A program made the translations under genes and the position numbers. This document shows, one piece after another, positions 1-64,000 of a DNA stretch of 64,000 bases. The DNA is from Flavobacteriales bacterium (GTDB lineage: Bacteria; Bacteroidota; Bacteroidia; Flavobacteriales_C; GCA-002722245), in contig JAHEZL010000002.1 in assembly GCA_023251095.1 (NCBI GenBank), positions 1-64,000 of the forward strand, read 5' to 3'. Below the pieces are notes generated by a model, which was given only the letters and a program-made list of their open reading frames with translations, was not told the origin of the DNA and ran no database searches. Positions within the stretch are counted from its first letter, which is position 1. Each line of letters opens with the position of its first letter.

Positions 1-235
1 AGCATTGCGATCGGGCTTTTTGCCTTATGACGATTGATTGTTTTGCTCCTTTCTCTTTTTCCTTCTGTTTATTCTACGAACAAATCAATTTTTATTCGTT
101 TGCACAAACATAGGATGACGGAGTGTGGGCTTTAGGAAATGGGCCGCTAACTTCGTGCGAAGGCCCGAGCCAAGAGGCGGGCGTGTGTGAGGTTTTTCGT
201 GTGGCGGCAGCATCTCTTGGCTCTTGACTTTTTTG

Positions 236-265
236 CTTACTTTTTTTGTCAAGAAAAAAAGTAAG
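236..265. repeat. Perfect inverted repeat, 12-bp stem and 6-nt loop
   Basis: The arms 236-247 and 254-265 are exact reverse complements (CTTACTTTTTTT), separated by GTCAAG. A second small hairpin, CTTCTT/AAGAAG with a TGAA loop, follows at about 272-287. The paired A/T-rich arms could act as a terminator in either direction. The unusual primary sequence is more like a mobile or dispersed repeat unit. No other copy occurs in this window. Confidence 0.7.
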
Positions 266-354
266 TCTTTGCTTCTTTGAAAAGAAGACAAAATTTATTT
301 TCAAATCATAAAATATTCCCTCTTTTCAACAACCTTTTCTGCAAAAATATCGTT

Positions 355-362
355 TATATTTG
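355..362 (+). promoter_or_regulatory. Likely promoter -7 element of the nuo operon
   Basis: TATATTTG matches the Bacteroidota -7 consensus TAnnTTTG exactly. A clear TTTG -33 box is not present at the ideal spacing; the nearest candidate is a TTTT run at 335-338. The predicted transcript would have a leader of about 55-60 nt before the nuoA ATG. Confidence 0.5.
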
Positions 363-425
363 CCCAAGAGCGGGAGATTTTTTTTACACTTGGGACTTCA
401 ATAACAATTCAAAACAACTTTGACA

Positions 426-800
426 ATGAATAGCACGCCTGTTGATTACTTGCCAATTTTAATGCAATTCGTAGTAATAATGGGCTTTGTAGGCGCAACG
501 ATTGTTGCTACCCACTTCCTCGGACCGAAAAGAAAAACTGCTGATAAGCTCGAAACCTTTGAGTGCGGAATTGAAGTTCATGGAAATGCCCGAACCCCTT
601 TTTCCATAAAATATTTTTTAGTAGCCATCTTATTTGTGCTCTTCGACGTGGAAATCATCTTCATGTTCCCCTGGGCAGTAAACTTTAAAGAAAACATTGT
701 TAACGGAATGGACGCCTTTTGGGAAATGTTGATTTTCCTTTCGGCAGTGTTGTTAGGCTTTATTTACGTGATTAAAAAAGGAATTTTAAAATGGGAGTAG
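426..800 (+). CDS. nuoA: NADH-quinone oxidoreductase subunit A
   Basis: Small membrane subunit of proton-pumping complex I, 124 residues with three predicted helices at about 10-32, 60-82 and 92-114. The conserved loop between helices 1 and 2 contains the ECGIE motif typical of NuoA/ND3. A TTG lies two codons upstream, but the ATG at 426 is preferred because it gives the usual short N-terminus. First gene of the 14-gene operon; the stop overlaps the nuoB start by 10 nt, which points to coupled translation. Confidence 0.95.
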
Positions 801-1342
801 ATAATAAAGTAAATATCGTTGCTGCTCCTGAAGGACACAGCGAGCCTGGATTTTTTGCCACTTCTCTGGACAAAGCAGTTGGCTTGGCAAGAAAAAACTC
901 CATCTGGCCTTTGCCTTTCGCCACTTCCTGTTGCGGAATTGAATTTATGGCTACGATGGCTTCCAATTACGACATGGCGCGTTTCGGCGCCGAGAGATTA
1001 AGCTTCTCTCCACGTCAGGCCGACTTGCTGATGGTAATGGGAACCATTTCCAAAAAAATGGGTCCGGTTGTAAAACAGGTTTATCTGCAAATGGCCGAAC
1101 CACGCTGGGTAATTGCTGTGGGCGCCTGCGCATCAAGCGGTGGTATTTTTGATACTTACAGCGTACTGCAAGGAATCGACAAAGTTGTGCCGGTTGACGT
1201 TTACGTACCCGGTTGTCCTCCCCGACCGGAACAAATCATTGATGGCTTAATGCGCATTCAGGATTTAATCGGTAACGAATCATTAAGAAGAAGAAACTCC
1301 CCGGAATACAAAGCCCTTTTAGCATCTTATGGAATCGAATAA
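791..1342 (+). CDS. nuoB: NADH-quinone oxidoreductase subunit B
   Basis: Peripheral-arm subunit that carries the terminal [4Fe-4S] cluster N2, which passes electrons to quinone. The four ligands are visible: the adjacent pair C47-C48 in TSCCGIE, C113 in GACASSGG and C142 in GCPPRPE. Length 183 residues, as usual for the family. It overlaps nuoA by 10 nt and nuoC by 14 nt, so the three genes are tightly coupled. Confidence 0.97.
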
Positions 1343-1832
1343 CGCTGAACACACCAAAATTGTTGAAGCGCTTAACTCCCGCTTTGCATCAAGCATCAAA
1401 GAAATGGGCGAACCTTATGGGGAATTGACTATTTCGGTTGATAGCTCTAACATCAAAAACATCATTGCTTTTTTAGCGAGCGAAGAAATGGGCTTTTCCT
1501 ATTTAACAGATCTTTGCGGAATGCACTACGATACTACCGATGAACTCGGTGTGGTTTACCACATTCATAATTTATACACCAACACCCGCATCCGTTTAAA
1601 AACACGTATGCCCAAAGCAAAACCCGAAATTGATTCTATGGTTTCCCTTTTCAGATCGGCCAACTGGCAGGAAAGAGAAACTTATGATTTCTATGGAATC
1701 ATTTTCAAAGGTCATCCTGATTTGAGAAGAATTTTGAACATGGATGAAATGGATTATTTCCCGATGCGCAAGGAATATGCTTTAGAAGACGGAACGCGTA
1801 CCGATAAGAACGACACAATGTTTGGCCGATAA
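1329..1832 (+). CDS. nuoC: NADH-quinone oxidoreductase subunit C (30 kDa)
   Basis: Structural subunit of the complex I connecting module, 167 residues. The family signature [21 protein letters not shown] is present near the C-terminus. It is a separate gene from nuoD, unlike the fused NuoCD of enterobacteria. The start ATG lies inside the 3' end of nuoB; the gap to nuoD is 11 nt. Confidence 0.96.
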
Positions 1833-1843
1833 AATAAAGAACA

Positions 1844-3040
1844 ATGATTGAAAGCATCAACGATAAAATAAGCGGCGAGAATTATAACACCATAAATCTC
1901 GGTCCAACACATCCTGCTACTCACGGTATATTCCAGAACGTGTTAACAATGGATGGAGAAAAAATCATTCGTGCCGAATCAACTGTAGGATATATTCACC
2001 GTGCATTTGAAAAAATTGCGGAACGTCGTCCATACAATCAGATTACTCCGCTTACCGATCGTTTGAACTACTGCTCCGCCCCTATCAACAACATGGGTTG
2101 GGAAATGACCGTGGAAAAATTACTGGGCGTACAAACTCCTAAACGTGTGGATTACATGCGTGTCATCATCATGGAATTGGCGCGAATTGCCGACCACGTG
2201 ATTTGCAATTCGATTTTAGCTGTAGACTGTGGTGCTTTAACCGGCTTCACTTACATCTTCCAACAAAGAGAAAAAATTTACGAAATATTTGAAGGCATCT
2301 GCGGAGCGCGATTGACTACCAACATTGGTAGAATCGGCGGTTTCGAAAGAGACTTCAGCGATAAAACCTGGAAGCAGATCAAAGATTTCCTGGTGGATTT
2401 CCCTAAGGCTTTCCGTGAATACGAAGCATTGGTAAACCGCAACAGAATCTTTATGGATCGTACGATTGGTACCGGTCCAATGTCTCCTGAACTGGCCTTG
2501 AACTACGGCTTTACCGGTCCGAATTTGCGCGCTACTGGTTTAGATTACGACGTGCGTGTTATGAACCCTTATTCTTCTTACCAGGATTTTGATTTCACTA
2601 TTCCTGTAGGAAAACAAGGCGACAGCTACGACAGATATATGGTGCGCAGCGCAGAGATGTGGAACAGCATCAGCATCATACAACAAGCGATGGATAAAAT
2701 GCCGGAAGGACCTTACCACGCTGATGTTCCTGAATTTTACCTGCCTCCGAAAGAAGACGTTTATACCAAAATGGAAGCTTTGATTTATCACTTCAAAATA
2801 GTGATGGGTGAATCGAAAGTGCCGATTGGCGAAGTATATCATTCAGTAGAAGGTGCCAACGGTGAATTAGGTTTTTACCTGGTGAGCGACGGCGGACGAA
2901 CTCCTTATCGTTTGCATTTCCGCCGACCGTGTTTCATCACTTATCAGGCTTACGCAAAAATGATTGAGGGTTCTGTATTGTCAGACGCCATCATCACCAT
3001 GAGTAGTTTAAATGTTATTGCAGGCGAATTAGATGCTTAA
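1844..3040 (+). CDS. nuoD: NADH-quinone oxidoreductase subunit D (49 kDa)
   Basis: Subunit that forms the quinone pocket together with NuoB; related to the large subunit of [NiFe] hydrogenases. 398 residues. The HPATHG motif near residue 24 carries the conserved quinone-pocket histidine. The central region and the C-terminal stretch around DGGRTPYRLHFRRPC are typical. The stop is 5 nt before nuoE. Confidence 0.97.
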   Translation: MIESINDKISGENYNTINLGPTHPATHGIFQNVLTMDGEKIIRAESTVGYIHRAFEKIAERRPYNQITPLTDRLNYCSAPINNMGWEMTVEKLLGVQTPKRVDYMRVIIMELARIADHVICNSILAVDCGALTGFTYIFQQREKIYEIFEGICGARLTTNIGRIGGFERDFSDKTWKQIKDFLVDFPKAFREYEALVNRNRIFMDRTIGTGPMSPELALNYGFTGPNLRATGLDYDVRVMNPYSSYQDFDFTIPVGKQGDSYDRYMVRSAEMWNSISIIQQAMDKMPEGPYHADVPEFYLPPKEDVYTKMEALIYHFKIVMGESKVPIGEVYHSVEGANGELGFYLVSDGGRTPYRLHFRRPCFITYQAYAKMIEGSVLSDAIITMSSLNVIAGELDA

Positions 3041-3045
3041 AAAAT

Positions 3046-3591
3046 ATGAGTAAACCAATCACCATAAAATTTTCCGACGCGTCTCTGGCAGAGATTCATA
3101 AGATCATGAGCCGCTATCCTGAAGGAAAACACAAATCGGCTTTGCTTCCTGTATTGCACATCGCACAGGCTGAATTCGACGGATGGCTGAGTGCCGAAAC
3201 AATGGACTTAGTCGCTTCCGTTTTAAAAATACAATCGATTGAAGTTTATGAAGTAGCTTCTTTCTATTCCATGTTCCACCTCGCTCCTGTTGGAAATTGC
3301 GTGTTCGACGTTTGTCGTACTTCTTCCTGCTGGGCGCGCGGAGCCGATGATATCATCAAACACATTGGAAAAAGATTGAACATCAAACCGGGAGAAACTA
3401 CTGAAGACGGAATGTTCACTTTAAAAGCAGTTGAATGTTTGGGAAGCTGTGGAACAGCGCCAATGCTGCAATGCGGAGCGTCCTTCCATGAAAATCTTAC
3501 TCCGGAAAAAGTAGATGCTTTAATTGAAAGCTACAAAGCTGAAGGAAAAAGAAAAAGTTATACCGACAGAGATTATAAAAACACATTATAA
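3046..3591 (+). CDS. nuoE: NADH-quinone oxidoreductase subunit E
   Basis: Thioredoxin-like subunit of the NADH dehydrogenase module, binding [2Fe-2S] cluster N1a through C90, C95, C131 and C135 (CRTSSC and CLGSC). 181 residues, normal for NuoE. The C-terminal tail after residue 150 is lysine-rich and less conserved. Followed by nuoF after a 14-nt gap containing AAGGAGCG, one of the few Shine-Dalgarno-like sequences in the operon. Confidence 0.96.
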   Translation: MSKPITIKFSDASLAEIHKIMSRYPEGKHKSALLPVLHIAQAEFDGWLSAETMDLVASVLKIQSIEVYEVASFYSMFHLAPVGNCVFDVCRTSSCWARGADDIIKHIGKRLNIKPGETTEDGMFTLKAVECLGSCGTAPMLQCGASFHENLTPEKVDALIESYKAEGKRKSYTDRDYKNTL

Positions 3592-3605
3592 AGGAGCGAA
3601 AAATA

Positions 3606-4907
3606 ATGGGTAAAAAATTACTAATACAAGACGACAAAGTTCCGGGAATTCACACTTTAGAAGTATACCGCCAACGCGGTGGATATGCTTCCGTTGAAAA
3701 AGCTGTGAAAACAATGACTCCTGAAGCGATTGTTGAAGAGGTTAAAAAATCAGGATTGCGTGGTCGTGGAGGAGCAGGATTTCCAACAGGAATGAAATGG
3801 AGTTTCTTAGCAAAGCCCGAAGGTGTTGCGCGTTACTTGGTTTGCAACGCCGATGAATCGGAACCGGGAACTTTCAAAGACAGATATTTAATGGAAAAAA
3901 TTCCTCATCTTTTGATTGAAGGAATGATTACTTCCAGCTTCGCGCTAGGCGCAAAAACTTCTTACATATATATCCGCGGTGAATATTTTTATGTAGCGCG
4001 TATTTTAGAAGCTGCTATTGATGAGGCTTACGCTGCAGGATATTTAGGAAAAAATATTTTAGGAACTGATTACTCTCTCGATTTATATGTTCAGGTTGGA
4101 GCAGGTGCTTACATCTGCGGTGAAGAAACTGCTTTGCTGGAATCACTGGAAGGCAAAAGAGGTAACCCTCGCATCAAGCCACCATTTCCGGCTATTGCTG
4201 GTTTATATGGTTGTCCGACTGTGGTAAACAATGTTGAAACCATTGCTGCTGTTGTACCTATAATAAATATGGGAGGTGACGAATATGCTAAAATCGGTGT
4301 TGGAAAAAGCACTGGAACAAAATTGATTTCTGCATCCGGCCACATCAATAATCCTGGTGTTTACGAAATTGAACTAGGCTTGCCTGTTGAAGAGTTTATA
4401 TACTCCAACGAGTACTGCGGAGGCATCTGGAAAAATAAAAAAATGAAGGCGGTGGTAGCAGGAGGTTCTTCTGTACCTATTTTGCCAACCGATTTAATAT
4501 TAAAAACCGCCAAAGGTGAACCGCGCTTAATGAGCTATGAATCATTGAGTGATGGCGGCTTTGTAAGTGGTTCCATGCTGGGTTCAGGCGGATTTATCGT
4601 GTACGATGAAGACACCAGCATCCCGATGAACTTATATACTTTCAACCGTTTTTACCACCACGAAAGCTGCGGACAATGTTCGCCTTGCCGTGAAGGAACA
4701 GGCTGGATGGAGAAAATTGCGCACAGAATTGTGGAAGGTCATGGCAAACCAACTGACGTTGATTTGTTGTGGGACATACAAAAACGAATTGAAGGAAATA
4801 CCATTTGTCCACTGGGAGATGCTGCGGCATGGCCTGTTGCAAGTGCTATCCGTCACTTCCGTCATGAGTTTGAAGCATTGATACCAAAAACAGCAGTAGC
4901 ACATTAA
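3606..4907 (+). CDS. nuoF: NADH-quinone oxidoreductase subunit F (NADH and FMN binding)
   Basis: Flavoprotein that oxidises NADH, 433 residues. The glycine-rich GRGGAGFPTG at about 53-62 binds FMN, and GAGAYICGEETALL at about 165-178 belongs to the nucleotide-binding region. Cluster N3 ligands are C355, C358 and C361 in ESCGQCSPC plus C401 in TICPLGD. A purine-rich AAAGGAGCG sits about 8 nt before the ATG. Confidence 0.97.
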   Translation: MGKKLLIQDDKVPGIHTLEVYRQRGGYASVEKAVKTMTPEAIVEEVKKSGLRGRGGAGFPTGMKWSFLAKPEGVARYLVCNADESEPGTFKDRYLMEKIPHLLIEGMITSSFALGAKTSYIYIRGEYFYVARILEAAIDEAYAAGYLGKNILGTDYSLDLYVQVGAGAYICGEETALLESLEGKRGNPRIKPPFPAIAGLYGCPTVVNNVETIAAVVPIINMGGDEYAKIGVGKSTGTKLISASGHINNPGVYEIELGLPVEEFIYSNEYCGGIWKNKKMKAVVAGGSSVPILPTDLILKTAKGEPRLMSYESLSDGGFVSGSMLGSGGFIVYDEDTSIPMNLYTFNRFYHHESCGQCSPCREGTGWMEKIAHRIVEGHGKPTDVDLLWDIQKRIEGNTICPLGDAAAWPVASAIRHFRHEFEALIPKTAVAH

Positions 4908-4920
4908 AAGAATATAAAGA

Positions 4921-5868
4921 ATGGCAAAGGTTACTATAGATGGTCATACAGTAGAAGTTCCCGACGGAACCACTATTCTTCAGGCGGCCCGTGCGATAGG
5001 CGGTGAAGTTGCTCCTCCTACCATGTGTTATCACTCCAAGCTGAAAACCAGCGGAGGGTATTGTCGTACCTGCATCGTAAAGGTGAGCAAGGGTTCTGAT
5101 AAAGATCCTCGTCCGATGCCGAAACTGGTGGCTTCCTGCCGTACTGCGGTGATGGATGGAATGGAAGTGCAAAACAATACTTCTCCGGAAGTTTTGGATG
5201 CAAGAAAAGGTGTGGTGGAGTTTTTATTGATGAACCATCCTCTGGATTGTCCGATTTGTGATCAGGCCGGAGAATGTCATTTACAAGATTTAGGTTACGA
5301 CAACGGTGGTGAAAAAACCCGTTTCGATTTTGAAAGAAGGACTTTTGAAAGAAAAGATATAGGCGACAAAATTCAATTGCATATGAATCGCTGCATCCTT
5401 TGTTACCGCTGCGTTAAAGTGGCCGATCAATTGTGCGACGGGCGTGTTCACGGCGTGATGAACAGAGGAGATGTTTCTGAAATTTCTACTTATATAGAAA
5501 ATGCTATCGACAATGATTTCTCCGGAAACATGATCGATGTTTGTCCGGTTGGAGCTTTAACCGACAAAACCTTCCGTTTCAAAAGCAGAGTTTGGTTTAC
5601 AAAGCCAATGGACGCACACAGAGATTGTAAAAAATGTTCGGGTAAAGTTACCCTTTGGGATAAAGGCGACGAGGTTTTACGTGTTACCGGCCGTAAAGAT
5701 CAATGGGGAGAAAACGAAGAATGGATTTGCAACGATTGCCGTTTCGAACACAAAAAATCCAGTGACTGGGTAATTGAAGGTCCGCGCAAAATCGACCGTC
5801 ATTCTGTTATCTCTGCGAATCACTACATGAAATTAGGAGTGCCTCATTACAAAAAGCTTGAAAAATAA
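4921..5868 (+). CDS. nuoG: NADH-quinone oxidoreductase subunit G, short form
   Basis: Iron-sulfur subunit that carries electrons through the peripheral arm. At 315 residues it is about a third of the proteobacterial protein. It has the ferredoxin [2Fe-2S] site (C36, C48, C51, C73), the His-Cys cluster N5 (H106, C110, C113, C119) and N4 (C158, C161, C164, C208). A further CxxC pair (C236/C239 and C270/C273) follows. The long molybdopterin-oxidoreductase-like C-terminal domain is absent. The frame is intact, and short NuoG proteins are normal in Bacteroidota, so this is not a truncation. The TAA overlaps the nuoH ATG by one base. Confidence 0.95.
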   Translation: MAKVTIDGHTVEVPDGTTILQAARAIGGEVAPPTMCYHSKLKTSGGYCRTCIVKVSKGSDKDPRPMPKLVASCRTAVMDGMEVQNNTSPEVLDARKGVVEFLLMNHPLDCPICDQAGECHLQDLGYDNGGEKTRFDFERRTFERKDIGDKIQLHMNRCILCYRCVKVADQLCDGRVHGVMNRGDVSEISTYIENAIDNDFSGNMIDVCPVGALTDKTFRFKSRVWFTKPMDAHRDCKKCSGKVTLWDKGDEVLRVTGRKDQWGENEEWICNDCRFEHKKSSDWVIEGPRKIDRHSVISANHYMKLGVPHYKKLEK

Positions 5869-6893
5869 TGGAATTAACTGAACTCATATTTAAAGGGATA
5901 TTAGTTGTTATCATATTCGCGATAACTCTGGTGGCTGCTCTATATTCTACTTTCGCAGAAAGAAAAATTTCAGCGGTTTTACAAGATAGAATCGGTCCGA
6001 ACAGAGCAGGGCCTTTCGGTTTGCTTCAGCCTTTGGCTGATGGGGTTAAGATGTTTATGAAGGAAGAAATTATTCCTACGAGCTCCAGTAAATGGTTATT
6101 TATTTTAGCGCCTTGTTTGGCGATGATCACCGCCGGAATGTCAAGCGCAGTAATGCCTTGGGGAGGAAACCTCATCATTGATGGTGAAACTTATGCATTA
6201 CAAGTTGCCGACATTAACATTGGTATTTTATACATTTTGGGAATCACCTCTGTAGGTATCTACGGAATCATGATTGGTGGTTGGGCGTCCGACAACAAGT
6301 ACTCTTTATTAGGCGCAATTCGTGCTTCATCTCAAATGATTTCTTACGAGTTGGCAATGGGACTTTCAGTAATCGCGGTGGTAATGATGACGGGCGATTT
6401 GAGCATCAACGAAATTGTTAAAGGTCAGCCTGGCGGACACTGGAATGTGTTTTACCAACCTTTGGGCTTCATCATCTTTTTGATTTGTGCTTTTGCCGAA
6501 ACCAACCGCGCACCTTTCGATTTACCTGAGTGCGAAACGGAGTTGATCGGTGGCTACCATACAGAGTACAGCTCCATGAAATTAGGCTTCTTCCTCTTTG
6601 CGGAATATATCAATATGTTTGTTTCCTGCGCCTTGGTTGCTGCAGTATATTTCGGAGGCTACAACATGCCGTTTATCAATAGCATGGGCTGGTCACCAAA
6701 TACCGTTACCATTGTTGGAACTGCTTGTTTCTTCCTGAAAATTGCATTTGGTATTTTCTTCTTTATGTGGGTACGCTGGACTTTACCACGTTTCCGCTAC
6801 GATCAACTGATGAGATTAGGATGGCAGATTTTAATTCCGCTCTCTATTATAAATGTGATATTGACCGGTTTGGGAATTATTGTTTTTAAATAA
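5868..6893 (+). CDS. nuoH: NADH-quinone oxidoreductase subunit H
   Basis: Membrane subunit that joins the peripheral arm and forms the quinone entry channel, 341 residues with about eight to nine helices. The motif AERKISAVLQDRIGPNRAGPFG at residues about 30-51 and the loop EINRAPFD-type sequence (AETNRAPFDLPECETEL) are family hallmarks. Start overlaps the nuoG stop by one base (TAATG). The stop is 7 nt before the preferred nuoI start. Confidence 0.97.
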   Translation: MELTELIFKGILVVIIFAITLVAALYSTFAERKISAVLQDRIGPNRAGPFGLLQPLADGVKMFMKEEIIPTSSSKWLFILAPCLAMITAGMSSAVMPWGGNLIIDGETYALQVADINIGILYILGITSVGIYGIMIGGWASDNKYSLLGAIRASSQMISYELAMGLSVIAVVMMTGDLSINEIVKGQPGGHWNVFYQPLGFIIFLICAFAETNRAPFDLPECETELIGGYHTEYSSMKLGFFLFAEYINMFVSCALVAAVYFGGYNMPFINSMGWSPNTVTIVGTACFFLKIAFGIFFFMWVRWTLPRFRYDQLMRLGWQILIPLSIINVILTGLGIIVFK

Positions 6894-6900
6894 AAACGAA

Positions 6901-7428
6901 ATGAAGGCATTAACCAATAGATCAAAAATAGCGGTAGATAAAGAGTATACCTTTATGGAAAGGCTTTATTTTCCTGCGATTATCAAAGGGATGATGATCA
7001 CCATCAGCCATTTGCTAAAGAAAAAAGCAACGCTGAGATATCCTGAAGTACAAAAAGAATTTGCTCCGGTTTATCGCGGGAAACACGTGTTGAAGCGCGA
7101 TGAAAAAGGTGCTGAAAACTGCACTGCCTGCGGATTGTGCGCCGTTGCTTGTCCGGCTGAAGCCATCACCATGACTGCCGCTGAACGCAAAAAAGGAGAA
7201 GAAGGAAAATACCGTGAAGAGAAATATGCTGAGGTTTACGAAATCAATATGCTGCGTTGCATCTTCTGCGGATTGTGCGAAGAAGCTTGTCCGAAAGAAG
7301 CCATTTTCCTCACCGACGAGATTGTAAAAACAAGTTACGACAGACAGGATTTTGTTTACGGAAAAGACCGTTTGGTTGAAGACATGAACAAAAGAATAGA
7401 TATCACTAAAAGACAAAAAAAATATTAG
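6901..7428 (+). CDS. nuoI: NADH-quinone oxidoreductase subunit I
   Basis: Ferredoxin-like subunit with two [4Fe-4S] clusters, N6a and N6b. Ligands counted from the ATG at 6901 are C74, C77, C80, C84 and C120, C123, C126, C130. 175 residues. A TTG at 6880 would add seven residues and overlap nuoH; the ATG is preferred. The N-terminal segment about residues 18-38 is the amphipathic helix that docks on the membrane arm. Confidence 0.95.
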   Translation: MKALTNRSKIAVDKEYTFMERLYFPAIIKGMMITISHLLKKKATLRYPEVQKEFAPVYRGKHVLKRDEKGAENCTACGLCAVACPAEAITMTAAERKKGEEGKYREEKYAEVYEINMLRCIFCGLCEEACPKEAIFLTDEIVKTSYDRQDFVYGKDRLVEDMNKRIDITKRQKKY

Positions 7429-7429
7429 A

Positions 7430-7918
7430 ATGTTAGAATACGTTTTTTACATCCTCGCAGCAATATCCATCGTTTGTGCACTCATGATGGTTGTTTCTAA
7501 AAATCCGATTCACAGTGTTTTGTTTTTGATTGCGACTTTCTTTTCCATCGCCGGGCACTTCGTTATTTTAAATGCGCATTTCCTTGCCATCGTGCAAATC
7601 ATAGTATACACAGGCGCCATCATGGTGTTGTTCCTTTACGTGATCATGTTGCTCAACCTGAATAAATCTACAGAAAGTTCAAAACCAACTTTAGTGAAAA
7701 TAGCTGCAGTGGTTTCAGCGGGATTGTTATTTCTGGTGATGCTGGCTTCTTTCAAAGAAAGTGTTGATTTGAAAATTGTGGATACTGCCGACGGATTGGG
7801 CTCTGTAAAAAATTTAGGTAAAGTATTGTTTTCTGAATATCTGCTTCCTTTTGAAGCGAGTTCAGTATTGTTCCTTTCAGCAATGGCGGGATCGGTTTTA
7901 TTAGCAAAAAAGAAATAA
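7430..7918 (+). CDS. nuoJ: NADH-quinone oxidoreductase subunit J
   Basis: Membrane-arm subunit (ND6 family), 162 residues with five predicted helices. The third helix carries the conserved VQIIVYTGAIMVLFLYVIMLL segment with the pi-bulge YTGAIMVL, important for coupling in complex I. Starts one base after the nuoI stop. Confidence 0.95.
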   Translation: MLEYVFYILAAISIVCALMMVVSKNPIHSVLFLIATFFSIAGHFVILNAHFLAIVQIIVYTGAIMVLFLYVIMLLNLNKSTESSKPTLVKIAAVVSAGLLFLVMLASFKESVDLKIVDTADGLGSVKNLGKVLFSEYLLPFEASSVLFLSAMAGSVLLAKKK

Positions 7919-7925
7919 GAAAAGT

Positions 7926-8255
7926 ATGAACGAAATTACTTCCACGATACAAGTTGTGCCTTTGGAATACTACATTTTCCTTAGTGTTACGCTTTTCAGT
8001 ATTGGTGTTTTGGGGATGTTGATCCGCAGAAATGCCATCATCGCTTTCATGTCGATTGAGTTAATGCTCAATGCAGTAAACTTATTAATGGTTGCGTTTT
8101 CTGCTTTCCGCGGAGATGCAAAAGGTCAGGTATTTGTGTTTTTCATTATGGTAGTGGCCGCTGCGGAAGTCGCGATTGGCCTAGCCATCCTAACGATGAT
8201 ACACCACAACAGAGGTTCTGTTGATATCAATGCATTGAATAAATTAAAATGGTAG
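7926..8255 (+). CDS. nuoK: NADH-quinone oxidoreductase subunit K
   Basis: Three-helix membrane subunit (ND4L), 109 residues. The buried glutamates of the proton path are visible in SIELMLNAVNLL (helix 2) and VVAAAEVAIGLAI (helix 3). Gap of 7 nt to nuoJ and 7 nt to the nuoL ATG. Confidence 0.96.
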   Translation: MNEITSTIQVVPLEYYIFLSVTLFSIGVLGMLIRRNAIIAFMSIELMLNAVNLLMVAFSAFRGDAKGQVFVFFIMVVAAAEVAIGLAILTMIHHNRGSVDINALNKLKW

Positions 8256-8262
8256 TTTGCAA

Positions 8263-10155
8263 ATGAATTTAGCTTTACTCATACCTGTTTTACCGCTGAT
8301 TGGCTTTGTCATCAACGGTTTATTCGGAAAAAAACTTTCAAAATCATCCGTAGGATTAATTGGAAGCGGCGCTATTTTAGGTGCTTTTATTTGCACTGTA
8401 ATTGTATTTATATCTTTCGTTAACGGAGGTTCAGCGGCAACAACTGTTCCGGCTTTTGAATGGTTGGTGATTGGTGATACCACACTTTCCTTTTCATTTT
8501 TTGTAGATCAATTGTCGCTCATCATGATGTCGTTGGTAACCGGCGTTGGATTCTTAATCCACGTTTATTCTATCGGCTACATGCACGATGATGAAAACTA
8601 CAACCGCTTTTTCGCTTACCTCAACTTATTTGTATTCTTCATGTTGTTGCTCGTTATGGGCGACAATTACATGGTGCTCTTCACGGGTTGGGAAGGTGTT
8701 GGTTTCTGTTCTTATTTGCTGATCGGTTTCTGGTACAAAACTCCGGAATACAACGACGCCGCTAAAAAAGCTTTTATCATGAATAGAATCGGTGACCTTG
8801 GATTCATCCTCGGTTTATTTGTGATGTTCTCCGAATTCGGAAGCTTGCAATTCACCGAAGTATTCTCTGATGCTTCTCAATACTCAGAAGGAAATCCTGC
8901 AATTTTAGGAATTACAATTTTGCTCTTTATAGGCGCAACCGGTAAAAGCGCTCAGCTGCCTTTGTTTACCTGGTTGCCTGATGCGATGGCAGGGCCAACT
9001 CCTGTATCGGCCTTGATTCACGCAGCAACGATGGTAACAGCCGGTATTTATCTGATTGTTCGTTCACATGTTTTGTTTGATCTCGCTCCTGAAACGATGT
9101 GCATCATCGCATGGGTGGGCGCTATCACAGCGCTGGTAGCAGCTACAATAGCGATGGTTCAAAACGATATTAAAAAAGTTTTGGCTTACTCTACGGTGAG
9201 TCAACTGGGAATGATCTTCATCGCCCTAGGCGTTGGTGCTTACACCAGTTCTATGTTCCACTTGTTGACACATGCTTTCTTTAAAGCCCTTCTTTTCCTT
9301 GGGGCAGGTAGCGTGATTCATGCCATGAGCGGCGAACAGGACATTAGAAAAATGGGCGGATTGAAAAAGGCTTTGCCTCTTACGCACATCACTTTTGTGA
9401 TCGGCTGTATCGCCATCGCGGGTATTCCTCCTTTCTCCGGTTTCTTCTCCAAAGACGAAATGCTGGCGCATATTTTTAATGACAGTCCGGCTTTATGGGT
9501 AGTGGCTTCCGCTACTTCTGCCTTAACGGCTTTTTATATGTTCCGTTTGTACTTCCTTACTTTCTCCAATGGTTTCAGAGGAACCGATCATCAAAAACAT
9601 CATTTACATGAATCACCTTCCAGCATGACCACTCCTTTAATTGTGTTGGCTGTGTTAGCTGCATTTGGTGGAGTATTGGGATTGCCGCTGGAACTTTTAG
9701 GTTTAGAGCACGGTCATTTCCTGCACAACTTCTTGCCGGGTTATGACGATGCCAATTTCGACTTATCGCATGAAACTGAAATTTTCCTGATGTTAGGCGC
9801 TGTTGCTTTAGCTGTTGGATCATGGTTATTGGCGAAAAAAATCTACAAGGAAAATCAAACACTTCCTAAAGAAAATGTAACGGGTATTCAAAAACTTTTT
9901 GCCGGAAAATATTTCCTCGATGAGATTTATGAAAAAGCAATCATCCGTCCTTTCCAGCTTTTAGGTAATGCTTTGTATATCTTCATTGAAGAAAGGGTGA
10001 TTGACCCGGTGGTGAATGCTTTCGGAACGCTTTCAATCAAAAAAGGAAATTTTGTAAAACAGCTTCAACAGGGAAATACCGGATTTTACATCTTCGGTAT
10101 CGTGGCGGGTGCTGTGCTAATTTTAGTTGCTAATTATTTAATCTGGTTCAGATAA
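8263..10155 (+). CDS. nuoL: NADH-quinone oxidoreductase subunit L
   Basis: Largest antiporter-like subunit, at the distal end of the membrane arm, 630 residues. It contains the GWEGVGFCSYLLIGFWY motif with the key glutamate, the lysine helix TGKSAQLPLFTWLPDAMAGPTPVSALIHAATMVTAG, and the long C-terminal lateral helix region. A TTG two codons upstream gives no better start. The stop TAA overlaps the nuoM ATG by one base. Confidence 0.97.
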   Translation: MNLALLIPVLPLIGFVINGLFGKKLSKSSVGLIGSGAILGAFICTVIVFISFVNGGSAATTVPAFEWLVIGDTTLSFSFFVDQLSLIMMSLVTGVGFLIHVYSIGYMHDDENYNRFFAYLNLFVFFMLLLVMGDNYMVLFTGWEGVGFCSYLLIGFWYKTPEYNDAAKKAFIMNRIGDLGFILGLFVMFSEFGSLQFTEVFSDASQYSEGNPAILGITILLFIGATGKSAQLPLFTWLPDAMAGPTPVSALIHAATMVTAGIYLIVRSHVLFDLAPETMCIIAWVGAITALVAATIAMVQNDIKKVLAYSTVSQLGMIFIALGVGAYTSSMFHLLTHAFFKALLFLGAGSVIHAMSGEQDIRKMGGLKKALPLTHITFVIGCIAIAGIPPFSGFFSKDEMLAHIFNDSPALWVVASATSALTAFYMFRLYFLTFSNGFRGTDHQKHHLHESPSSMTTPLIVLAVLAAFGGVLGLPLELLGLEHGHFLHNFLPGYDDANFDLSHETEIFLMLGAVALAVGSWLLAKKIYKENQTLPKENVTGIQKLFAGKYFLDEIYEKAIIRPFQLLGNALYIFIEERVIDPVVNAFGTLSIKKGNFVKQLQQGNTGFYIFGIVAGAVLILVANYLIWFR

Positions 10156-11600
10156 TGATGACCTTACTTTTAATCGTTTTACCGCTGCTGGGAGCTCTTT
10201 CACTTTTTGTGATGAAAGGCGATTCTATTAAAAAAGCAGCCTTTGTTATTTCTCTGGTGACTTTTGTTTTGGCCTTGGTTGCATGGATGCAATTTGACGC
10301 CACAAATGTTTCTCAGTTTGTTTTCAAACAGGCATGGATTCCTTCTTTGGGAATTGAATTTAGTGTGGATATGGATGGCTTGAGTTTGCTGATGGTTTTG
10401 CTCACTACCTTTTTAACGCCATTAATTATTCTCTCCACTTTCGACAGAGAATACAAAAATCCGCTCGCTTTTTATGCTTTGATTTTAACCATGGAAATGG
10501 CACTCATCGGCGTATTTATTGCACGTGATGCTTTCTTATTTTATATTTTCTGGGAGTTGGCTTTAATTCCAATCTACTTTATTTCCTTGTTGTGGGGCGG
10601 AGAAAATGCGCGACCGATTACCTTTAAATTTTTCTTGTACACGCTTGCGGGAAGTTTGCTGATGCTGTTCGCCATCATCTTCTTATACTTGCAAACTCCA
10701 GATCATTCTTTTGCAATAGAATCTTTTTATAAAATCACTTTATCGGCTGAAACACAATGCTGGGTTTTCTGGATGCTGTTTATCGCCTTCGCTATTAAAA
10801 TTCCTGTGTTCCCTTTTCACACCTGGCAGCCCGCTACTTACCACATGAACAGCACTCCGGGTACAATGTTGCTATCAGGGATTATGTTGAAAATGGGGAT
10901 CTTCGGGTTGATCCGCTGGTTGTTACCCGTTGTTCCGCAAGGCTGCATCGACAATGCAGATTATGTTGTCATTCTCGCAACCATCGGTATTGTTTACGCT
11001 TCGGCAATTGCTATCATTCAAAAAGACTTTAAAAAATTATTGGCTTATTCTTCAATCGCTCACGTTGGATTGATTACTGCCGGTGTGTTTTCCTTCACAG
11101 ATAATGGGCTCCGCGGCGCTTCAATTCAAATGCTGGCGCATGGTGTGAATGTAGTGGGACTCTTCTTCGTTGCTGATATTTTATTCAACCGCACCAAAAC
11201 TTTTGAAATGAAAGACATGGGCGGTATTCGCACGAAAGCACCTTGGTTCGCTACTTTGTTCCTCATTATTTTATTGGGTAGCGTTGCGCTTCCGCTCACC
11301 AATGGCTTTATTGGCGAATTCCTTTTACTGAACAGTATATATGAGTACAGCAATGTAATTGCAGCTGTTTGCGGATTAACCATCATTCTTGGCGCTGTTT
11401 ACATGCTGATGGCTTACCAAAAAACAATGCTGGGCGAAACCTCTGCTGCAACCAAAGATTTCACAGATCTGACTTTCAACGAAAAGGCAGTACTGATTCC
11501 TATTGCTATTGTTATCATAGTAACAGGGCTGTATCCAATGCCTCTGTTCAATTTGATTGAACCGTCTGTACAAAATATTTTGAGCTTTATAAACATTTAG
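10155..11600 (+). CDS. nuoM: NADH-quinone oxidoreductase subunit M
   Basis: Antiporter-like proton-pumping subunit (ND4), 481 residues, about 14 helices. FYIFWELALIPIYFISLLWGG carries the conserved glutamate; AFAIKIPVFPFHTWQPATYHMNSTPGTMLLSGIMLKMG is the lysine-containing proton path. Start codon is the first of two consecutive ATGs, overlapping the nuoL stop. Confidence 0.97.
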   Translation: MMTLLLIVLPLLGALSLFVMKGDSIKKAAFVISLVTFVLALVAWMQFDATNVSQFVFKQAWIPSLGIEFSVDMDGLSLLMVLLTTFLTPLIILSTFDREYKNPLAFYALILTMEMALIGVFIARDAFLFYIFWELALIPIYFISLLWGGENARPITFKFFLYTLAGSLLMLFAIIFLYLQTPDHSFAIESFYKITLSAETQCWVFWMLFIAFAIKIPVFPFHTWQPATYHMNSTPGTMLLSGIMLKMGIFGLIRWLLPVVPQGCIDNADYVVILATIGIVYASAIAIIQKDFKKLLAYSSIAHVGLITAGVFSFTDNGLRGASIQMLAHGVNVVGLFFVADILFNRTKTFEMKDMGGIRTKAPWFATLFLIILLGSVALPLTNGFIGEFLLLNSIYEYSNVIAAVCGLTIILGAVYMLMAYQKTMLGETSAATKDFTDLTFNEKAVLIPIAIVIIVTGLYPMPLFNLIEPSVQNILSFINI

Positions 11601-11609
11601 GAAACTGAT

Positions 11610-12992
11610 ATGAACGTTTTAATTTTAATCTCTTGTCTCGGACTTTTGTCTTTGTTTGTTGGACTTTCCGACTCCCTGAGAAAATATTCCCTCCAAGTTA
11701 TTGTTGCAGGTATTGCTGCCATTTTTGTTTTAAATGTTCTCAACTGGCCTTTGGAAAATACCCGTTTTTACAGTGACATGGTGAACTTTGATCACTATGC
11801 TGTTGCCTTTACAGGATTGATTTTATTTGTCTCTGCTTTGGTTTTCATGCTGTCGAAAGATCAGTTCAGCTTTGATGAAAAAAGTACGGGCGACTATTAT
11901 GGAATCATGGTTTTCACCATTGCAGGTGCCATCATGATGGTGTCTTATTCCAATTTGGCCATGTTATTTATCGGAATTGAAGCCCTCTCTGTTTCTTTGT
12001 ATACGCTTGCAGGAAGCAGAAAAACAGATCATGGATCAAACGAAGCGGCTTTGAAATATTTCATCCTCGGTGCTTTCGCTACAGGATTTTTATTGTTTGG
12101 TATCACTATGATTTACGGTGCTTCCGGATCTTTCAACTTATTAGAAATTGCGGCTTATGTGAATGGAACTGCCGATTTACCTTATTTGTTTTATGCAGGT
12201 TTATTGATGCTCATGGTTGGTTTACTCTTTAAAGTTTCTGCTGTTCCCTTCCACTTTTGGGCGCCGGATGTCTATGAAGGTTCTCCAAACATTGTAACCT
12301 CCTTCATGGCAACAGTGGTGAAAATAGCTGCCTTTGCTGCTTTCTACAGAATGTTCAGCACTTGCTTCGGAGCTGCTTCCGAACACTGGTCGTTGATTTT
12401 AAGCGGAGTAATTGTATTGACTTTGGTAGTTGGTAATTTCTCAGCCTTAACTCAAACAGGTTTAAAACGACTTTTGGCTTACTCTGGGATCGCCAATGCG
12501 GGATTTATGCTCTTGTCTATACTTGCTCTAAAAGGCGACGCCCAAAGCGCTCTATTCTATTATTCGATTGCTTATGCTACTGCATCACTTGGCGCTTTCT
12601 CTGTTTTGATTTTATTGTCGGAAGACGGCAAAATATTAAGTATTGATCAGCTTCGCGGATTAGGGAAAAAGAATCCTGTTGTTGCAGTGTTGTTTACGAT
12701 CATCTTATTGTCTCTGGCCGGTATTCCCCCAACAGCGGGCTTCTTCGCAAAATACTTTATTGTGTCAACAGCCATTGCAAACGGTTATTTAGTAGTTTCT
12801 TTAATCGCAATTCTTACTTCTCTGGTGGGGATTTATTACTACTTTAAAATCATTGCGGCTTTATTTTCTGCGCCTCAGGAAGGAAGCGAAAACACTTTCG
12901 GAGAGAAGAAAAGTTATATTTTGATTCTTTGCGCTGCTATTACAATCGCTGCCGGCATCTTACCTGAACTGATCATCGGTTTGCTTAGATAA
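11610..12992 (+). CDS. nuoN: NADH-quinone oxidoreductase subunit N
   Basis: Third antiporter-like subunit (ND2), 460 residues. GIEALSVSLYTLAG and LLFKVSAVPFHFWAPDVYEGSPNIVTSFMA are the typical glutamate and lysine motifs. Last gene of the operon. Its 3' end overlaps the convergent minus-strand gene by 8 nt, and no intrinsic terminator can be seen after it. Confidence 0.96.
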   Translation: MNVLILISCLGLLSLFVGLSDSLRKYSLQVIVAGIAAIFVLNVLNWPLENTRFYSDMVNFDHYAVAFTGLILFVSALVFMLSKDQFSFDEKSTGDYYGIMVFTIAGAIMMVSYSNLAMLFIGIEALSVSLYTLAGSRKTDHGSNEAALKYFILGAFATGFLLFGITMIYGASGSFNLLEIAAYVNGTADLPYLFYAGLLMLMVGLLFKVSAVPFHFWAPDVYEGSPNIVTSFMATVVKIAAFAAFYRMFSTCFGAASEHWSLILSGVIVLTLVVGNFSALTQTGLKRLLAYSGIANAGFMLLSILALKGDAQSALFYYSIAYATASLGAFSVLILLSEDGKILSIDQLRGLGKKNPVVAVLFTIILLSLAGIPPTAGFFAKYFIVSTAIANGYLVVSLIAILTSLVGIYYYFKIIAALFSAPQEGSENTFGEKKSYILILCAAITIAAGILPELIIGLLR

Positions 12993-13422
12993 AAACCCTG
13001 TAAATCATATAGGAGATTGTGGTCACCGCAAAACTCCAGGAGATCGCTGTAAACACCAAAACAGGAAGCGCTTTCTTTTCGTGACCGAAATATTTAGCCA
13101 CTAAAATAGTAGCCAAGGGCACAGATACAATTCCCATAGTAGCTGCTATTCCTATCAATCCAAAACGATTTTTTGTCCGTACTATCCATCGGTTTTGTTT
13201 GGTAAATTTCTTTTTGGGTTTATTACTCTTAAGTGCTTTGATAATTCTCTTTCCTAAAAAGAAAAACACCACAGTCCCTAATACTCCACCTGCAGAAGTA
13301 ATGATAATAGTGGTCCAAAACGAATACTGACCCGATGCTATCATCCCAATGGGCGTAAATAAAATTTTTACGCCGCTGAGCAGTATCAAAGTAATCGCCT
13401 GTATTAAACCAATGTCGAGCAT
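12985..13422 (-). CDS. Conserved small membrane protein of unknown function
   Basis: 145 residues with about four hydrophobic segments (near 4-26, 32-57, 88-112 and 118-143) and a basic cytoplasmic loop rich in K/R at 59-82. The segment around GLIGIAATMGIVSVPLATILVAKYFG resembles small-export or DedA-like (VTT) proteins, but the match is too weak for a call. It is tail-to-tail with nuoN, sharing 8 nt, so each transcript would run antisense into the other. Not recognised with certainty. Confidence 0.75.
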   Translation of the reverse strand: MLDIGLIQAITLILLSGVKILFTPIGMIASGQYSFWTTIIITSAGGVLGTVVFFFLGKRIIKALKSNKPKKKFTKQNRWIVRTKNRFGLIGIAATMGIVSVPLATILVAKYFGHEKKALPVLVFTAISWSFAVTTISYMIYRVFI

Positions 13423-13488
13423 ATGACTTTAAATGTGAGGATAAATAACGATAATAAAAACTTCAAAAAAAGAAAAGTTGTTAATTGA

Positions 13489-13520
13489 AAAAGCTTCTTC
13501 CATTTCTGAAAGAAGCTTTT
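13489..13520 (-). terminator. Intrinsic terminator of the CAU tRNA
   Basis: Perfect 11-bp stem, AAAAGCTTCTT at 13489-13499 pairing with 13510-13520, 10-nt loop, flanked by a T run on the minus strand. It lies just 3' of the minus-strand tRNA. Confidence 0.75.
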
Positions 13521-13526
13521 ATCGTG

Positions 13527-13600
13527 TGGGCCCACATGGACTTGAACCATGGACCCTCTGATTATGAGTCAGATGCTCTAACCAGCTGAGCTATAGGCCC
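13527..13600 (-). tRNA. tRNA with CAU anticodon, probably tRNA-Ile2 (lysidine)
   Basis: 74-nt cloverleaf on the minus strand: acceptor GGGCCTA pairs with TGGGCCC, D arm GCTC/GAGC, anticodon stem TCTGA/TCAGA with loop CTCATAA (CAU), T arm CATGG/CCATG with TTCAAGT loop, discriminator A. CCA is not encoded. The acceptor pairs C4-G69 and C5-G68 are the features that TilS uses to tell tRNA-Ile2 from elongator tRNA-Met in E. coli, so an AUA-reading Ile tRNA modified to lysidine is favoured over Met. The initiator class is excluded because initiator tRNAs lack a paired 1-72 position and have three G-C pairs in the anticodon stem. Confidence 0.9.
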
Positions 13601-13618
13601 TCGAAATTAATCGGATTG

Positions 13619-13650
13619 CAAATGTATCTTTTGAAGCCAACATTACCAAA
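13619..13650 (-). promoter_or_regulatory. Promoter of the CAU tRNA
   Basis: On the minus strand TTTG (13647-13650), 20-nt spacer, TACATTTG (13619-13626). This is an exact Bacteroidota-type promoter ending 18 nt before the tRNA 5' end. Confidence 0.7.
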
Positions 13651-13682
13651 GAATACTTTTTAATTTTTGATATTTGCAGACG

Positions 13683-14315
13683 ATGCAGGGACAAATAAAA
13701 AATATCATTTTCGATTTAGGAGGCGTTCTCTTTGATATTGATTACACACGCACAATTGGCGCGATGGAAAAAATAGGCGTGAAAGATTTCGATAAAATCT
13801 TTACACAAAAAAATCAGTCGGATTTATTTAACCGTTTGGAAGAAGGTAAAATCAGTGCCGAAGAATTTACAAAGGAATTGTCGGAAATCAGCGGCGTTCC
13901 CTTGAAAAAAAAAGATGTTGAATGGGCTTTAAACACAATGCTTTTTAATATGCCGACGCATCGTTTCGATTTACTTGATTTACTAAAAACACGTTATCGA
14001 CTTTTTCTTTACAGTAATATCAATGAAGTTCACGCAAAGGAGATTCATCGTGTAATTAAGGAAACACATGGCTTTCCCGATTTCAATAAACATTTTGAAA
14101 AAGTATACTACTCTTTTGAATTAGGAATCAGAAAACCGAAACCGGATGGCTTTCTTGCAATTATCAGAGAGCAGAAATTAAATCCGGAAGAAACTTTATT
14201 TATTGATGACTCTCCACAACATGTGGAAGGTGCTAAAAAAGCAGGATTACATGCTGTATGGCTCAATTTAAAACAACAGGATGTGCATGGAATGATTGAG
14301 GAACTCGGACTATAA
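13683..14315 (+). CDS. HAD-superfamily hydrolase, YihX-like sugar-phosphatase family
   Basis: 210 residues from the ATG at 13683 (a TTG three codons upstream is less likely). The HAD motifs are visible: motif I IIFDLGGVLFDID with the nucleophile Asp, motif II YSNIN, motif III with Lys in RKPKPDGF, and motif IV FIDDSPQHVEGAKKAG. The motif I form FDLGxVxxDID is that of the YihX (alpha-D-glucose-1-phosphate phosphatase) branch of HAD-IA. The true substrate cannot be told from sequence. Its end overlaps the convergent mce gene by 6 nt. Confidence 0.88.
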   Translation: MQGQIKNIIFDLGGVLFDIDYTRTIGAMEKIGVKDFDKIFTQKNQSDLFNRLEEGKISAEEFTKELSEISGVPLKKKDVEWALNTMLFNMPTHRFDLLDLLKTRYRLFLYSNINEVHAKEIHRVIKETHGFPDFNKHFEKVYYSFELGIRKPKPDGFLAIIREQKLNPEETLFIDDSPQHVEGAKKAGLHAVWLNLKQQDVHGMIEELGL

Positions 14316-14711
14316 AATAGTTTGACAAATCTCTATCAAAACTCCGTTGGTATCTCTCGGATGAAAAAAACAAATCAGCTTATTATCGGCGCCTTTTTTT
14401 GGTGTTTCCGATAAGGGCGTAAAGCCCTCTGCTTTCAGTCTTTTTATTTCGGCATAAATATCATCCACCTCAAAAGCAATGTGATGAATCCCTTGCGGTT
14501 TTTTATTGAGAAATTTTGCGATTGCGCTGTCGGGCGAAAGCGCTCCGAGCAATTCTATTTTACTTTCACCTACTTCAAAGAAAGCTGTTTTTACCTGCTC
14601 CGACTCAACTTCTTCTATCTTGTTACAAGGCACATTCAATAGCTTTTGATATAGCAGAATAGAAGCTTCTATATCATTCACTGCAATACCAATGTGATCT
14701 ATTTTCTTCAT
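14310..14711 (-). CDS. mce: Methylmalonyl-CoA epimerase
   Basis: 133-residue glyoxalase-fold (VOC) protein. It interconverts (R)- and (S)-methylmalonyl-CoA, the step beside methylmalonyl-CoA mutase in propionate or succinate metabolism. The two betaalphabeta-beta-beta modules are clear: KKIDHIGIAV and GIHHIAFEV start the halves and supply metal-binding histidines; the glutamates in KIELLG and NGVLIEICQ complete the site. Length is typical. The mutase genes are not in this window. Confidence 0.92.
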   Translation of the reverse strand: MKKIDHIGIAVNDIEASILLYQKLLNVPCNKIEEVESEQVKTAFFEVGESKIELLGALSPDSAIAKFLNKKPQGIHHIAFEVDDIYAEIKRLKAEGFTPLSETPKKGADNKLICFFHPRDTNGVLIEICQTIL

Positions 14712-14754
14712 GAAAGAAGAGGAATGGTGAAATATAATCTGCCGAAAGCGGCGA

Positions 14755-15573
14755 TTATCTAACTGTTTTTATAAAGCTTTCGGTGTTTTTGTCGTAGCTG
14801 ATGTAGTAAGTTGATCCGCCTCCTCTTAATGAAGAGATGTCAACGCTGTCACCAAAGCCATGTTTAACCACGTTACCAAAACCATCAAAGATTTCATACA
14901 TGGTTTCTGCCGGTTGACCTGCAGTATTTTTAAAAACAATTTTTCTTTGAGTATTGTCGGCGAATGCAAACGTTACCGGAACAACTCTGGAGTTGAAACT
15001 TACATCAGCTGATGTATGTGTTCCTGAATAATCCACTTGTTTAATACGAACTTTATTTCTTCCGCTGTGAGGAGTTACTTTAAAAGAATAGTTGTTTTCT
15101 GCAGGAGTTCCTTTTCCGGGAATCTCTCCTACTCTAACCCATTTATTCCATCTGTATTGCTCAACGATATATGGCAAAGGGCCTGTTTCTCCTGTTGTTT
15201 TCCAGGTCAATTTTCCTTCGGCGTCAGAAGCAATGTTAACTATTTGATAAGTTGATTTTGGTTTTAATACTTCGGCATTTAACACCCGTGGACGACAGCC
15301 TTCTTTGTGTTTAATGGTAACAACCACAGGAGATCCTATTGGTAATTGAAAGCTTAAAAAATCTATTTCAAATGCACTGGAGTTTACCTCATCGGTAGTT
15401 ACCTGATTGTTGATTCTTACTTCATATACGCAAAAACCTACGCCTGAATTGGTGAATGGATTTTGAACATATAAGTTTTTCCCTTGGTATGTTCCTTCCA
15501 ATACTATTTCCTCAGCACGCGCTACTATGAAGGTAAAGAGGAAACAAAATAACGTGAAAATTGCTTTTTTCAT
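14755..15573 (-). CDS. Secreted protein with a possible type IX sorting-like C-terminus
   Basis: 272 residues with a clear Sec signal peptide (MKKAIFTLFCFLFTFIVARA, cleaved near 20). The mature part is beta-rich: an N-terminal region to about residue 110, a fibronectin-like middle (about 115-190), and a C-terminal 75 residues. The end (ETMYEIFDGFGNVVKHGFGD followed by VDISSLRGG and a final FIKTVR) resembles the Por secretion/type A sorting domain used by the type IX system. This resemblance is by eye and is not proof. Function is unknown. It probably acts in the periplasm or at the cell surface. Confidence 0.8.
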   Translation of the reverse strand: MKKAIFTLFCFLFTFIVARAEEIVLEGTYQGKNLYVQNPFTNSGVGFCVYEVRINNQVTTDEVNSSAFEIDFLSFQLPIGSPVVVTIKHKEGCRPRVLNAEVLKPKSTYQIVNIASDAEGKLTWKTTGETGPLPYIVEQYRWNKWVRVGEIPGKGTPAENNYSFKVTPHSGRNKVRIKQVDYSGTHTSADVSFNSRVVPVTFAFADNTQRKIVFKNTAGQPAETMYEIFDGFGNVVKHGFGDSVDISSLRGGGSTYYISYDKNTESFIKTVR

Positions 15574-15711
15574 AAATGCCCGTTGTATCTTTTAGGAACT
15601 TTGGCCCCTAAATTTAGGTTACAATAATAATATCTTATCCTGCAAAATCAAAATATTATCGTTTTTTTTTCGACTTTATCAACAAACAATTAACATGCCT
15701 AGTTAATCTCT

Positions 15712-17757
15712 TCAGTGTGAACCGGGGTTTAAAGTCAGTAAAAACGCGTATTCCAAAGCAATTTCCTTAAATCGCTGGTAGCGACCCGACGCCCCTCCGT
15801 GTCCGGTATCCATATTACATTTAAAGACCAAAGGCTCATTATTGGTTTTTAAATCCCGCAATCTGGCCACCCATTTTGCAGGTTCCCAATATTGAACCTG
15901 AGAATCGTGATAACCGGTAAGCACTAAAATTGCAGGATAATTTTTCGCTTCTACGTTGTCATAAGGAGAATATGAAAGCATATAATGATAGTATTCTTCT
16001 TCATTAGGATTTCCCCATTCCTCATATTCTCCAACGGTTAGCGGAATGGAATCGTCGAGCATGGTAGTAACCACATCCACAAAAGGAACCTGCGCTACAA
16101 TGCCCTTGAATAAATCGGGGCGCATATTGGCCACGCCTCCCATCAACATCCCTCCTGCACTTCCTCCCATGGCAAAAAGAGTTTGAGGGGATGCATATTT
16201 TTTTTGAATTAAATGTTCGGCACAATCAATAAAATCATAAAAGGTATTTTTCTTCTTTAAGAATTTTCCATCCTCGTACCATTGACGGCCTAAATCCTGT
16301 CCGCCACGAATATGGGCAATTACATAAATAAATCCTCTGTCCAGCAAACTTAAGCGGGCAACAGAAAACTGCGGGTCTACAATGATGCCATAGGAACCAT
16401 ATCCATATAACAAAGTCGGTTGAGTGCAATCGATTTTTGTCCCTTTAGCATACACCACCGACATAGGGATTTGCTTCCCGTCTCTGGCTTTGGCCCAGAT
16501 TCTCTCCGTGATATAATTATCAGGATTGTGGCCGCCGATTACTTTTTGAATCTTTTTAATTTCTTTTTTTTGTGTTCCCAGATGAATGTCAATCGTTGTG
16601 GTAGGAGTTTTCAAGCTGGAAAAATGATACCTCAACACTTCCGAATTGAATTCATAATTGGCATACATTCCTGCAGCATAAGCCGGTTCGCCAAAATCAA
16701 CATGGTACGATTTATCGGATTTCAAATCAATCACTCTGAATTGCGACAGGCCGTTGATTCTTTCGTCTACCACTAAATAATTACCAAACACCTCAACATC
16801 CTGAATCAAAACATCATCCTTATGTGCTATAACTTCCTTCCATTGGCTTTTATCCGTGGCCGCTTCGCCGCATTCCATCAATTTAAAATTCACGGCATTC
16901 CAATTCGTTAAAATGTAAAATTTTCCTTGTCCGTGATGAAGTGAATATTCGATTTTTTTCTCTCTGGAATAAAAAACTTTAAGGGCATTATGGGGTTGAT
17001 CTGCAGAGACAAGATGGTATTCGGATGTTAGGGTACTGTTAGAAGAGATAAAAATATATTTGTCGGTTTTGCTTTTGCTTACGCCCAAAACAAACATTTC
17101 ATCATCTTCCTGAAAAATCAATTCCTGAGAAGACTCTTCTTTTCCAATGCTATAGCGATAAGCCTGATAAGGTCGCAACGCGTCATCTTTTTTAGTGAAA
17201 AAAATGGTGCGGCTATCGTTGGCCATTACAAACTCTCCCGAAGTATTGGTGACTATTGTTTTTTCTATTTCACCGGTAATGCGGTTTTTAAAATAAATGT
17301 CGTACTGTCTTCGGGAAACAAAATCAACTGAGTAAACAACATATTTCTGATCGTCGCTTACCTCAACATTGCCAACGCTGCAATAGGCTTTGCCTTCGGC
17401 AAGAATATTCACATTCAATAAAATTTCTTCCTCCGTTTCTAAAGACCCTTTTTTTCTGCAATAGACAGGATATTCCTTTCCTTCTTCATAACGGGAATAA
17501 TAAAAATATCCGCTGTAGAAGTAAGGAACCGACTCTTCTTTTTGATCAATCCGCCCTAATATTTCATCGTAAATCTTTTGTTGCAAAACTTCTGAATCCT
17601 TGAAATAGTCATTTGCATAAGCATTTTCTTCTTCCAGATAATCCACCACTTCCTTGCTGTCGCGTTGATTCATCCAGTAATATTCATCATTGCGGGAATG
17701 ATTGTGGGTAACTAAATGATGTTCTTTTTTGTTTGCAGAAGGGATTTTAGCGCTCAT
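15712..17757 (-). CDS. ptrB: Oligopeptidase B-like S9A serine peptidase
   Basis: 681 residues, the normal length for prolyl oligopeptidase/oligopeptidase B. The N-terminal two thirds form the beta-propeller lid; the C-terminal alpha/beta hydrolase domain carries the triad S533 (in GGSAGGMLMGG), D618 (in GYHDSQVQYWEP) and H653 (in DTGHGGASGRY). It has no signal peptide, so it is probably cytoplasmic and cuts short peptides after basic residues. The sequence GGSAGG with two acidic patches favours the PtrB branch over true prolyl oligopeptidase. Transcribed alone. Confidence 0.92.
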   Translation of the reverse strand: MSAKIPSANKKEHHLVTHNHSRNDEYYWMNQRDSKEVVDYLEEENAYANDYFKDSEVLQQKIYDEILGRIDQKEESVPYFYSGYFYYSRYEEGKEYPVYCRKKGSLETEEEILLNVNILAEGKAYCSVGNVEVSDDQKYVVYSVDFVSRRQYDIYFKNRITGEIEKTIVTNTSGEFVMANDSRTIFFTKKDDALRPYQAYRYSIGKEESSQELIFQEDDEMFVLGVSKSKTDKYIFISSNSTLTSEYHLVSADQPHNALKVFYSREKKIEYSLHHGQGKFYILTNWNAVNFKLMECGEAATDKSQWKEVIAHKDDVLIQDVEVFGNYLVVDERINGLSQFRVIDLKSDKSYHVDFGEPAYAAGMYANYEFNSEVLRYHFSSLKTPTTTIDIHLGTQKKEIKKIQKVIGGHNPDNYITERIWAKARDGKQIPMSVVYAKGTKIDCTQPTLLYGYGSYGIIVDPQFSVARLSLLDRGFIYVIAHIRGGQDLGRQWYEDGKFLKKKNTFYDFIDCAEHLIQKKYASPQTLFAMGGSAGGMLMGGVANMRPDLFKGIVAQVPFVDVVTTMLDDSIPLTVGEYEEWGNPNEEEYYHYMLSYSPYDNVEAKNYPAILVLTGYHDSQVQYWEPAKWVARLRDLKTNNEPLVFKCNMDTGHGGASGRYQRFKEIALEYAFLLTLNPGSH

Positions 17758-17977
17758 GGTTTTTGGATTTAACAGCGCGCCAAATTATCAAAGTATTCTG
17801 GTCTTTTTGATGATTATGCTTTTTCAGGGCATAAAGTTTTCCACAGCATACAATGAAGGTATTCGCCACATGCGCTATCTTTTAGGGCGTTTAAAACAAG
17901 TTTTCCACAGGAAGTCGTTTGCCTAATGAGAATTGGCTAAGTATATTGGCTGGATAGTCATCAATTAGTTTTAGAAT
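17758..17977. promoter_or_regulatory. Intergenic region with two TTTTCCACA sequences
   Basis: 220 nt between divergent genes. It contains TTTTCCACA at 17837-17845 and 17901-17909, same orientation, both extended to GTTTTCCACAG. This 9-mer is one mismatch from the DnaA box TTATCCACA. Neither a strict DnaA box nor an AT-rich unwinding element is obvious. The role is uncertain: DnaA-dependent regulation, origin part, or chance. Confidence 0.4.
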
Positions 17978-18184
17978 ATGAATACTATTTATACTTCTGA
18001 ACAGCTGAAGAAAGAGCTTTCCGAATTGCAAAAACAAAAGGACTCTTTTAGAAACGACAGAGTAGCTGCTTTGAAAAAATTCCAAAAGAAGGCCAATGCT
18101 TCTGAAAATACTCCGGAGATTAACTTACATAACATTGAAAGGAAAATCGAAGATCTGGAGAGAAAGCTGGATTCACTTCTTTAG
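17978..18184 (+). CDS. Small coiled-coil protein of unknown function
   Basis: 68 residues, highly charged, with heptad-like leucine spacing over residues 8-22 and 50-68 (for example IERKIEDLERKLDSLL). No membrane segment or known domain. ATG start with no clear ribosome-binding site, as is common in this phylum. Its 3' end overlaps the convergent FAD enzyme by 12 nt. It is probably real because its composition is that of a soluble helical protein, but it could be a chance frame. Confidence 0.55.
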   Translation: MNTIYTSEQLKKELSELQKQKDSFRNDRVAALKKFQKKANASENTPEINLHNIERKIEDLERKLDSLL

Positions 18185-19234
18185 GTGATAAAACCGCTCT
18201 ATACAAACTTCCTGATCTATTAGTGCGCCATCCAGCAGGTGATGGGCCAGTTGTGCTGCAAAAAAAGGCGCAAGCATTACCCCTTTTGTGCCCAAACCAT
18301 TGAACACATGAAGTTGTGGATGATGTGGATGCGGACCGATAATTGGTCGGCGATCCTCACTGGAGGGCCTCACTCCTGCCTCGTGTTTCAGCACTTTTAC
18401 TTCTCCTGAAACATAGTCTTTAAGCCGATTCAACAAATCATTTTTTGCTTCTTCGCCCGGTTCAAAATTTAAGTTTTTCCAATCGTAAGTAGCGCCCAGC
18501 TTATACGCACCATCTACCAAAGGCAAAAGAAAAAAATTCTTATTCAGCACATTTTTATTCTGATACCCTTCTATGCTTATTGTGAGCACATCTCCTTTAA
18601 CAGGCTTAAAAGGAAGAAAAGAAAAGTAAGGATTACGATGAACAAAAAATCCTTCACAAAATACTACTGAATCGTATTCTTTCTCCTGATAAATGGCTCC
18701 TTTTGCGGTTAGTTGAAGTTCCTGATAGGAGAATTCGTGATCATTAAAACATCCTTTCTCTTTAAAAAAACGCGCTGCTGCATTTAAAAAAAGGTGGGTG
18801 TCAAGATATCCTGACTGAAGCACTTCTCCGTAACCAAGCACTTCAACACTCTTGAACCCTTGTGGATTTGTATGCGTAATTTTTTCGCTGATAAAGTCCC
18901 GGATATCCTCTGCATGAGCTCGTTTTCCCCAGGTCTCCAGCTCATGCTGATTTTCAATAACTTTTGTAATGCTTATTGAATGAATGAATTTTTCTTCCAG
19001 TAAAGTCTCCAGTGTTTTGTATTTCTGTTGTAAAAAAGGAAGGAGTTCATCTGCCCTCCAGCTTGGTAAAAGTCTTTTGAAAACAACGGGATTAATCAAT
19101 CCCGCAGCCACTTTTGATGAGCTTGGTAAAGAAGAATCGGCAATAATACTGACGTTGCTTCCTCTTTGAAACAATTCCAAGGCAAGCAGCGTTCCCGCTA
19201 ATCCCTGTCCGATTATTAAAACATTTTTTTTCAG
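18173..19234 (-). CDS. FAD-dependent oxidoreductase (DadA/MnmC C-terminal-like) with non-standard start
   Basis: DAO-family flavoenzyme of about 353 residues. The dinucleotide-binding GQGLAG (IIGQGLAGTLLALELF) at residues about 6-22 must belong to the protein, yet no ATG, GTG or TTG lies before it in frame. The only choices are CTG at 19234 (giving M-K-K-N-V-L-I-I-G) or ATT at 19252, just after an in-frame TAA. The TTG at 19180 would remove the FAD motif. The C-terminus has the typical GVRPSSEDRRPIIGPHP and FNGLGTKGVMLAP segments. The substrate is probably an amine or amino acid, or a tRNA-bound group as in MnmC; not decidable. A slip in the 8-A run near 19223-19230 could also be involved. 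Confidence 0.85.
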   Translation of the reverse strand: MKKNVLIIGQGLAGTLLALELFQRGSNVSIIADSSLPSSSKVAAGLINPVVFKRLLPSWRADELLPFLQQKYKTLETLLEEKFIHSISITKVIENQHELETWGKRAHAEDIRDFISEKITHTNPQGFKSVEVLGYGEVLQSGYLDTHLFLNAAARFFKEKGCFNDHEFSYQELQLTAKGAIYQEKEYDSVVFCEGFFVHRNPYFSFLPFKPVKGDVLTISIEGYQNKNVLNKNFFLLPLVDGAYKLGATYDWKNLNFEPGEEAKNDLLNRLKDYVSGEVKVLKHEAGVRPSSEDRRPIIGPHPHHPQLHVFNGLGTKGVMLAPFFAAQLAHHLLDGALIDQEVCIERFYHLKK

Positions 19235-19275
19235 AAATTTTTTGAGGCTAATTTACACAGGGATAAATGATTTCC

Positions 19276-19965
19276 CTAAAAGGTGCGAACGGTTTGCAAA
19301 AATTTTACTTTAAAAGTCTTTCCCAGCGGAATGGTTTTTTCTTCAACAATTACAGAAGAATCGTCAATGGAGTTTATTTTGTCGACATTAACAATGAAGG
19401 ATCGGTGGCTTCTCAGGAATTGTTTTTGAGGCAATTTTTCTTCAATGGATTTCAATGAAGAAAGAACGATGTATCTCCCGGCATTGGTATATATCATTAC
19501 ATAATCCGACATTGCTTCAATCCACTTTATGTCGTTAAATTTTATTTTCACCAACTGATGATCGGTTTTAACAAAAATGTGGTCTCTATCTTTAATTTCA
19601 ACATTTGCTCTTTCGTCCTTTTTCTTTTTTGCTCTTTGCACTGAATCCAAAAAACGATTGTAAGAAATTGGTTTGTGGAGATAATCGGTAACATCTATTT
19701 CAAAAGCCTTTACAGCATATGTTATTTGAGCACTCATGAATATTACCTGAACGTTTTTTTCAACGGTTTCGGCCAGATCCAAACCGCTCATTTCAGGCAT
19801 TTCGATATCCAGAAAAATCAAATCGATTTTATTGTTGCTTAAAAATTTTGTTGCATCGATTGCGTTGGTGCAAATTCCGGATAAATTCAAAAAATTAGTC
19901 TTAGAAATATAGTTTTCTATTAATTTAGCCGAACCACGATCATCTTCAACAATTAAACAATTCAT
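19276..19965 (-). CDS. LytTR-family response regulator without adjacent kinase
   Basis: 229 residues from the ATG at 19965 (MNCLIVEDD); a longer frame starting at 20022 adds a non-conserved tail. Receiver domain about 1-120 with acidic pocket E7-D8-D9, phosphoacceptor D53 and K98 (HKPIS). LytTR DNA-binding domain about 130-229 with the usual FLRSHRSFIVNVDKI. Most likely a transcription activator that binds direct repeats upstream of targets. The divergent neighbour is dacB and there is no histidine kinase nearby. LytTR kinases in this phylum often lie elsewhere. Confidence 0.9.
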   Translation of the reverse strand: MNCLIVEDDRGSAKLIENYISKTNFLNLSGICTNAIDATKFLSNNKIDLIFLDIEMPEMSGLDLAETVEKNVQVIFMSAQITYAVKAFEIDVTDYLHKPISYNRFLDSVQRAKKKKDERANVEIKDRDHIFVKTDHQLVKIKFNDIKWIEAMSDYVMIYTNAGRYIVLSSLKSIEEKLPQKQFLRSHRSFIVNVDKINSIDDSSVIVEEKTIPLGKTFKVKFLQTVRTF

Positions 19966-20043
19966 TTTTTCACAACTGGTTTGATAATGATTTACGAAAT
20001 TATAACGCTTTAGTTTCAGCACGATACTTGTTAAAATTTAATT

Positions 20044-21450
20044 ATGAAGAGCTTTTTACTGGTTGCGATTTTATTGTTGTTTTCTGAAGCCAAAACACAA
20101 AGTGCTTTCTTTAACAGCTGGCTGAATGCTAAGGTTTTTAAAAACACAAACGTTGGTGTGATGGTTTATGATTTAGATAAAGACTCCGTGCTTTTTTCTA
20201 ATAATGCAGAAAAAAATCTGATCAGTGCATCCACATTAAAACTAGTAACAACTGCTGCGGCACTCAAAGAGCTTGGTGCGGAATATCGCTTTAAAACCGA
20301 ATTGGCTTATGCCGATAGTCTTCAAAATGGTGTTCTTTCCGGAAACTTGCATATCAATGGTTTTGGTGATCCCACTTTAGGATCTAAGTTTTTCTTCGAT
20401 GACCAAAAAGCTTTTATTCAGCAATGGGTGGATGCCATAAAAAAGGCCGGCATCAGCTCTATTAAAGGAGACATAGTGGCCAACGACAGTTATCTTGGAA
20501 GCTCTCCGGCTCCTTATGATTGGCTTTGGAGCGACATTTCAAATTATTATGGTTCTCCGGCCAGAGCATTAAATGTTTTCGACAATCAATATTCTATTTC
20601 ATTTTCAAGCAAAGAGGCCGGAACTACAGCGGAAATCGTTAATGTCAGTCCAACAATTCCCTACTTAAAACTCAACAACAAAGTATTGGCTTCAGAAGAT
20701 CAAAAAGACAATGCCTACATTTTAGGCGGACCCTTAGAGTTCAATAAAGAAGTAGAAGGAACTATTCCGGCAAACAAAAGCAACTTTAAAGTAAAGGGCG
20801 CTATTCCGGATCCCGCATTATTTCTGGCATTTCTGCTATATGAAGAGTTGAAAAACAGCGGAATCTCCGTTAAAGGAACCTATAAAAGCACTCGGGAGAA
20901 AATCAAACAGAATCTCCCTGTTTTTTATACCCACTACTCCCCCGCTCTCAAAGAAATTATTATCGTCACTAATAAACAAAGCAACAATCTTTTTGCGGAA
21001 GCCTGCGGTGCTGCCGTAAAAATGAAATTAGGTAGTGTTGATTACCAAGAAACCATTGAATCTGCTTTTACTAATTGCTCTTTTGATCAGTCCCTGATTA
21101 AAGATGCTTCCGGACTCTCTCCTACAAATGCCTTGAGCCCGAAAAACTTTGTTTTGCTTTTAAAAACAATGTATTCCGACTCTAAATTTTTTCCTTTTTA
21201 TAAAGAAAGTTTGTCTGTTTCGGGTAAAGACGGCACGCTGAAAAATTTTGGAAGCACTCAAAAATTTACAGGAAATTTTTTCGGGAAAAGCGGATCCATG
21301 ACAGGCATAAAATCCTACGCAGGTTATTTAAAAACAACACTAGGAAAAAATATTATCGTTGTTATAATGACAAATCATTTTTCCTCTGAAAGCACTACTA
21401 TAAAAGAGAAATCTGAAGAATTGATTAATCATATTTATCTCAATTACTGA
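20044..21450 (+). CDS. dacB: D-alanyl-D-alanine carboxypeptidase/endopeptidase (PBP4 type)
   Basis: 468 residues with signal peptide to about residue 19. The penicillin-binding motifs are present: SxxK at S63-T-L-K66, SNN in KQSNNLFAEACG, and KSG in FFGKSGSMTG. PBP4 enzymes trim D-Ala from peptidoglycan stems and cut cross-links in the periplasm. Family size about 450-480 fits. It is divergent from the LytTR regulator with about 80 nt between starts, so a common control is possible but unproved. Confidence 0.94.
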   Translation: MKSFLLVAILLLFSEAKTQSAFFNSWLNAKVFKNTNVGVMVYDLDKDSVLFSNNAEKNLISASTLKLVTTAAALKELGAEYRFKTELAYADSLQNGVLSGNLHINGFGDPTLGSKFFFDDQKAFIQQWVDAIKKAGISSIKGDIVANDSYLGSSPAPYDWLWSDISNYYGSPARALNVFDNQYSISFSSKEAGTTAEIVNVSPTIPYLKLNNKVLASEDQKDNAYILGGPLEFNKEVEGTIPANKSNFKVKGAIPDPALFLAFLLYEELKNSGISVKGTYKSTREKIKQNLPVFYTHYSPALKEIIIVTNKQSNNLFAEACGAAVKMKLGSVDYQETIESAFTNCSFDQSLIKDASGLSPTNALSPKNFVLLLKTMYSDSKFFPFYKESLSVSGKDGTLKNFGSTQKFTGNFFGKSGSMTGIKSYAGYLKTTLGKNIIVVIMTNHFSSESTTIKEKSEELINHIYLNY

Positions 21451-21499
21451 GTTAGCAGCCCCTTCCATGCATAAAAAATGAAATTTATCTGACGTAACG

Positions 21500-21531
21500 T
21501 TTGCTCCGCAACGAGTTTTATTTATCTTTAC
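21500..21531 (+). promoter_or_regulatory. Promoter of citrate synthase
   Basis: TTTG (21500-21503), 19-nt spacer, TATCTTTAC (21523-21531). Spacing is exact for the Bacteroidota sigma factor; the -7 element differs from TAnnTTTG at one base. About 44 nt before the gltA ATG. Confidence 0.6.
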
Positions 21532-21574
21532 GCATCGTGAAAATTAGTTGATAACTCACCAAAAAAACGCCTGA

Positions 21575-22861
21575 ATGGAAGATTTTGCAGAGGTAACCTA
21601 CAACGGGAAAACATTTAAACTCCCGGTAACCACAGGAACAGAAAACGAAAAAGCTATGGATATCGCCACGTTAAGATCGGCGTCAGGCTTAATCACATTG
21701 GATTCCGGATTTAAAAATACCGGAGCAACAAAAAGCTCTATTACTTTTTTAGATGGAGAAAAAGGTATTTTGAAATACCGGGGTTATGCCATTGAAGATT
21801 TAGCTGAAAAGTCGAGCTTCATGGAAGTTTCCCATCTTTTGATTCACGGACATCTTCCCAATAAAACTGAATTAGAATCTTTCAATAACAACATAAAAAA
21901 ACATACTCTTGTTCACGAGGACATGAGAAAATTTTTTGATGCTTATCCATCAAAAGCCCATCCAATGGGTGTTGTGGCTTCTTTGGTTTGTTCATTGTCT
22001 ACCTTCTACCCGGAATCACAAAATCCTAACAGAAGCAAGGAAGAAACCATGCTGACCATTTACAGATTGATGGGTAAAATGCCTACAATCTCTGCATGGG
22101 CTTATAAAAACTTAGTGGGTCATCCACGTGTTTATCCAACAAACAAATTAGATTATGCAGCGAACTTCCTGAACATGATGTTCGATTTGCCTTCTCAGAA
22201 ATATGAATTGAATGCCGCTGTAGTGAAAGCTCTTGACATGCTTTTGATCTTACACGCAGACCACGAACAAAACTGTTCAACATCAACAGTAAGAATCGTT
22301 GGTTCTTCTCAGGCGAATTTATATTCTTCTATCTCTGCAGGTGTTGTTGCTTTGTGGGGCCCTCTTCACGGTGGTGCCAACCAGGCAGTAATTGAAATGC
22401 TTGAAAAAATCCAGAAAGACGGCGGAAACGTTGAAAAATGGATTCAAAAAGCAAAAGACAAAAATGACCCTTTCCGTTTGATGGGCTTCGGACACAGAGT
22501 TTACAAAAACTTTGACCCGAGAGCTAAAATCATCAAAAAGGCTTGTGATGATGTATTAAAAGAATTAGGCGTTCAAGATCCTTTGATTGATATTGCAAAA
22601 AGCTTAGAAGAAGTTGCATTGAGCGATGATTACTTCAAAGAAAGAAATTTATATCCGAATGTGGATTTCTACTCCGGTATCATCTACAAAGCATTGGGTA
22701 TTCCAACAGAAATGTTCACCGTAATGTTTGCCTTAGGCCGTTTGCCGGGATGGATATCACAATGGCAGGAAATGATCGGCAACAATGAGCCTATCGGAAG
22801 ACCTCGTCAGATTTACATTGGAGATATAGACAAGAAATATGTTCCTATTGAAAAAAGATAA
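21575..22861 (+). CDS. gltA: Citrate synthase
   Basis: Condenses acetyl-CoA and oxaloacetate in the TCA cycle. 428 residues, type II (hexameric) length. Catalytic histidine and surroundings are visible in WGPLHGGANQAV, the second in GFGHRVYKNFDPRAKI, and the aspartate in NVDFYSGIIYKALG. N-terminal beta domain (about 1-50) is typical of the NADH-sensitive form. The next gene starts inside its 3' end. Confidence 0.97.
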   Translation: MEDFAEVTYNGKTFKLPVTTGTENEKAMDIATLRSASGLITLDSGFKNTGATKSSITFLDGEKGILKYRGYAIEDLAEKSSFMEVSHLLIHGHLPNKTELESFNNNIKKHTLVHEDMRKFFDAYPSKAHPMGVVASLVCSLSTFYPESQNPNRSKEETMLTIYRLMGKMPTISAWAYKNLVGHPRVYPTNKLDYAANFLNMMFDLPSQKYELNAAVVKALDMLLILHADHEQNCSTSTVRIVGSSQANLYSSISAGVVALWGPLHGGANQAVIEMLEKIQKDGGNVEKWIQKAKDKNDPFRLMGFGHRVYKNFDPRAKIIKKACDDVLKELGVQDPLIDIAKSLEEVALSDDYFKERNLYPNVDFYSGIIYKALGIPTEMFTVMFALGRLPGWISQWQEMIGNNEPIGRPRQIYIGDIDKKYVPIEKR

Positions 22862-25800
22862 GAACATCTCCAATCAATATTTTTTCACAAGGCGGCTTTT
22901 TCAGGCCGTCCTTTTGCTTTTATTCCCTTTAGTGATAAACGCTCAGCGTTACAATTTTTCACAATACACTATTGAAGATGGATTGCCCTCCAGTGAGGTC
23001 GTAGATATTCTTCAGGATCATTTTCGTTACCTCTGGATTGCCACGCCAAATGAAGGAATAATAAAATTCGACGGGGTTGAGTTTCGCCAATTTAAAGAAA
23101 GCGATGGCTTGATTAGTAATTATACTCAATGTATTTACAGAGATGTTAAAGGGAAAATATGGGTGGGGACTAAAAAGGGAATTACCCTTTATGATGGATT
23201 CGACTTTATCAATTTCACAAAAAAACAAGGCTTACCCGATGAAGAAGTTTTGGCTATTGAAGAATACCAAAACGAACTTTATGTCGGAACAAAAAAAGGC
23301 GGATTAGCCGTTTTTAAAGGAGATGGTTTTTCTCAAAGATTTGCCTTAAACACTAAGCTTAGCAGAAATATAAAATGTTTATTTGCCGACTCCAAAGGAC
23401 AACTCTGGATAGGCGGAGACAATGGTTTGTCTGTTTTGAAAAATGATAAAATAACCACTTACACAACAGAAGACGGATTGCCCGATAATCTTATAAACGA
23501 CATCACGGAAATTGCCGGAGAAATTTGGGTGGCGACCAACTCCGGATTAGTTCTGGTTCAAGAAGACGGATTTAAAAAATATTCCATTGAAGATGGTTTG
23601 CCAAGTAATATTATACTCTCTCTCACCAAGGACCAAAATGATATCCTATGGATTGGAACCGGAAAAGGGGCAGCAAAATTAGTGGATGATAAATTTGTAT
23701 TATTCGATGCAAAAAGAGGTTTTACCAATAACCCTGTTAACGTTATTATTCTAGATTCGGGAGAAAACACCTGGTTTGGAACAAAAGGCTCGGGTTTATT
23801 TAAATATTCGGGGCACGCATTCACCTATTATACGCGGGAAGACGGATTGGAATTTGACAACATAACTGCTGTTCTCGTTGATAATAGCGGTTATCGCTGG
23901 TATGGATCCTTAGGAGGTGGATTATACCGAATGAGGCATGATAGCTTAGCGCGTTTTTCTGTTCAGGATGGATTGCCAAGCGATCAGATTACTGCATTGT
24001 GTCAATCTGCAAAAACAGGGACAATATGGATAGGGACTCCTTCGGGTTTGGCAAAATTGGACAAAGGAAAAATTACTATTGCCACAGGCGTTGAACTGAT
24101 TGACGAAAATATTTCTTGCCTCTATGAAGATTCCAGAGGAATATTATGGATCGGAACAAGATCCGGCGTTACTGCATTTGACGGCACAAATTCTCAAAAC
24201 TACAGCAGGCTTAATGGCTTAACCTCCAACAATGTTAGGTGTATCTCTGAAGGCGGAGAAGGTTCAATCTGGATAGGAACATTTGAAGGATTAAACAGAT
24301 TTAATTTCAAAGAATTTCTCACTTATTCAACTGAAGACGGATTGCCTTCTAATGTTATTAATTCTATTTCTGCAGGACCCAATGATGCAATATGGATTGG
24401 TACAGATAAAGGATTGGTGAAATTTAAAGACGATAATTTCAAAGTCTTCACTACCAAACAGGAACAAGGCTTAAGTATGAATAATATTTCCTTATTGCAG
24501 TTTGATATAAACAACTGTTTATGGGTAGGATCCATGCGCGGAGTAGATAAAATATTTTTTAACCCGCCTCAGGTAGAAAAAAAGACCGGAATAGAAATCG
24601 ATTTTATCAAACATTATGATGTTTCGAACGGCTTTATGGGAATGGGAACAAATAGAAATGCATCCTCTAATGCCCCGGAAGGATTGGTTTATTTTGGCAC
24701 TTTTAAAGGAGTTGTAGAATACAATACCGAAATTGATGATTACAGCAGCTATACTCCGAAAGTAATTATTACCAATATTCAGCTAGGAAATAACCACATC
24801 AACTGGAGAAAATATACAGATTCTATTGAGCGCTGGACCATCATTCCTAAAGGAACATTGGTGCTCCAACACAATGAAAATAACCCTGTATTTAAATTTA
24901 TCGGTATTGATCATTCCGCGCCTGAAAAAGTAAAATACAGCTGGCGTTTAAATGGTCCGGATAAAGAAGGTACCTGGACTCCCTTTGAAGCAAAGCGTGA
25001 AGCTATATATTCCAATCTCGAGCCGGGAGATTATGAGTTTATGGTGTATGCAGAAAATGCTGATGGAGAACCCGAAAAAAAACCAACAGTATTTCACTTT
25101 ACCATTTTACCTCCTTTTTGGAACACGCTGTGGTTCAAGGGTTTAGTTGTTGTTTCTATTGCCTTGCTTATTTATGGATACATTAAATTGCGTGAAAGAA
25201 AATTACGTCAGGAAAGAGAGATGTTGGAACAAAAAGTAGAGGAAAGAACCGAAGAGGTAATGGAACAAAAAAGACAACTTGAATTCGTAAATCTCGAAAT
25301 GATTGCCAAAAACAAAGAGATTGAAGAAAAAAATACGGATTTAAATTCTAGTATTCGTTATGCCTTAACTATTCAGCAATCCTACTTCCCTCCTTTAAGC
25401 GAATTAAATCACTTAAAAGATGCCTTCTTATACCATGCTCCAAGAGACATTGTAAGCGGCGATTTTTACTGGTTTAAATTTTTAGGAGATAAAATGATCA
25501 TCTCTATCAGCGACTGTACCGGTCACGGTGTGCCTGGAGCATTTATGTCATTAATCGGGATGACCCTATTGGATCAAATTATTGGAAAAGACGGCATTTT
25601 AAACCCTGCAGAGGCATTAAAACGCATCGATAGAGGTATCATAAAGGCATTTGAAAATAGCGATACTGAATCGAACGACGGAATGGACATGGCCTTAATA
25701 ACCATTGATTTCAAAAAGAAAAGCGTCATGTATGCCGGAGCTTTTCGTCCTTTAATTTATGTGAGTAAGGGAGAAATGATCGAGATAAAAGCAACAAAAA

Positions 25801-26084
25801 CATCTCTGGGAGGAAGTTTTGAAGTAAAAGAAAAAGACTTTGAGCTCCATGAAATAAACTACTCTGATGGAGATTCTATCTATTTATATACAGATGGTTA
25901 TGCAGATCAATTTGGAGGAGAAGACAAAAAGAAATTCAAATCCAAAGTATTAAAAGATATGCTTTTAGCAGCATCTTCCAAACCAATGGAAGAACAAAAA
26001 CAAATTGTGGATCAACGCCTTTGTGAATGGAAAGGAATCCATGATCAGGTAGATGATATCCTGGTTTTTGGCGTTCGTTTATAA
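22839..26084 (+). CDS. Propeller sensor with SpoIIE-type PP2C phosphatase
   Basis: 1081 residues. A signal peptide/anchor region ends at about 36 (FQAVLLLLFPLVINAQ). Then come many two-component regulator propeller repeats (D-G-L-P-S and W-I-G-T units, about 38-620), a Y_Y_Y domain about 690-755 (ending LEPGDYEFMVYAENADGEPE), one transmembrane helix about 764-784, a coiled coil about 785-835, and a PP2C/SpoIIE domain 840-1081. Metal ligands are visible in SGDFYW (near 872), DCTGHGVPGAFMS, YLYTDGYADQFG (near 1018) and DQVDDILVFGV. So a periplasmic signal likely drives dephosphorylation of a cytoplasmic anti-anti-sigma-type substrate. Start ATG overlaps gltA by 23 nt. No histidine kinase domain. 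Confidence 0.92.
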   Translation: MFLLKKDKNISNQYFFTRRLFQAVLLLLFPLVINAQRYNFSQYTIEDGLPSSEVVDILQDHFRYLWIATPNEGIIKFDGVEFRQFKESDGLISNYTQCIYRDVKGKIWVGTKKGITLYDGFDFINFTKKQGLPDEEVLAIEEYQNELYVGTKKGGLAVFKGDGFSQRFALNTKLSRNIKCLFADSKGQLWIGGDNGLSVLKNDKITTYTTEDGLPDNLINDITEIAGEIWVATNSGLVLVQEDGFKKYSIEDGLPSNIILSLTKDQNDILWIGTGKGAAKLVDDKFVLFDAKRGFTNNPVNVIILDSGENTWFGTKGSGLFKYSGHAFTYYTREDGLEFDNITAVLVDNSGYRWYGSLGGGLYRMRHDSLARFSVQDGLPSDQITALCQSAKTGTIWIGTPSGLAKLDKGKITIATGVELIDENISCLYEDSRGILWIGTRSGVTAFDGTNSQNYSRLNGLTSNNVRCISEGGEGSIWIGTFEGLNRFNFKEFLTYSTEDGLPSNVINSISAGPNDAIWIGTDKGLVKFKDDNFKVFTTKQEQGLSMNNISLLQFDINNCLWVGSMRGVDKIFFNPPQVEKKTGIEIDFIKHYDVSNGFMGMGTNRNASSNAPEGLVYFGTFKGVVEYNTEIDDYSSYTPKVIITNIQLGNNHINWRKYTDSIERWTIIPKGTLVLQHNENNPVFKFIGIDHSAPEKVKYSWRLNGPDKEGTWTPFEAKREAIYSNLEPGDYEFMVYAENADGEPEKKPTVFHFTILPPFWNTLWFKGLVVVSIALLIYGYIKLRERKLRQEREMLEQKVEERTEEVMEQKRQLEFVNLEMIAKNKEIEEKNTDLNSSIRYALTIQQSYFPPLSELNHLKDAFLYHAPRDIVSGDFYWFKFLGDKMIISISDCTGHGVPGAFMSLIGMTLLDQIIGKDGILNPAEALKRIDRGIIKAFENSDTESNDGMDMALITIDFKKKSVMYAGAFRPLIYVSKGEMIEIKATKTSLGGSFEVKEKDFELHEINYSDGDSIYLYTDGYADQFGGEDKKKFKSKVLKDMLLAASSKPMEEQKQIVDQRLCEWKGIHDQVDDILVFGVRL

Positions 26085-26099
26085 AATATTCCGGAAAAT

Positions 26100-27143
26100 T
26101 TATCTTTCTAATTTAGCTCTCTTTTCTTCTATTCTTTGTAAGATATAATTGAAGAAAATAGCTCTGTGTTTTTCAGCCACACCACTAATCATAGTTGATT
26201 TTCTTATTACACCATTGAAAACATTGTGTATATGGTCACAATATTTTTGATCGGTAGTAGACATATAATACAACAATGCGTGAGGAATATAGCACTTGGA
26301 TTCTTTGCCATATTGGGCATAAATAGTATTATCACTTAAAATAATTTCATTGTTGTATAAATAATAATTGCGGGATTTTTCTTTTCCTGCACCGGCTCCT
26401 TTTATAGGGAATTTATACTCTACGTCTGCTTGTTTTCTAATATGGAAAATTAACTCTTTTAATTTTTCTAATATTTTAAGCGCCATTTCCTGAGTCATAA
26501 AACCCGACTCATAATAAAATTCCAGCTGGGCAAGAATGCTATGAATAGATTCATAATTCCAAATTTCATAGGTATTTGTATTGGAATATTCTTCGCTTAT
26601 TTGCTTTGATAATTCAAGATATTTTGGACTCACAAAATCGGGTGAAAAAGACACATTTTCATATTCAGGCATTTGAAACAATGTTTTCATCCAATAAAAC
26701 ATCTTAAACGCAGCCAATTCAGGAATTTGAAAAAAATGAAATATTGGAATCTCTTTTGCCGAATAAATTAATTTATGATCAGGAAATGAATTGATTCGTT
26801 TTAAATCGGTTAATATTCCGGATAAAAACGCATCGAAAGATAAAGTCTCTTTTTTTAAAGCAACTTTAAAAACGACATTGTTTTCGTCTAAATGAGCAAG
26901 GTGTTTGTCAAATGAGATATTATAATGCCGGCATATTTTTTCCAATTCGTCGATTGTAACAAACTTGTCGCAACGAATTCTTCTATATGCACTGTCTGTA
27001 GAAACATTAAGTAGAGACGCTAAATCATCCACCAGACTTACATCTGTTTTTTTTATTATTTCTTTGATCTCTTCAAAAATTTCTTTTTGAACTTGAATCT
27101 GATGATTTTCGTTAGAATTTGGATTTTGTTTCACGTGGAACAA
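26100..27143 (-). CDS. Probable DNA-binding regulator, unknown family
   Basis: About 347 residues. The N-terminal 80 residues look like a helix-turn-helix unit (LVDDLASLLNVSTDSAYRRIRCDKFVTIDELEKICRHYNI), similar to Xre/BetR-like domains. The rest is helical without a known signature. No ATG is available: an in-frame TAA sits directly before a TTG (27143), and a GTG lies at 27134, so translation starts inside the parS site. Gap of 9 nt to mnmG, so co-transcription is likely. A regulatory role, possibly tied to origin or cell-cycle context, is inference only. Confidence 0.75.
   Translation of the reverse strand: MFHVKQNPNSNENHQIQVQKEIFEEIKEIIKKTDVSLVDDLASLLNVSTDSAYRRIRCDKFVTIDELEKICRHYNISFDKHLAHLDENNVVFKVALKKETLSFDAFLSGILTDLKRINSFPDHKLIYSAKEIPIFHFFQIPELAAFKMFYWMKTLFQMPEYENVSFSPDFVSPKYLELSKQISEEYSNTNTYEIWNYESIHSILAQLEFYYESGFMTQEMALKILEKLKELIFHIRKQADVEYKFPIKGAGAGKEKSRNYYLYNNEIILSDNTIYAQYGKESKCYIPHALLYYMSTTDQKYCDHIHNVFNGVIRKSTMISGVAEKHRAIFFNYILQRIEEKRAKLER
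27127..27142. promoter_or_regulatory. parS centromere site (ParB/Spo0J binding)
   Basis: The minus strand reads TGTTCCACGTGAAACA, an exact match to the conserved chromosomal parS consensus TGTTNCACGTGAAACA. ParB-CTP clamps load at such sites for chromosome segregation. It lies in the 9-nt gap and start region between mnmG and the downstream regulator. Chromosomal parS sites cluster near the origin; parA and parB are not in this window. No second copy is seen here. Confidence 0.9.
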
Positions 27144-27152
27144 TTAAAGTTT

Positions 27153-29012
27153 TTAGCCTATAAAAAGCATAATGCAGGAAATGTCGGCGGGCGTCACTCC
27201 GTTAATTCGGGATGCCTGTCCCAAAGTCTCGGGACGAATTTTTATTAATTTTTCTTTAGCCTCTGCTGAAATTGATTTCAATAAAGAATAATCAAAATCA
27301 GATCTCATTTTTATATTGTCTAATTTTTGAAGTTTATGAGCAAGATCTTCTTCTTTTTCAATGTATCCTTGATACTTGGTTTGAATTTCTGCTTGCTCTA
27401 AAACATCTCTGCCTATTTCATTCGCAAGAAGTTCCTTCACCACTTCTAAATAAGAAAAGTCGAATATACTAAGTTCTGGTCTTTGCAATAAAGTGAACCA
27501 TTTTTGTTTTTGTGTGGCAGGAGACCCTTCCTTAGCAATAATAGCCGAATTAATATCCTCAGGAGAAATACTCAGATCTTTAATAACCTGAATCAACGCC
27601 TTCACTTTTTCTTCTTTTTCCTCTACTCTTTTCAATCTGTCATCGTCGGCCAATCCTATAGCATGCCCAAAACGAGTCAATCTTAAATCGGCATTGTCCT
27701 GACGAAGCAAAATACGATACTCTGCTCTGGAGGTAAACATGCGATAAGGTTCGTTGGTCCCTTTTGTAATCAAATCGTCTATTAACACGCCTATGTAAGC
27801 TTGATTCCTTTGAAGTACAAAAGGCGCTTTATTTTGATTTTTTAATGTTGCGTTGATTCCGGCCATTAATCCTTGGCAAGCAGCTTCTTCATAACCTGTT
27901 GTTCCATTAATTTGGCCGGCAAAGTAAAGGTTCTCCACCAATTTAGTTTCAAGGGTGTTTTTAAGCTGCTGAGGATAGAAAAAATCGTATTCTATGGCAT
28001 AACCTGGCCGAAACATTTTAACCTTCTCAAATCCTTTTATTTTGCGAAGCGCTTTTAGCTGAACGTCTTCCGGTAAAGAAGTGCTGAATCCATTTACATA
28101 AATTTCAACCGTATCCCAGCCTTCCGGTTCAACAAAAATCTGATGGCGCTCCCTTTCAGAAAAACGACTGATTTTATCTTCTATAGATGGACAATATCTC
28201 GGACCCAAACCCTGAATCCTTCCGCTGTACATTGGAGACCTGTCAAAGCCGGTTCTTAAAATATCATGAACCTCTTCATTGGTATATGTGAGATAACAAC
28301 TTCTTTGTTTCGTAAGATTTTTAGTGTTTTTATAAGAAAACTTCATTGGGTTTTCGTCGCCCGCCTGTTCATCCATTAAAGAATAATCTAACGATCGCCC
28401 ATCCACTCGGGGAGGAGTTCCTGTTTTCATTCTTCCGCCTTCAAAGCCGTAAGAAAATAAGCTTTCTGTCAATCCTTTTGATGAACTTTCTGCTGTACGT
28501 CCTCCACCAAAATTTTTCTCACCGATGTGAATTAATCCGTTTAAAAAAGTTCCGTTGGTCAGTACTACACTTTTGCAATTGAAATACATTCCCAATTGTG
28601 TGTGTACACCAACGACCTTTCCATCCTTAACATCGATCTTGCTCACGGTATCTTGCCAGAAATCTACATTATGATTTTGTTCTAATTTTAGTCTCCAGCT
28701 CTCCGCGAAACGCATTCTATCGCTTTGCGCTCTAGGACTCCACATAGCAGGCCCTTTTGAGCGATTCAGCATTTTGAATTGGATCATGGTTTCATCGCTG
28801 ACTATTCCGGACATTCCCCCCAACGCATCTATCTCCCTGACTATCTGTCCTTTAGCTATTCCTCCCATGGCGGGATTACAACTCATTTGGGCGATGGTAT
28901 TCATGTTCATTGTGATCAACAAAACCTTTGAGCCCATAGTTGCAGCAGCATGTGCAGCTTCACAGCCGGCATGCCCTCCACCAACAACAATAACATCAAA
29001 TAAATCGTCCAT
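27153..29012 (-). CDS. mnmG: tRNA uridine-5-carboxymethylaminomethyl modification enzyme MnmG
   Basis: 619 residues. FAD-binding GGGHAGCEAAHAAA near the N-terminus (VVGGGHAGCE), followed by CNPAMGGIAKGQIVREIDALGG, typical of MnmG/GidA. With MnmE it makes the 5-carboxymethylaminomethyl (or taurinomethyl-like) group at U34 of tRNAs that read split codon boxes. C-terminal helical domain binds the partner. mnmG often lies near the replication origin, and here it adjoins a parS site. Upstream neighbour ybeY ends 6 nt before its start, forming a minus-strand operon. Confidence 0.97.
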   Translation of the reverse strand: MDDLFDVIVVGGGHAGCEAAHAAATMGSKVLLITMNMNTIAQMSCNPAMGGIAKGQIVREIDALGGMSGIVSDETMIQFKMLNRSKGPAMWSPRAQSDRMRFAESWRLKLEQNHNVDFWQDTVSKIDVKDGKVVGVHTQLGMYFNCKSVVLTNGTFLNGLIHIGEKNFGGGRTAESSSKGLTESLFSYGFEGGRMKTGTPPRVDGRSLDYSLMDEQAGDENPMKFSYKNTKNLTKQRSCYLTYTNEEVHDILRTGFDRSPMYSGRIQGLGPRYCPSIEDKISRFSERERHQIFVEPEGWDTVEIYVNGFSTSLPEDVQLKALRKIKGFEKVKMFRPGYAIEYDFFYPQQLKNTLETKLVENLYFAGQINGTTGYEEAACQGLMAGINATLKNQNKAPFVLQRNQAYIGVLIDDLITKGTNEPYRMFTSRAEYRILLRQDNADLRLTRFGHAIGLADDDRLKRVEEKEEKVKALIQVIKDLSISPEDINSAIIAKEGSPATQKQKWFTLLQRPELSIFDFSYLEVVKELLANEIGRDVLEQAEIQTKYQGYIEKEEDLAHKLQKLDNIKMRSDFDYSLLKSISAEAKEKLIKIRPETLGQASRINGVTPADISCIMLFIG

Positions 29013-29018
29013 AATTTT

Positions 29019-29444
29019 TTAAAAAGCTCTCAAAGATAAATAAAAATCCTCTTTGGATTTCATAACCTTCTGTTGTTCAGGATTTTTGTCAGAATAGCCA
29101 ATTAGATGTAAAAGTCCGTGAATCATTACACGATGCAATTCATCTACTCTGTTTTGACCAAATGATTTTGCGTTGTCTTTTACCCTGTCGTAACTAATAA
29201 AAATGTCACCCGAAACTCCATCTGGGCTAGTGTTATCAAAGGTGATCACATCAGTTAAATAATTATGATCGAGATATTTTTTATTGACTTTAAGGAGGTA
29301 CTTATCTGAGCAGAAGATGTAATTTAAATCACCTAATTTTTTCTTTTCCTTGACACAACAATCGTTGAGCCATTGGGTGATTTTTCTTTTCTGTAGCAAA
29401 GAAAAATGGAGGTCTTCAAAATGAAAAAAAACAGAGGTATTCAC
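29019..29444 (-). CDS. ybeY: Endoribonuclease YbeY
   Basis: 141 residues, UPF0054 fold, needed for 16S rRNA 3'-end maturation and ribosome quality control. The zinc motif is HGLLHLIGYSDK: the two histidines match HGxLHLxGYDH. The third ligand, usually His, appears here as the Asp in the GYSDK form, which is a known Bacteroidota variant. Gap of 4 nt to the downstream-strand RsbW-like gene and 6 nt to mnmG. Confidence 0.92.
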   Translation of the reverse strand: MNTSVFFHFEDLHFSLLQKRKITQWLNDCCVKEKKKLGDLNYIFCSDKYLLKVNKKYLDHNYLTDVITFDNTSPDGVSGDIFISYDRVKDNAKSFGQNRVDELHRVMIHGLLHLIGYSDKNPEQQKVMKSKEDFYLSLRAF

Positions 29445-29448
29445 CGTT

Positions 29449-29865
29449 TTAGGACGCCTGTGCCTGTTGGGCTACTTTAAACTTCATAACTACTGTACTT
29501 CCTCCATCGGAAAACTCTATTTCATCGGAAAGATTTCTCATTAAGAAAACTCCTCTTCCGTGTGGTTTTTCTATGTTTTGAGGATCTGTTGGATCGGGTA
29601 AATTTTCGTAATCAAATCCAGGGCCTTCATCTTGAATGGTAAACAATAGTTTTTCAGGAGTTGACGTGTAAGAAACGTTTACTTTTTTTTCAGGATTAGA
29701 TTTATTTCCATGGTGTATGGCGTTGTTTACTGCTTCGGTAATCGCTATCAGTATGTTGCCATAATAATCTTCGTTCACGCTGTTTTTTTCACAAACATCA
29801 TCAATCAACTTCTCCACCAGATTCAAGTTTTCCGCTTTTGACGGAAATGAAAGTTTTTGTTCCAT
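29449..29865 (-). CDS. RsbW-like ATP-binding anti-sigma kinase
   Basis: 138 residues, a single GHKL ATPase domain (HATPase_c_2). N box AITEAVNNAIHHGNKSNP, G1 box DEGPGFDYENLPDP, and G2 GRGVFLMRNLSDE are present. Proteins of this family phosphorylate anti-anti-sigma factors in partner-switching systems; small relatives also act alone. No RsbV-like STAS partner is seen nearby. Placed between the DUF4175-like gene and ybeY. Confidence 0.88.
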   Translation of the reverse strand: MEQKLSFPSKAENLNLVEKLIDDVCEKNSVNEDYYGNILIAITEAVNNAIHHGNKSNPEKKVNVSYTSTPEKLLFTIQDEGPGFDYENLPDPTDPQNIEKPHGRGVFLMRNLSDEIEFSDGGSTVVMKFKVAQQAQAS

Positions 29866-29874
29866 TGGTTCTAT

Positions 29875-32800
29875 CTATTCATTAAGAGTATTAAAATACT
29901 CGTTTACTTTCTTTTTATAAAAATTATTTAGCGACGGCGGAACCGTTTTCAATAACTCACTCTCGTTCTTTTTGAACCATTTATACTCTTTAAAGTATTT
30001 AAGGTTTCCTTTTTCGCTTTCTTTTCCCTGTTTCGACTCTCTTTCTTTGTCGAATTCTCTCTCTTTAATTGCTTTTTCAGCCTCCAGCATACGCGTTAAG
30101 ATTTCTTTCTGGCGTAGGATAGTCTCTTGCGTTACTTTGTCATTAACGATTTCCGCTTCCGTTTTGCGCATCATTTCGCTGATCTTATCAAGATCACCAT
30201 TGCCACCGGTGCCCCCCCCCTTGCCTTCCTTGTTTAGTTTCTGGTTCAACTGTTGCAAATGTTGTCGGATTGCAGCTTGCTGAGCTGCTAATTTAGCTAA
30301 TTTTTTCTTTTCTCCGGATTCTCCGTTTTCTCCATCTTTTCCCGACTTCCCTCCTTTGCTTGTTCCGTCCTTCATTTCTTTCATTTGCTGGTTCATTTGT
30401 TCCTGCATTTTTTTTAATGTTGAGATAGAAGGAGGGCCGTCTCCGGGCTTTTGACATTTTTTTGAGCCGAACATTTTTTGAGCCATCTGTTGCTGCATTT
30501 GCTGAAGAGATTCATCCAGCATTAAGGCTAAATTATTGGATGATGTCATCACATAATGTTGTTTTTCGTTGGCTTCGTTTGTCCTTCTTTCGGCCAACAA
30601 AGCAACAGCTTCATCTAAATTAGCATTGATCATTCCTATTTCTTTATTGATAACGGATTTCAGTTGAACCTGTCTTTTACTCAGCGCCAACAAAGAATCT
30701 TCTATGATTCGGGCATCATTTTTTAATTTGTGCTGTTGTTTGGTTAAGTCCACATACTTAGGATCCTGCGGATAAGTTTGTTTGAAATTGTTCATGATTT
30801 TTTCCTGTTCAAAAGACAAATACAAGAGGTTTTCCAATATTTGTCGCAAACTGTTCATGTCTTCCGCCTGCTGTTCTTTTTCTTCCTTTTCCTTCATGGC
30901 AGAAAGCTGTTCCGACATTTCTTTCATTTTATCAGAAGCATTTTTTTGATTCTGAGAAGCGTTTTTATTCTTTTTTTGCTCAAGATTTTCCTGCGCTTTA
31001 TTCATCTCGTTTTCGGTCTCATTCTTTTTCTCTTGCGGATCGTTGAACAGTTTTGGGTATTCTAGCTTAGCGTTTTTGTCTTTAAGGTCTTCTATGTCTT
31101 TTTTTACATTTTCAAATTCTTTGTTAAGCTCGTTTTGTTTTTTCAAAAGTTCCTCCTGTTTTTGTTTGTCGGCATTTTTAGTTTCTTCCGACAATTGTTT
31201 TTGTTTTTCTGATAGCTTATCCAACTGATTAATAGTATTTTCCAGCTTTTCTTCAAATTCAATCTGTTTAAATATTTCAAGGGTTCTGTCTAATTCCTTT
31301 TCTGCTTCCTTGTTGTTCATATTGATTTTTTCGAGCAGCTCTTCCGTTTTTTCTTTCGACATTTCCTCCATCAGTTTTTGAAGCTCTTCAAACTGTTGTT
31401 TCATTTCTTCGGGAAGCAGCTGATCCATGAGGTTTTGCAATTGTTCCTGTTTTTTCATCAATTCTTCAGATTGCTCAAAAAACTCATCTTTTTGTTCGTT
31501 GATGTTTTTATTTTCTTCTTTCAGCTGATCCACTTTTTCAGAAAAAGCATCTTGTTTTTTCAAGAATTCTTTGAGTTTCTTTTTATCCGACCAATCCAAA
31601 TCCTTTTTATTAAGTAAGTCGTTTTTAATTTCTTCGTATTCTTTTTGCAGCTGATCCGCTTCTTTTGCGGCACTTTTAAGCTTATCAATAACGTCGTTTT
31701 GTTTTGACTGAACGCTTGCTTCAACATCTCTGAGACTTGGGATCTGGAAACTTTTTAAAGCGGTTTTCGCCGACTTTCTCCCATTAACCCCATCATTGTC
31801 CCAAACCTCAAAATAATATTCAATTGCTTCTCCGGGTTTTAAATCCAAAGCTTTCAAATCGGTAAAATGATTGAACTCCTGCTCCTGTAAAGAAGAATTT
31901 ACCTTTATGTCCTTCACCTGAAAAGATTTTTGTTCGGCGCCATCCTCCCCGGTTTTACGATAATTGAAAGTCAAGCGCGACAATCCGTAATCATCAGCTA
32001 TATAACCAACACTGAATATTTTATTCATTTCCAAAGTATCCTCAATGTTTTCAACCTTTATTTCAGGATAAGCATCTTTTTGTACATTGATGAAATAAGT
32101 AGCGATGGAAGGGCTCGACAGCAACGTATTGGATACGCTCATTTTGTACTGTTGCGTGTCGCGGATTTTTTTTGTGAAGGAAAATTTATCATCGTTTGAT
32201 TTATTGAGGCGATAAACAGAATCAGCAAAGGAAAGAGCAATAAAATCAGTGTTTTCTGTATTAAAAGACCATTTTACTTTTGTGCCTTCGGGAAGAGCTA
32301 AGTCTCCTGTATTTTTTATTTTTTCTGTTGGTTTATGGAGGTAAGACGGGTATTCCAAAATAATTTCCATTCCTTTTACCAAAGCTTTTGGAAGGGCCAG
32401 CAGCGTGTGTTTTTCAGAGGAAACCTCATCTGTTTTCAAATAAAATTCCGTGTTTTGATTTACGTTTTTAAACAAATAACTGAAATGTATTTTGTCTTCT
32501 TTCTTCAGTTTTATTTTACTGTCGCCCATTTCAACATAAACCTCTTCGGGAATTACCGATCCTTCCATTTCCACATTGAGTAGAAAATCTTCATTTTGGG
32601 CCACCTTAAGATCCTTGTTGGTGATGTTAAAATGATAGGGGAGGGGAGGGGCAAAATAAGTTTGGTGGTGCAGTATCCGGTTTGCGCTATCCCTTACCAC
32701 CTGTGGAAAAATCATCCAGGCAAAAAGCAGAAAAAGTAAAATAAAGGCAAGGTATCTTGCATATTTTATATTTTCCCTAAAATCAACCGCCGTTACAAAA

Positions 32801-33222
32801 GGCAAAGGTTTTAATTCCTCCACTTTCTGGTTGATAGAAGCCAAAAGCAATTCGTTTTGTTGTTGTGAAATATTTTGAAGCTGAAGGGCATTGATCAGTT
32901 TATCCTGAATCTGAGAAAAGTGGCCCGACAGTATTTTAGCGGCCTGTTCATAGGAAATGGTTTTGCTCCATTTGTACAATTTTGAAAGCGGAAGTATGAA
33001 AAATTTAGCCAGCACAAATAAAAACACCGCAACCAAACTGTAAAACAAAATTGTTCTTACACCGGTTTCAAAGCGACCGAAATATTCGGCTACAACTGAA
33101 AAAATAAAGAAGGAAAGCACGATAATCGCAGCATACAAAGCTCCTTTAAGAAGTTCATTTTTATAGTACTTCTTAATAAACTCATCCAGTTTATGGCGCA
33201 ATATGTCGAATTGATTACTCAA
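29875..33222 (-). CDS. DUF4175-like membrane protein with long coiled coil
   Basis: 1115 residues. Three or so hydrophobic segments lie in the first 180 residues (KGALYAAIIVLSFFIFSVVA; ILFYSLVAVFLFVLAKFFI; LAFILLFLLFAWMIF), then an Ig-like extracytoplasmic region about 190-480, then a very long E/K/Q-rich coiled coil about 485-850. The tail holds a glycine-rich stretch with nine consecutive G bases (GKGGGTGG near residue 1003, coding strand of 30212-30220). Family function is unknown. Possibly envelope linked. The G9 tract could shift frame by slippage. Confidence 0.88.
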   Translation of the reverse strand: MSNQFDILRHKLDEFIKKYYKNELLKGALYAAIIVLSFFIFSVVAEYFGRFETGVRTILFYSLVAVFLFVLAKFFILPLSKLYKWSKTISYEQAAKILSGHFSQIQDKLINALQLQNISQQQNELLLASINQKVEELKPLPFVTAVDFRENIKYARYLAFILLFLLFAWMIFPQVVRDSANRILHHQTYFAPPLPYHFNITNKDLKVAQNEDFLLNVEMEGSVIPEEVYVEMGDSKIKLKKEDKIHFSYLFKNVNQNTEFYLKTDEVSSEKHTLLALPKALVKGMEIILEYPSYLHKPTEKIKNTGDLALPEGTKVKWSFNTENTDFIALSFADSVYRLNKSNDDKFSFTKKIRDTQQYKMSVSNTLLSSPSIATYFINVQKDAYPEIKVENIEDTLEMNKIFSVGYIADDYGLSRLTFNYRKTGEDGAEQKSFQVKDIKVNSSLQEQEFNHFTDLKALDLKPGEAIEYYFEVWDNDGVNGRKSAKTALKSFQIPSLRDVEASVQSKQNDVIDKLKSAAKEADQLQKEYEEIKNDLLNKKDLDWSDKKKLKEFLKKQDAFSEKVDQLKEENKNINEQKDEFFEQSEELMKKQEQLQNLMDQLLPEEMKQQFEELQKLMEEMSKEKTEELLEKINMNNKEAEKELDRTLEIFKQIEFEEKLENTINQLDKLSEKQKQLSEETKNADKQKQEELLKKQNELNKEFENVKKDIEDLKDKNAKLEYPKLFNDPQEKKNETENEMNKAQENLEQKKNKNASQNQKNASDKMKEMSEQLSAMKEKEEKEQQAEDMNSLRQILENLLYLSFEQEKIMNNFKQTYPQDPKYVDLTKQQHKLKNDARIIEDSLLALSKRQVQLKSVINKEIGMINANLDEAVALLAERRTNEANEKQHYVMTSSNNLALMLDESLQQMQQQMAQKMFGSKKCQKPGDGPPSISTLKKMQEQMNQQMKEMKDGTSKGGKSGKDGENGESGEKKKLAKLAAQQAAIRQHLQQLNQKLNKEGKGGGTGGNGDLDKISEMMRKTEAEIVNDKVTQETILRQKEILTRMLEAEKAIKEREFDKERESKQGKESEKGNLKYFKEYKWFKKNESELLKTVPPSLNNFYKKKVNEYFNTLNE

Positions 33223-33279
33223 ATACGGTTGTTTACTCTCACTAAAATAACGAGTTATTCGCTTTGTTACACAAAAATA

Positions 33280-34155
33280 TTATTGTGCTTGTCGGAAAGC
33301 CCTTGCAAAAACCCCCAAAGGCAACATCTGATTTTGAGAAGAAGGGAGAACAATTTCGCCAATTTCACAAGAAGAATCGAGTTGTTTGTAGGACTGCAAA
33401 AGATTACGCAGAATCAAGGAGGAGAAGCCCAGAGAATAAGTGTTAATAATAAAGAAATGCTCTTTTGGATCCAGCATTTGAAAAACACAGGACAACAATT
33501 CATCGATATCGCGCTCCAGTTTCCAGCTTTCTCCGTTCGGACCATGACCAAAGGCGGGGGGATCCAATATAATTCCGTTGTAGAGAATTCCTTTTTTCGC
33601 AGCTTTTTTCGAATAATACAAAGCGTCCTCCACCATCCAGCGAATGTCTTTTAAGCCACTAATTTCCATGTTTTCTTTTCCCCAGGAAACCACTTGTTTG
33701 ATGGCGTCGAGATGAATTACATCTGCCCCTGCGGATTTTGCCGCCAAAGAAGCGCCACCGGTATACGCAAACATATTGAGCACCTTTGGCTGAGGCGTAT
33801 TCATTTTTTTTATGCTGTCATAAATATAATCCCAGTTAGCCGCTTGTTCAGGAAAAACGCCAACATGCTTGAATTTAGTGAGTCCGAGACGCAATTTAAA
33901 ATTCAAATGATCGTAAGAAATTTTCCACTGATCGGGCATCTGTTTCAACTTTTTCCAGGTCCCCTGAGAACTGGAATCAGGAACAAATTTTACATGAGCC
34001 AACTGTTCCCATTTAGAATAGGGGAGAGCTCTCTTCCAAACCGCTTGCGGTTCGGGACGAATAGTGATGTATTGTCCGAAACGCTCCAGCTTTTCATCAT
34101 TACCGCAATCAATCAATTCGTAATCTTTCCAGTGTTGGGGGGATAAAATTTCCAT
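33280..34155 (-). CDS. Class I SAM-dependent methyltransferase
   Basis: 291 residues. The N-terminal part resembles RlmI/RlmK-type rRNA methyltransferases; the catalytic domain has the SAM-binding segment VLNMFAYTGGASLAAKSAGADVIHLDAIK and IILDPPAFGHGPNGESWKL, the acidic/DPP motif of that group. 23S rRNA is the probable substrate, but the base is unknown. Divergent from gltX. Confidence 0.85.
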   Translation of the reverse strand: MEILSPQHWKDYELIDCGNDEKLERFGQYITIRPEPQAVWKRALPYSKWEQLAHVKFVPDSSSQGTWKKLKQMPDQWKISYDHLNFKLRLGLTKFKHVGVFPEQAANWDYIYDSIKKMNTPQPKVLNMFAYTGGASLAAKSAGADVIHLDAIKQVVSWGKENMEISGLKDIRWMVEDALYYSKKAAKKGILYNGIILDPPAFGHGPNGESWKLERDIDELLSCVFQMLDPKEHFFIINTYSLGFSSLILRNLLQSYKQLDSSCEIGEIVLPSSQNQMLPLGVFARAFRQAQ

Positions 34156-34189
34156 AAAACAAAAATAGAATTTTGCTTCAATGTTTTAA

Positions 34190-34197
34190 TATCTTTG
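34190..34197 (+). promoter_or_regulatory. Likely -7 element for gltX (leaderless or nearly so)
   Basis: TATCTTTG matches TAnnTTTG exactly and ends only 5 nt before the ATG at 34203. A transcript started in the usual place would have almost no leader. A clear -33 box is not present. Confidence 0.5.
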
Positions 34198-34202
34198 TGG
34201 AC

Positions 34203-35735
34203 ATGACAAGAAAAGTACGCGTACGATATGCCCCAAGTCCAACGGGGCCGCAACATATAGGAGGAATACGAACAGCATTATACAATTATCTGTTTGCTAA
34301 AAAGCATGGCGGAGATTTTATTTTGCGCATAGAAGACACCGATCAGGGACGCTATGTTCCGGGCACAGAAGAATATTTAATTGACGCTATTAAATGGTGC
34401 GGCTTTGATTTTGATGAAGGCGTTCATGTAGGCGGACCGCACGCTCCTTACCGCCAAAGCGAAAGAAAAGCGATTTATAAACAATACGCCGATCAGCTGA
34501 TTGCATCAGGGAACGCTTATTATTCTTTCGATAGCAATGAAGCTGTTGACGCCAAAAGAAAAGAAGCCGAACAAAATAAAAAAAACTGGCAATACGACGC
34601 TTCAACCAGAGGAGAAATGGTTAATTCATTAACGCTGTCTCCTGCTGAAGTAGATCAAAAACTAAAAGAAGACGCTCCTTTTGCCATTCGTTTTAAAATT
34701 CCTGCCGACGAAGAAGTGGTGGTGAATGATTTAATCCGCGGAAGGGTAGTGGTTCACTCGAAACAGCTAGACGATAAGGTTCTATTTAAATCCGACGGGA
34801 TGCCAACTTATCATCTCGCCAATATCGTAGATGATCATTTAATGGAAATTTCTCACGTCATCCGCGGAGAAGAGTGGTTGCCTTCAGCGCCTTTGCACGT
34901 CCTGTTGTACCGCGCTTTAGGCTGGGAAAACACAATGCCTGAATTTGCGCATTTACCTCTTTTGCTTAAACCCGATGGCAATGGAAAACTAAGTAAGCGT
35001 GATGGTGACAGACTAGGCTTTCCTGTATTTCCACTTAACTGGACCGATCCAAAAACCGGAGAATTTTCTTCAGGATATAAAGAAGCCGGGTATTTCCCCG
35101 ACGCCTTTTTAAATCTCTTAGCTTTCTTAGGCTGGAACCCGGGAACAGAACAAGAGATCTTCTCCATGGAAGAAATGATACAAGCTTTTTCATTGGAAAA
35201 AGTAAGTAAATCAGGAGCGAAATTTTCCTTAGATAAAGCCCGTTGGTTCAATCAACAATATTTACAAAAGAAAAGCGCAAAAGAAATTTTGTCGTTGGTT
35301 CAATTACCCGCCAATAATTTAAGCGAGGCTCAACTTGAAAAAGTTGTTGAATTGCTTAAACCACGCTGTGTTTTCGCGAAAGACATGATTTCTGTTGGCG
35401 CTTATTTCTTTGCTGCTCCAACAGAATACGACGCGAAAACAGTAGAGAAAAAATGGAAGGATAATTCAGCGCAAATTGTGAAAGATGTTGCTGAATTATT
35501 TGAAGCAGCACCTGTATTTAAAGCTGCTTTGCTGGAAACTTCATTTAAAGGCTACATGGAAGAAAAACAATTGGGTTTTGGCGCAGCAATGCCTCCGTTA
35601 AGGCTTGTTTTAAGCGGAGCAGGAGAGGGACCGCACTTATTTGACATTGCCGAAATACTCGGAAAAGAAGAGTGTTTGAAAAGGATGAAATCCGGAATAG
35701 AAAACATTGAAAAAATAAGTTTACCAAAAAACTAA
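34203..35735 (+). CDS. gltX: Glutamate-tRNA ligase
   Basis: Attaches glutamate to tRNA-Glu. 510 residues from the ATG at 34203; a longer frame from 34173 adds a non-conserved tail and would begin upstream of the likely promoter. HIGH-type motif [20 protein letters not shown] and KMSKR-type motif KLSKRDGDR (near position 35000) are clear. The C-terminal anticodon-binding domain is complete. The stop overlaps the glnS ATG (TAATG). Confidence 0.96.
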
Positions 35736-37411
35736 TGGAAGAAACCGAAGAAATAAAATCACTCAATTTCATTGAGCAAATCATTGAAAAAGATCTTGCA
35801 GAAGGTAAAAACGAAAAGCGTGTGCACACTCGTTTTCCGCCTGAACCAAACGGATATTTACACATCGGACATGCAAAATCAATTTGCTTAAACGGTGGAT
35901 TGGCCAAAAAATACAACGGGAAATTCAATTTGCGTTTTGACGATACCAACCCTGAAACAGAAGACGAAGAATACGTTAACTCCATTCGCAATGATGTGAA
36001 ATGGCTGGGTTTTCAATGGGATGGCGAATACAACGCTTCTGATTATTTTCAACAATTGTACGATTATGCGGTTCAACTTATTAAACTAAACAAGGCTTTT
36101 GTTTGCGAATTAACAGCTGAGCAAATGCGTGAATACCATGGAACAGCAGTTACTCCGGGAAAAGACAGTCCGTATAGAAATCGTTCTGTTGAAGAAAATT
36201 TAGCTTTATTTGAACGCATGAAAAACGGGGAGTTTCCCGATGGAAAATATTTGTTGCGTGCTAAAATCGACATGGCTTCTCCCAACATGCATTTCCGCGA
36301 TCCGGCCTTATATAGAATTAGAAAAAAACATCATTACAGAACTGGCGATAAATGGAATATTTATCCGATGTACGATTTCGCGCACGGCTTGTCGGATGCG
36401 ATAGAAGGCATCACACACTCTATTTGTACTTTGGAATTTGAGGTGCACCGTCCGCTGTATGAGTGGATCAACAATACATTGAACACCACTTACCGTCCGC
36501 AACAAATTGAAATGTCGCGACTCAACATCACCTACACCGTGATGAGCAAAAGAAAACTCATGCAGCTCGTGAATGAAAAACACGTGTCGGGATGGGATGA
36601 TCCGCGCATGCCAACGGTTTCCGGCTTACGCAGAAGAGGTTATACACCTGAGGCCATTCGTGATTTTTGCGAAAGAGTGGGCATCTCCAAAAGAGAAAAT
36701 CTGATTGATGTTTCTTTACTGGAATTCAGTATCCGTGAAGATTTAAATAAAAAAGCGCCACGTGTAATGGGGGTTTTGAATCCTTTGAAAGTGGTGATTA
36801 CCAATTATCCTGAGGGACAAGTAGAAGAGCTGGAAGCAGTAAATAATCCTGAGGACGAAAGCGCAGGAAAAAGAATGGTTCCCTTCACAAAAGAACTTTA
36901 CATCGAGCAAGAAGATTTTCTGGAAGTTCCGTCCAAAAAGTGGTTTCGCTTGGCGCCGGGAACTGAGGTAAGATTGCGTTATGCTTATTTCATTACCTGT
37001 CAGGAAATAATCAAAGACAGCGAAGGAAAAGTAGTTGAACTGCGCTGCACTTATGATCCTGCATCCCGTGGAGGGAATAGTCCCGACGGCAGAAAAGTAA
37101 AAGGCACCATACACTGGGTTTCTGCAATAAAAGGAATTTCGGCAGAAATACGTTTGTACGACAGGTTATTCACAACAGAAACGCCTGATAAAGGCGATGT
37201 GGATTTCAAAGAATTGATCAATCCGAATTCTCTACAGGTAATTAAATCAGTACTGGAGCCCTCTCTGGCAATCGCCAAAGCAGGCGAATCCTTTCAATTT
37301 GAACGCATGGGCTACTTTTGTGTCGACAAAGATTCTACAGAGAAAAATCTGGTTTTTAACCGTACCGTATCGCTAAAAGACACCTGGGCAAAAATTGCCG
37401 ATAAAAATTAA
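35735..37411 (+). CDS. glnS: Glutamine-tRNA ligase
   Basis: Attaches glutamine to tRNA-Gln directly. 558 residues. HIGH motif [22 protein letters not shown]-type motif VMSKRKL, and a C-terminal double beta-barrel from about residue 340. This gene gives a direct Gln-tRNA route, so the amidotransferase GatCAB is not needed for glutamine. Translationally coupled to gltX by a 1-nt overlap. folB follows after 2 nt. Confidence 0.96.
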
Positions 37412-37413
37412 AT

Positions 37414-37764
37414 ATGCACATAGTAAGTATTGAAGGAATTAAGTTGTTTGCTTATCACGGTTGTTTGGAAGAAGAAGCGCTGATAGGAAGACATTATACT
37501 GTAGATGTTCATGTAGAAACAGATTTTACAGACGCGGCCAACAATGACGACCTGACGAAAACGATTGATTACGTAACGATCAACTCCATCGTTCAGGAAG
37601 AAATGGCCATACGTTCAAAGCTTATAGAAGCCGTAGCAGGCAGAATCATCAAAAGAATTCGCCAGGAATTTAATTCTGTTTACGGAACAACGGTGTGCAT
37701 CAAAAAAATGAGTCCGCCCGTTAGCGGAGATGTTGAATGGGTTTCGGTAACCATAAGCGAATAG
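37414..37764 (+). CDS. folB: Dihydroneopterin aldolase
   Basis: 116 residues. Converts 7,8-dihydroneopterin to 6-hydroxymethyl-dihydropterin in folate synthesis. The family start IEGIKLFAYHGCLEEEALIG and the conserved Lys in VCIKKMSPP are present; the TKTIDYVTIN segment is also typical. Third gene of the gltX-glnS-folB operon. Confidence 0.94.
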   Translation: MHIVSIEGIKLFAYHGCLEEEALIGRHYTVDVHVETDFTDAANNDDLTKTIDYVTINSIVQEEMAIRSKLIEAVAGRIIKRIRQEFNSVYGTTVCIKKMSPPVSGDVEWVSVTISE

Positions 37765-37796
37765 GCTCTTAGATTACGTAGTAAAAGTATTATTCC

Positions 37797-37804
37797 TATA
37801 TTTG
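37797..37804 (+). promoter_or_regulatory. -7 element of tRNA-Cys
   Basis: TATATTTG, an exact TAnnTTTG match, ends 6 nt before the tRNA 5' end. A TTAC at 37774-37777 lies 19 nt upstream as a weak -33 box. Confidence 0.6.
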
Positions 37805-37810
37805 TATCAT

Positions 37811-37884
37811 GGTCCGGTGGCCGAGCGGCTAGGCAGAGGTCTGCAAAACCTTCCACAGCGGTTCAAATCCGCTCCGGACCTCCA
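37811..37884 (+). tRNA. tRNA-Cys (GCA)
   Basis: Cloverleaf with acceptor GGTCCGG/CCGGACC, D arm, anticodon loop CTGCAAA (GCA), T arm with TTCAAAT. Discriminator U73 is the CysRS identity base. CCA is encoded at 37882-37884, unlike the CAU tRNA of this window. Confidence 0.96.
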
Positions 37885-37886
37885 AT

Positions 37887-37920
37887 AAAAAACCCCTTAT
37901 CGAAAGACAAGGGGTTTTTT
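37887..37920. terminator. Bidirectional intrinsic terminator
   Basis: A6-CCCCTT arm pairs with AAGGGG-T6 around a GAAA loop with one A-C mismatch. Both flanks give a U run in either direction, so it can stop tRNA-Cys on plus and the BI-1 gene on minus. Confidence 0.9.
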
Positions 37921-37940
37921 AATTTTCACAAGAATGCCTG

Positions 37941-38636
37941 TTAATCGCCTTTTCGGCCGCCTAAAATTCTCAACAACAATAAAAACAAGTTGATAAAATC
38001 GAGGTAAAGCGTGAGAGCGCCCATAATCGACAATTTTTTGAATTCTTCCGATCCGGCATCTCCGGCATATATTTCTTTCAGTTTTTGAGTATCATACGCT
38101 GTAAGTCCAACAAAAATAAGCACTCCAACATAGTTGATAATCTTGGCCGTCATGTCACTTTCAACAAACATATTTACAATTGACGCGATAATAATTCCTA
38201 TCAAAGCCATTGTTAAAATTCTTCCCATAGAGGTTAAATCCTTTTTGGTATAATAACCATAAGCGCTCATTATGGTAAATGTTCCTGCGGAAATAAAGAA
38301 GGTTGTTGCTATGGATGCGCCAGTATACACAACAAATATCATGGAAAGCGTTAACCCGTTTAAAACAGAATAGACTATAAATAAATAGGTGGCAGTTTGA
38401 GCCGACATAGATTGTATTCTTGAAGATAAATACCACACCAATCCTATCTCTCCGATGAGTAAACCATAAAATACCAAACGATTGGAAAAAATCATTTCCA
38501 TTAACTGTTCATTAGAAGCGGTTGCCATTGCCGTAATTCCGGTAATCAGCAATGCTGCCGACATCCAGGCGTACACCTTCGAAATAAATGTTGCCTGTTC
38601 CTGTGCTTTTTCTAATGTTAAATCCTGACTATACAT
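37941..38636 (-). CDS. Bax inhibitor-1/YccA family membrane protein
   Basis: 231 residues with seven predicted helices. The family segments AYDTQKLKEIY near the end of helix 6 and GALTLYLDFINLFLLLLRILG are typical. BI-1 proteins are reported as calcium-leak or stress-related channels; the role in bacteria is poorly known. Single gene ending at the terminator shared with tRNA-Cys. Confidence 0.93.
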   Translation of the reverse strand: MYSQDLTLEKAQEQATFISKVYAWMSAALLITGITAMATASNEQLMEMIFSNRLVFYGLLIGEIGLVWYLSSRIQSMSAQTATYLFIVYSVLNGLTLSMIFVVYTGASIATTFFISAGTFTIMSAYGYYTKKDLTSMGRILTMALIGIIIASIVNMFVESDMTAKIINYVGVLIFVGLTAYDTQKLKEIYAGDAGSEEFKKLSIMGALTLYLDFINLFLLLLRILGGRKGD

Positions 38637-38769
38637 AGGTTTTTATTTTGCCGGAAAGATAAATGTTTTTTTGAAATCGTTCGACGGAGAAGCAAAATCC
38701 TAACAATTTTTAAATAGTTTTGCTGCATCACTGTTACCGCCTAACAGTTTACTAAACAAAAATACACGG

Positions 38770-39882
38770 ATGAAACCAGATTTAATTTATCAGGTTGCGC
38801 TTACCCTTATGCCGGGTGTGGGACCACTGATTGCAAAAGCATTGACCGAACATTTGGGTTCGGCGGAATCGGTAATAAATGCCAATCCTAAAGAGATAGA
38901 AGAAATTCCCGGAGCCCGAAAAGTGCTCTGGAAATCTATACATGAGAACAAAGACAGCTCTATAAGACGCGCAGAAAAAGAACTTCTCTTTATCACAAAA
39001 CACAACATCAAAGCGCTGTTTTACCAGGATGAAGATTATCCTTCGCGCTTAAAACAATGCGACGACAGCCCTTATCTGCTGTATTATAAAGGGGCAGCAA
39101 ACTTAAGCGCAAGCAAAATAATTGCCGTGGTAGGCTCAAGAAAATCTACAGAATACGGCAGATCCATCACCCATAATCTGATTAAAGATTTGAAAGAATA
39201 TAGCATCTTAGTGGTTAGCGGATTGGCTTTAGGCATCGACATTGAAGCACATCGTTCTTCTTTAGAATATGGATTGGATACAATTGGGGTTTTGGCTCAC
39301 GGACTCGACAGAATCTATCCTTCCGTTCATCGCGATACTGCCGAAAAAATGCTGGAAAGAGGTGGTTTACTCAGTGAATTTATGTCGGAAACCAATCCCG
39401 ACCGGGAGAATTTTCCAAAGAGAAACCGAATTGTAGCGGGCCTCGCCGATGCAACAATAGTAATAGAATCGGGAGAAAAAGGCGGTTCGCTGATTAGTGC
39501 CGATATCGCGCATTCCTACGGAAGAGAGGTTTTGGCCTATCCCGGGAGAACCATAGATAAATATTCTGTGGGTTGCAACCGACTCATAAAATCACAAAAA
39601 GCCATTATGATGGAAAGCGCTGAAGACCTTATTAAACATATGGACTGGGGTGAAGGGAAAAAAGAAAAGCAGCTTAAATTACAAATGAATCAATTCACCA
39701 GTCCGGAACAAAAAATATTGAATTTGATTGCCGAAGTAAGCTCCATACACCTGGATACGCTTTCTTCTTTATCGGAACTTCCACTCCCCGTTTTAAAAAA
39801 TCATTTGTTTCAGCTGGAGATGAAAGGGATTATTAAAATGATACCGGGAAACAGAATACAGCTGGCGGAAATGGTGTTTTAA
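38770..39882 (+). CDS. dprA: DNA-processing protein DprA
   Basis: 370 residues. Rossmann-like domain with VVGSRKSTEYGRSITHNL and GIDIEAHRSSLEYG, the ssDNA-binding core, then NRIVAGLADATIVIESGEKGGSLISA. N-terminal SAM/HhH-like domain (PGVGPLIAKALTEH) and a C-terminal winged-helix (about 305-370). DprA loads RecA on incoming ssDNA in natural transformation. Its stop shares TTAA with the convergent M28 gene. Confidence 0.94.
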   Translation: MKPDLIYQVALTLMPGVGPLIAKALTEHLGSAESVINANPKEIEEIPGARKVLWKSIHENKDSSIRRAEKELLFITKHNIKALFYQDEDYPSRLKQCDDSPYLLYYKGAANLSASKIIAVVGSRKSTEYGRSITHNLIKDLKEYSILVVSGLALGIDIEAHRSSLEYGLDTIGVLAHGLDRIYPSVHRDTAEKMLERGGLLSEFMSETNPDRENFPKRNRIVAGLADATIVIESGEKGGSLISADIAHSYGREVLAYPGRTIDKYSVGCNRLIKSQKAIMMESAEDLIKHMDWGEGKKEKQLKLQMNQFTSPEQKILNLIAEVSSIHLDTLSSLSELPLPVLKNHLFQLEMKGIIKMIPGNRIQLAEMVF

Positions 39883-41315
39883 CGCGTGCCTTTAAAATCA
39901 TTTTCGGTATCCACCACAATTCGTTTGTTTCTGTTGGCCAGTTCCCACGCGGTGAAGAAAACCAATTTTGCGATTTTTTCTACTTTATCGAAATTGATTT
40001 TATCGCTGGTATCCGTCGGCTGATGATAATCAACATGGACTCCGTTAAAATAAAAAATAACCGGAATTCCGTTTTTGGCAAAGTTGTAATGATCGGATCG
40101 ATAGTAATAACGATTGACATCGTTGGGATCATTGAAGGTATAATCCAATTCCAGTTTTGTGTATGTAGCGTTAGTGCTATCGCTGATTTTATGAAGCTCC
40201 GAGCTCAGTTTATCGCTTCCTATCAAATACACATAATCCGCATTGGTTCCGTGTTTTTCATCTATGCGGCCTATCATATCAATGTTTAAATCCGCTATGG
40301 TGTTATTCAAAGGAAACAGCGGATTGGATGCATAAAACGAAGAACCCAACAAACCTTTCTCTTCGCCTGATACCGTCATGAAGAGCATGCTTCTTCGCGG
40401 ACCATGACCTTCTTTTTTTGCTTGCTCAAATGCGTGAGAAAGCGCAATTACCGCAGCCGTTCCCGATCCATCATCATCAGCGCCGTGATAAATTACATCG
40501 CCGTGTTTTCCCAAATGATCATAATGTGCAGTAATGACCACCACTTCATTTTTTAAATCGCCGCCTTCTACATAGCCAATCACGTTTTCAGAAGAAACTT
40601 TTTGCGTTTCAATCTCTATTTTCAAATCTATTTTACAGTCTATTTCCTTGTTTGAAAAATTCTTGTTTTTTATTTTTCTTTTAAGCACTTTTTTGGCCGC
40701 CTTAAGCGATATAAAGAAAACTGCTGTTGTTTTTTTAGGGTGGAGCTCCGCCACTTTAAGTCTCTCTGACTTAAAGTGATAGGCAGGATTGGTCATTTTT
40801 GTTTCTGCTTTATCGTCGATAAAAAACACCGCTCTTGCCCCTGAGGTGATCAACTCTTTTACTTCTTTTTCGCTGTGGTATTTTAATAAAGTAAAAACGA
40901 TTTTATCTTTCACATCCGTGTTTAGTTTACCAATAAAAACAACCTTTTCGGCTGAAAGTGAATCATTTGAAAAATTTGAAAAGTGGTAATAGTCTACTAA
41001 AAACTCTAATTCTTTGCCGTTGATTTTTAAACTTACATTCTCCGGCTTTATATTAAATAACTGAAAGGGCTGAAAATAAGTGTTGTTGTGCGGAGGGATA
41101 CCAAAACTATTGAATTGTTTAGCGATATACCTCGCCGCTTTTTTTTGTCCGGGCTGAGCTGTTTCTCTTCCTTCCAGCGAATCGGAAGCCAATACAGTAA
41201 TGTATTCTTTTATATCCGCCGAGCGGATTATTTTAGAATACCTGATTGCTGTGGAATCCTGAGCCGATAAAAAGATACTTAATGTAATAAAGCAAAAAGA
41301 GAAAAGAGACTTCAT
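39879..41315 (-). CDS. Secreted M28-family zinc aminopeptidase
   Basis: 478 residues, signal peptide to about 19. Zinc ligands are visible: H in TAHYDHLG, D in GADDDGSGTAAVI, E-E in SGEEKGLLGS, D in DLNIDMIGR, and H in HVDYHQPTDT. A PA-like insert lies near 110-200. Probably a periplasmic or outer-membrane peptidase that feeds peptides or amino acids. rpiB lies 2 nt upstream on the same strand. Confidence 0.92.
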   Translation of the reverse strand: MKSLFSFCFITLSIFLSAQDSTAIRYSKIIRSADIKEYITVLASDSLEGRETAQPGQKKAARYIAKQFNSFGIPPHNNTYFQPFQLFNIKPENVSLKINGKELEFLVDYYHFSNFSNDSLSAEKVVFIGKLNTDVKDKIVFTLLKYHSEKEVKELITSGARAVFFIDDKAETKMTNPAYHFKSERLKVAELHPKKTTAVFFISLKAAKKVLKRKIKNKNFSNKEIDCKIDLKIEIETQKVSSENVIGYVEGGDLKNEVVVITAHYDHLGKHGDVIYHGADDDGSGTAAVIALSHAFEQAKKEGHGPRRSMLFMTVSGEEKGLLGSSFYASNPLFPLNNTIADLNIDMIGRIDEKHGTNADYVYLIGSDKLSSELHKISDSTNATYTKLELDYTFNDPNDVNRYYYRSDHYNFAKNGIPVIFYFNGVHVDYHQPTDTSDKINFDKVEKIAKLVFFTAWELANRNKRIVVDTENDFKGTR

Positions 41316-41317
41316 GC

Positions 41318-41746
41318 TTAACAGGCTATTTTATTTACTCTGTTAGCGTGTCTGCCACCTTCAAAATCAGTAGTGATAAAGGCTTCTACAATTTCTATAG
41401 CTTCTTCCTTTGAAATAAACCGGGAGGGCAAGGCTACAACATTTGCATTGTTATGCTGACGGGCTAATTTTGCCACTTCCACATTCCAACACAAAGCAGA
41501 ACGAACATTCTGATGTTTATTTGCAGTAATATTTACACCGTTTGCACTTCCGCAAATCAATATTCCTAATTTATAGGTTCCGTCATTAATTGCCTTAGCA
41601 AGAGGATGAGCATAGTCAGGATAATCACAACTCTGATCTGAGTCGGTTCCGAAATCCTTGATCTGATGACCTTTAGATTTCAAATATTCTTTTATTGTAT
41701 CTTTCAGATGGTATCCTGCGTGGTCGGCGGCAATTGCTATTTCCAT
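41318..41746 (-). CDS. rpiB: Ribose-5-phosphate isomerase B
   Basis: 142 residues, LacAB/RpiB fold. AADHAGYHLKDTIKEYL at the N-terminus and GILICGSANGVNITANK with the catalytic Cys are typical. Interconverts ribose-5-phosphate and ribulose-5-phosphate. Divergent from nadA across the long AT-rich region. Confidence 0.94.
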   Translation of the reverse strand: MEIAIAADHAGYHLKDTIKEYLKSKGHQIKDFGTDSDQSCDYPDYAHPLAKAINDGTYKLGILICGSANGVNITANKHQNVRSALCWNVEVAKLARQHNNANVVALPSRFISKEEAIEIVEAFITTDFEGGRHANRVNKIAC

Positions 41747-42185
41747 GTTTACGATATTAACATTTTACAAACAGTCGTTTTTTCTCAAAAATTAAAGTCT
41801 TGTTTTTTAGCTCTTTAAGTATGTCGGTTGTTAACATATTTTGTGTTCACTAAAAAAAACGAGTCTGATAACTTTGAAACAAAAATAGGTAGTTAATCTT
41901 GAATATAATTCTAATGAGTAATGTTATTTGAAAAGAAAAACGATTTAAAAAAAACTTGAAGTAAAATAGTTAACAAAATATACACAGTAAATATTGAGTG
42001 GTTTATTAACTTTATAAAAATATTGGTTGTTGTTAATAACAAACTACCTATCTAATTATCAAGTCGTTCAAAAATTTAAGTCGTTGATAAACGGTTAATA
42101 AAGATGGAGTAATCAACACACCAAATAAAAAGAAGAAAGATAAGAACAATACTAACAGGATATATTACAATAACATAAAAGATAA
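41747..42185. promoter_or_regulatory. 439-nt AT-rich divergent intergenic region
   Basis: No open frame is convincing. The sequence is clearly richer in A/T than its flanks. GTTAACA occurs at about 41829 and 41970, with related GTTAATAA and TTATTAACTT copies. ATAGGTAGTT and AACTACCTAT form a 10-bp inverted repeat about 150 nt apart. ATATACACA (near 41978) is one mismatch from a DnaA box. It holds the rpiB and nadA promoters; the rest is unexplained. Confidence 0.5.
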
Positions 42186-43181
42186 ATGAATTTAAATATT
42201 AATGATATTGAGGAGAAAGGGTACTTAGATGTTTCTGTGAATCCTTCCTTAGATTTGTTCCATGAAATTGAAAAACTCAAAAAGGAAAAGAATGCCGTTA
42301 TTCTCGCTCACTACTATCAGGATGCGGACATTCAGGATATTGCCGACTATATTGGGGATAGTTTAGGTTTGTCGCAACAGGCCGCTAAAACTAATGCTGA
42401 CATCATCGTTTTCGCCGGGGTTCAGTTTATGGCTGAAACCGCAAAGATTTTATCTCCGCAAAAAAAAGTGTTGTTGCCTGATTTAAAGGCCGGTTGTTCA
42501 TTAGCTGATTCCTGTCCGGGAGATGAATTTAAAAAATTCAAAGAAGCGCATCCGGATCATTTAGTGATTTCTTACGTGAATTGTTCTGCAGAAATTAAAG
42601 CTTTAACAGATATCGTTTGTACTTCAAGTAATGCTTTACAAATCATTGAAAGTTTACCTAAAGAACAAAAAATAATTTTCGCTCCCGATAAAAATTTAGG
42701 AGCTTATTTAATTAAAAAAACAGGACGGGATATGGTGTTGTGGAATGGATCCTGTATGGTTCATGAAATTTTTTCTTTAGAGAAGATCACACAATTAAAA
42801 AATAAACATCCTAAAGCACAGTTATTAGCTCACCCGGAGTGCGAAGCCTCTTTATTACAGATGGCTGATTATATAGGTTCTACTACAGGAATATTGAATT
42901 ATTCTATCAAGAGTGCTTGTAAGGAATTTATAGTGGCAACAGAAGCAGGAATTATCCATCAGATGCAAAAAAGTTCTCCTGAAAAAACATTTATTCCGGC
43001 GCCGCCAAACAACACTTGTGCTTGTAATGATTGTCCGCACATGAAACTAAATACTTTAGAAAAATTATACAATTGTTTAAAGTATGAATTGCCGGCTATT
43101 GAAATGGATGCTGCGTTGATTGAGCAGGCTAAAAAACCAATTATAAGAATGTTGGAAATTTCAGAGAAATTAGGATTGTAA
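42186..43181 (+). CDS. nadA: Quinolinate synthase
   Basis: 331 residues. [4Fe-4S] enzyme that joins iminoaspartate and dihydroxyacetone phosphate for NAD synthesis. Cys ligands appear in [20 protein letters not shown] and [31 protein letters not shown] is the family start. First gene of a five-gene operon; 3 nt to the next gene. nadB and nadC are not here. Confidence 0.96.
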
Positions 43182-43184
43182 TTT

Positions 43185-44723
43185 ATGCGCTATTTACTGT
43201 TTTTATTTTTTTCATTCTTTTCATTCTTTTTAATTTCCTTATACAGTCAGGATTCCACACAGTTTAAAATATATTATTATCCTTCAGGAGTAAAATCCAG
43301 TGAAGGTTATTTAGTCAATGGAAAACCCAATAAATACTGGATCACTTATTTTGAAAACGGGAAAGTAAGAACAGAGGGAAATCGTAAAAATTTTGAATTG
43401 GACAGCGTTTGGAAATTTTACAATGATAAAGGACAATTGAATTCTACTTTGGAATATAAAAACGGAAAGAAAAACGGCTGGAAGATTACTTATGATTCAT
43501 TATTGGTATCTAAAGAACATTTTATTGATGATGAAAAAGAAGGAAGTTTTTTCACTTATTACCCTTCCGGAAAAATAAAAACAGAAGGTTTTTTTGTTAA
43601 AGGAAAACAGAACGGAAAAACATATAAATACAGCGAAAAATCGGACACCTTAATTATAGAAATAAATATTTATAAAAACGGCGTAATTCAAGGGAAAGAA
43701 GAAATTAACAGCATTGATAAAAACGAAAAAAAACAAGGATCGTGGAAATGGTTTTATCCCGATAAAAAAATAAAAGCAGAAGGTTATTATAAAAATGATT
43801 TATTACAAGGTTATTATAAAACCTATGATGCTTCAGGGAACCTGAAAGAAATATTTAAATATGAAAATGGAATAAAAATTGAAAACGCCCCCGAACTCGC
43901 AAAAGTAGAGGTAAAAAAAGAATATTATCCCAACATGAAAGTAAAATCAGCGGGTGTTTTTAAAGACGGAAAAAAAGAAGGAGTACATAAATTTTTCGAT
44001 GAGCATGGAAATGTAACAGCCACAAAAATTTATAAAGATGATGTTGAGATAGGTACCGGAATCATAAGTAATTCAGGAAAAAAGGACGGCGACTGGAAAG
44101 AGTATTACGACAACCATCAGTTAAAAGTAAACGGCAAATTTAACAACGATGTAAAAATCGGGAAATGGATTTTTTATTACGACAACGGACAAGTTCAGCA
44201 AAGCGGAGAATACAACAATAAAGGACTTCCTACAGGTGAATGGAAGTGGTATTACGCTTCGGGAAAACTATTGAGAGAAGAAACCTTCGATAGCGGATGG
44301 GAAGAGGGAATGCTAAGTGAATACTCAGAAACAGCTAAAATAATTACTAAAGGATTATATGTTCAGGGATTAAAAGAAGGCGAATGGATTTATGAAATGG
44401 GTGTTTATAAAGAAATAGGAGCTTATAAAAATGATTTAAAAGAAGGAATGTGGAAACATATTTATACCGACAACGGAAAGCTTCGTTTTGAAGGCGCTTT
44501 TCAAATGGGAAATGCGGTGGGCCAGCATAAATTTTATTATCCTTCGGGAATGCTTAAATGTCAGGGACCTTACGTTGGCGGATTAAAAAACGGCGATTGG
44601 AATTATTACGATGAGACCGGAGAAATAGAAAAAATAATTACTTTCAGGAACGACGAAGAATATAAAATCAACGGATTAAAAGTGAATAAGGAAGAGAAGA
44701 AAGATGAAGGAGAAAAAAAATAA
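43185..44723 (+). CDS. Secreted MORN/YwqK-repeat protein
   Basis: 512 residues with an N-terminal signal (RYLLFLFFSFFSFFLISLYSQ). It is built of about twenty short repeats of 20-25 residues with the pattern G-K-x-x-x-x-W-x-x-Y-x-x-x-G, as in YYPSGVKSSEGYL and WKFYNDKGQLNSTLEYKNG. Such repeats form beta-hairpin stacks and are often labelled YwqK antitoxin, but no toxin is next to it. Lies directly before a kinase and a response regulator; the stop overlaps the kinase by 20 nt. Confidence 0.88.
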   Translation: MRYLLFLFFSFFSFFLISLYSQDSTQFKIYYYPSGVKSSEGYLVNGKPNKYWITYFENGKVRTEGNRKNFELDSVWKFYNDKGQLNSTLEYKNGKKNGWKITYDSLLVSKEHFIDDEKEGSFFTYYPSGKIKTEGFFVKGKQNGKTYKYSEKSDTLIIEINIYKNGVIQGKEEINSIDKNEKKQGSWKWFYPDKKIKAEGYYKNDLLQGYYKTYDASGNLKEIFKYENGIKIENAPELAKVEVKKEYYPNMKVKSAGVFKDGKKEGVHKFFDEHGNVTATKIYKDDVEIGTGIISNSGKKDGDWKEYYDNHQLKVNGKFNNDVKIGKWIFYYDNGQVQQSGEYNNKGLPTGEWKWYYASGKLLREETFDSGWEEGMLSEYSETAKIITKGLYVQGLKEGEWIYEMGVYKEIGAYKNDLKEGMWKHIYTDNGKLRFEGAFQMGNAVGQHKFYYPSGMLKCQGPYVGGLKNGDWNYYDETGEIEKIITFRNDEEYKINGLKVNKEEKKDEGEKK

Positions 44724-46239
44724 AATACAAAGTCCGACCACAGGCAGCAAAAGCGAAAAATTGGAAATAGAAAACCAATTGCGCATCAGTGAAGAAAAAC
44801 ACAGAATGCTTTTTTCTAAAGCAAACGACTCTATTTTTATTATTAAAGACAATAAGGTAATCGACAGCAATGAGAAGTCGCTGGAGATGTTTGGCTGCAC
44901 ACAAAAAGAAATTATCGGTCGGCCGATGTACCATTTTCTTCCCGAAAAACAACCCGACGGAACAGATTCTATTTTAAATTTTTATGACCTTACTTTATTA
45001 GCGCTCAACGGAAAATCACAATTTTTTTACTGGAAGTTTTTGCGATTTAAAGGCGAGCAATTTGATGCCGAAGTAAGTTTAAATTCTTTTGTGGTAAACG
45101 GCGAAACAATGCTTCAGGCGATAGTTCGCGACATCACGCGCCGCAAGGAAGCAGAAGAGTTTAAAAACAAAAGCATTAAAAGTTATTTTGAAATTTTCAA
45201 TACCAGTTCCGATTATATTTTCATCATCAATGAGAAGGAATTCATAATCGATGTTAATAAATCAACCATCGACAGATTCGACATTCCTAAAGAAGAAATC
45301 ATAGGAAAAACATTTCAGGTATTAAGCGATGCTGTGCGCAATGATTTTACGCATTTCCAAAAAAACGTGAGCGAAAGCTGGAAGAAAAAACAGAAGAAAT
45401 TTGATTGGTGGGGTAAAACGAGAAAAGGCGAAATTTTCCCTATGGAAATTATTTTGCGCAACGGATCTTATTTCGGAAAAAATGTATTGATAGTTAACGC
45501 CAGAGACATCTCCGAGCGCGTAATGGCAGAGGAAGAAAAGCTAAGAGCCGAGGTGGCTGAGGCAAGCGCTTCTTTTTTGAAAAAGGAAATTGATGAACGA
45601 AAAATCAGCGAAGAAAAACTAAAGGAAACTTTGTCGGAAAGAGAAATGTTGTTGAAAGAAGTGCACCATCGCGTGAAAAATAATCTTCAGGTAATTTCGA
45701 GCATTTTAAATTTACAATCTTCTTATGTTAAGGACCAATACACGCTTTCCATGCTGAAGGAGTGCCGCGACAGAATAAAATCAATGTCGTTTATTCACGA
45801 GAGTTTGTATCAAACCAAAAACTTTTCACATGTTGATTTTGGGGATTATTTAAAAAGTCTTTGTTCTAATTTATTGTATTCCTACTCGGTTAGCGGAAGA
45901 GTAACCTTGAATTACGATATCGACAATATTTTCTTAACGCTCGACACTGCAATTCCTACCGGGCTCATTGTAAACGAGCTGGTGTCGAATTCTTTGAAAT
46001 ATGCATTTCCCGACAATCAAAAGGGAAACATTTTTGTATCTTTGAAACGCACCAAGAAGGGTCACAATATTTTAACGGTAGAAGATGATGGCGTAGGTAT
46101 GCCTGCCAACCTGAATTACAAGGAAACAGACTCCCTTGGATTGCAGTTGGTGGTCACCCTGTCGGATCAGATTGACGGGGAGTTAATATTGAAAAAAAGA
46201 AAAGGAACCTGTTTTGTAATAGAATTTAAAGCAAACTAG
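44704..46239 (+). CDS. Soluble PAS-PAS HisKA_2 histidine kinase
   Basis: 511 residues, no membrane segment. PAS 1 about 28-145 and PAS 2 about 160-270, then coiled coil, then the HisKA_2 dimerisation domain with the phospho-His in EVHHRVKNNLQVISS (H321), and HATPase with NELVSNSLKYAF and DDGVGMP. This HWE/HisKA_2-type layout suits cytoplasmic small-ligand or redox sensing; no heme or flavin signature can be named. Cognate regulator follows at 3 nt. Confidence 0.92.
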   Translation: MKEKKNKIQSPTTGSKSEKLEIENQLRISEEKHRMLFSKANDSIFIIKDNKVIDSNEKSLEMFGCTQKEIIGRPMYHFLPEKQPDGTDSILNFYDLTLLALNGKSQFFYWKFLRFKGEQFDAEVSLNSFVVNGETMLQAIVRDITRRKEAEEFKNKSIKSYFEIFNTSSDYIFIINEKEFIIDVNKSTIDRFDIPKEEIIGKTFQVLSDAVRNDFTHFQKNVSESWKKKQKKFDWWGKTRKGEIFPMEIILRNGSYFGKNVLIVNARDISERVMAEEEKLRAEVAEASASFLKKEIDERKISEEKLKETLSEREMLLKEVHHRVKNNLQVISSILNLQSSYVKDQYTLSMLKECRDRIKSMSFIHESLYQTKNFSHVDFGDYLKSLCSNLLYSYSVSGRVTLNYDIDNIFLTLDTAIPTGLIVNELVSNSLKYAFPDNQKGNIFVSLKRTKKGHNILTVEDDGVGMPANLNYKETDSLGLQLVVTLSDQIDGELILKKRKGTCFVIEFKAN

Positions 46240-46242
46240 TAT

Positions 46243-47001
46243 ATGAGCAACATTAGAGTATTGGTGGTGGAAGACGAAAATATTGTCGCAAAAGACATTC
46301 AGATGAGTCTCCAGAAAATGGGCTATAACGTCATCGGAACAGCTTCCTCAGGAGAAAAAGCCTTAGAGGTTTTGAAAGAAGATCAACCCGACATTATTTT
46401 AATGGACATCATGCTCAAAGGAAAAATGAGCGGCATTGATACAGCTGAAATCGTGAAAAAAGAATACGATCTGCCCGTTATTTTTCTAACCGCTTATGCT
46501 GATGAAAGCACGCTTTCCAAAGCAAAAATCACCGAGCCTTACGGATATATTCTAAAACCGTTTAAAGAAATAGATTTACACACTTCCATTGAAATGGCTT
46601 TGTACAAGCATAAAAAAACAATGGAGTTGAAAAAAGAAGTAAAGGTTTTTTCAGCCATTTTAGATGAAAGAACTTCTCCTGATTTTATTTTTGTTCGTGC
46701 CAAATCCAAGCTGGTTAAAATAAAAATGACCGATCTTTTTTGTGTTGAAGCCTTGAAAGATTATGTTATTTTTCATACCACCACCGAAGATTATACGCTG
46801 CACGCAACGATGAAAGACATTGAACAAAAACTTCCCGCCAGTCAGTTTATCCGTGTTCACCGCTCATTTATTGTGCGTGTTGATCGCATCATTTCTTTGG
46901 AGCAGTCGCAAGGCATTTTATTTTTAGAGGGCAGCGAAACACCAATATCCATAGGCGGATCCTACAAAGACGATTTATTGAGCAGATTGAATTTCGTTTA
47001 A
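46243..47001 (+). CDS. LytTR-family response regulator
   Basis: 252 residues. Receiver: VVEDE near the start (E10-D11-E12), phospho-acceptor D55 in LMDIM, T83 and K105 in LKPF. LytTR domain about 155-252 with QFIRVHRSFIVRVDRI. Direct partner of the upstream HisKA_2 kinase by position. The next gene overlaps it by one base (TAATG). Confidence 0.93.
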   Translation: MSNIRVLVVEDENIVAKDIQMSLQKMGYNVIGTASSGEKALEVLKEDQPDIILMDIMLKGKMSGIDTAEIVKKEYDLPVIFLTAYADESTLSKAKITEPYGYILKPFKEIDLHTSIEMALYKHKKTMELKKEVKVFSAILDERTSPDFIFVRAKSKLVKIKMTDLFCVEALKDYVIFHTTTEDYTLHATMKDIEQKLPASQFIRVHRSFIVRVDRIISLEQSQGILFLEGSETPISIGGSYKDDLLSRLNFV

Positions 47002-47264
47002 TGAACAAAGGCAAATTAGTAAAAACACTTTCCTGGTTTCTTGCGGCTGTTGCCGTTTTTGCTCTGATTTTATTTTTGATGAGCGGACTGTTGGAAGATC
47101 ATCTTTTCGACTTCCTTCTTTTTGTAGGAATGCTCTTCATTATCTCCGATCTGGTAAAGAGATACAAAACAGAAAAAAAGAAATGGCATGTTTCGGCAAT
47201 AGCCTTTTTTGCGTTGGTGACGATCGTTTATGTTGTTTATTTTTTCCTGATAGCGGGCAACTAA
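47001..47264 (+). CDS. Small two- to three-helix membrane protein, unknown
   Basis: 87 residues with hydrophobic segments about 10-27, 34-47 and 63-84 separated by RYKTEKKK. Coupled to the response regulator by TAATG. It may be a sensor or output accessory, but nothing identifies it. Its stop overlaps the rnr stop by 4 nt. Confidence 0.75.
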   Translation: MNKGKLVKTLSWFLAAVAVFALILFLMSGLLEDHLFDFLLFVGMLFIISDLVKRYKTEKKKWHVSAIAFFALVTIVYVVYFFLIAGN

Positions 47265-49405
47265 AAATCGCCGCTTTCTTCTGTTACCAAAGTAAAGTCC
47301 AATTGTTTTTTAACCAGATTGGCACCTACCACTTTAATTTTGATTTTATCGCCGAACTGATACACTTTTCCGGTGCTGCGACCAACCATTCGGTAATTAT
47401 CGGGATCGTGCGACCAGGAGTCGCCAAACATCGTTTTAACCGACACCATGCCTTCGCATCTATTCTCAATAATTTCGCAATAGAGACCCCATTCCGTCAC
47501 ACCTGAAATTACTGCTTCAAAAGTTTCACCAAGATGGGTTTTCAAATATTCTACCTGTTTGTATTTAGTAGACTCACGTTCTGCTTCGGCCGCCAAACGC
47601 TCTCTTTCCGAGCAATGAACGCATTGCTCTTCGTATGTTTCTTTGTTCACGGATTTGTCGCCATCGGCATATTGTTGCAATAAGCGATGCGCCATTACAT
47701 CGGGATAACGACGGATAGGAGAGGTGAAATGAGAGTAAAAATCAAAGGCCAATCCGTAGTGACCGATGTTTTCCGTAGAATATTCAGCCTTTGCCATCGT
47801 ACGAACGGCAAGGGTTTCGAGCATTGACCCGTAGTTTTTTGTTTTGGCATCGGCCAGCATTTTGTTGATCGCGTCACCCACTTGTCGCGGAGTTTGTGCG
47901 TGCAAATCGTAACCGAATTGTTTCACGAAACCGGCAAAAACATTGAATTTTTCCATGGCCGGAACATCGTGAATACGGTATACAAAAGTTTTAGCGGGCT
48001 TTAAATCTTTGCCTACCGACATCGCCACATATTTGTTCGCCAGCAACATAAACTCTTCAATCAGTTTATTCGCATCTTTTGATTCCTTGAAGTAGATTCC
48101 TGTGGGAACGCCCTTTTCATCCAAATGGAATTTAACTTCCAATTTATCAAAGCTAACAGCGCCGTCTTTCATTCGTGCTTTGCGCAAAATTTTTGCCAAC
48201 CGGTCGAAGGTTAAAATCTCCTCTTTCATATCTCCTTCGCCTGTTTCAATTACCTGTTGCGCTTCTTCGTAGCTGAAGCGGCGATCAGAATAAATAACGG
48301 TTCTTCCTATCCAGCGGTTGATCACTTCGGCATTGTCGCTAATTTCAAAAACGCAGGAGTAGCACAATTTTTCTTCGTGCGGACGAAGAGAGCAAACGCC
48401 ATTGGATAATTTTTCGGGAAGCATTGGAACCACACGATCCACAAGGTATACAGAGGTTGCTCTGTCGTAAGCCTCTTTATCGAGAATAGATCCCGGAAGC
48501 ACATAATGCGACACATCGGCGATGTGCACGCCTATTTCCCAATTGCCGTTTTCCAGCTTTTGAATGGAGAGCGCATCGTCAAAATCTTTTGCGTCGTGCG
48601 GATCGATGGTAAAAGTAGTGACTTTACGGAAGTCGCGTCTTTTAGCTATTTCACTTTCTGAAATTTTATCGGGAATGCTTTCTGCGTAAGCTTCCACTTC
48701 TTTAGGGAATTTGGAAGGCAATCCGTATTGAAATAAAATAGCGTGCATTTCAACGTCGTTGTCGCCCGCATTTCCTAAAACTTCAACAATGGCACCTGTT
48801 GGATTTTTGGCGTCTCTCGGCCAATCCAGCATTTTTACAATTACTTTTTGTTTGTTTTGTGCGCCATTTAATTTTGCTGAAGGAATATAAAAATCAACAT
48901 GAATTTTCTGGTTGTCGGGAACCACAAAACCAAAATCTTTTACCAGCTCAACAGTACCAATAAATTCTGTGCGTTTGCGCTCCACAACTTCAACAATTTT
49001 ACCTTCCGGTTTTTTGCCGCGACCGGGAATAATTTCCACTTTAACAATGTCCTGATGCAAAGCATCGCCGGTAAATTTTGCCGGAACATAGATGTCTTCT
49101 TCGCTGTCTTCTACAATTATATAAGCGGCTCCTGAAGCAGTAAAATCAGCTCTTCCAACAAGCCCTCCTTTAGATTCTTTTCCGCCGCCGAGCACAAATT
49201 TTCCGCGATGAATTTCTTTGATGCTTCCTTTATCCACTAAATCAAATAAAATATTCAGCACCAATCGTTGATCTTCTTTTTTAGTGAGGCGCAAATCCTT
49301 AGTGATTTGTTTGTGGCTCAGTTCTTTTTCTCCGGCTTTATAAAATAGCTGCAATACCGAGTTGGTAAGGGATCCGGAACTTATGTTTTTTTTGCTTTTG
49401 CTCAT
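47261..49405 (-). CDS. rnr: Ribonuclease R
   Basis: 714 residues. N-terminal winged helix and cold-shock domains, RNB catalytic core with TIDPHDAKDFDDALSI (metal aspartates) and FTSPIRRYPDVMAHRLL, and a C-terminal S1 domain (GVTEWGLYCEI). 3'-5' exonuclease that removes structured RNA. A lysine-rich C-terminal tail found in enterobacteria is absent. Confidence 0.96.
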   Translation of the reverse strand: MSKSKKNISSGSLTNSVLQLFYKAGEKELSHKQITKDLRLTKKEDQRLVLNILFDLVDKGSIKEIHRGKFVLGGGKESKGGLVGRADFTASGAAYIIVEDSEEDIYVPAKFTGDALHQDIVKVEIIPGRGKKPEGKIVEVVERKRTEFIGTVELVKDFGFVVPDNQKIHVDFYIPSAKLNGAQNKQKVIVKMLDWPRDAKNPTGAIVEVLGNAGDNDVEMHAILFQYGLPSKFPKEVEAYAESIPDKISESEIAKRRDFRKVTTFTIDPHDAKDFDDALSIQKLENGNWEIGVHIADVSHYVLPGSILDKEAYDRATSVYLVDRVVPMLPEKLSNGVCSLRPHEEKLCYSCVFEISDNAEVINRWIGRTVIYSDRRFSYEEAQQVIETGEGDMKEEILTFDRLAKILRKARMKDGAVSFDKLEVKFHLDEKGVPTGIYFKESKDANKLIEEFMLLANKYVAMSVGKDLKPAKTFVYRIHDVPAMEKFNVFAGFVKQFGYDLHAQTPRQVGDAINKMLADAKTKNYGSMLETLAVRTMAKAEYSTENIGHYGLAFDFYSHFTSPIRRYPDVMAHRLLQQYADGDKSVNKETYEEQCVHCSERERLAAEAERESTKYKQVEYLKTHLGETFEAVISGVTEWGLYCEIIENRCEGMVSVKTMFGDSWSHDPDNYRMVGRSTGKVYQFGDKIKIKVVGANLVKKQLDFTLVTEESGDF

Positions 49406-49474
49406 GTTACTAAAAATAAAAAAAGGAACAACATCGCGCTACAGAACACACAGAAGTTATGAACAGAAGAATCT

Positions 49475-51835
49475 CTAAAACAAAATTTTATACGATCCCA
49501 CAGGGAATAAACCCAATTGGTATTCTATCCTTACTGTTTTTGAAACATTGTCGTACAGCTGCTGAAATACATTTTGTGTATTGAAAATATTTTGAGCGTT
49601 GAAGCTCCATTCCTGCGTTATTTTTTTGGTATTATAACGGAAGCTGATTTTTAAATCGGCGCGGAAATAATCGTGGAATTTGTGCACATAAATGTCGTTG
49701 AGATCATACTGTACTTTTCCTGCAGCGATTGATTTATCCAGATCAATACCAATGTAGCGCTTGCCTCCCGCATACGTGATTTTAGCGTCCACCTGCAACA
49801 CAGATCTTTTTCTTTTGCCCAGCACAATTTCAAAACCCGATAAAGCATTTACGGCATAATTTCCATTGAAGGCTGTGTTGCGTTCAACACCATCTCCGCC
49901 ACTGTATTTGGAGTCGTAAAGAGATCCGCTCAGTAAATAATAATATCCTTTATTGAAATTTCTTTCCATGGTAAATTCTAAACCGTAGTTCCTTCCTTTT
50001 CCATTATTGACAAGACTGTCCACGGGAGGAAAAGCGAAGTCGGCACCAAAATTCGCCATGCTGAAATATGAATTGGCAGAAACAGGAGTGTTGTAAACCT
50101 GTTGGTAATAGCTTTCAATTTTCACTCGTGTATTTCCCGAAACCGCAAGATTATAGCCCAGTACAAGGTGATTACTTTTTGTAAAGCCTAATTTTTCATT
50201 TGTCCGAACGGTAGAATTATCGGCCAAAGTAGTTTCAATCAAATAAGTTTTAAAGGGTTGAACCTGAGAGTGCATTCCGGCAGCCAGCGACAAAGATTGT
50301 TTTTTTGTAAAGTCCCAGCTGAGTCCGGCGCGCGGCTCCACAACAGAAGCAGAATTTAAAGTAAGCGCTTGATAATGCACGCCAAGATTAAGCTTCAGCT
50401 GGTCGGTAAATTTGTGTTGAAACTGAGAATAACCCTGTACTAAAAAAGTTTGCCCGTTGAAATCATAACCCGTGTACCATTTTTTATCAACCAGGAATTT
50501 TTCATTGTAGTTCACATGGTATAAGTCCACTATGAATCCTGATTTCCAGGAATTACGGGAAGAAAATTTAGTGTTGATGTACCAGTTCAAAGAATATTTT
50601 ATTTCACGGGAATTGTCCTCATAAATTTTACCGGGATTTTGAAAGTTTGTGTCTAAGGAATCGGTGCGCACCACTTGTCCGGTTCCTGATATCGCAAATA
50701 CCGCGCGCATATGAGTTTTCTGAGTGAGATACAAAAGATAGCTGATTCCTGTTACGCCCATGCTGGAGTTCAAATAAGCATTGGTTCCTGATTGGGTATA
50801 CGATACATCATTGGTTTTTTTCTGTTTGCTTTGCAAAATAGAAATGTTGCTCATCCCGCCAACACCAAAGATTTCCAGTCGACCGGATTTTTGTCCGAGA
50901 GGAATATCAATGTTAAAAGTCACATCCTGGTATTGCGGAACAGCAGCAACACCAAAGGAAATACCGAGGGCATCAAAAATTCCTAAAGTAGAATAACGAT
51001 AATTCGCCATGTAAGAAGCCTTGCTTTTTTTACTGAAGGGACCTTCTGCACCCAGCTCCAATCCATTGAAACCGAACATTCCCGTTCCTTCAAATTTTTC
51101 ATTGTTTCCGTGGCGCAATTTTAAATCGAAGGCGCCCGCTACTGCATTTCCATAATCAGAAGGAAAGGCTCCTGTCATGAAATCCGATTTCGCCAGATTG
51201 TTATTGTTGAGAATAGTGATTGGACCGCCTGTGCTGCCCAGAGATCCGAAGTGATTGGGATTTGGAATATTGATACCGTTCAGTCGCCATAAAATTCCCG
51301 ACGGAGAATTTCCGCGGATGATAATATCGTTGCGGTTATCTGAAGAAGAAATCACTCCGGCGTAGTTCATCGCCATTCGTGATACGTCGCTTAAACTTCC
51401 CGCAAAACGTTCGGTTTGTTTTGGAGAAAGGTTGACGTTGCTGTTCACAATGGCTTCATTTTCGGGCTTCGCAGTATTTTTTCTAACGATTTTTATTGCT
51501 TCGGTAGCCAACACTTTTTCTTCCATTTCTATTTCGAGGTAGAGCTCTTTTCCCGATTTCACTTCCTGATTGGCGAGGGTCATGGTGCCGTGTGAAAGAG
51601 AGGAAATAAGTATGGTTTGTCGCCCCACAGGAACATTTTCCAATTTAAAATAACCTTTAGCATCGCTTAGTGCAGAAAGAAAAGGATCAGAGTTTTCAAT
51701 GCTTACCATGGCCCCTTCAACAGGCAGCTTGGAGTTTTTATCGATTACCTGTCCGCGAACCGATTGCGTAAGGGATTGTGCCGATGCCGCAAAAAAACAA
51801 AGCAGAAAGACGAAAATTAAGGAGTAAGATTTCAT
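49475..51835 (-). CDS. TonB-dependent receptor with carboxypeptidase-like N-domain
   Basis: 786 residues with signal peptide to about 19. CarboxypepD_reg-like domain about 24-110 (VRGQVIDKNSKLPVEGAMVSIEN), plug domain about 125-225 (IIIRGNSPSGILWRLNGINIPNPNHFGS), then a beta-barrel. Lacks a SusD partner next door, so it is a stand-alone TonB receptor; the substrate is not evident. Ends with GSYKILF typical of barrel ends. Confidence 0.92.
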   Translation of the reverse strand: MKSYSLIFVFLLCFFAASAQSLTQSVRGQVIDKNSKLPVEGAMVSIENSDPFLSALSDAKGYFKLENVPVGRQTILISSLSHGTMTLANQEVKSGKELYLEIEMEEKVLATEAIKIVRKNTAKPENEAIVNSNVNLSPKQTERFAGSLSDVSRMAMNYAGVISSSDNRNDIIIRGNSPSGILWRLNGINIPNPNHFGSLGSTGGPITILNNNNLAKSDFMTGAFPSDYGNAVAGAFDLKLRHGNNEKFEGTGMFGFNGLELGAEGPFSKKSKASYMANYRYSTLGIFDALGISFGVAAVPQYQDVTFNIDIPLGQKSGRLEIFGVGGMSNISILQSKQKKTNDVSYTQSGTNAYLNSSMGVTGISYLLYLTQKTHMRAVFAISGTGQVVRTDSLDTNFQNPGKIYEDNSREIKYSLNWYINTKFSSRNSWKSGFIVDLYHVNYNEKFLVDKKWYTGYDFNGQTFLVQGYSQFQHKFTDQLKLNLGVHYQALTLNSASVVEPRAGLSWDFTKKQSLSLAAGMHSQVQPFKTYLIETTLADNSTVRTNEKLGFTKSNHLVLGYNLAVSGNTRVKIESYYQQVYNTPVSANSYFSMANFGADFAFPPVDSLVNNGKGRNYGLEFTMERNFNKGYYYLLSGSLYDSKYSGGDGVERNTAFNGNYAVNALSGFEIVLGKRKRSVLQVDAKITYAGGKRYIGIDLDKSIAAGKVQYDLNDIYVHKFHDYFRADLKISFRYNTKKITQEWSFNAQNIFNTQNVFQQLYDNVSKTVRIEYQLGLFPVGSYKILF

Positions 51836-51855
51836 GTTGCAAAAGTATAATAATC

Positions 51856-51863
51856 TATCTTTG
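51856..51863 (+). promoter_or_regulatory. Likely -7 element for the giant YwqK-repeat gene
   Basis: TATCTTTG, an exact TAnnTTTG match, 41 nt before the ATG at 51904. It supports 51904 as the start, because the longer frame from 51778 begins upstream of it. Confidence 0.55.
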
Positions 51864-51903
51864 CCGCAGAGAACAATGTTGGATAATTTTTTCTTTTTTA
51901 TTT

Positions 51904-54900
51904 ATGCAAAAAACATTTTTTATTTTATTGATGCTTAGCGGCTATTTTGTAAACGCTCAGGTTGACACATTTTCTTTCAAAGGAAAAAAATATCTGGTGT
52001 ATCCCTACCAAATCGAGGGACAAAAAGAAGTAAAGCCGGACAGAATCTCTTTATATCAAAGAATAAAATACGGATCAGCTGCTGCTGTTGCGCCTTATGA
52101 AAGCGATGACTACGAAAACGAAAGTGAAATACCTCCGATATTTGATTCTATCCCTTCCGGAAACTACGTATTGTTGCAGTCGCCCGACGACACCAGAAAA
52201 AACAGATGGAGAAAACATTTTAGAAAATTATCGCCCAACGTTCGCGCAGAGTTTTTTATAGAAAACGGAAAAATCAACGGCACAGCAATTCTGTATTTAA
52301 AAACGGGAGTTGTCGACAGAGAAATTTCTTATCAGGATGGATTGAAACACGGCGAATGCAAAAGCATTTATTTTGTTGGCGACACCTCCTACACCAATAC
52401 TACTACCTATAAAATGGGCGTTTTAGACGGTCCGTACAAAACCCACGAAATGTACAACGATAAAATTTTCTTGTCTTATGAAGGATCTTATAAAGGCGGA
52501 ATAAGAGATGGTTGGTACAAAAGCTATGGATTGAATGATGCCGGCGTGCATTATTTATCGGAAGAATATTTTATAGTGGGCGAAAATGAATTTTCAAAAC
52601 ATTATCTGGGGTATTATGACAACGGAAAATTGAGGATGGAAGCATATCCTGATTCAACAGCTTCGTTTGACTATGAACAACCTGAATACACGTATATCAC
52701 AGATACAATGTATACCCGAAAAACAAAAAAAGGAGAAACAACTGAGTATGACGGCTCGTCGTTTTACGGCTCGTTCGCGCCTTTAAACAACACTTCTTAT
52801 ACTTGCTACCATAGCAACGGCCGCGTGTTGGGGAAATTTTCTTTTGACACGGTAAGTAATCAAATACAATTCGACACTGTTTTTACTTCTTCGGGAAAAC
52901 CCGCTATTATTAAAGCAGCTCTTCCCGATACCAACGGACACAAGCGTTTCTCGATTTCTCATTTTTTGCTTAGTGGCGGAATGACGAGTCAGAATTTATA
53001 TGCATCCGATTCTTCGGGCTTCACAAATATTTATCAGAGTTCAGAGGAAAATATTGCCGGAAAACAGGAAATAACAAGTGCAGATTATTCACTGATTTTT
53101 AAATCGGGATGGAAAAAAACATCCAAAGATTCTTTACTGCTCACGGGAATAACTACTAAAAACAACAGATTGATTTACGAATATGAGAGTCCGCTTATGG
53201 ATCATCAAAAGTTTGTGCGCTCCAAAGAGCAATACGGCTCGGGTTATTCTCTGGATTTTAAAATCACCAATTACGATACCGCACATGCCGCTTACCAAAG
53301 TATTTTCACTTGTGGCAAAGGAAAAGCAGTGTTGTATACTTTCAGGGATGAATCGCCGATGGCGAAAAACAGAATTTCATCGGGCAAACTTTTTCAGAAT
53401 ATTTTACGCACTAGAAAAAGCGATAAAATCATGGACTCTCTTGTCGTTTACTATGATGGCATTCCATACACCGGACCATTGGAAATTCGTGCGTCGAGTA
53501 AAAAAGAGATATTGATAAAAAAGAGCAACAAGCTAATCATCAATCCGCTTATGCTTACATCAAAACAACTCGGTAGAAAGGAACAAATATTTTTGAAAGC
53601 ATCTTTTATTAAGATGCAGTTTAAAAACGGACAAATTCAAAATGCCAATTTGAAATTTCAGGATAGAAAAATGAATATCCGCGCTCACTGCGATTTCAAA
53701 AATAGTTTACCTCAAGGCAAGGCTTACGGAAGAATGGTGAAGAGAAATCGTTTAGGAAAAATAAAAAGAGACGAAACAATAGAAGCTGTTTTAAATGAGG
53801 GCTTGCTGGATGGTAAATTCAAGGAGTGGAGTACCGGAGAAAGCAACAACAAAAGATATCTCAAACTACAGTCTACTTATTCCATCGGTCGTTGTGTTGA
53901 CAGTTCTTTTTATTACCGTGAAGACGGAAAATTATGGACCATCGGCGTTTTCAATAAAGAAGGAAAAAGAAACGGACCACAGTATTCTTATGATGAAAAA
54001 GGAAATGTTCAGGACTATTCTTATTTTGAAAATGGTAAACAGGAAGGCATCAGTTACCGACTGAATGAAATCGGCGACACGGTTTCCAGCGCTACTTACT
54101 TGAACGATTCTTTGGAAGGAAGATATTATGCAGCCAGCATTGATTATCCTGATTACATTGTTTTAAATAAAATTTACGCCTCTTTCAAAAAAGGAAAATT
54201 GTGCGGAAAATTTATTTACACAGATGGATTTAATGTTAAACGATTGATGTTTAATGTTGATAGCAGTCGAGTTTATTCGATTGAGAATTATCAGTTGTTC
54301 AGCATTTGGGAAAGCGCATTGCCTTTCGCGGGAGAAGCCAATGTTTATCACCCTAACGGCAAGTTATATGCCCAAGGTAAAATGAAAATGAATCCCCCGG
54401 TTATTGTTAGCTATGATGATGATTTGTATGGAGATTATGCACAGGCCGATGCTGTCAGGGCTTATGAAGAAGCAGAACATAATGAAAAAGACGTTAACGG
54501 CATGAGCAAAACAGGCCTCTGGTCTTATTACAATTCTGTTGGCAGAAAACAAGCCGAAATAAATTACGCCGACACTACTTATGTGATCGGAAAAGACACC
54601 ATTTCATCGGGAATAGCTAATTACAAAGGCTATTACGACAATGGTAAATTAAAATATCTTGGCGTTTTGTTGAGTGAAGCACCCATGGAAAATTGTGAAA
54701 GCGATTTACAGGAATTGGAATTTATTGCCGATTATTCTTTGTACATCGCTCCAAATGGAGATACTCTGGTGAAAAACGGAAACGGAAAATTGCAAACTTT
54801 CAATCACGACGGCGGAGTTAAATCGGAAGGTGAAATAAAACACGCCAAAAAACAAGGCTGGTGGAAGGAATACAACAAGGAAGGAAAATTAATTTCGGCC

Positions 54901-55113
54901 GGACAATATGCTAACGGAAAGAAAAACGGAAGATGGCTCACCGGCGATTTAACCGGTTTGAATTATCTGGACGGCGGTTGTTATGAGTCGGAAGAAATGA
55001 AGAAAAAAGTGGCCAATGCCGTTAAATATGAAATTGAAATAGAAGAAGTGATCTACGAAGACGACGTTGAGAAAAGTAAGCAGACTTACAGATTCACCAG
55101 AAGTGTAGAGTAA
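51904..55113 (+). CDS. Giant secreted YwqK/MORN-repeat protein
   Basis: 1069 residues with signal peptide MQKTFFILLMLSGYFVNAQ. Repeats similar to the 43185 gene occupy about 110-270 and 590-1040 (for example KIKRDETIEAVLNEGLLDGKFKEW, YYNSVGRKQAEINYADTTY, and WKEYNKEGKLISAGQYANGKKNGRW), with a non-repeat centre about 300-590. Function is unknown. A longer frame into the TonB receptor start region is a chance extension. Confidence 0.87.
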   Translation: MQKTFFILLMLSGYFVNAQVDTFSFKGKKYLVYPYQIEGQKEVKPDRISLYQRIKYGSAAAVAPYESDDYENESEIPPIFDSIPSGNYVLLQSPDDTRKNRWRKHFRKLSPNVRAEFFIENGKINGTAILYLKTGVVDREISYQDGLKHGECKSIYFVGDTSYTNTTTYKMGVLDGPYKTHEMYNDKIFLSYEGSYKGGIRDGWYKSYGLNDAGVHYLSEEYFIVGENEFSKHYLGYYDNGKLRMEAYPDSTASFDYEQPEYTYITDTMYTRKTKKGETTEYDGSSFYGSFAPLNNTSYTCYHSNGRVLGKFSFDTVSNQIQFDTVFTSSGKPAIIKAALPDTNGHKRFSISHFLLSGGMTSQNLYASDSSGFTNIYQSSEENIAGKQEITSADYSLIFKSGWKKTSKDSLLLTGITTKNNRLIYEYESPLMDHQKFVRSKEQYGSGYSLDFKITNYDTAHAAYQSIFTCGKGKAVLYTFRDESPMAKNRISSGKLFQNILRTRKSDKIMDSLVVYYDGIPYTGPLEIRASSKKEILIKKSNKLIINPLMLTSKQLGRKEQIFLKASFIKMQFKNGQIQNANLKFQDRKMNIRAHCDFKNSLPQGKAYGRMVKRNRLGKIKRDETIEAVLNEGLLDGKFKEWSTGESNNKRYLKLQSTYSIGRCVDSSFYYREDGKLWTIGVFNKEGKRNGPQYSYDEKGNVQDYSYFENGKQEGISYRLNEIGDTVSSATYLNDSLEGRYYAASIDYPDYIVLNKIYASFKKGKLCGKFIYTDGFNVKRLMFNVDSSRVYSIENYQLFSIWESALPFAGEANVYHPNGKLYAQGKMKMNPPVIVSYDDDLYGDYAQADAVRAYEEAEHNEKDVNGMSKTGLWSYYNSVGRKQAEINYADTTYVIGKDTISSGIANYKGYYDNGKLKYLGVLLSEAPMENCESDLQELEFIADYSLYIAPNGDTLVKNGNGKLQTFNHDGGVKSEGEIKHAKKQGWWKEYNKEGKLISAGQYANGKKNGRWLTGDLTGLNYLDGGCYESEEMKKKVANAVKYEIEIEEVIYEDDVEKSKQTYRFTRSVE

Positions 55114-55133
55114 ACAACAATATTTTTGCGGGC

Positions 55134-55165
55134 TTTGGTAAAGAATAAATAATTCGGTATGTTTG
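55134..55165 (+). promoter_or_regulatory. Promoter of ferritin
   Basis: TTTG (55134-55137), 20-nt spacer, TATGTTTG (55158-55165). Full match to the Bacteroidota type, 25 nt before the ferritin ATG. No iron-box is seen. Confidence 0.7.
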
Positions 55166-55190
55166 GGTTAAACCAAAAACCGGGCTTAGA

Positions 55191-55712
55191 ATGCTTTCCA
55201 AAAAAGTACAAGACACCTTAAACAAACAAATTTTATTAGAAGCCGAATCATCAAACCTTTATCTCGCCATGGCATCATGGTCGGAAAACAAAGGATTGAG
55301 CGGAACTTCCGAATTTTTATACCGTCACTCCGACGAGGAAAGAACGCACATGCTGAAGCTGGTGCGTTATGTTAACGAAAGAGGCGGACAGGCAAAAATA
55401 CCGGCCCTTAAACAACCTCCTGTAGATTTTACATCCTTAACAGCTTTGTTCGAAGGATTGTTGAAACACGAAATTTTTGTATCAGAAGAAATAAATAATG
55501 TGGTGGACACTTGCTTGAAAGAGAAAGATTTTACCACTCACAATTTCATGCAATGGTACGTTGCCGAACAAATTGAGGAAGAGGCAACAGCCAGAAAAGT
55601 AATGGATAAATTACACCTGATCGGTAACGATAAAGGAGGCTTGTATTTATTCGACAGAGATTTGGAAAACTTAGCGGGACAGTCGGTTGCAACCGGCGCC
55701 AAAGGCCAATAA
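55191..55712 (+). CDS. ftnA: Non-heme ferritin
   Basis: 173 residues, four-helix bundle. The ferroxidase glutamates and histidine are visible in LLEAESSNLYLAMASW, HSDEERTHMLKL and QIEEEATARKV. Stores iron as ferric mineral in the cytosol. No heme-binding Met of bacterioferritin is obvious. Confidence 0.94.
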   Translation: MLSKKVQDTLNKQILLEAESSNLYLAMASWSENKGLSGTSEFLYRHSDEERTHMLKLVRYVNERGGQAKIPALKQPPVDFTSLTALFEGLLKHEIFVSEEINNVVDTCLKEKDFTTHNFMQWYVAEQIEEEATARKVMDKLHLIGNDKGGLYLFDRDLENLAGQSVATGAKGQ

Positions 55713-55743
55713 TAATAGGGAATAATATTTTAGTTGTAGTATT

Positions 55744-56103
55744 TTGATCAGATTAATTGCGACCATATCCATAGTGCTTGGCGCCGCTCTTTTTGCGGGT
55801 TGTCACAGAACCTATTACGATGACACCGTTAGAACACCTCGTGGTGCAAAGGGATACCACGACAGTTATAGCACCAGAGGTTATCAAAAGAAAAAAGTGA
55901 AACTGGATGATTCTTATTCTTCAGATCGCCACAGCACCAAAAAACAAGCAGAATACGCCGATAGTTATTCGGTGAAATCCAAAAAAAACTCAGGCAGTAA
56001 ATACAAAGATTCTTATTCTTCAGGAAACGGTAGAAAAAGAAAACTCAAATTTTACGACAGCTTCTCTTCCAAAAAAAGAAAGAATATTTTTCTGTCGAAA
56101 TAA
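55744..56103 (+). CDS. Lipoprotein with five DSYS repeats
   Basis: 119 residues. Start is the TTG at 55744, needed for the signal peptide (MIRLIATISIVLGAALFAGC), with lipobox Cys at 20. The mature part is basic and carries DSYS at 40, 56, 73 and 89 and DSFS at 105, a period of 16-17 residues, separated by K/R-rich linkers. No known domain. It lies between ferritin and the cyclase gene, 31 nt after the former. A surface or periplasmic matrix role is a guess. Confidence 0.72.
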   Translation: MIRLIATISIVLGAALFAGCHRTYYDDTVRTPRGAKGYHDSYSTRGYQKKKVKLDDSYSSDRHSTKKQAEYADSYSVKSKKNSGSKYKDSYSSGNGRKRKLKFYDSFSSKKRKNIFLSK

Positions 56104-56203
56104 GGTTTTGCCCTTGTTAGTAAATTACTAAAACTTCATTCTTCAGAGCCTTCACCCCAAAACATTTTTTGCCTACTTTAGAAGCGCAGTAAAACGAAAT
56201 ATT

Positions 56204-59200
56204 TTGAGGGCATATTTTTTAATTTTTTGTTTGTTTTGTTTCGGACTTTTGTCGGGACAAAGCGATGATATTAAGTTCAGCAGATTTACTACCAAAGCCG
56301 GACTTTCCCACAACATAGTCAACGAAGTTATTCAGGACGGAAGAGGTTTCATGTGGTTTGGAACCCAGGATGGATTGAACCGCTACGACGGTTATACTTT
56401 CGTGGTGTACAAGCCTGATTTGTACGACAGCACCTCTTTATCCAACAACCGTATCACTGCTTTGTGCTACGATCCGCGCGGATTTATCTGGGTGGGAACT
56501 GCTGCGGGATTGAACATTTATAAAATCGACAGCGATCAGTTTATTTCTTTGGCCAATTTAGCCGGCGGTTCATTGGCCGCCAGCAAACTCGCTATTCAGG
56601 CCTTATACAGAGATCAGCTCGGTACTATCTGGGTGGCTACACGCGATGGCGGATTAAGTAAAATGACCATTACCGGCAGTGATCTGGAAAGCATTCAGGT
56701 AAAACATTTTGTGTACAAACACAAAGATCCTAATTCCATAAGCTCCAATAATGTTACCGCTATCACGCAGGATGCATCGGGTTTTGTGTGGGTGGGAACC
56801 GACAATGGATTGAATATTTACAATCCTAAAACAGAAGACTTCAAAAGAATTTTAACCGGCGAAACAAAACATGAAATGTTATCGCACTTTTATGTCACTT
56901 CTATTTTTGAAGATTCAAAAGGAGATGTTTGGGTGGGAACTAAAAATGGCCTGAACAGAGTAATGATTGATGAAACAGATTTAAAAAATGTTCAGTTCAA
57001 ATCGCATCCCTATTTTCATAATCCGCGAAATCATTATTCTATTTCCGACAACCGCATAGAAAACATTTTTCAGGATGCGGAAGGAGTGTTGTGGATAGGA
57101 ACGGATTACGGATTAAACGCCATCGACTTAAGCTCGAAATCGGCCAAAGACACCACTTTTCATTTTTCTAAATATTTTTCCGAAGCCATTAAAGAGCTGT
57201 CGCTGGCGCACAATAAAGTCAATAAAATTTATCAGGATGAATCGGGAATCATCTGGCTGGCCACAGAAAGAGGCATCAGCAAATTCGATAAGCTGAAACA
57301 AAAACTACAAAATTATTCTCTGGAGCAGTACTGGGACATTACCACGCACACCATCAATGTATGGTCGTTTTGTGAAGATGACGCAGGCGCTTCATGGGTG
57401 GGTAATGAAAAGGGATTGTGCTACATCAACCGCAAAAAAGGCACCACGCATAAGGTGATGGCAAAAGAGGCCATGAATGTTTATGCGCTATGCTACGACA
57501 AGAAAAAAAGAGTTTTGGCGGGAACGGATCAGGGACTTTTCATCGTGGAAAAAAGCAGCGATACTTCCTATGTCTTAAAACGCTACGCTTTGCCCGGCAT
57601 TAAAGATTTTACCGATCCTGTTTATTCTATTGTATGCGATTCCAGAGGCACTTACTGGATAGGAGGATCAAGAGGTTTGGTGGTGATGAACGCAAACGAA
57701 ACCAAGGCCTTCAAGCATTATTACGATGTAAATAATTTTAAAGGAATAGGGAAAGGTGCCGTAAATTTTATTTTTGAAGACGAAGGACACACCATCTGGA
57801 TCGCTACCAATGGCGGGGGTTTAAACAAGGTGTTGAATCCTACGGATTTGAATTTACTTCAGTTTTTAAAAATTACCCACGATAAAAAAATTCCTTATTC
57901 TTTAAACAATGACGCTATTCTTTGTATAGAAGAATATCCGAAAGGCACGCTGTGGTTGGGAACTTACGGTGGTGGTTTAAATAAATACGATTCGCAGCGC
58001 GCAAGAGCCAAACACTTTACCGAACAAAACGGCTTGAGCAACAACATCGTTTATGGTATTTTAAAAGACAATGCCGGAAAACTCTGGCTCAGTACCAATA
58101 AAGGTCTTTCCAAGTTTGATCCTGTTTCCGAAAAATTCAGAGTGTTCAAAGAAGAAGACGGTTTACAAAGTGATGAATTTAACAAAGGCGCTTATTACCG
58201 TTCGGTCAAAGGGGAAATGTATTTCGGAGGCATCAATGGCTTCAACGTGTTTTTTCCTGCTGATGTCAGGCCCAATAAAATACCGCCGAAAATTGCGCTC
58301 ACCGCTCTTTTATTGTCGAATAAACTGATTGAACCCGGACCGAATTCTTTGTTGAAAAAAGACATTAATTCTTTGGAGTACATTGAAATTCCTTACGTTG
58401 ACAACGCCATCACCATTCGTTATTCGGGCCTGCATTTCACGTCGCCCGAGAACAATCAGTATTCTTATATCCTCGAAGGATTCATGGAAAATTGGCAGGA
58501 TGTAGGCAATAAAAGAGAGGTAAGTTTCACCAATCTCGATCCGGGAATTTATACTTTCCGTGTGCGCGCAGCCAACAGCGACGGCATAAAATCGAACGAC
58601 GTGCCTTCTCTTAAAATCATTATCACACCGCCTTTCTGGATGACCTGGTGGTTCCGCACCTTTATCATTGCCATTGTTTTGGCGATAGTGCTGGGTGTTT
58701 ATTACTCGAGGGTAGCCATCATTAAAACACAAAAACGAGTGCTGGAATACAAGGTACAGCAACGTACCGAGGAGGTGATGCAGAAAAAGGCGGAGATAGA
58801 GGAGCAAAAGGAAAAACTGGAAATAGAGAAAAATAAAACCGAACAGCTTTTATTGAATATCCTTCCTGCCGAAACAGCGAAAGAGTTGTTGTCTACCGGT
58901 CGCGCTGCCCCACGTCACTACAGAATGGTTACTGTGTTGTTTGCCGACTTCAAAGGCTTTACGCAAATAGCAGAACGTCTTCGTCCGGCGGAACTCGTAG
59001 AGGAATTGGATACTGCCTTCAATGCTTTTGACGATATTGCCGATAAGCACAACATTGAAAAAATTAAAACCAGCGGGGATGCCTACATGGCTGCGGGAGG
59101 TGTGCCTATCCGTAACAAAACCAATCCGGTGGATTGTATTTTGGCGGCCATGCAAATTCAGGCTTATATTAAAGATCAGGGAATACTGAATGCGAACAAT

Positions 59201-60142
59201 CCCGACAAGCCGAAATGGGAATTGCGTATTGGTATTCATACCGGTGAAATTATTGCCGGGGTGGTAGGAAAGAAAAAATTTGCTTACGATATCTGGGGCG
59301 ATACGGTGAATACTGCGAGTCGCATGGAGTCCAGCTCACAGGCCGGCCATATCAATATTTCGGGAACTACTTACAACATGGTTCAGGAGTATTTTGATTG
59401 TGAATACCGCGGTAAAATTCCGGTGAAAAACAAAGGCGACATCGATATGTATTTTGTTAAGGGAATCAAAGCTGAGCTGTCGAAAGACCGCAAAGGATTT
59501 GTGCCTAACATCGCCTTCCAGGAATTGCACCATTTCAATGTTTACAGCAAGCTCAATTACAATAAAGTAAAACAGTTTGTGATCAACAAGCTGGAAAAAG
59601 AATTGCCTGAGAATTTATATTACCACGGTCCGCACCACACCCGAGATGTTGTTCAGGCAGCCGAAAGAATTGGTAAGGCTGAAGGATTGGATCCGGAAGA
59701 ATTGATGTTGGTGAAAATGGCGTCGCTGTTGCACGATGCGGGCTTCCTCAATAAGTACTGGAGCAATGAACCTGAAGGGGTGAAAATCGCCAAGGAGATG
59801 TTGCCTGCTTACGGATTTACCGATTCACAAATTGATATCATTGAAGGTTTGATCATGGCCACCAGCATTCCGCAAAAACCGACCAATCATCTGGAAGAAA
59901 TTATTTGTGATGCCGATTTGGATTATTTGGGTCGTGAGGATTTTGAAAAAATCAGTTTGACTTTACAGCAGGAGTTGCTGGATTACGGCGGCATCAAAAA
60001 CCCCGAAGACTGGGATCCTATTCAGGTGAAGTTTTTAACTGCGCACAAGTATTTTACCAAAACGAATATTGAAACGCGTCAGGTGAAGAAGGAAGAGCAT
60101 TTGGATAATATTAAGAAGAGGATAGAGGCGAATAGTAAGTAG
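56204..60142 (+). CDS. Propeller sensor/adenylate cyclase/HD fusion
   Basis: 1312 residues, TTG start (no ATG before the signal peptide RAYFLIFCLFCFGLLSGQ). Periplasmic two-component propeller about 20-700, Y_Y_Y domain about 733-805, one helix about 812-835, coiled coil about 838-880. Class III cyclase about 904-1087 has all six usual residues: metal D915 and D959, adenine-selecting K955 and D1029, transition-state N1036 and R1040. So cAMP, not cGMP, is the predicted product. The C-terminal domain about 1125-1290 is HD-like (H1144-H1145, H1177-D1178, CDADLDYLG near 1235), possibly a phosphohydrolase. Ends just before a repeat and terminator. Confidence 0.93.
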   Translation: MRAYFLIFCLFCFGLLSGQSDDIKFSRFTTKAGLSHNIVNEVIQDGRGFMWFGTQDGLNRYDGYTFVVYKPDLYDSTSLSNNRITALCYDPRGFIWVGTAAGLNIYKIDSDQFISLANLAGGSLAASKLAIQALYRDQLGTIWVATRDGGLSKMTITGSDLESIQVKHFVYKHKDPNSISSNNVTAITQDASGFVWVGTDNGLNIYNPKTEDFKRILTGETKHEMLSHFYVTSIFEDSKGDVWVGTKNGLNRVMIDETDLKNVQFKSHPYFHNPRNHYSISDNRIENIFQDAEGVLWIGTDYGLNAIDLSSKSAKDTTFHFSKYFSEAIKELSLAHNKVNKIYQDESGIIWLATERGISKFDKLKQKLQNYSLEQYWDITTHTINVWSFCEDDAGASWVGNEKGLCYINRKKGTTHKVMAKEAMNVYALCYDKKKRVLAGTDQGLFIVEKSSDTSYVLKRYALPGIKDFTDPVYSIVCDSRGTYWIGGSRGLVVMNANETKAFKHYYDVNNFKGIGKGAVNFIFEDEGHTIWIATNGGGLNKVLNPTDLNLLQFLKITHDKKIPYSLNNDAILCIEEYPKGTLWLGTYGGGLNKYDSQRARAKHFTEQNGLSNNIVYGILKDNAGKLWLSTNKGLSKFDPVSEKFRVFKEEDGLQSDEFNKGAYYRSVKGEMYFGGINGFNVFFPADVRPNKIPPKIALTALLLSNKLIEPGPNSLLKKDINSLEYIEIPYVDNAITIRYSGLHFTSPENNQYSYILEGFMENWQDVGNKREVSFTNLDPGIYTFRVRAANSDGIKSNDVPSLKIIITPPFWMTWWFRTFIIAIVLAIVLGVYYSRVAIIKTQKRVLEYKVQQRTEEVMQKKAEIEEQKEKLEIEKNKTEQLLLNILPAETAKELLSTGRAAPRHYRMVTVLFADFKGFTQIAERLRPAELVEELDTAFNAFDDIADKHNIEKIKTSGDAYMAAGGVPIRNKTNPVDCILAAMQIQAYIKDQGILNANNPDKPKWELRIGIHTGEIIAGVVGKKKFAYDIWGDTVNTASRMESSSQAGHINISGTTYNMVQEYFDCEYRGKIPVKNKGDIDMYFVKGIKAELSKDRKGFVPNIAFQELHHFNVYSKLNYNKVKQFVINKLEKELPENLYYHGPHHTRDVVQAAERIGKAEGLDPEELMLVKMASLLHDAGFLNKYWSNEPEGVKIAKEMLPAYGFTDSQIDIIEGLIMATSIPQKPTNHLEEIICDADLDYLGREDFEKISLTLQQELLDYGGIKNPEDWDPIQVKFLTAHKYFTKTNIETRQVKKEEHLDNIKKRIEANSK

Positions 60143-60146
60143 TTTC

Positions 60147-60264
60147 CAAACCCACCCCTAACCCCTCCAAGGAGGGGAATCAGTTAGCTGGCATTTCCTG
60201 AAAATCAGATTGAATATGGGTAACTAGCCAATTCCCCTCCTTGGAGGGGTTAGGGGTGGGTTTG
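60147..60264. repeat. REP-like inverted repeat, 34-nt arms
   Basis: Arms 60147-60180 and 60231-60264 are perfect reverse complements, separated by 50 nt. Each arm contains CCCCTAACCCCTCCAAGGAG, itself nearly palindromic (CCCCTCC and GGAGGGG). Such CCCCTAACCCCTCC units are widely seen as dispersed intergenic repeats in this phylum. It starts 5 nt after the cyclase stop. Confidence 0.8.
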
Positions 60265-60268
60265 AATT

Positions 60269-60320
60269 AGCATCAAAAAGAAAACGCCCCGTTTTCACGA
60301 GGCGTTTTCTTTTTGATGCT
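60269..60320. terminator. Bidirectional terminator, perfect 20-bp stem
   Basis: AGCATCAAAAAGAAAACGCC at 60269-60288 pairs fully with 60301-60320 around a 12-nt loop. A/T tracts inside the arms give U runs both ways. It separates the convergent cyclase and universal stress genes. Confidence 0.9.
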
Positions 60321-60327
60321 ATTTATT

Positions 60328-61161
60328 TTACAAAGTTCTGTAGTTGTACATCGGATTTAATTCGGTGAAATCCTTGGTTGGATTTACCGTCAACACCGGG
60401 ATCTGAGCTTCATTGGTAATTAACTCTTCTTCATTTTGTTTGAACATAGGATTCAAAGTTCTGTAGTTCAAATTGATGATGGCAATTAAATCGGCATCAA
60501 CACTTACCGCGTAATGGATGCAGTGTTTTGCAAAGTCGCCGTCTTCTTCGCTGATGGCTACTTCAAAAGGAACTTTTTGTGTAGCGAAGAATTTTTTCGC
60601 GTAAGCGATATTGGCTTCCAATTGTTTTTTGGTAAAAGGATCGTCCTCTTTGTTGCCGAAAATATGAACTGTTGAGCCCAAACGTTTGGCCATAGCAGCA
60701 GTCATATCCAGTTTCAATTTGGTTTCTGCAGAAAGGTCGATAGGGAAAACGATGTTTTTATAAGTCTCCGGAGCGCGTTTGTCCTGAACAACGATAAACG
60801 GAATCACAGAAGCGGTAATAACCTTCATAGCATAACTTCCGATAAGGTGCTGAATACCTTTTCTGCCGTGGGTTCCCATGATAATGAGTTGAACGTCCAT
60901 TGCTTCGGCCACTATTGGAATTTGTTTGATGAAATCACCAACAGCTACTTTTGCTTCAGCGGTAATGCCTGATTCGCGGATACCATCTACAATGGGTTTT
61001 AATTTGGCTAAAGTGGCCTGAACCTGAGCTTCTTTTTCCACTACGTGAAGAACAATGATGTGTCCGTTCATGATAGTAGCCATCTTTTTCCCGTGGTTAA
61101 TAGCCGTTGTAGCAACTGAACTGAAATCGGTTGGGATTAAAATCTTATAATTTGTTTCCAT
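60328..61161 (-). CDS. Tandem-domain universal stress protein
   Basis: 277 residues, two UspA domains (about 1-145 and 150-277). The first has an ATP-binding pattern MGTHGRKGIQHLIGS; the second lacks a clear G-x2-G-x9-G-S/T. Cytoplasmic stress-response family. The upstream region is AT-rich with a TATATTTTTG-like -7 sequence on the minus strand near 61206. Confidence 0.9.
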   Translation of the reverse strand: METNYKILIPTDFSSVATTAINHGKKMATIMNGHIIVLHVVEKEAQVQATLAKLKPIVDGIRESGITAEAKVAVGDFIKQIPIVAEAMDVQLIIMGTHGRKGIQHLIGSYAMKVITASVIPFIVVQDKRAPETYKNIVFPIDLSAETKLKLDMTAAMAKRLGSTVHIFGNKEDDPFTKKQLEANIAYAKKFFATQKVPFEVAISEEDGDFAKHCIHYAVSVDADLIAIINLNYRTLNPMFKQNEEELITNEAQIPVLTVNPTKDFTELNPMYNYRTL

Positions 61162-61644
61162 GAATTTGAATTAATTAATGCTTGTGCCTCGTTAATTAAG
61201 TTGTACACAAAAATATATAATAATTGCGTAGTGTCAATTAAGATAATAAAAAACCCTTAAATTAATTATGTCTTTACTTTTTTGCTGCATAAAAGTAGCG
61301 CTGAAGGGCGATGTAGAAATAGGGATAAAAATGAGTATAGGCCTGTCGCAGCAACGGAGCCGCTACCGAAAGATCCTATCGCGTATTAGAGTTAAAAATA
61401 AATTGTACCCTGGGGTGAACATCCACATTCGCCATAATGCGTCGCCCTGAAAACCCGGGATATAAGGTTTAATTGTCTATAAAGGCATGTGAAAAAAGGG
61501 TGTATTTATGGTAATTCCGATTTCAGCCGAATGAAATGGAGCAGATAGGGCGTCTAAACAAAAAACAGGCATAAAATTGTACGCTTCATATCTCTAAAAA
61601 TATTATTTTTTGATAACACTTGCTTGATTATATATATTTGATCA
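61162..61644. other. Intergenic region with an unexplained G/C-richer core
   Basis: Between divergent uspA and the metal operon. The core about 61295-61470 is richer in G/C than both sides and has paired AGGGCGA (61305 area) and TCGCCCT (61441 area). A 60-residue frame at 61268-61450 has no domain. The core may be a structured RNA, a decayed gene or a repeat; nothing decides. Confidence 0.45.
61609..61640 (+). promoter_or_regulatory. Promoter of the metal operon
   Basis: TTTG (61609-61612), 20-nt spacer, TATATTTG (61633-61640). Full match; ends 4 nt before the GTG start at 61645, so the transcript would be leaderless or nearly so. Confidence 0.72.
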
Positions 61645-62016
61645 GTGATCCAACGCATTTTATCCATATTACTTTTGGTTGCGGTACTCTCGCAAAGCCT
61701 TATCAAAACAATGATAATGGCGGATTACAACTTAAATAAAACCACCATTGCCAAAAAATATTGTGAGAACAAAGCAAAGCCTAAAATGCATTGCGACGGG
61801 AAATGCCACTTGAAAAAACAATTGAAAAAAGAAGAAAAAAAGGAGCAGGCACCGAGTTCAAAAGAAAGCAAAGAAAAATTTGAATCCTTAACAGGAAAGG
61901 CCTTTTCTTATTCTTTAAAAACCGCTGATCCTGCCGATTCAAAAATCAATAAGAATTATTTCTTTTCATTAATTTTTTCTTCTCCGAAAGGCTTGTTGCA
62001 GCCGCCCAAATGCTAG
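61645..62016 (+). CDS. Small secreted Cys/His protein, probable metal binder
   Basis: 123 residues, GTG start beside the promoter. N-terminal hydrophobic signal about 3-20. The mature part has C40, H49, C50, C54 and H55 (KKYCEN and MHCDGKCHLKKQL), then a K/E-rich linker, and ends LLQPPKC. The CxxxCH cluster suggests metal or thiol chemistry. Next gene after 42 nt; same operon as the outer-membrane and MbnP-like proteins. Confidence 0.75.
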   Translation: MIQRILSILLLVAVLSQSLIKTMIMADYNLNKTTIAKKYCENKAKPKMHCDGKCHLKKQLKKEEKKEQAPSSKESKEKFESLTGKAFSYSLKTADPADSKINKNYFFSLIFSSPKGLLQPPKC

Positions 62017-62058
62017 ATTAACTGTAGTTTAATCAGTATATAATTTCAAATTATTTCA

Positions 62059-63132
62059 ATGCGTTTATATTTCCTCGGAGGGGTATTGGCTATTTTGCTG
62101 GTACTGCCGGAAACAATATTTTCTCAAACGGTTTGTGATACAGCAATGACCTGTGATGCGGTTTGTTGTTGCAACACAGGCGTGGCAGCTCCTGCAGGAG
62201 TAATGCTTAGTCATGTCAATGGGGAAAAAGAATGGATGTTGTCGTATCGCTTCATGAATTCGGCGGCAGAGGGTTTGTTGTCGGGAAGTGCAAAAGTGGA
62301 TAACAACAGCGTTTTTAATACCTATCTGATGCTGCCTTCACAGTCGCAAATGAACATGCACATGTTTATGGTGATGTACGGCGTCAGCAGTAAATTAACG
62401 CTCATGACGATGTTTAATTACAATGATATGGCGATGGAAATGGCTATGTTTTCTGCCGATCAGGAGCACAATCATTCTGCTGATCCGTCCAAGAATAATG
62501 TAATGCAAACTTCCGGTATCGGCGACATCAAGGTACAGGCCTTGTACAATGTTTTAACCAGCAAAAAACAGCAATTGATTGTGAGTATGGGCGCGAGTCT
62601 TCCTGTTGGAAGCATTGTATTAAAAGGCATTTCCAACGATGTTGCTTATGCCAACAGTCGTTTGCCCTATGCCATGCAATTAGGATCGGGCACAGTTGAT
62701 CTTTTGCCCGGATTGAGTTATTTGTATTATACCAATAAATGGGCGGCGGGCTCTCAAATCACAGGGGCAGTGCGGACTTACAACAACAGTGTTGGCTATC
62801 ATTTAGGCAATGAAATTTCTGTTCAGGGATGGATGGCTTACAAATGGTTGAAATTTTTGAGCACATCAGTTCGTGCCGAATTTTGCGCGGCAAATAAAAT
62901 TTCAGGCAAAGATGCTTTGTTGTATGATCATTACGAACCGTCGGCAAATCCCGATAATTATGGCGGTCAGCGCGCTTCGGTATATATTGGTTCGGCCTGG
63001 CAGATCAACAGCGGAGTTTTCAAAAACAATAGTTTGAGCATAGAATACGGTTTGCCTTTTTACCAAAATGTAAATGGCATTCAATCTAAAATAACGTCTA
63101 ATTTATATGCCTCCTGGGCATTTACTTTTTAA
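62059..63132 (+). CDS. Met/Cys-rich outer-membrane protein
   Basis: 357 residues with signal peptide ending FSQ at about 23. The mature N-terminus has C26, C32 and the triplet C36-C37-C38. Met/His clusters are M98-M106 (QMNMHMFMVM) and M124-M130 followed by H137 and H139. The remainder is beta-strand-rich and ends in an aromatic residue (SWAFTF), like an outer-membrane barrel (phenol degradation MetA/transporter-like). The sulfur-rich clusters suggest copper. Confidence 0.82.
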   Translation: MRLYFLGGVLAILLVLPETIFSQTVCDTAMTCDAVCCCNTGVAAPAGVMLSHVNGEKEWMLSYRFMNSAAEGLLSGSAKVDNNSVFNTYLMLPSQSQMNMHMFMVMYGVSSKLTLMTMFNYNDMAMEMAMFSADQEHNHSADPSKNNVMQTSGIGDIKVQALYNVLTSKKQQLIVSMGASLPVGSIVLKGISNDVAYANSRLPYAMQLGSGTVDLLPGLSYLYYTNKWAAGSQITGAVRTYNNSVGYHLGNEISVQGWMAYKWLKFLSTSVRAEFCAANKISGKDALLYDHYEPSANPDNYGGQRASVYIGSAWQINSGVFKNNSLSIEYGLPFYQNVNGIQSKITSNLYASWAFTF

Positions 63133-63142
63133 AAATTTATAT

Positions 63143-63922
63143 ATGCCGACAAAAATAATTTATGTGTTTTTATTTCTCACACTAGGATTTTCCTCTTGCG
63201 AGAAACCAAACCCCGACGATAACAAAGACGATGATAAAACACTTCCTGTTCCAACGGGGACAATGCTTTTTCATTTACACACTTACATTGAAAACAATGA
63301 AGTGGATGGCTATAATATTGTTTACACTACGGATGCGGGTCGACAGATATCGCTTTCCATTGCACAAATGTATATTTCCGATATTCAGGTGGTAAAGCTC
63401 GATGGTTCGGTACTTACTTTGCCCGATACCATCTTGCTGAAAACAAGGGAAACAGAAACCTATACTGCCGGAAAATTACCCGTTGGAAATTATAAAGGCA
63501 TTCGTTTTAAAGTTGGTTTGAGCGCGGCGAATGATATACTTAATCCTTTGTCATCAAAAGATTCTTCTGCCCTCAATCATCCCGAAATGTGGTTTGGAAA
63601 TACCGCTCAACCCGATGGCTATGTATTTATGAATGTGCAGGGAAGCATTGATACCACTTCCGATTTGTCGGGAAGCATGCAAGCCTTCTCTTATAAAATC
63701 GGAACAGCAGCAAATTATATTCAGGTGAATTTACCTGAGCAGAATTTTACCATTCTGGAAAATCAGGCGGAATACGGACACCTTTTGATTGATTACAGTT
63801 TGTTGTTCAGCGGAATAAAACTGAATGAAGTAGCGAATCTTTCTGTTGGAAAAATGGATAACAATAGTGCGGTCGCTCAAAAAATTATTGCTAACGTTCC
63901 ATTGATGTTCAAGTACGAATGA
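63143..63922 (+). CDS. MbnP-family periplasmic lipoprotein
   Basis: 259 residues from the ATG at 63143; a longer frame from 63107 overlaps the previous gene. Lipobox Cys at 19 (LGFSSC). The conserved MbnP pattern is visible: TMLFHLHTYIE at about 40, IAQMYISDIQVVKLDG, GNYKGIRFKVGLSAAND, and HPEMWFGNTAQPDGYVFMNVQGSID about 146-170. W150 is the only tryptophan. In characterised relatives a tryptophan is oxidised to kynurenine and helps bind copper, done by the diheme partner MbnH. Next gene overlaps by ATGA. Confidence 0.85.
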   Translation: MPTKIIYVFLFLTLGFSSCEKPNPDDNKDDDKTLPVPTGTMLFHLHTYIENNEVDGYNIVYTTDAGRQISLSIAQMYISDIQVVKLDGSVLTLPDTILLKTRETETYTAGKLPVGNYKGIRFKVGLSAANDILNPLSSKDSSALNHPEMWFGNTAQPDGYVFMNVQGSIDTTSDLSGSMQAFSYKIGTAANYIQVNLPEQNFTILENQAEYGHLLIDYSLLFSGIKLNEVANLSVGKMDNNSAVAQKIIANVPLMFKYE

Positions 63923-64000
63923 TAAAAACAACAAGATATTTTTTTCTGACTTTGTTTTTTCTGGCGGCCTGCACTTATGAAAAAATAGAGCCTGTAAAAA
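63919..64000 (+). CDS. Start of a lipoprotein gene, cut by the window end
   Basis: ATG overlaps the MbnP stop (ATGA). The 27 visible codons encode a lipoprotein signal, TLFFLAAC with the lipobox Cys at 18, then TYEKIEPVK. The gene continues beyond the window. By position it could be the diheme MbnH/MauG-type peroxidase, but no heme motif is within the visible part. Confidence 0.7.
   Translation, partial: MIKTTRYFFLTLFFLAACTYEKIEPVK

Follow-up and report, generated by a model that had tools for sequence, protein, structure and literature searches.

A predicted propeller-sensor adenylate cyclase from a Flavobacteriales bacterium carries a C-terminal HD domain resembling class I phosphodiesterases

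The locus described here raises the question of what an HD domain does at the end of a receptor whose output is a class III cyclase, and in particular which nucleotide it might hydrolyse. The gene occupies positions 56204..60142 on the forward strand of the window (the whole stretch of 64,000 nucleotides that was analysed), encodes a protein of 1312 residues and begins with a TTG codon whose context is the same in a 91% identical relative (L004). Its host is a 3.6 Mb Bacteroidota genome, with unclassified Flavobacteriales MAGs as the nearest named relatives among the matches listed. Our analysis leads us to favour, with rather better than even confidence, a receptor-type adenylate cyclase that has its own built-in, compact class I-like cAMP phosphodiesterase; the protein probably both makes and erases its own cAMP signal.

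The protein opens with a hydrophobic, signal-like N-terminal segment (residues 1-19, LRAYFLIFCLFCFGLLSGQ; 56204..56260; hydropathy 1.61 at residue 1), recognised from its sequence, and continues with 14 propeller (Reg_prop) blade motifs over residues 51-681 (56354..58246). These W-[VIL]-G-T-like motifs recur about every 47 residues and are therefore read as two seven-bladed propellers, presumably periplasmic. A Y_Y_Y domain assigned with Pfam (residues 745-807; 58436..58624) precedes a transmembrane helix at residues about 811-842 (58634..58729), which was taken from the hydropathy profile, where the single strong hydrophobic segment begins at residue 811. The Pfam scores for the 1312-residue protein were 173 bits for Reg_prop and 69.5 bits for Y_Y_Y. 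A coiled-coil-like signalling helix (residues about 843-895; 58730..58888), suggested by the sequence and by a long helix in the AF2 model (model residues 2-32), leads into the class III cyclase catalytic domain (residues 905-1087; 58916..59464) and then the HD domain (residues 1124-1312; 59573..60139), all of these features lying on the forward strand. With its 14-blade propeller, Y_Y_Y domain, one membrane helix and coiled coil, the protein resembles the hybrid two-component systems of Bacteroidota (Reg_prop-Y_Y_Y-histidine kinase-receiver-AraC). However, its output is a cyclase plus an HD domain, and no histidine kinase, receiver or AraC domain was found in it with Pfam.

Within the genus, collinear relatives share 91, 87, 72 and 72% identity with the whole ORF, and those from other families of the class share 42-44%. 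In comparison with the 91% relative, dN/dS came to 0.011 in the HD, 0.015 in the cyclase and 0.043 in the sensor, ratios that are only rough because dS is close to saturation. Judged by these substitution patterns, purifying selection acts strongly on the HD part, as on the cyclase, and this selection together with the collinear relatives argues that the ORF is not a chance product.

The Guanylate_cyc model (PF00211) matched residues 905-1087 at 174.2 bits, against a cut-off of 21.9, and the closest solved structures to this domain are mammalian adenylyl cyclases 8, 5 and 9 (E 1e-53 for AC8). The catalytic set is present in full (D915, K955, D959, D1029, N1036, R1040 and K1075), where we take D915 and D959 to bind metal, K955 and D1029 to form the adenine pair, and N1036 and R1040 to act on the transition state. 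Among the fused relatives that could be scored, K955 is conserved in 84/84, D915 in 83/83, D959 in 84/84, N1036 in 85/85 and D1029 in 84/85. By every feature tested, the domain is a class III cyclase that should make cAMP, in line with the earlier note, which had described a class III cyclase with a full ATP-type residue set (D915, D959, K955, D1029, N1036 and R1040 are all intact) and whose numbering of K955, H1177 and D1178 is correct when checked against the protein.

The cyclase could instead, or in addition, produce cGMP or, like Pycsar cyclases, a cyclic pyrimidine nucleotide, with the HD domain removing this product, but this seems to us very improbable. The PADLOC PycC models do match the cyclase region, at 62 bits at best, and Pycsar-type PycTM domains are the fusion partner in a distant clade of the HD family. 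Such PycC matches, weak to moderate in strength, are, however, common to class III cyclases in general, the canonical adenine pair K955/D1029 is kept in nearly all relatives, and no PycTM- or PycTIR-type effector ORF, or other effector gene, was found adjoining the window gene. A Pycsar defence system was also considered for the locus and rejected, given the absence of an adjacent effector ORF and the adenine-type K955/D1029.

The HD domain follows on the same chain, C-terminal to the cyclase as the earlier note had placed it, and in the AF2 model it is joined by a short linker directly after the cyclase. The superfamily motif H...HD...D is present as H1145, H1177-D1178 and D1236/D1238, accompanied by H1141, which we take to be the general-acid histidine, and by E1189, Q1274, F1277 and H1281. 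The metal residues are intact, and H1141, H1145, H1177, D1178, D1236 and D1238 are invariant in 118/118 HD sequences of the cyclase-linked clade, as are E1189, E1257, W1270, F1277 and H1281, while Q1274 is kept in 116 of the 118. The Pfam HD model (PF01966) scores 20.3 bits at residues 1145-1238 of the window protein, just below the curated cut-off of 22, and 23-47 bits on stand-alone and fused relatives of the same domain. The short linker, together with the presence of both domains on one chain in most fetched loci (the best 80 of at least 571), would suit a mainly regulatory module that binds cAMP or metal and feeds back on the cyclase without meaningful turnover. This we regard as improbable, since all predicted catalytic and metal residues, H1141 included, are invariant, and the same domain also exists on its own as an enzyme-like protein some 195 residues long.

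The only two HDs of the cyclase clade with N at the Q1274 position (L048:8035-9573 and L053:8032-9582) are sister sequences in which the transition-state Arg of the cyclase is also replaced (by H and A), possibly a linked change of both active sites.

The window protein had no match to the Pfam PDEase_I model (PF00233) at E 0.001, and the best near relative, at E 0.0019, also fell below the cut-off. Across 198 Bacteroidota genomes the model gave 0 matches, a count that is uninformative on the family elsewhere, as no control genome matched either. Because this model was not matched, we term the HD class I-like and keep it out of PDEase_I membership. The active site of PDE4 comprises a general-acid His, metal ligands, a purine Gln and a clamp Phe. 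Aligned with PDE4D alone (a sequence identical to PDB 5k32 at 264/265 positions), the HD profile gave in hhalign only a local match in the YHxxxHxxDV region (E 0.002), and the full-length alignment has only low posterior; at this low confidence, Q1274-V-K-F1277 falls on Q-V-G-F of PDE4D. The segments YHGPHHTRDVVQ, HDAGF, LIMATSIP, CDADL and IQVKF of the HD parallel YHNNIHAADVVQ, HDVDH, IVLATDMS, HCADL and SQVGF of PDE4D, and the Gln reads the purine (PMC8115329).

The AF2 model of the HD has a mean pLDDT of 97.7. When compared with solved structures in VIA-align, its top row was PDE10A (Z 17.4, 2.6 A, 187/191 residues), with PDE7A, PDE2A, PDE5 and PDE6 next at Z near 17. The HD hydrolase of unknown function 2pq7 was tied with these PDEs (Z 17.2) over 159 residues, and nearly all remaining listed rows were class I PDEs at 181-187 residues. 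As PDEs are heavily over-represented in the PDB, the number of PDE rows means little, and weight was placed on full-length coverage instead of row count. Foldseek with the HD model placed 2pq7 and the HD protein YpgQ, whose structure includes ADP, ahead of PDE5 and PDE4; with the whole cytoplasmic model its matches were all taken up by cyclases and are uninformative on the HD. The predicted fold of the HD is therefore that of a class I PDE catalytic domain, tied with 2pq7. It shares with the eukaryotic class I enzymes (PDE4, 5, 7 and 10) this fold over 181-187 of 191 residues, the H...H...HD...D ligands and, by a low-confidence alignment, a Q-V-x-F motif near the C-terminus, but falls about 70 residues short of their length in the aligned range, is only 14-21% identical and leaves PDEase_I unmatched.

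The occurrence of the HD family beside cyclases bears directly on its likely substrate. A scan of 84,980 genomes gave at least 571 confirmed relatives, the best 80 of which were fetched. The propeller, cyclase and HD occur together in 53 of these 80 loci, mostly from Flavobacteriales MAGs, a share skewed towards this architecture because the fetched loci are the closest relatives; counted over 81 loci, the 53 are joined by 16 other cyclase-HD fusions. Two isolates, Brumimicrobium aurantiacum and B. salinarum, have the full architecture. Conservation of the design extends across one bacterial phylum, and this genome search, which the earlier note had called for, shows that its description of the architecture as exceptional was overstated, whereas its observation of cyclase and HD on one chain stands and self-limitation survives as an idea. 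Nor is the HD a constant companion of such sensors, as propeller cyclases without it are also common. These have the propeller, a Y_Y_Y-type sensor and the class III cyclase but end where the HD would begin. The same genome encodes one of them as its other class III cyclase (contig 33, 1050 aa); this protein carries the post-cyclase tail SKDDKGFVPN as in the window protein and stops exactly where the HD would start, from which we conclude that the HD is a module.

This module is found with class III cyclases in several other settings. HD-cyclase fusions stand behind receiver (L022), GAF-PAS (L035), TPR (L023) and kinase-AAA-GAF (L140) inputs, and stand-alone HDs of about 195 residues lie on the same strand downstream of a cyclase at distances of 9 bp (L091), 28 bp (L092) and 34 bp (L106), with further stand-alone copies at 40 bp (L133), 217 bp (L082) and 218 bp (L141). 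Several stand-alone HDs of the cyclase clade have no cyclase within the 9 kb of flank fetched. A class III cyclase was present in 100/198 genomes sampled across the phylum, and in 17/17 of those with the close HD subfamily as opposed to 83/181 others (Fisher p 7e-6, kinship ignored); within the class the corresponding figures are 16/16 and 11/33 (p 5e-6, kinship again ignored). The close subfamily was defined as 178 bits or more, a split set after the list was seen but backed by the HD tree, which separates the cyclase-linked clade (118 rows) from a PycTM clade (9 rows) at 100/93. In this tree, cyclase fusions arise in at least three separate places.

Other partners were also seen. Two distant relatives of the clade have the HD fused to PycTM-type or other partners and not to cyclases, and the same HD clade is also found joined to a DUF2179-containing YitT membrane protein (L142:13686-15146) and at the C-terminus of 859-880-residue TPR proteins without a cyclase domain (L138:3387-5966 and L139:5099-7741). 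The GAF-PAS-cyclase-HD gene of L035 lies on a 6 kb contig, the one locus from a viral-contig scan, and is not taken as a sign of a viral function.

HD superfamily hydrolases act on many phosphoesters, and the domain could hydrolyse a different nucleotide (ppGpp, dNTP/NTP, AMP or a cyclic dinucleotide), coupling cAMP synthesis to the removal of another signal or metabolite. The ADP-bound YpgQ and the uncharacterised 2pq7 in the first Foldseek rows are consistent with this, as is a profile search with the HD in which 2pq7, 3dto, yedJ and YpgQ rank ahead of the PDEs. We nevertheless consider it unlikely: the recurring partners of the domain, in fusions and in operons, are class III cyclases and not enzymes of the GGDEF, Rel or NTP kind, and the C-terminal third with Q-V-x-F aligns to the PDEs but less to 2pq7. 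Together with the predicted fold and the Q-V-x-F motif, the cyclase fusions and operons suggest that the HD acts on the cyclic mononucleotide made by the cyclase and not on ppGpp or cyclic dinucleotides, which narrows the earlier suggestion that the protein degrades either its own product or another nucleotide.

A model for a cyclase with a built-in cAMP phosphodiesterase can be proposed. The two periplasmic propellers and the Y_Y_Y domain would read a ligand, and the signal would pass through the one membrane helix and the coiled coil to set the state of the cyclase dimer, in which the class III domains, as a homodimer, would convert ATP to cAMP. The C-terminal HD of the same chain, which has the predicted fold and probably also the active-site arrangement of eukaryotic class I enzymes, would, if active and if cAMP is its substrate, convert this same messenger to AMP. 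It is plausible that both activities operate simultaneously, and the sensor may control either or both of them; hydrolysis of the same messenger would in turn keep the signal local and brief and reset it, or let the ratio of the two activities set its sign. Crp-type proteins are possible effectors: seven cNMP-binding proteins are encoded in the genome, six of them Crp/Fnr-like by length and C-terminus (judged by eye) and one of the seven with an N-terminal receiver.

Single chains that both make and break a nucleotide messenger are familiar from the GGDEF-EAL/HD-GYP and RelA/SpoT bifunctional enzymes, which differ from the window protein in their messengers and their catalytic domains. A closer likeness is CAPE (COMBINED AC with PDE) of streptophytes, in which a class III AC and a class I PDE share one chain (PMC5159850, PMC8115329), both halves being active on cAMP in Marchantia (PMC5159850). 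Both CAPE and the window protein combine a class III adenylyl cyclase with a class I PDE, in the window protein a putative class I-like one, on one membrane-associated chain. However, the PDE of CAPE is N-terminal and full-size and its cyclase C-terminal (PMC8115329), whereas here the cyclase comes first; CAPE is eukaryotic and lacks a propeller sensor; and it has N or T in place of the purine glutamine, where the window protein has Q1274. With its domain order reversed and its bacterial origin, the window protein is not a CAPE. Within the open-access literature (subscription papers being outside its scope), we found no description of this HD family or of a protein that joins propeller, cyclase and HD.

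If our reading is right, receptors that write and erase cAMP within a single protein are in use throughout a phylum, a combination demonstrated to date in plant CAPE alone. Bacteria would then also possess, working beside its cyclase, a compact relative of the PDE fold that drugs target in humans. This is directly testable in the two Brumimicrobium isolates, and soluble cyclase-HD versions of about 527 residues should purify easily. More broadly, and with somewhat less than even confidence, we suggest that Bacteroidota may have a compact class I PDE counterpart that serves specifically class III cyclases, by fusion or in operons, as their off-switch, and that the PycTM sister clade, with another base-recognition residue, could be tuned to a different cyclic nucleotide.

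In the sister clade itself, the HD is followed by a C-terminal PycTM domain (PF18967, the Pycsar effector membrane domain; L124:3453-4640, L131:4294-5532, L125-L128 and L132). These HDs keep the metal residues, have N, T, S or D at the Q1274 position and have lost R1292 and D1240, and they often occur in genomes with no detected class III cyclase. Pyrimidine specificity was not adopted as the meaning of the non-Q residues, because CAPE with N or T at this position still hydrolyses cAMP (PMC8115329, PMC5159850).

The neighbours of the gene, at window positions 55191-56103 and 60328-61161, stay beside it in congeners. Named by eye, the upstream neighbours resemble genes for a ferritin and for a small lipoprotein (the latter with repeated DSYS motifs), and the downstream one resembles a gene for a two-domain universal stress protein. 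Just past the gene, 60147-60264 holds a large inverted repeat with 41-nt arms (93% complementary) and a 36-nt spacer, the core of which, CCCACCCCTAACCCCTCC, is found at four genomic sites, as an inverted pair at three of them. Between the convergent gene ends, 60265-60324 forms a T-rich hairpin (28-nt arms, 4-nt loop), which is likely a bidirectional terminator.
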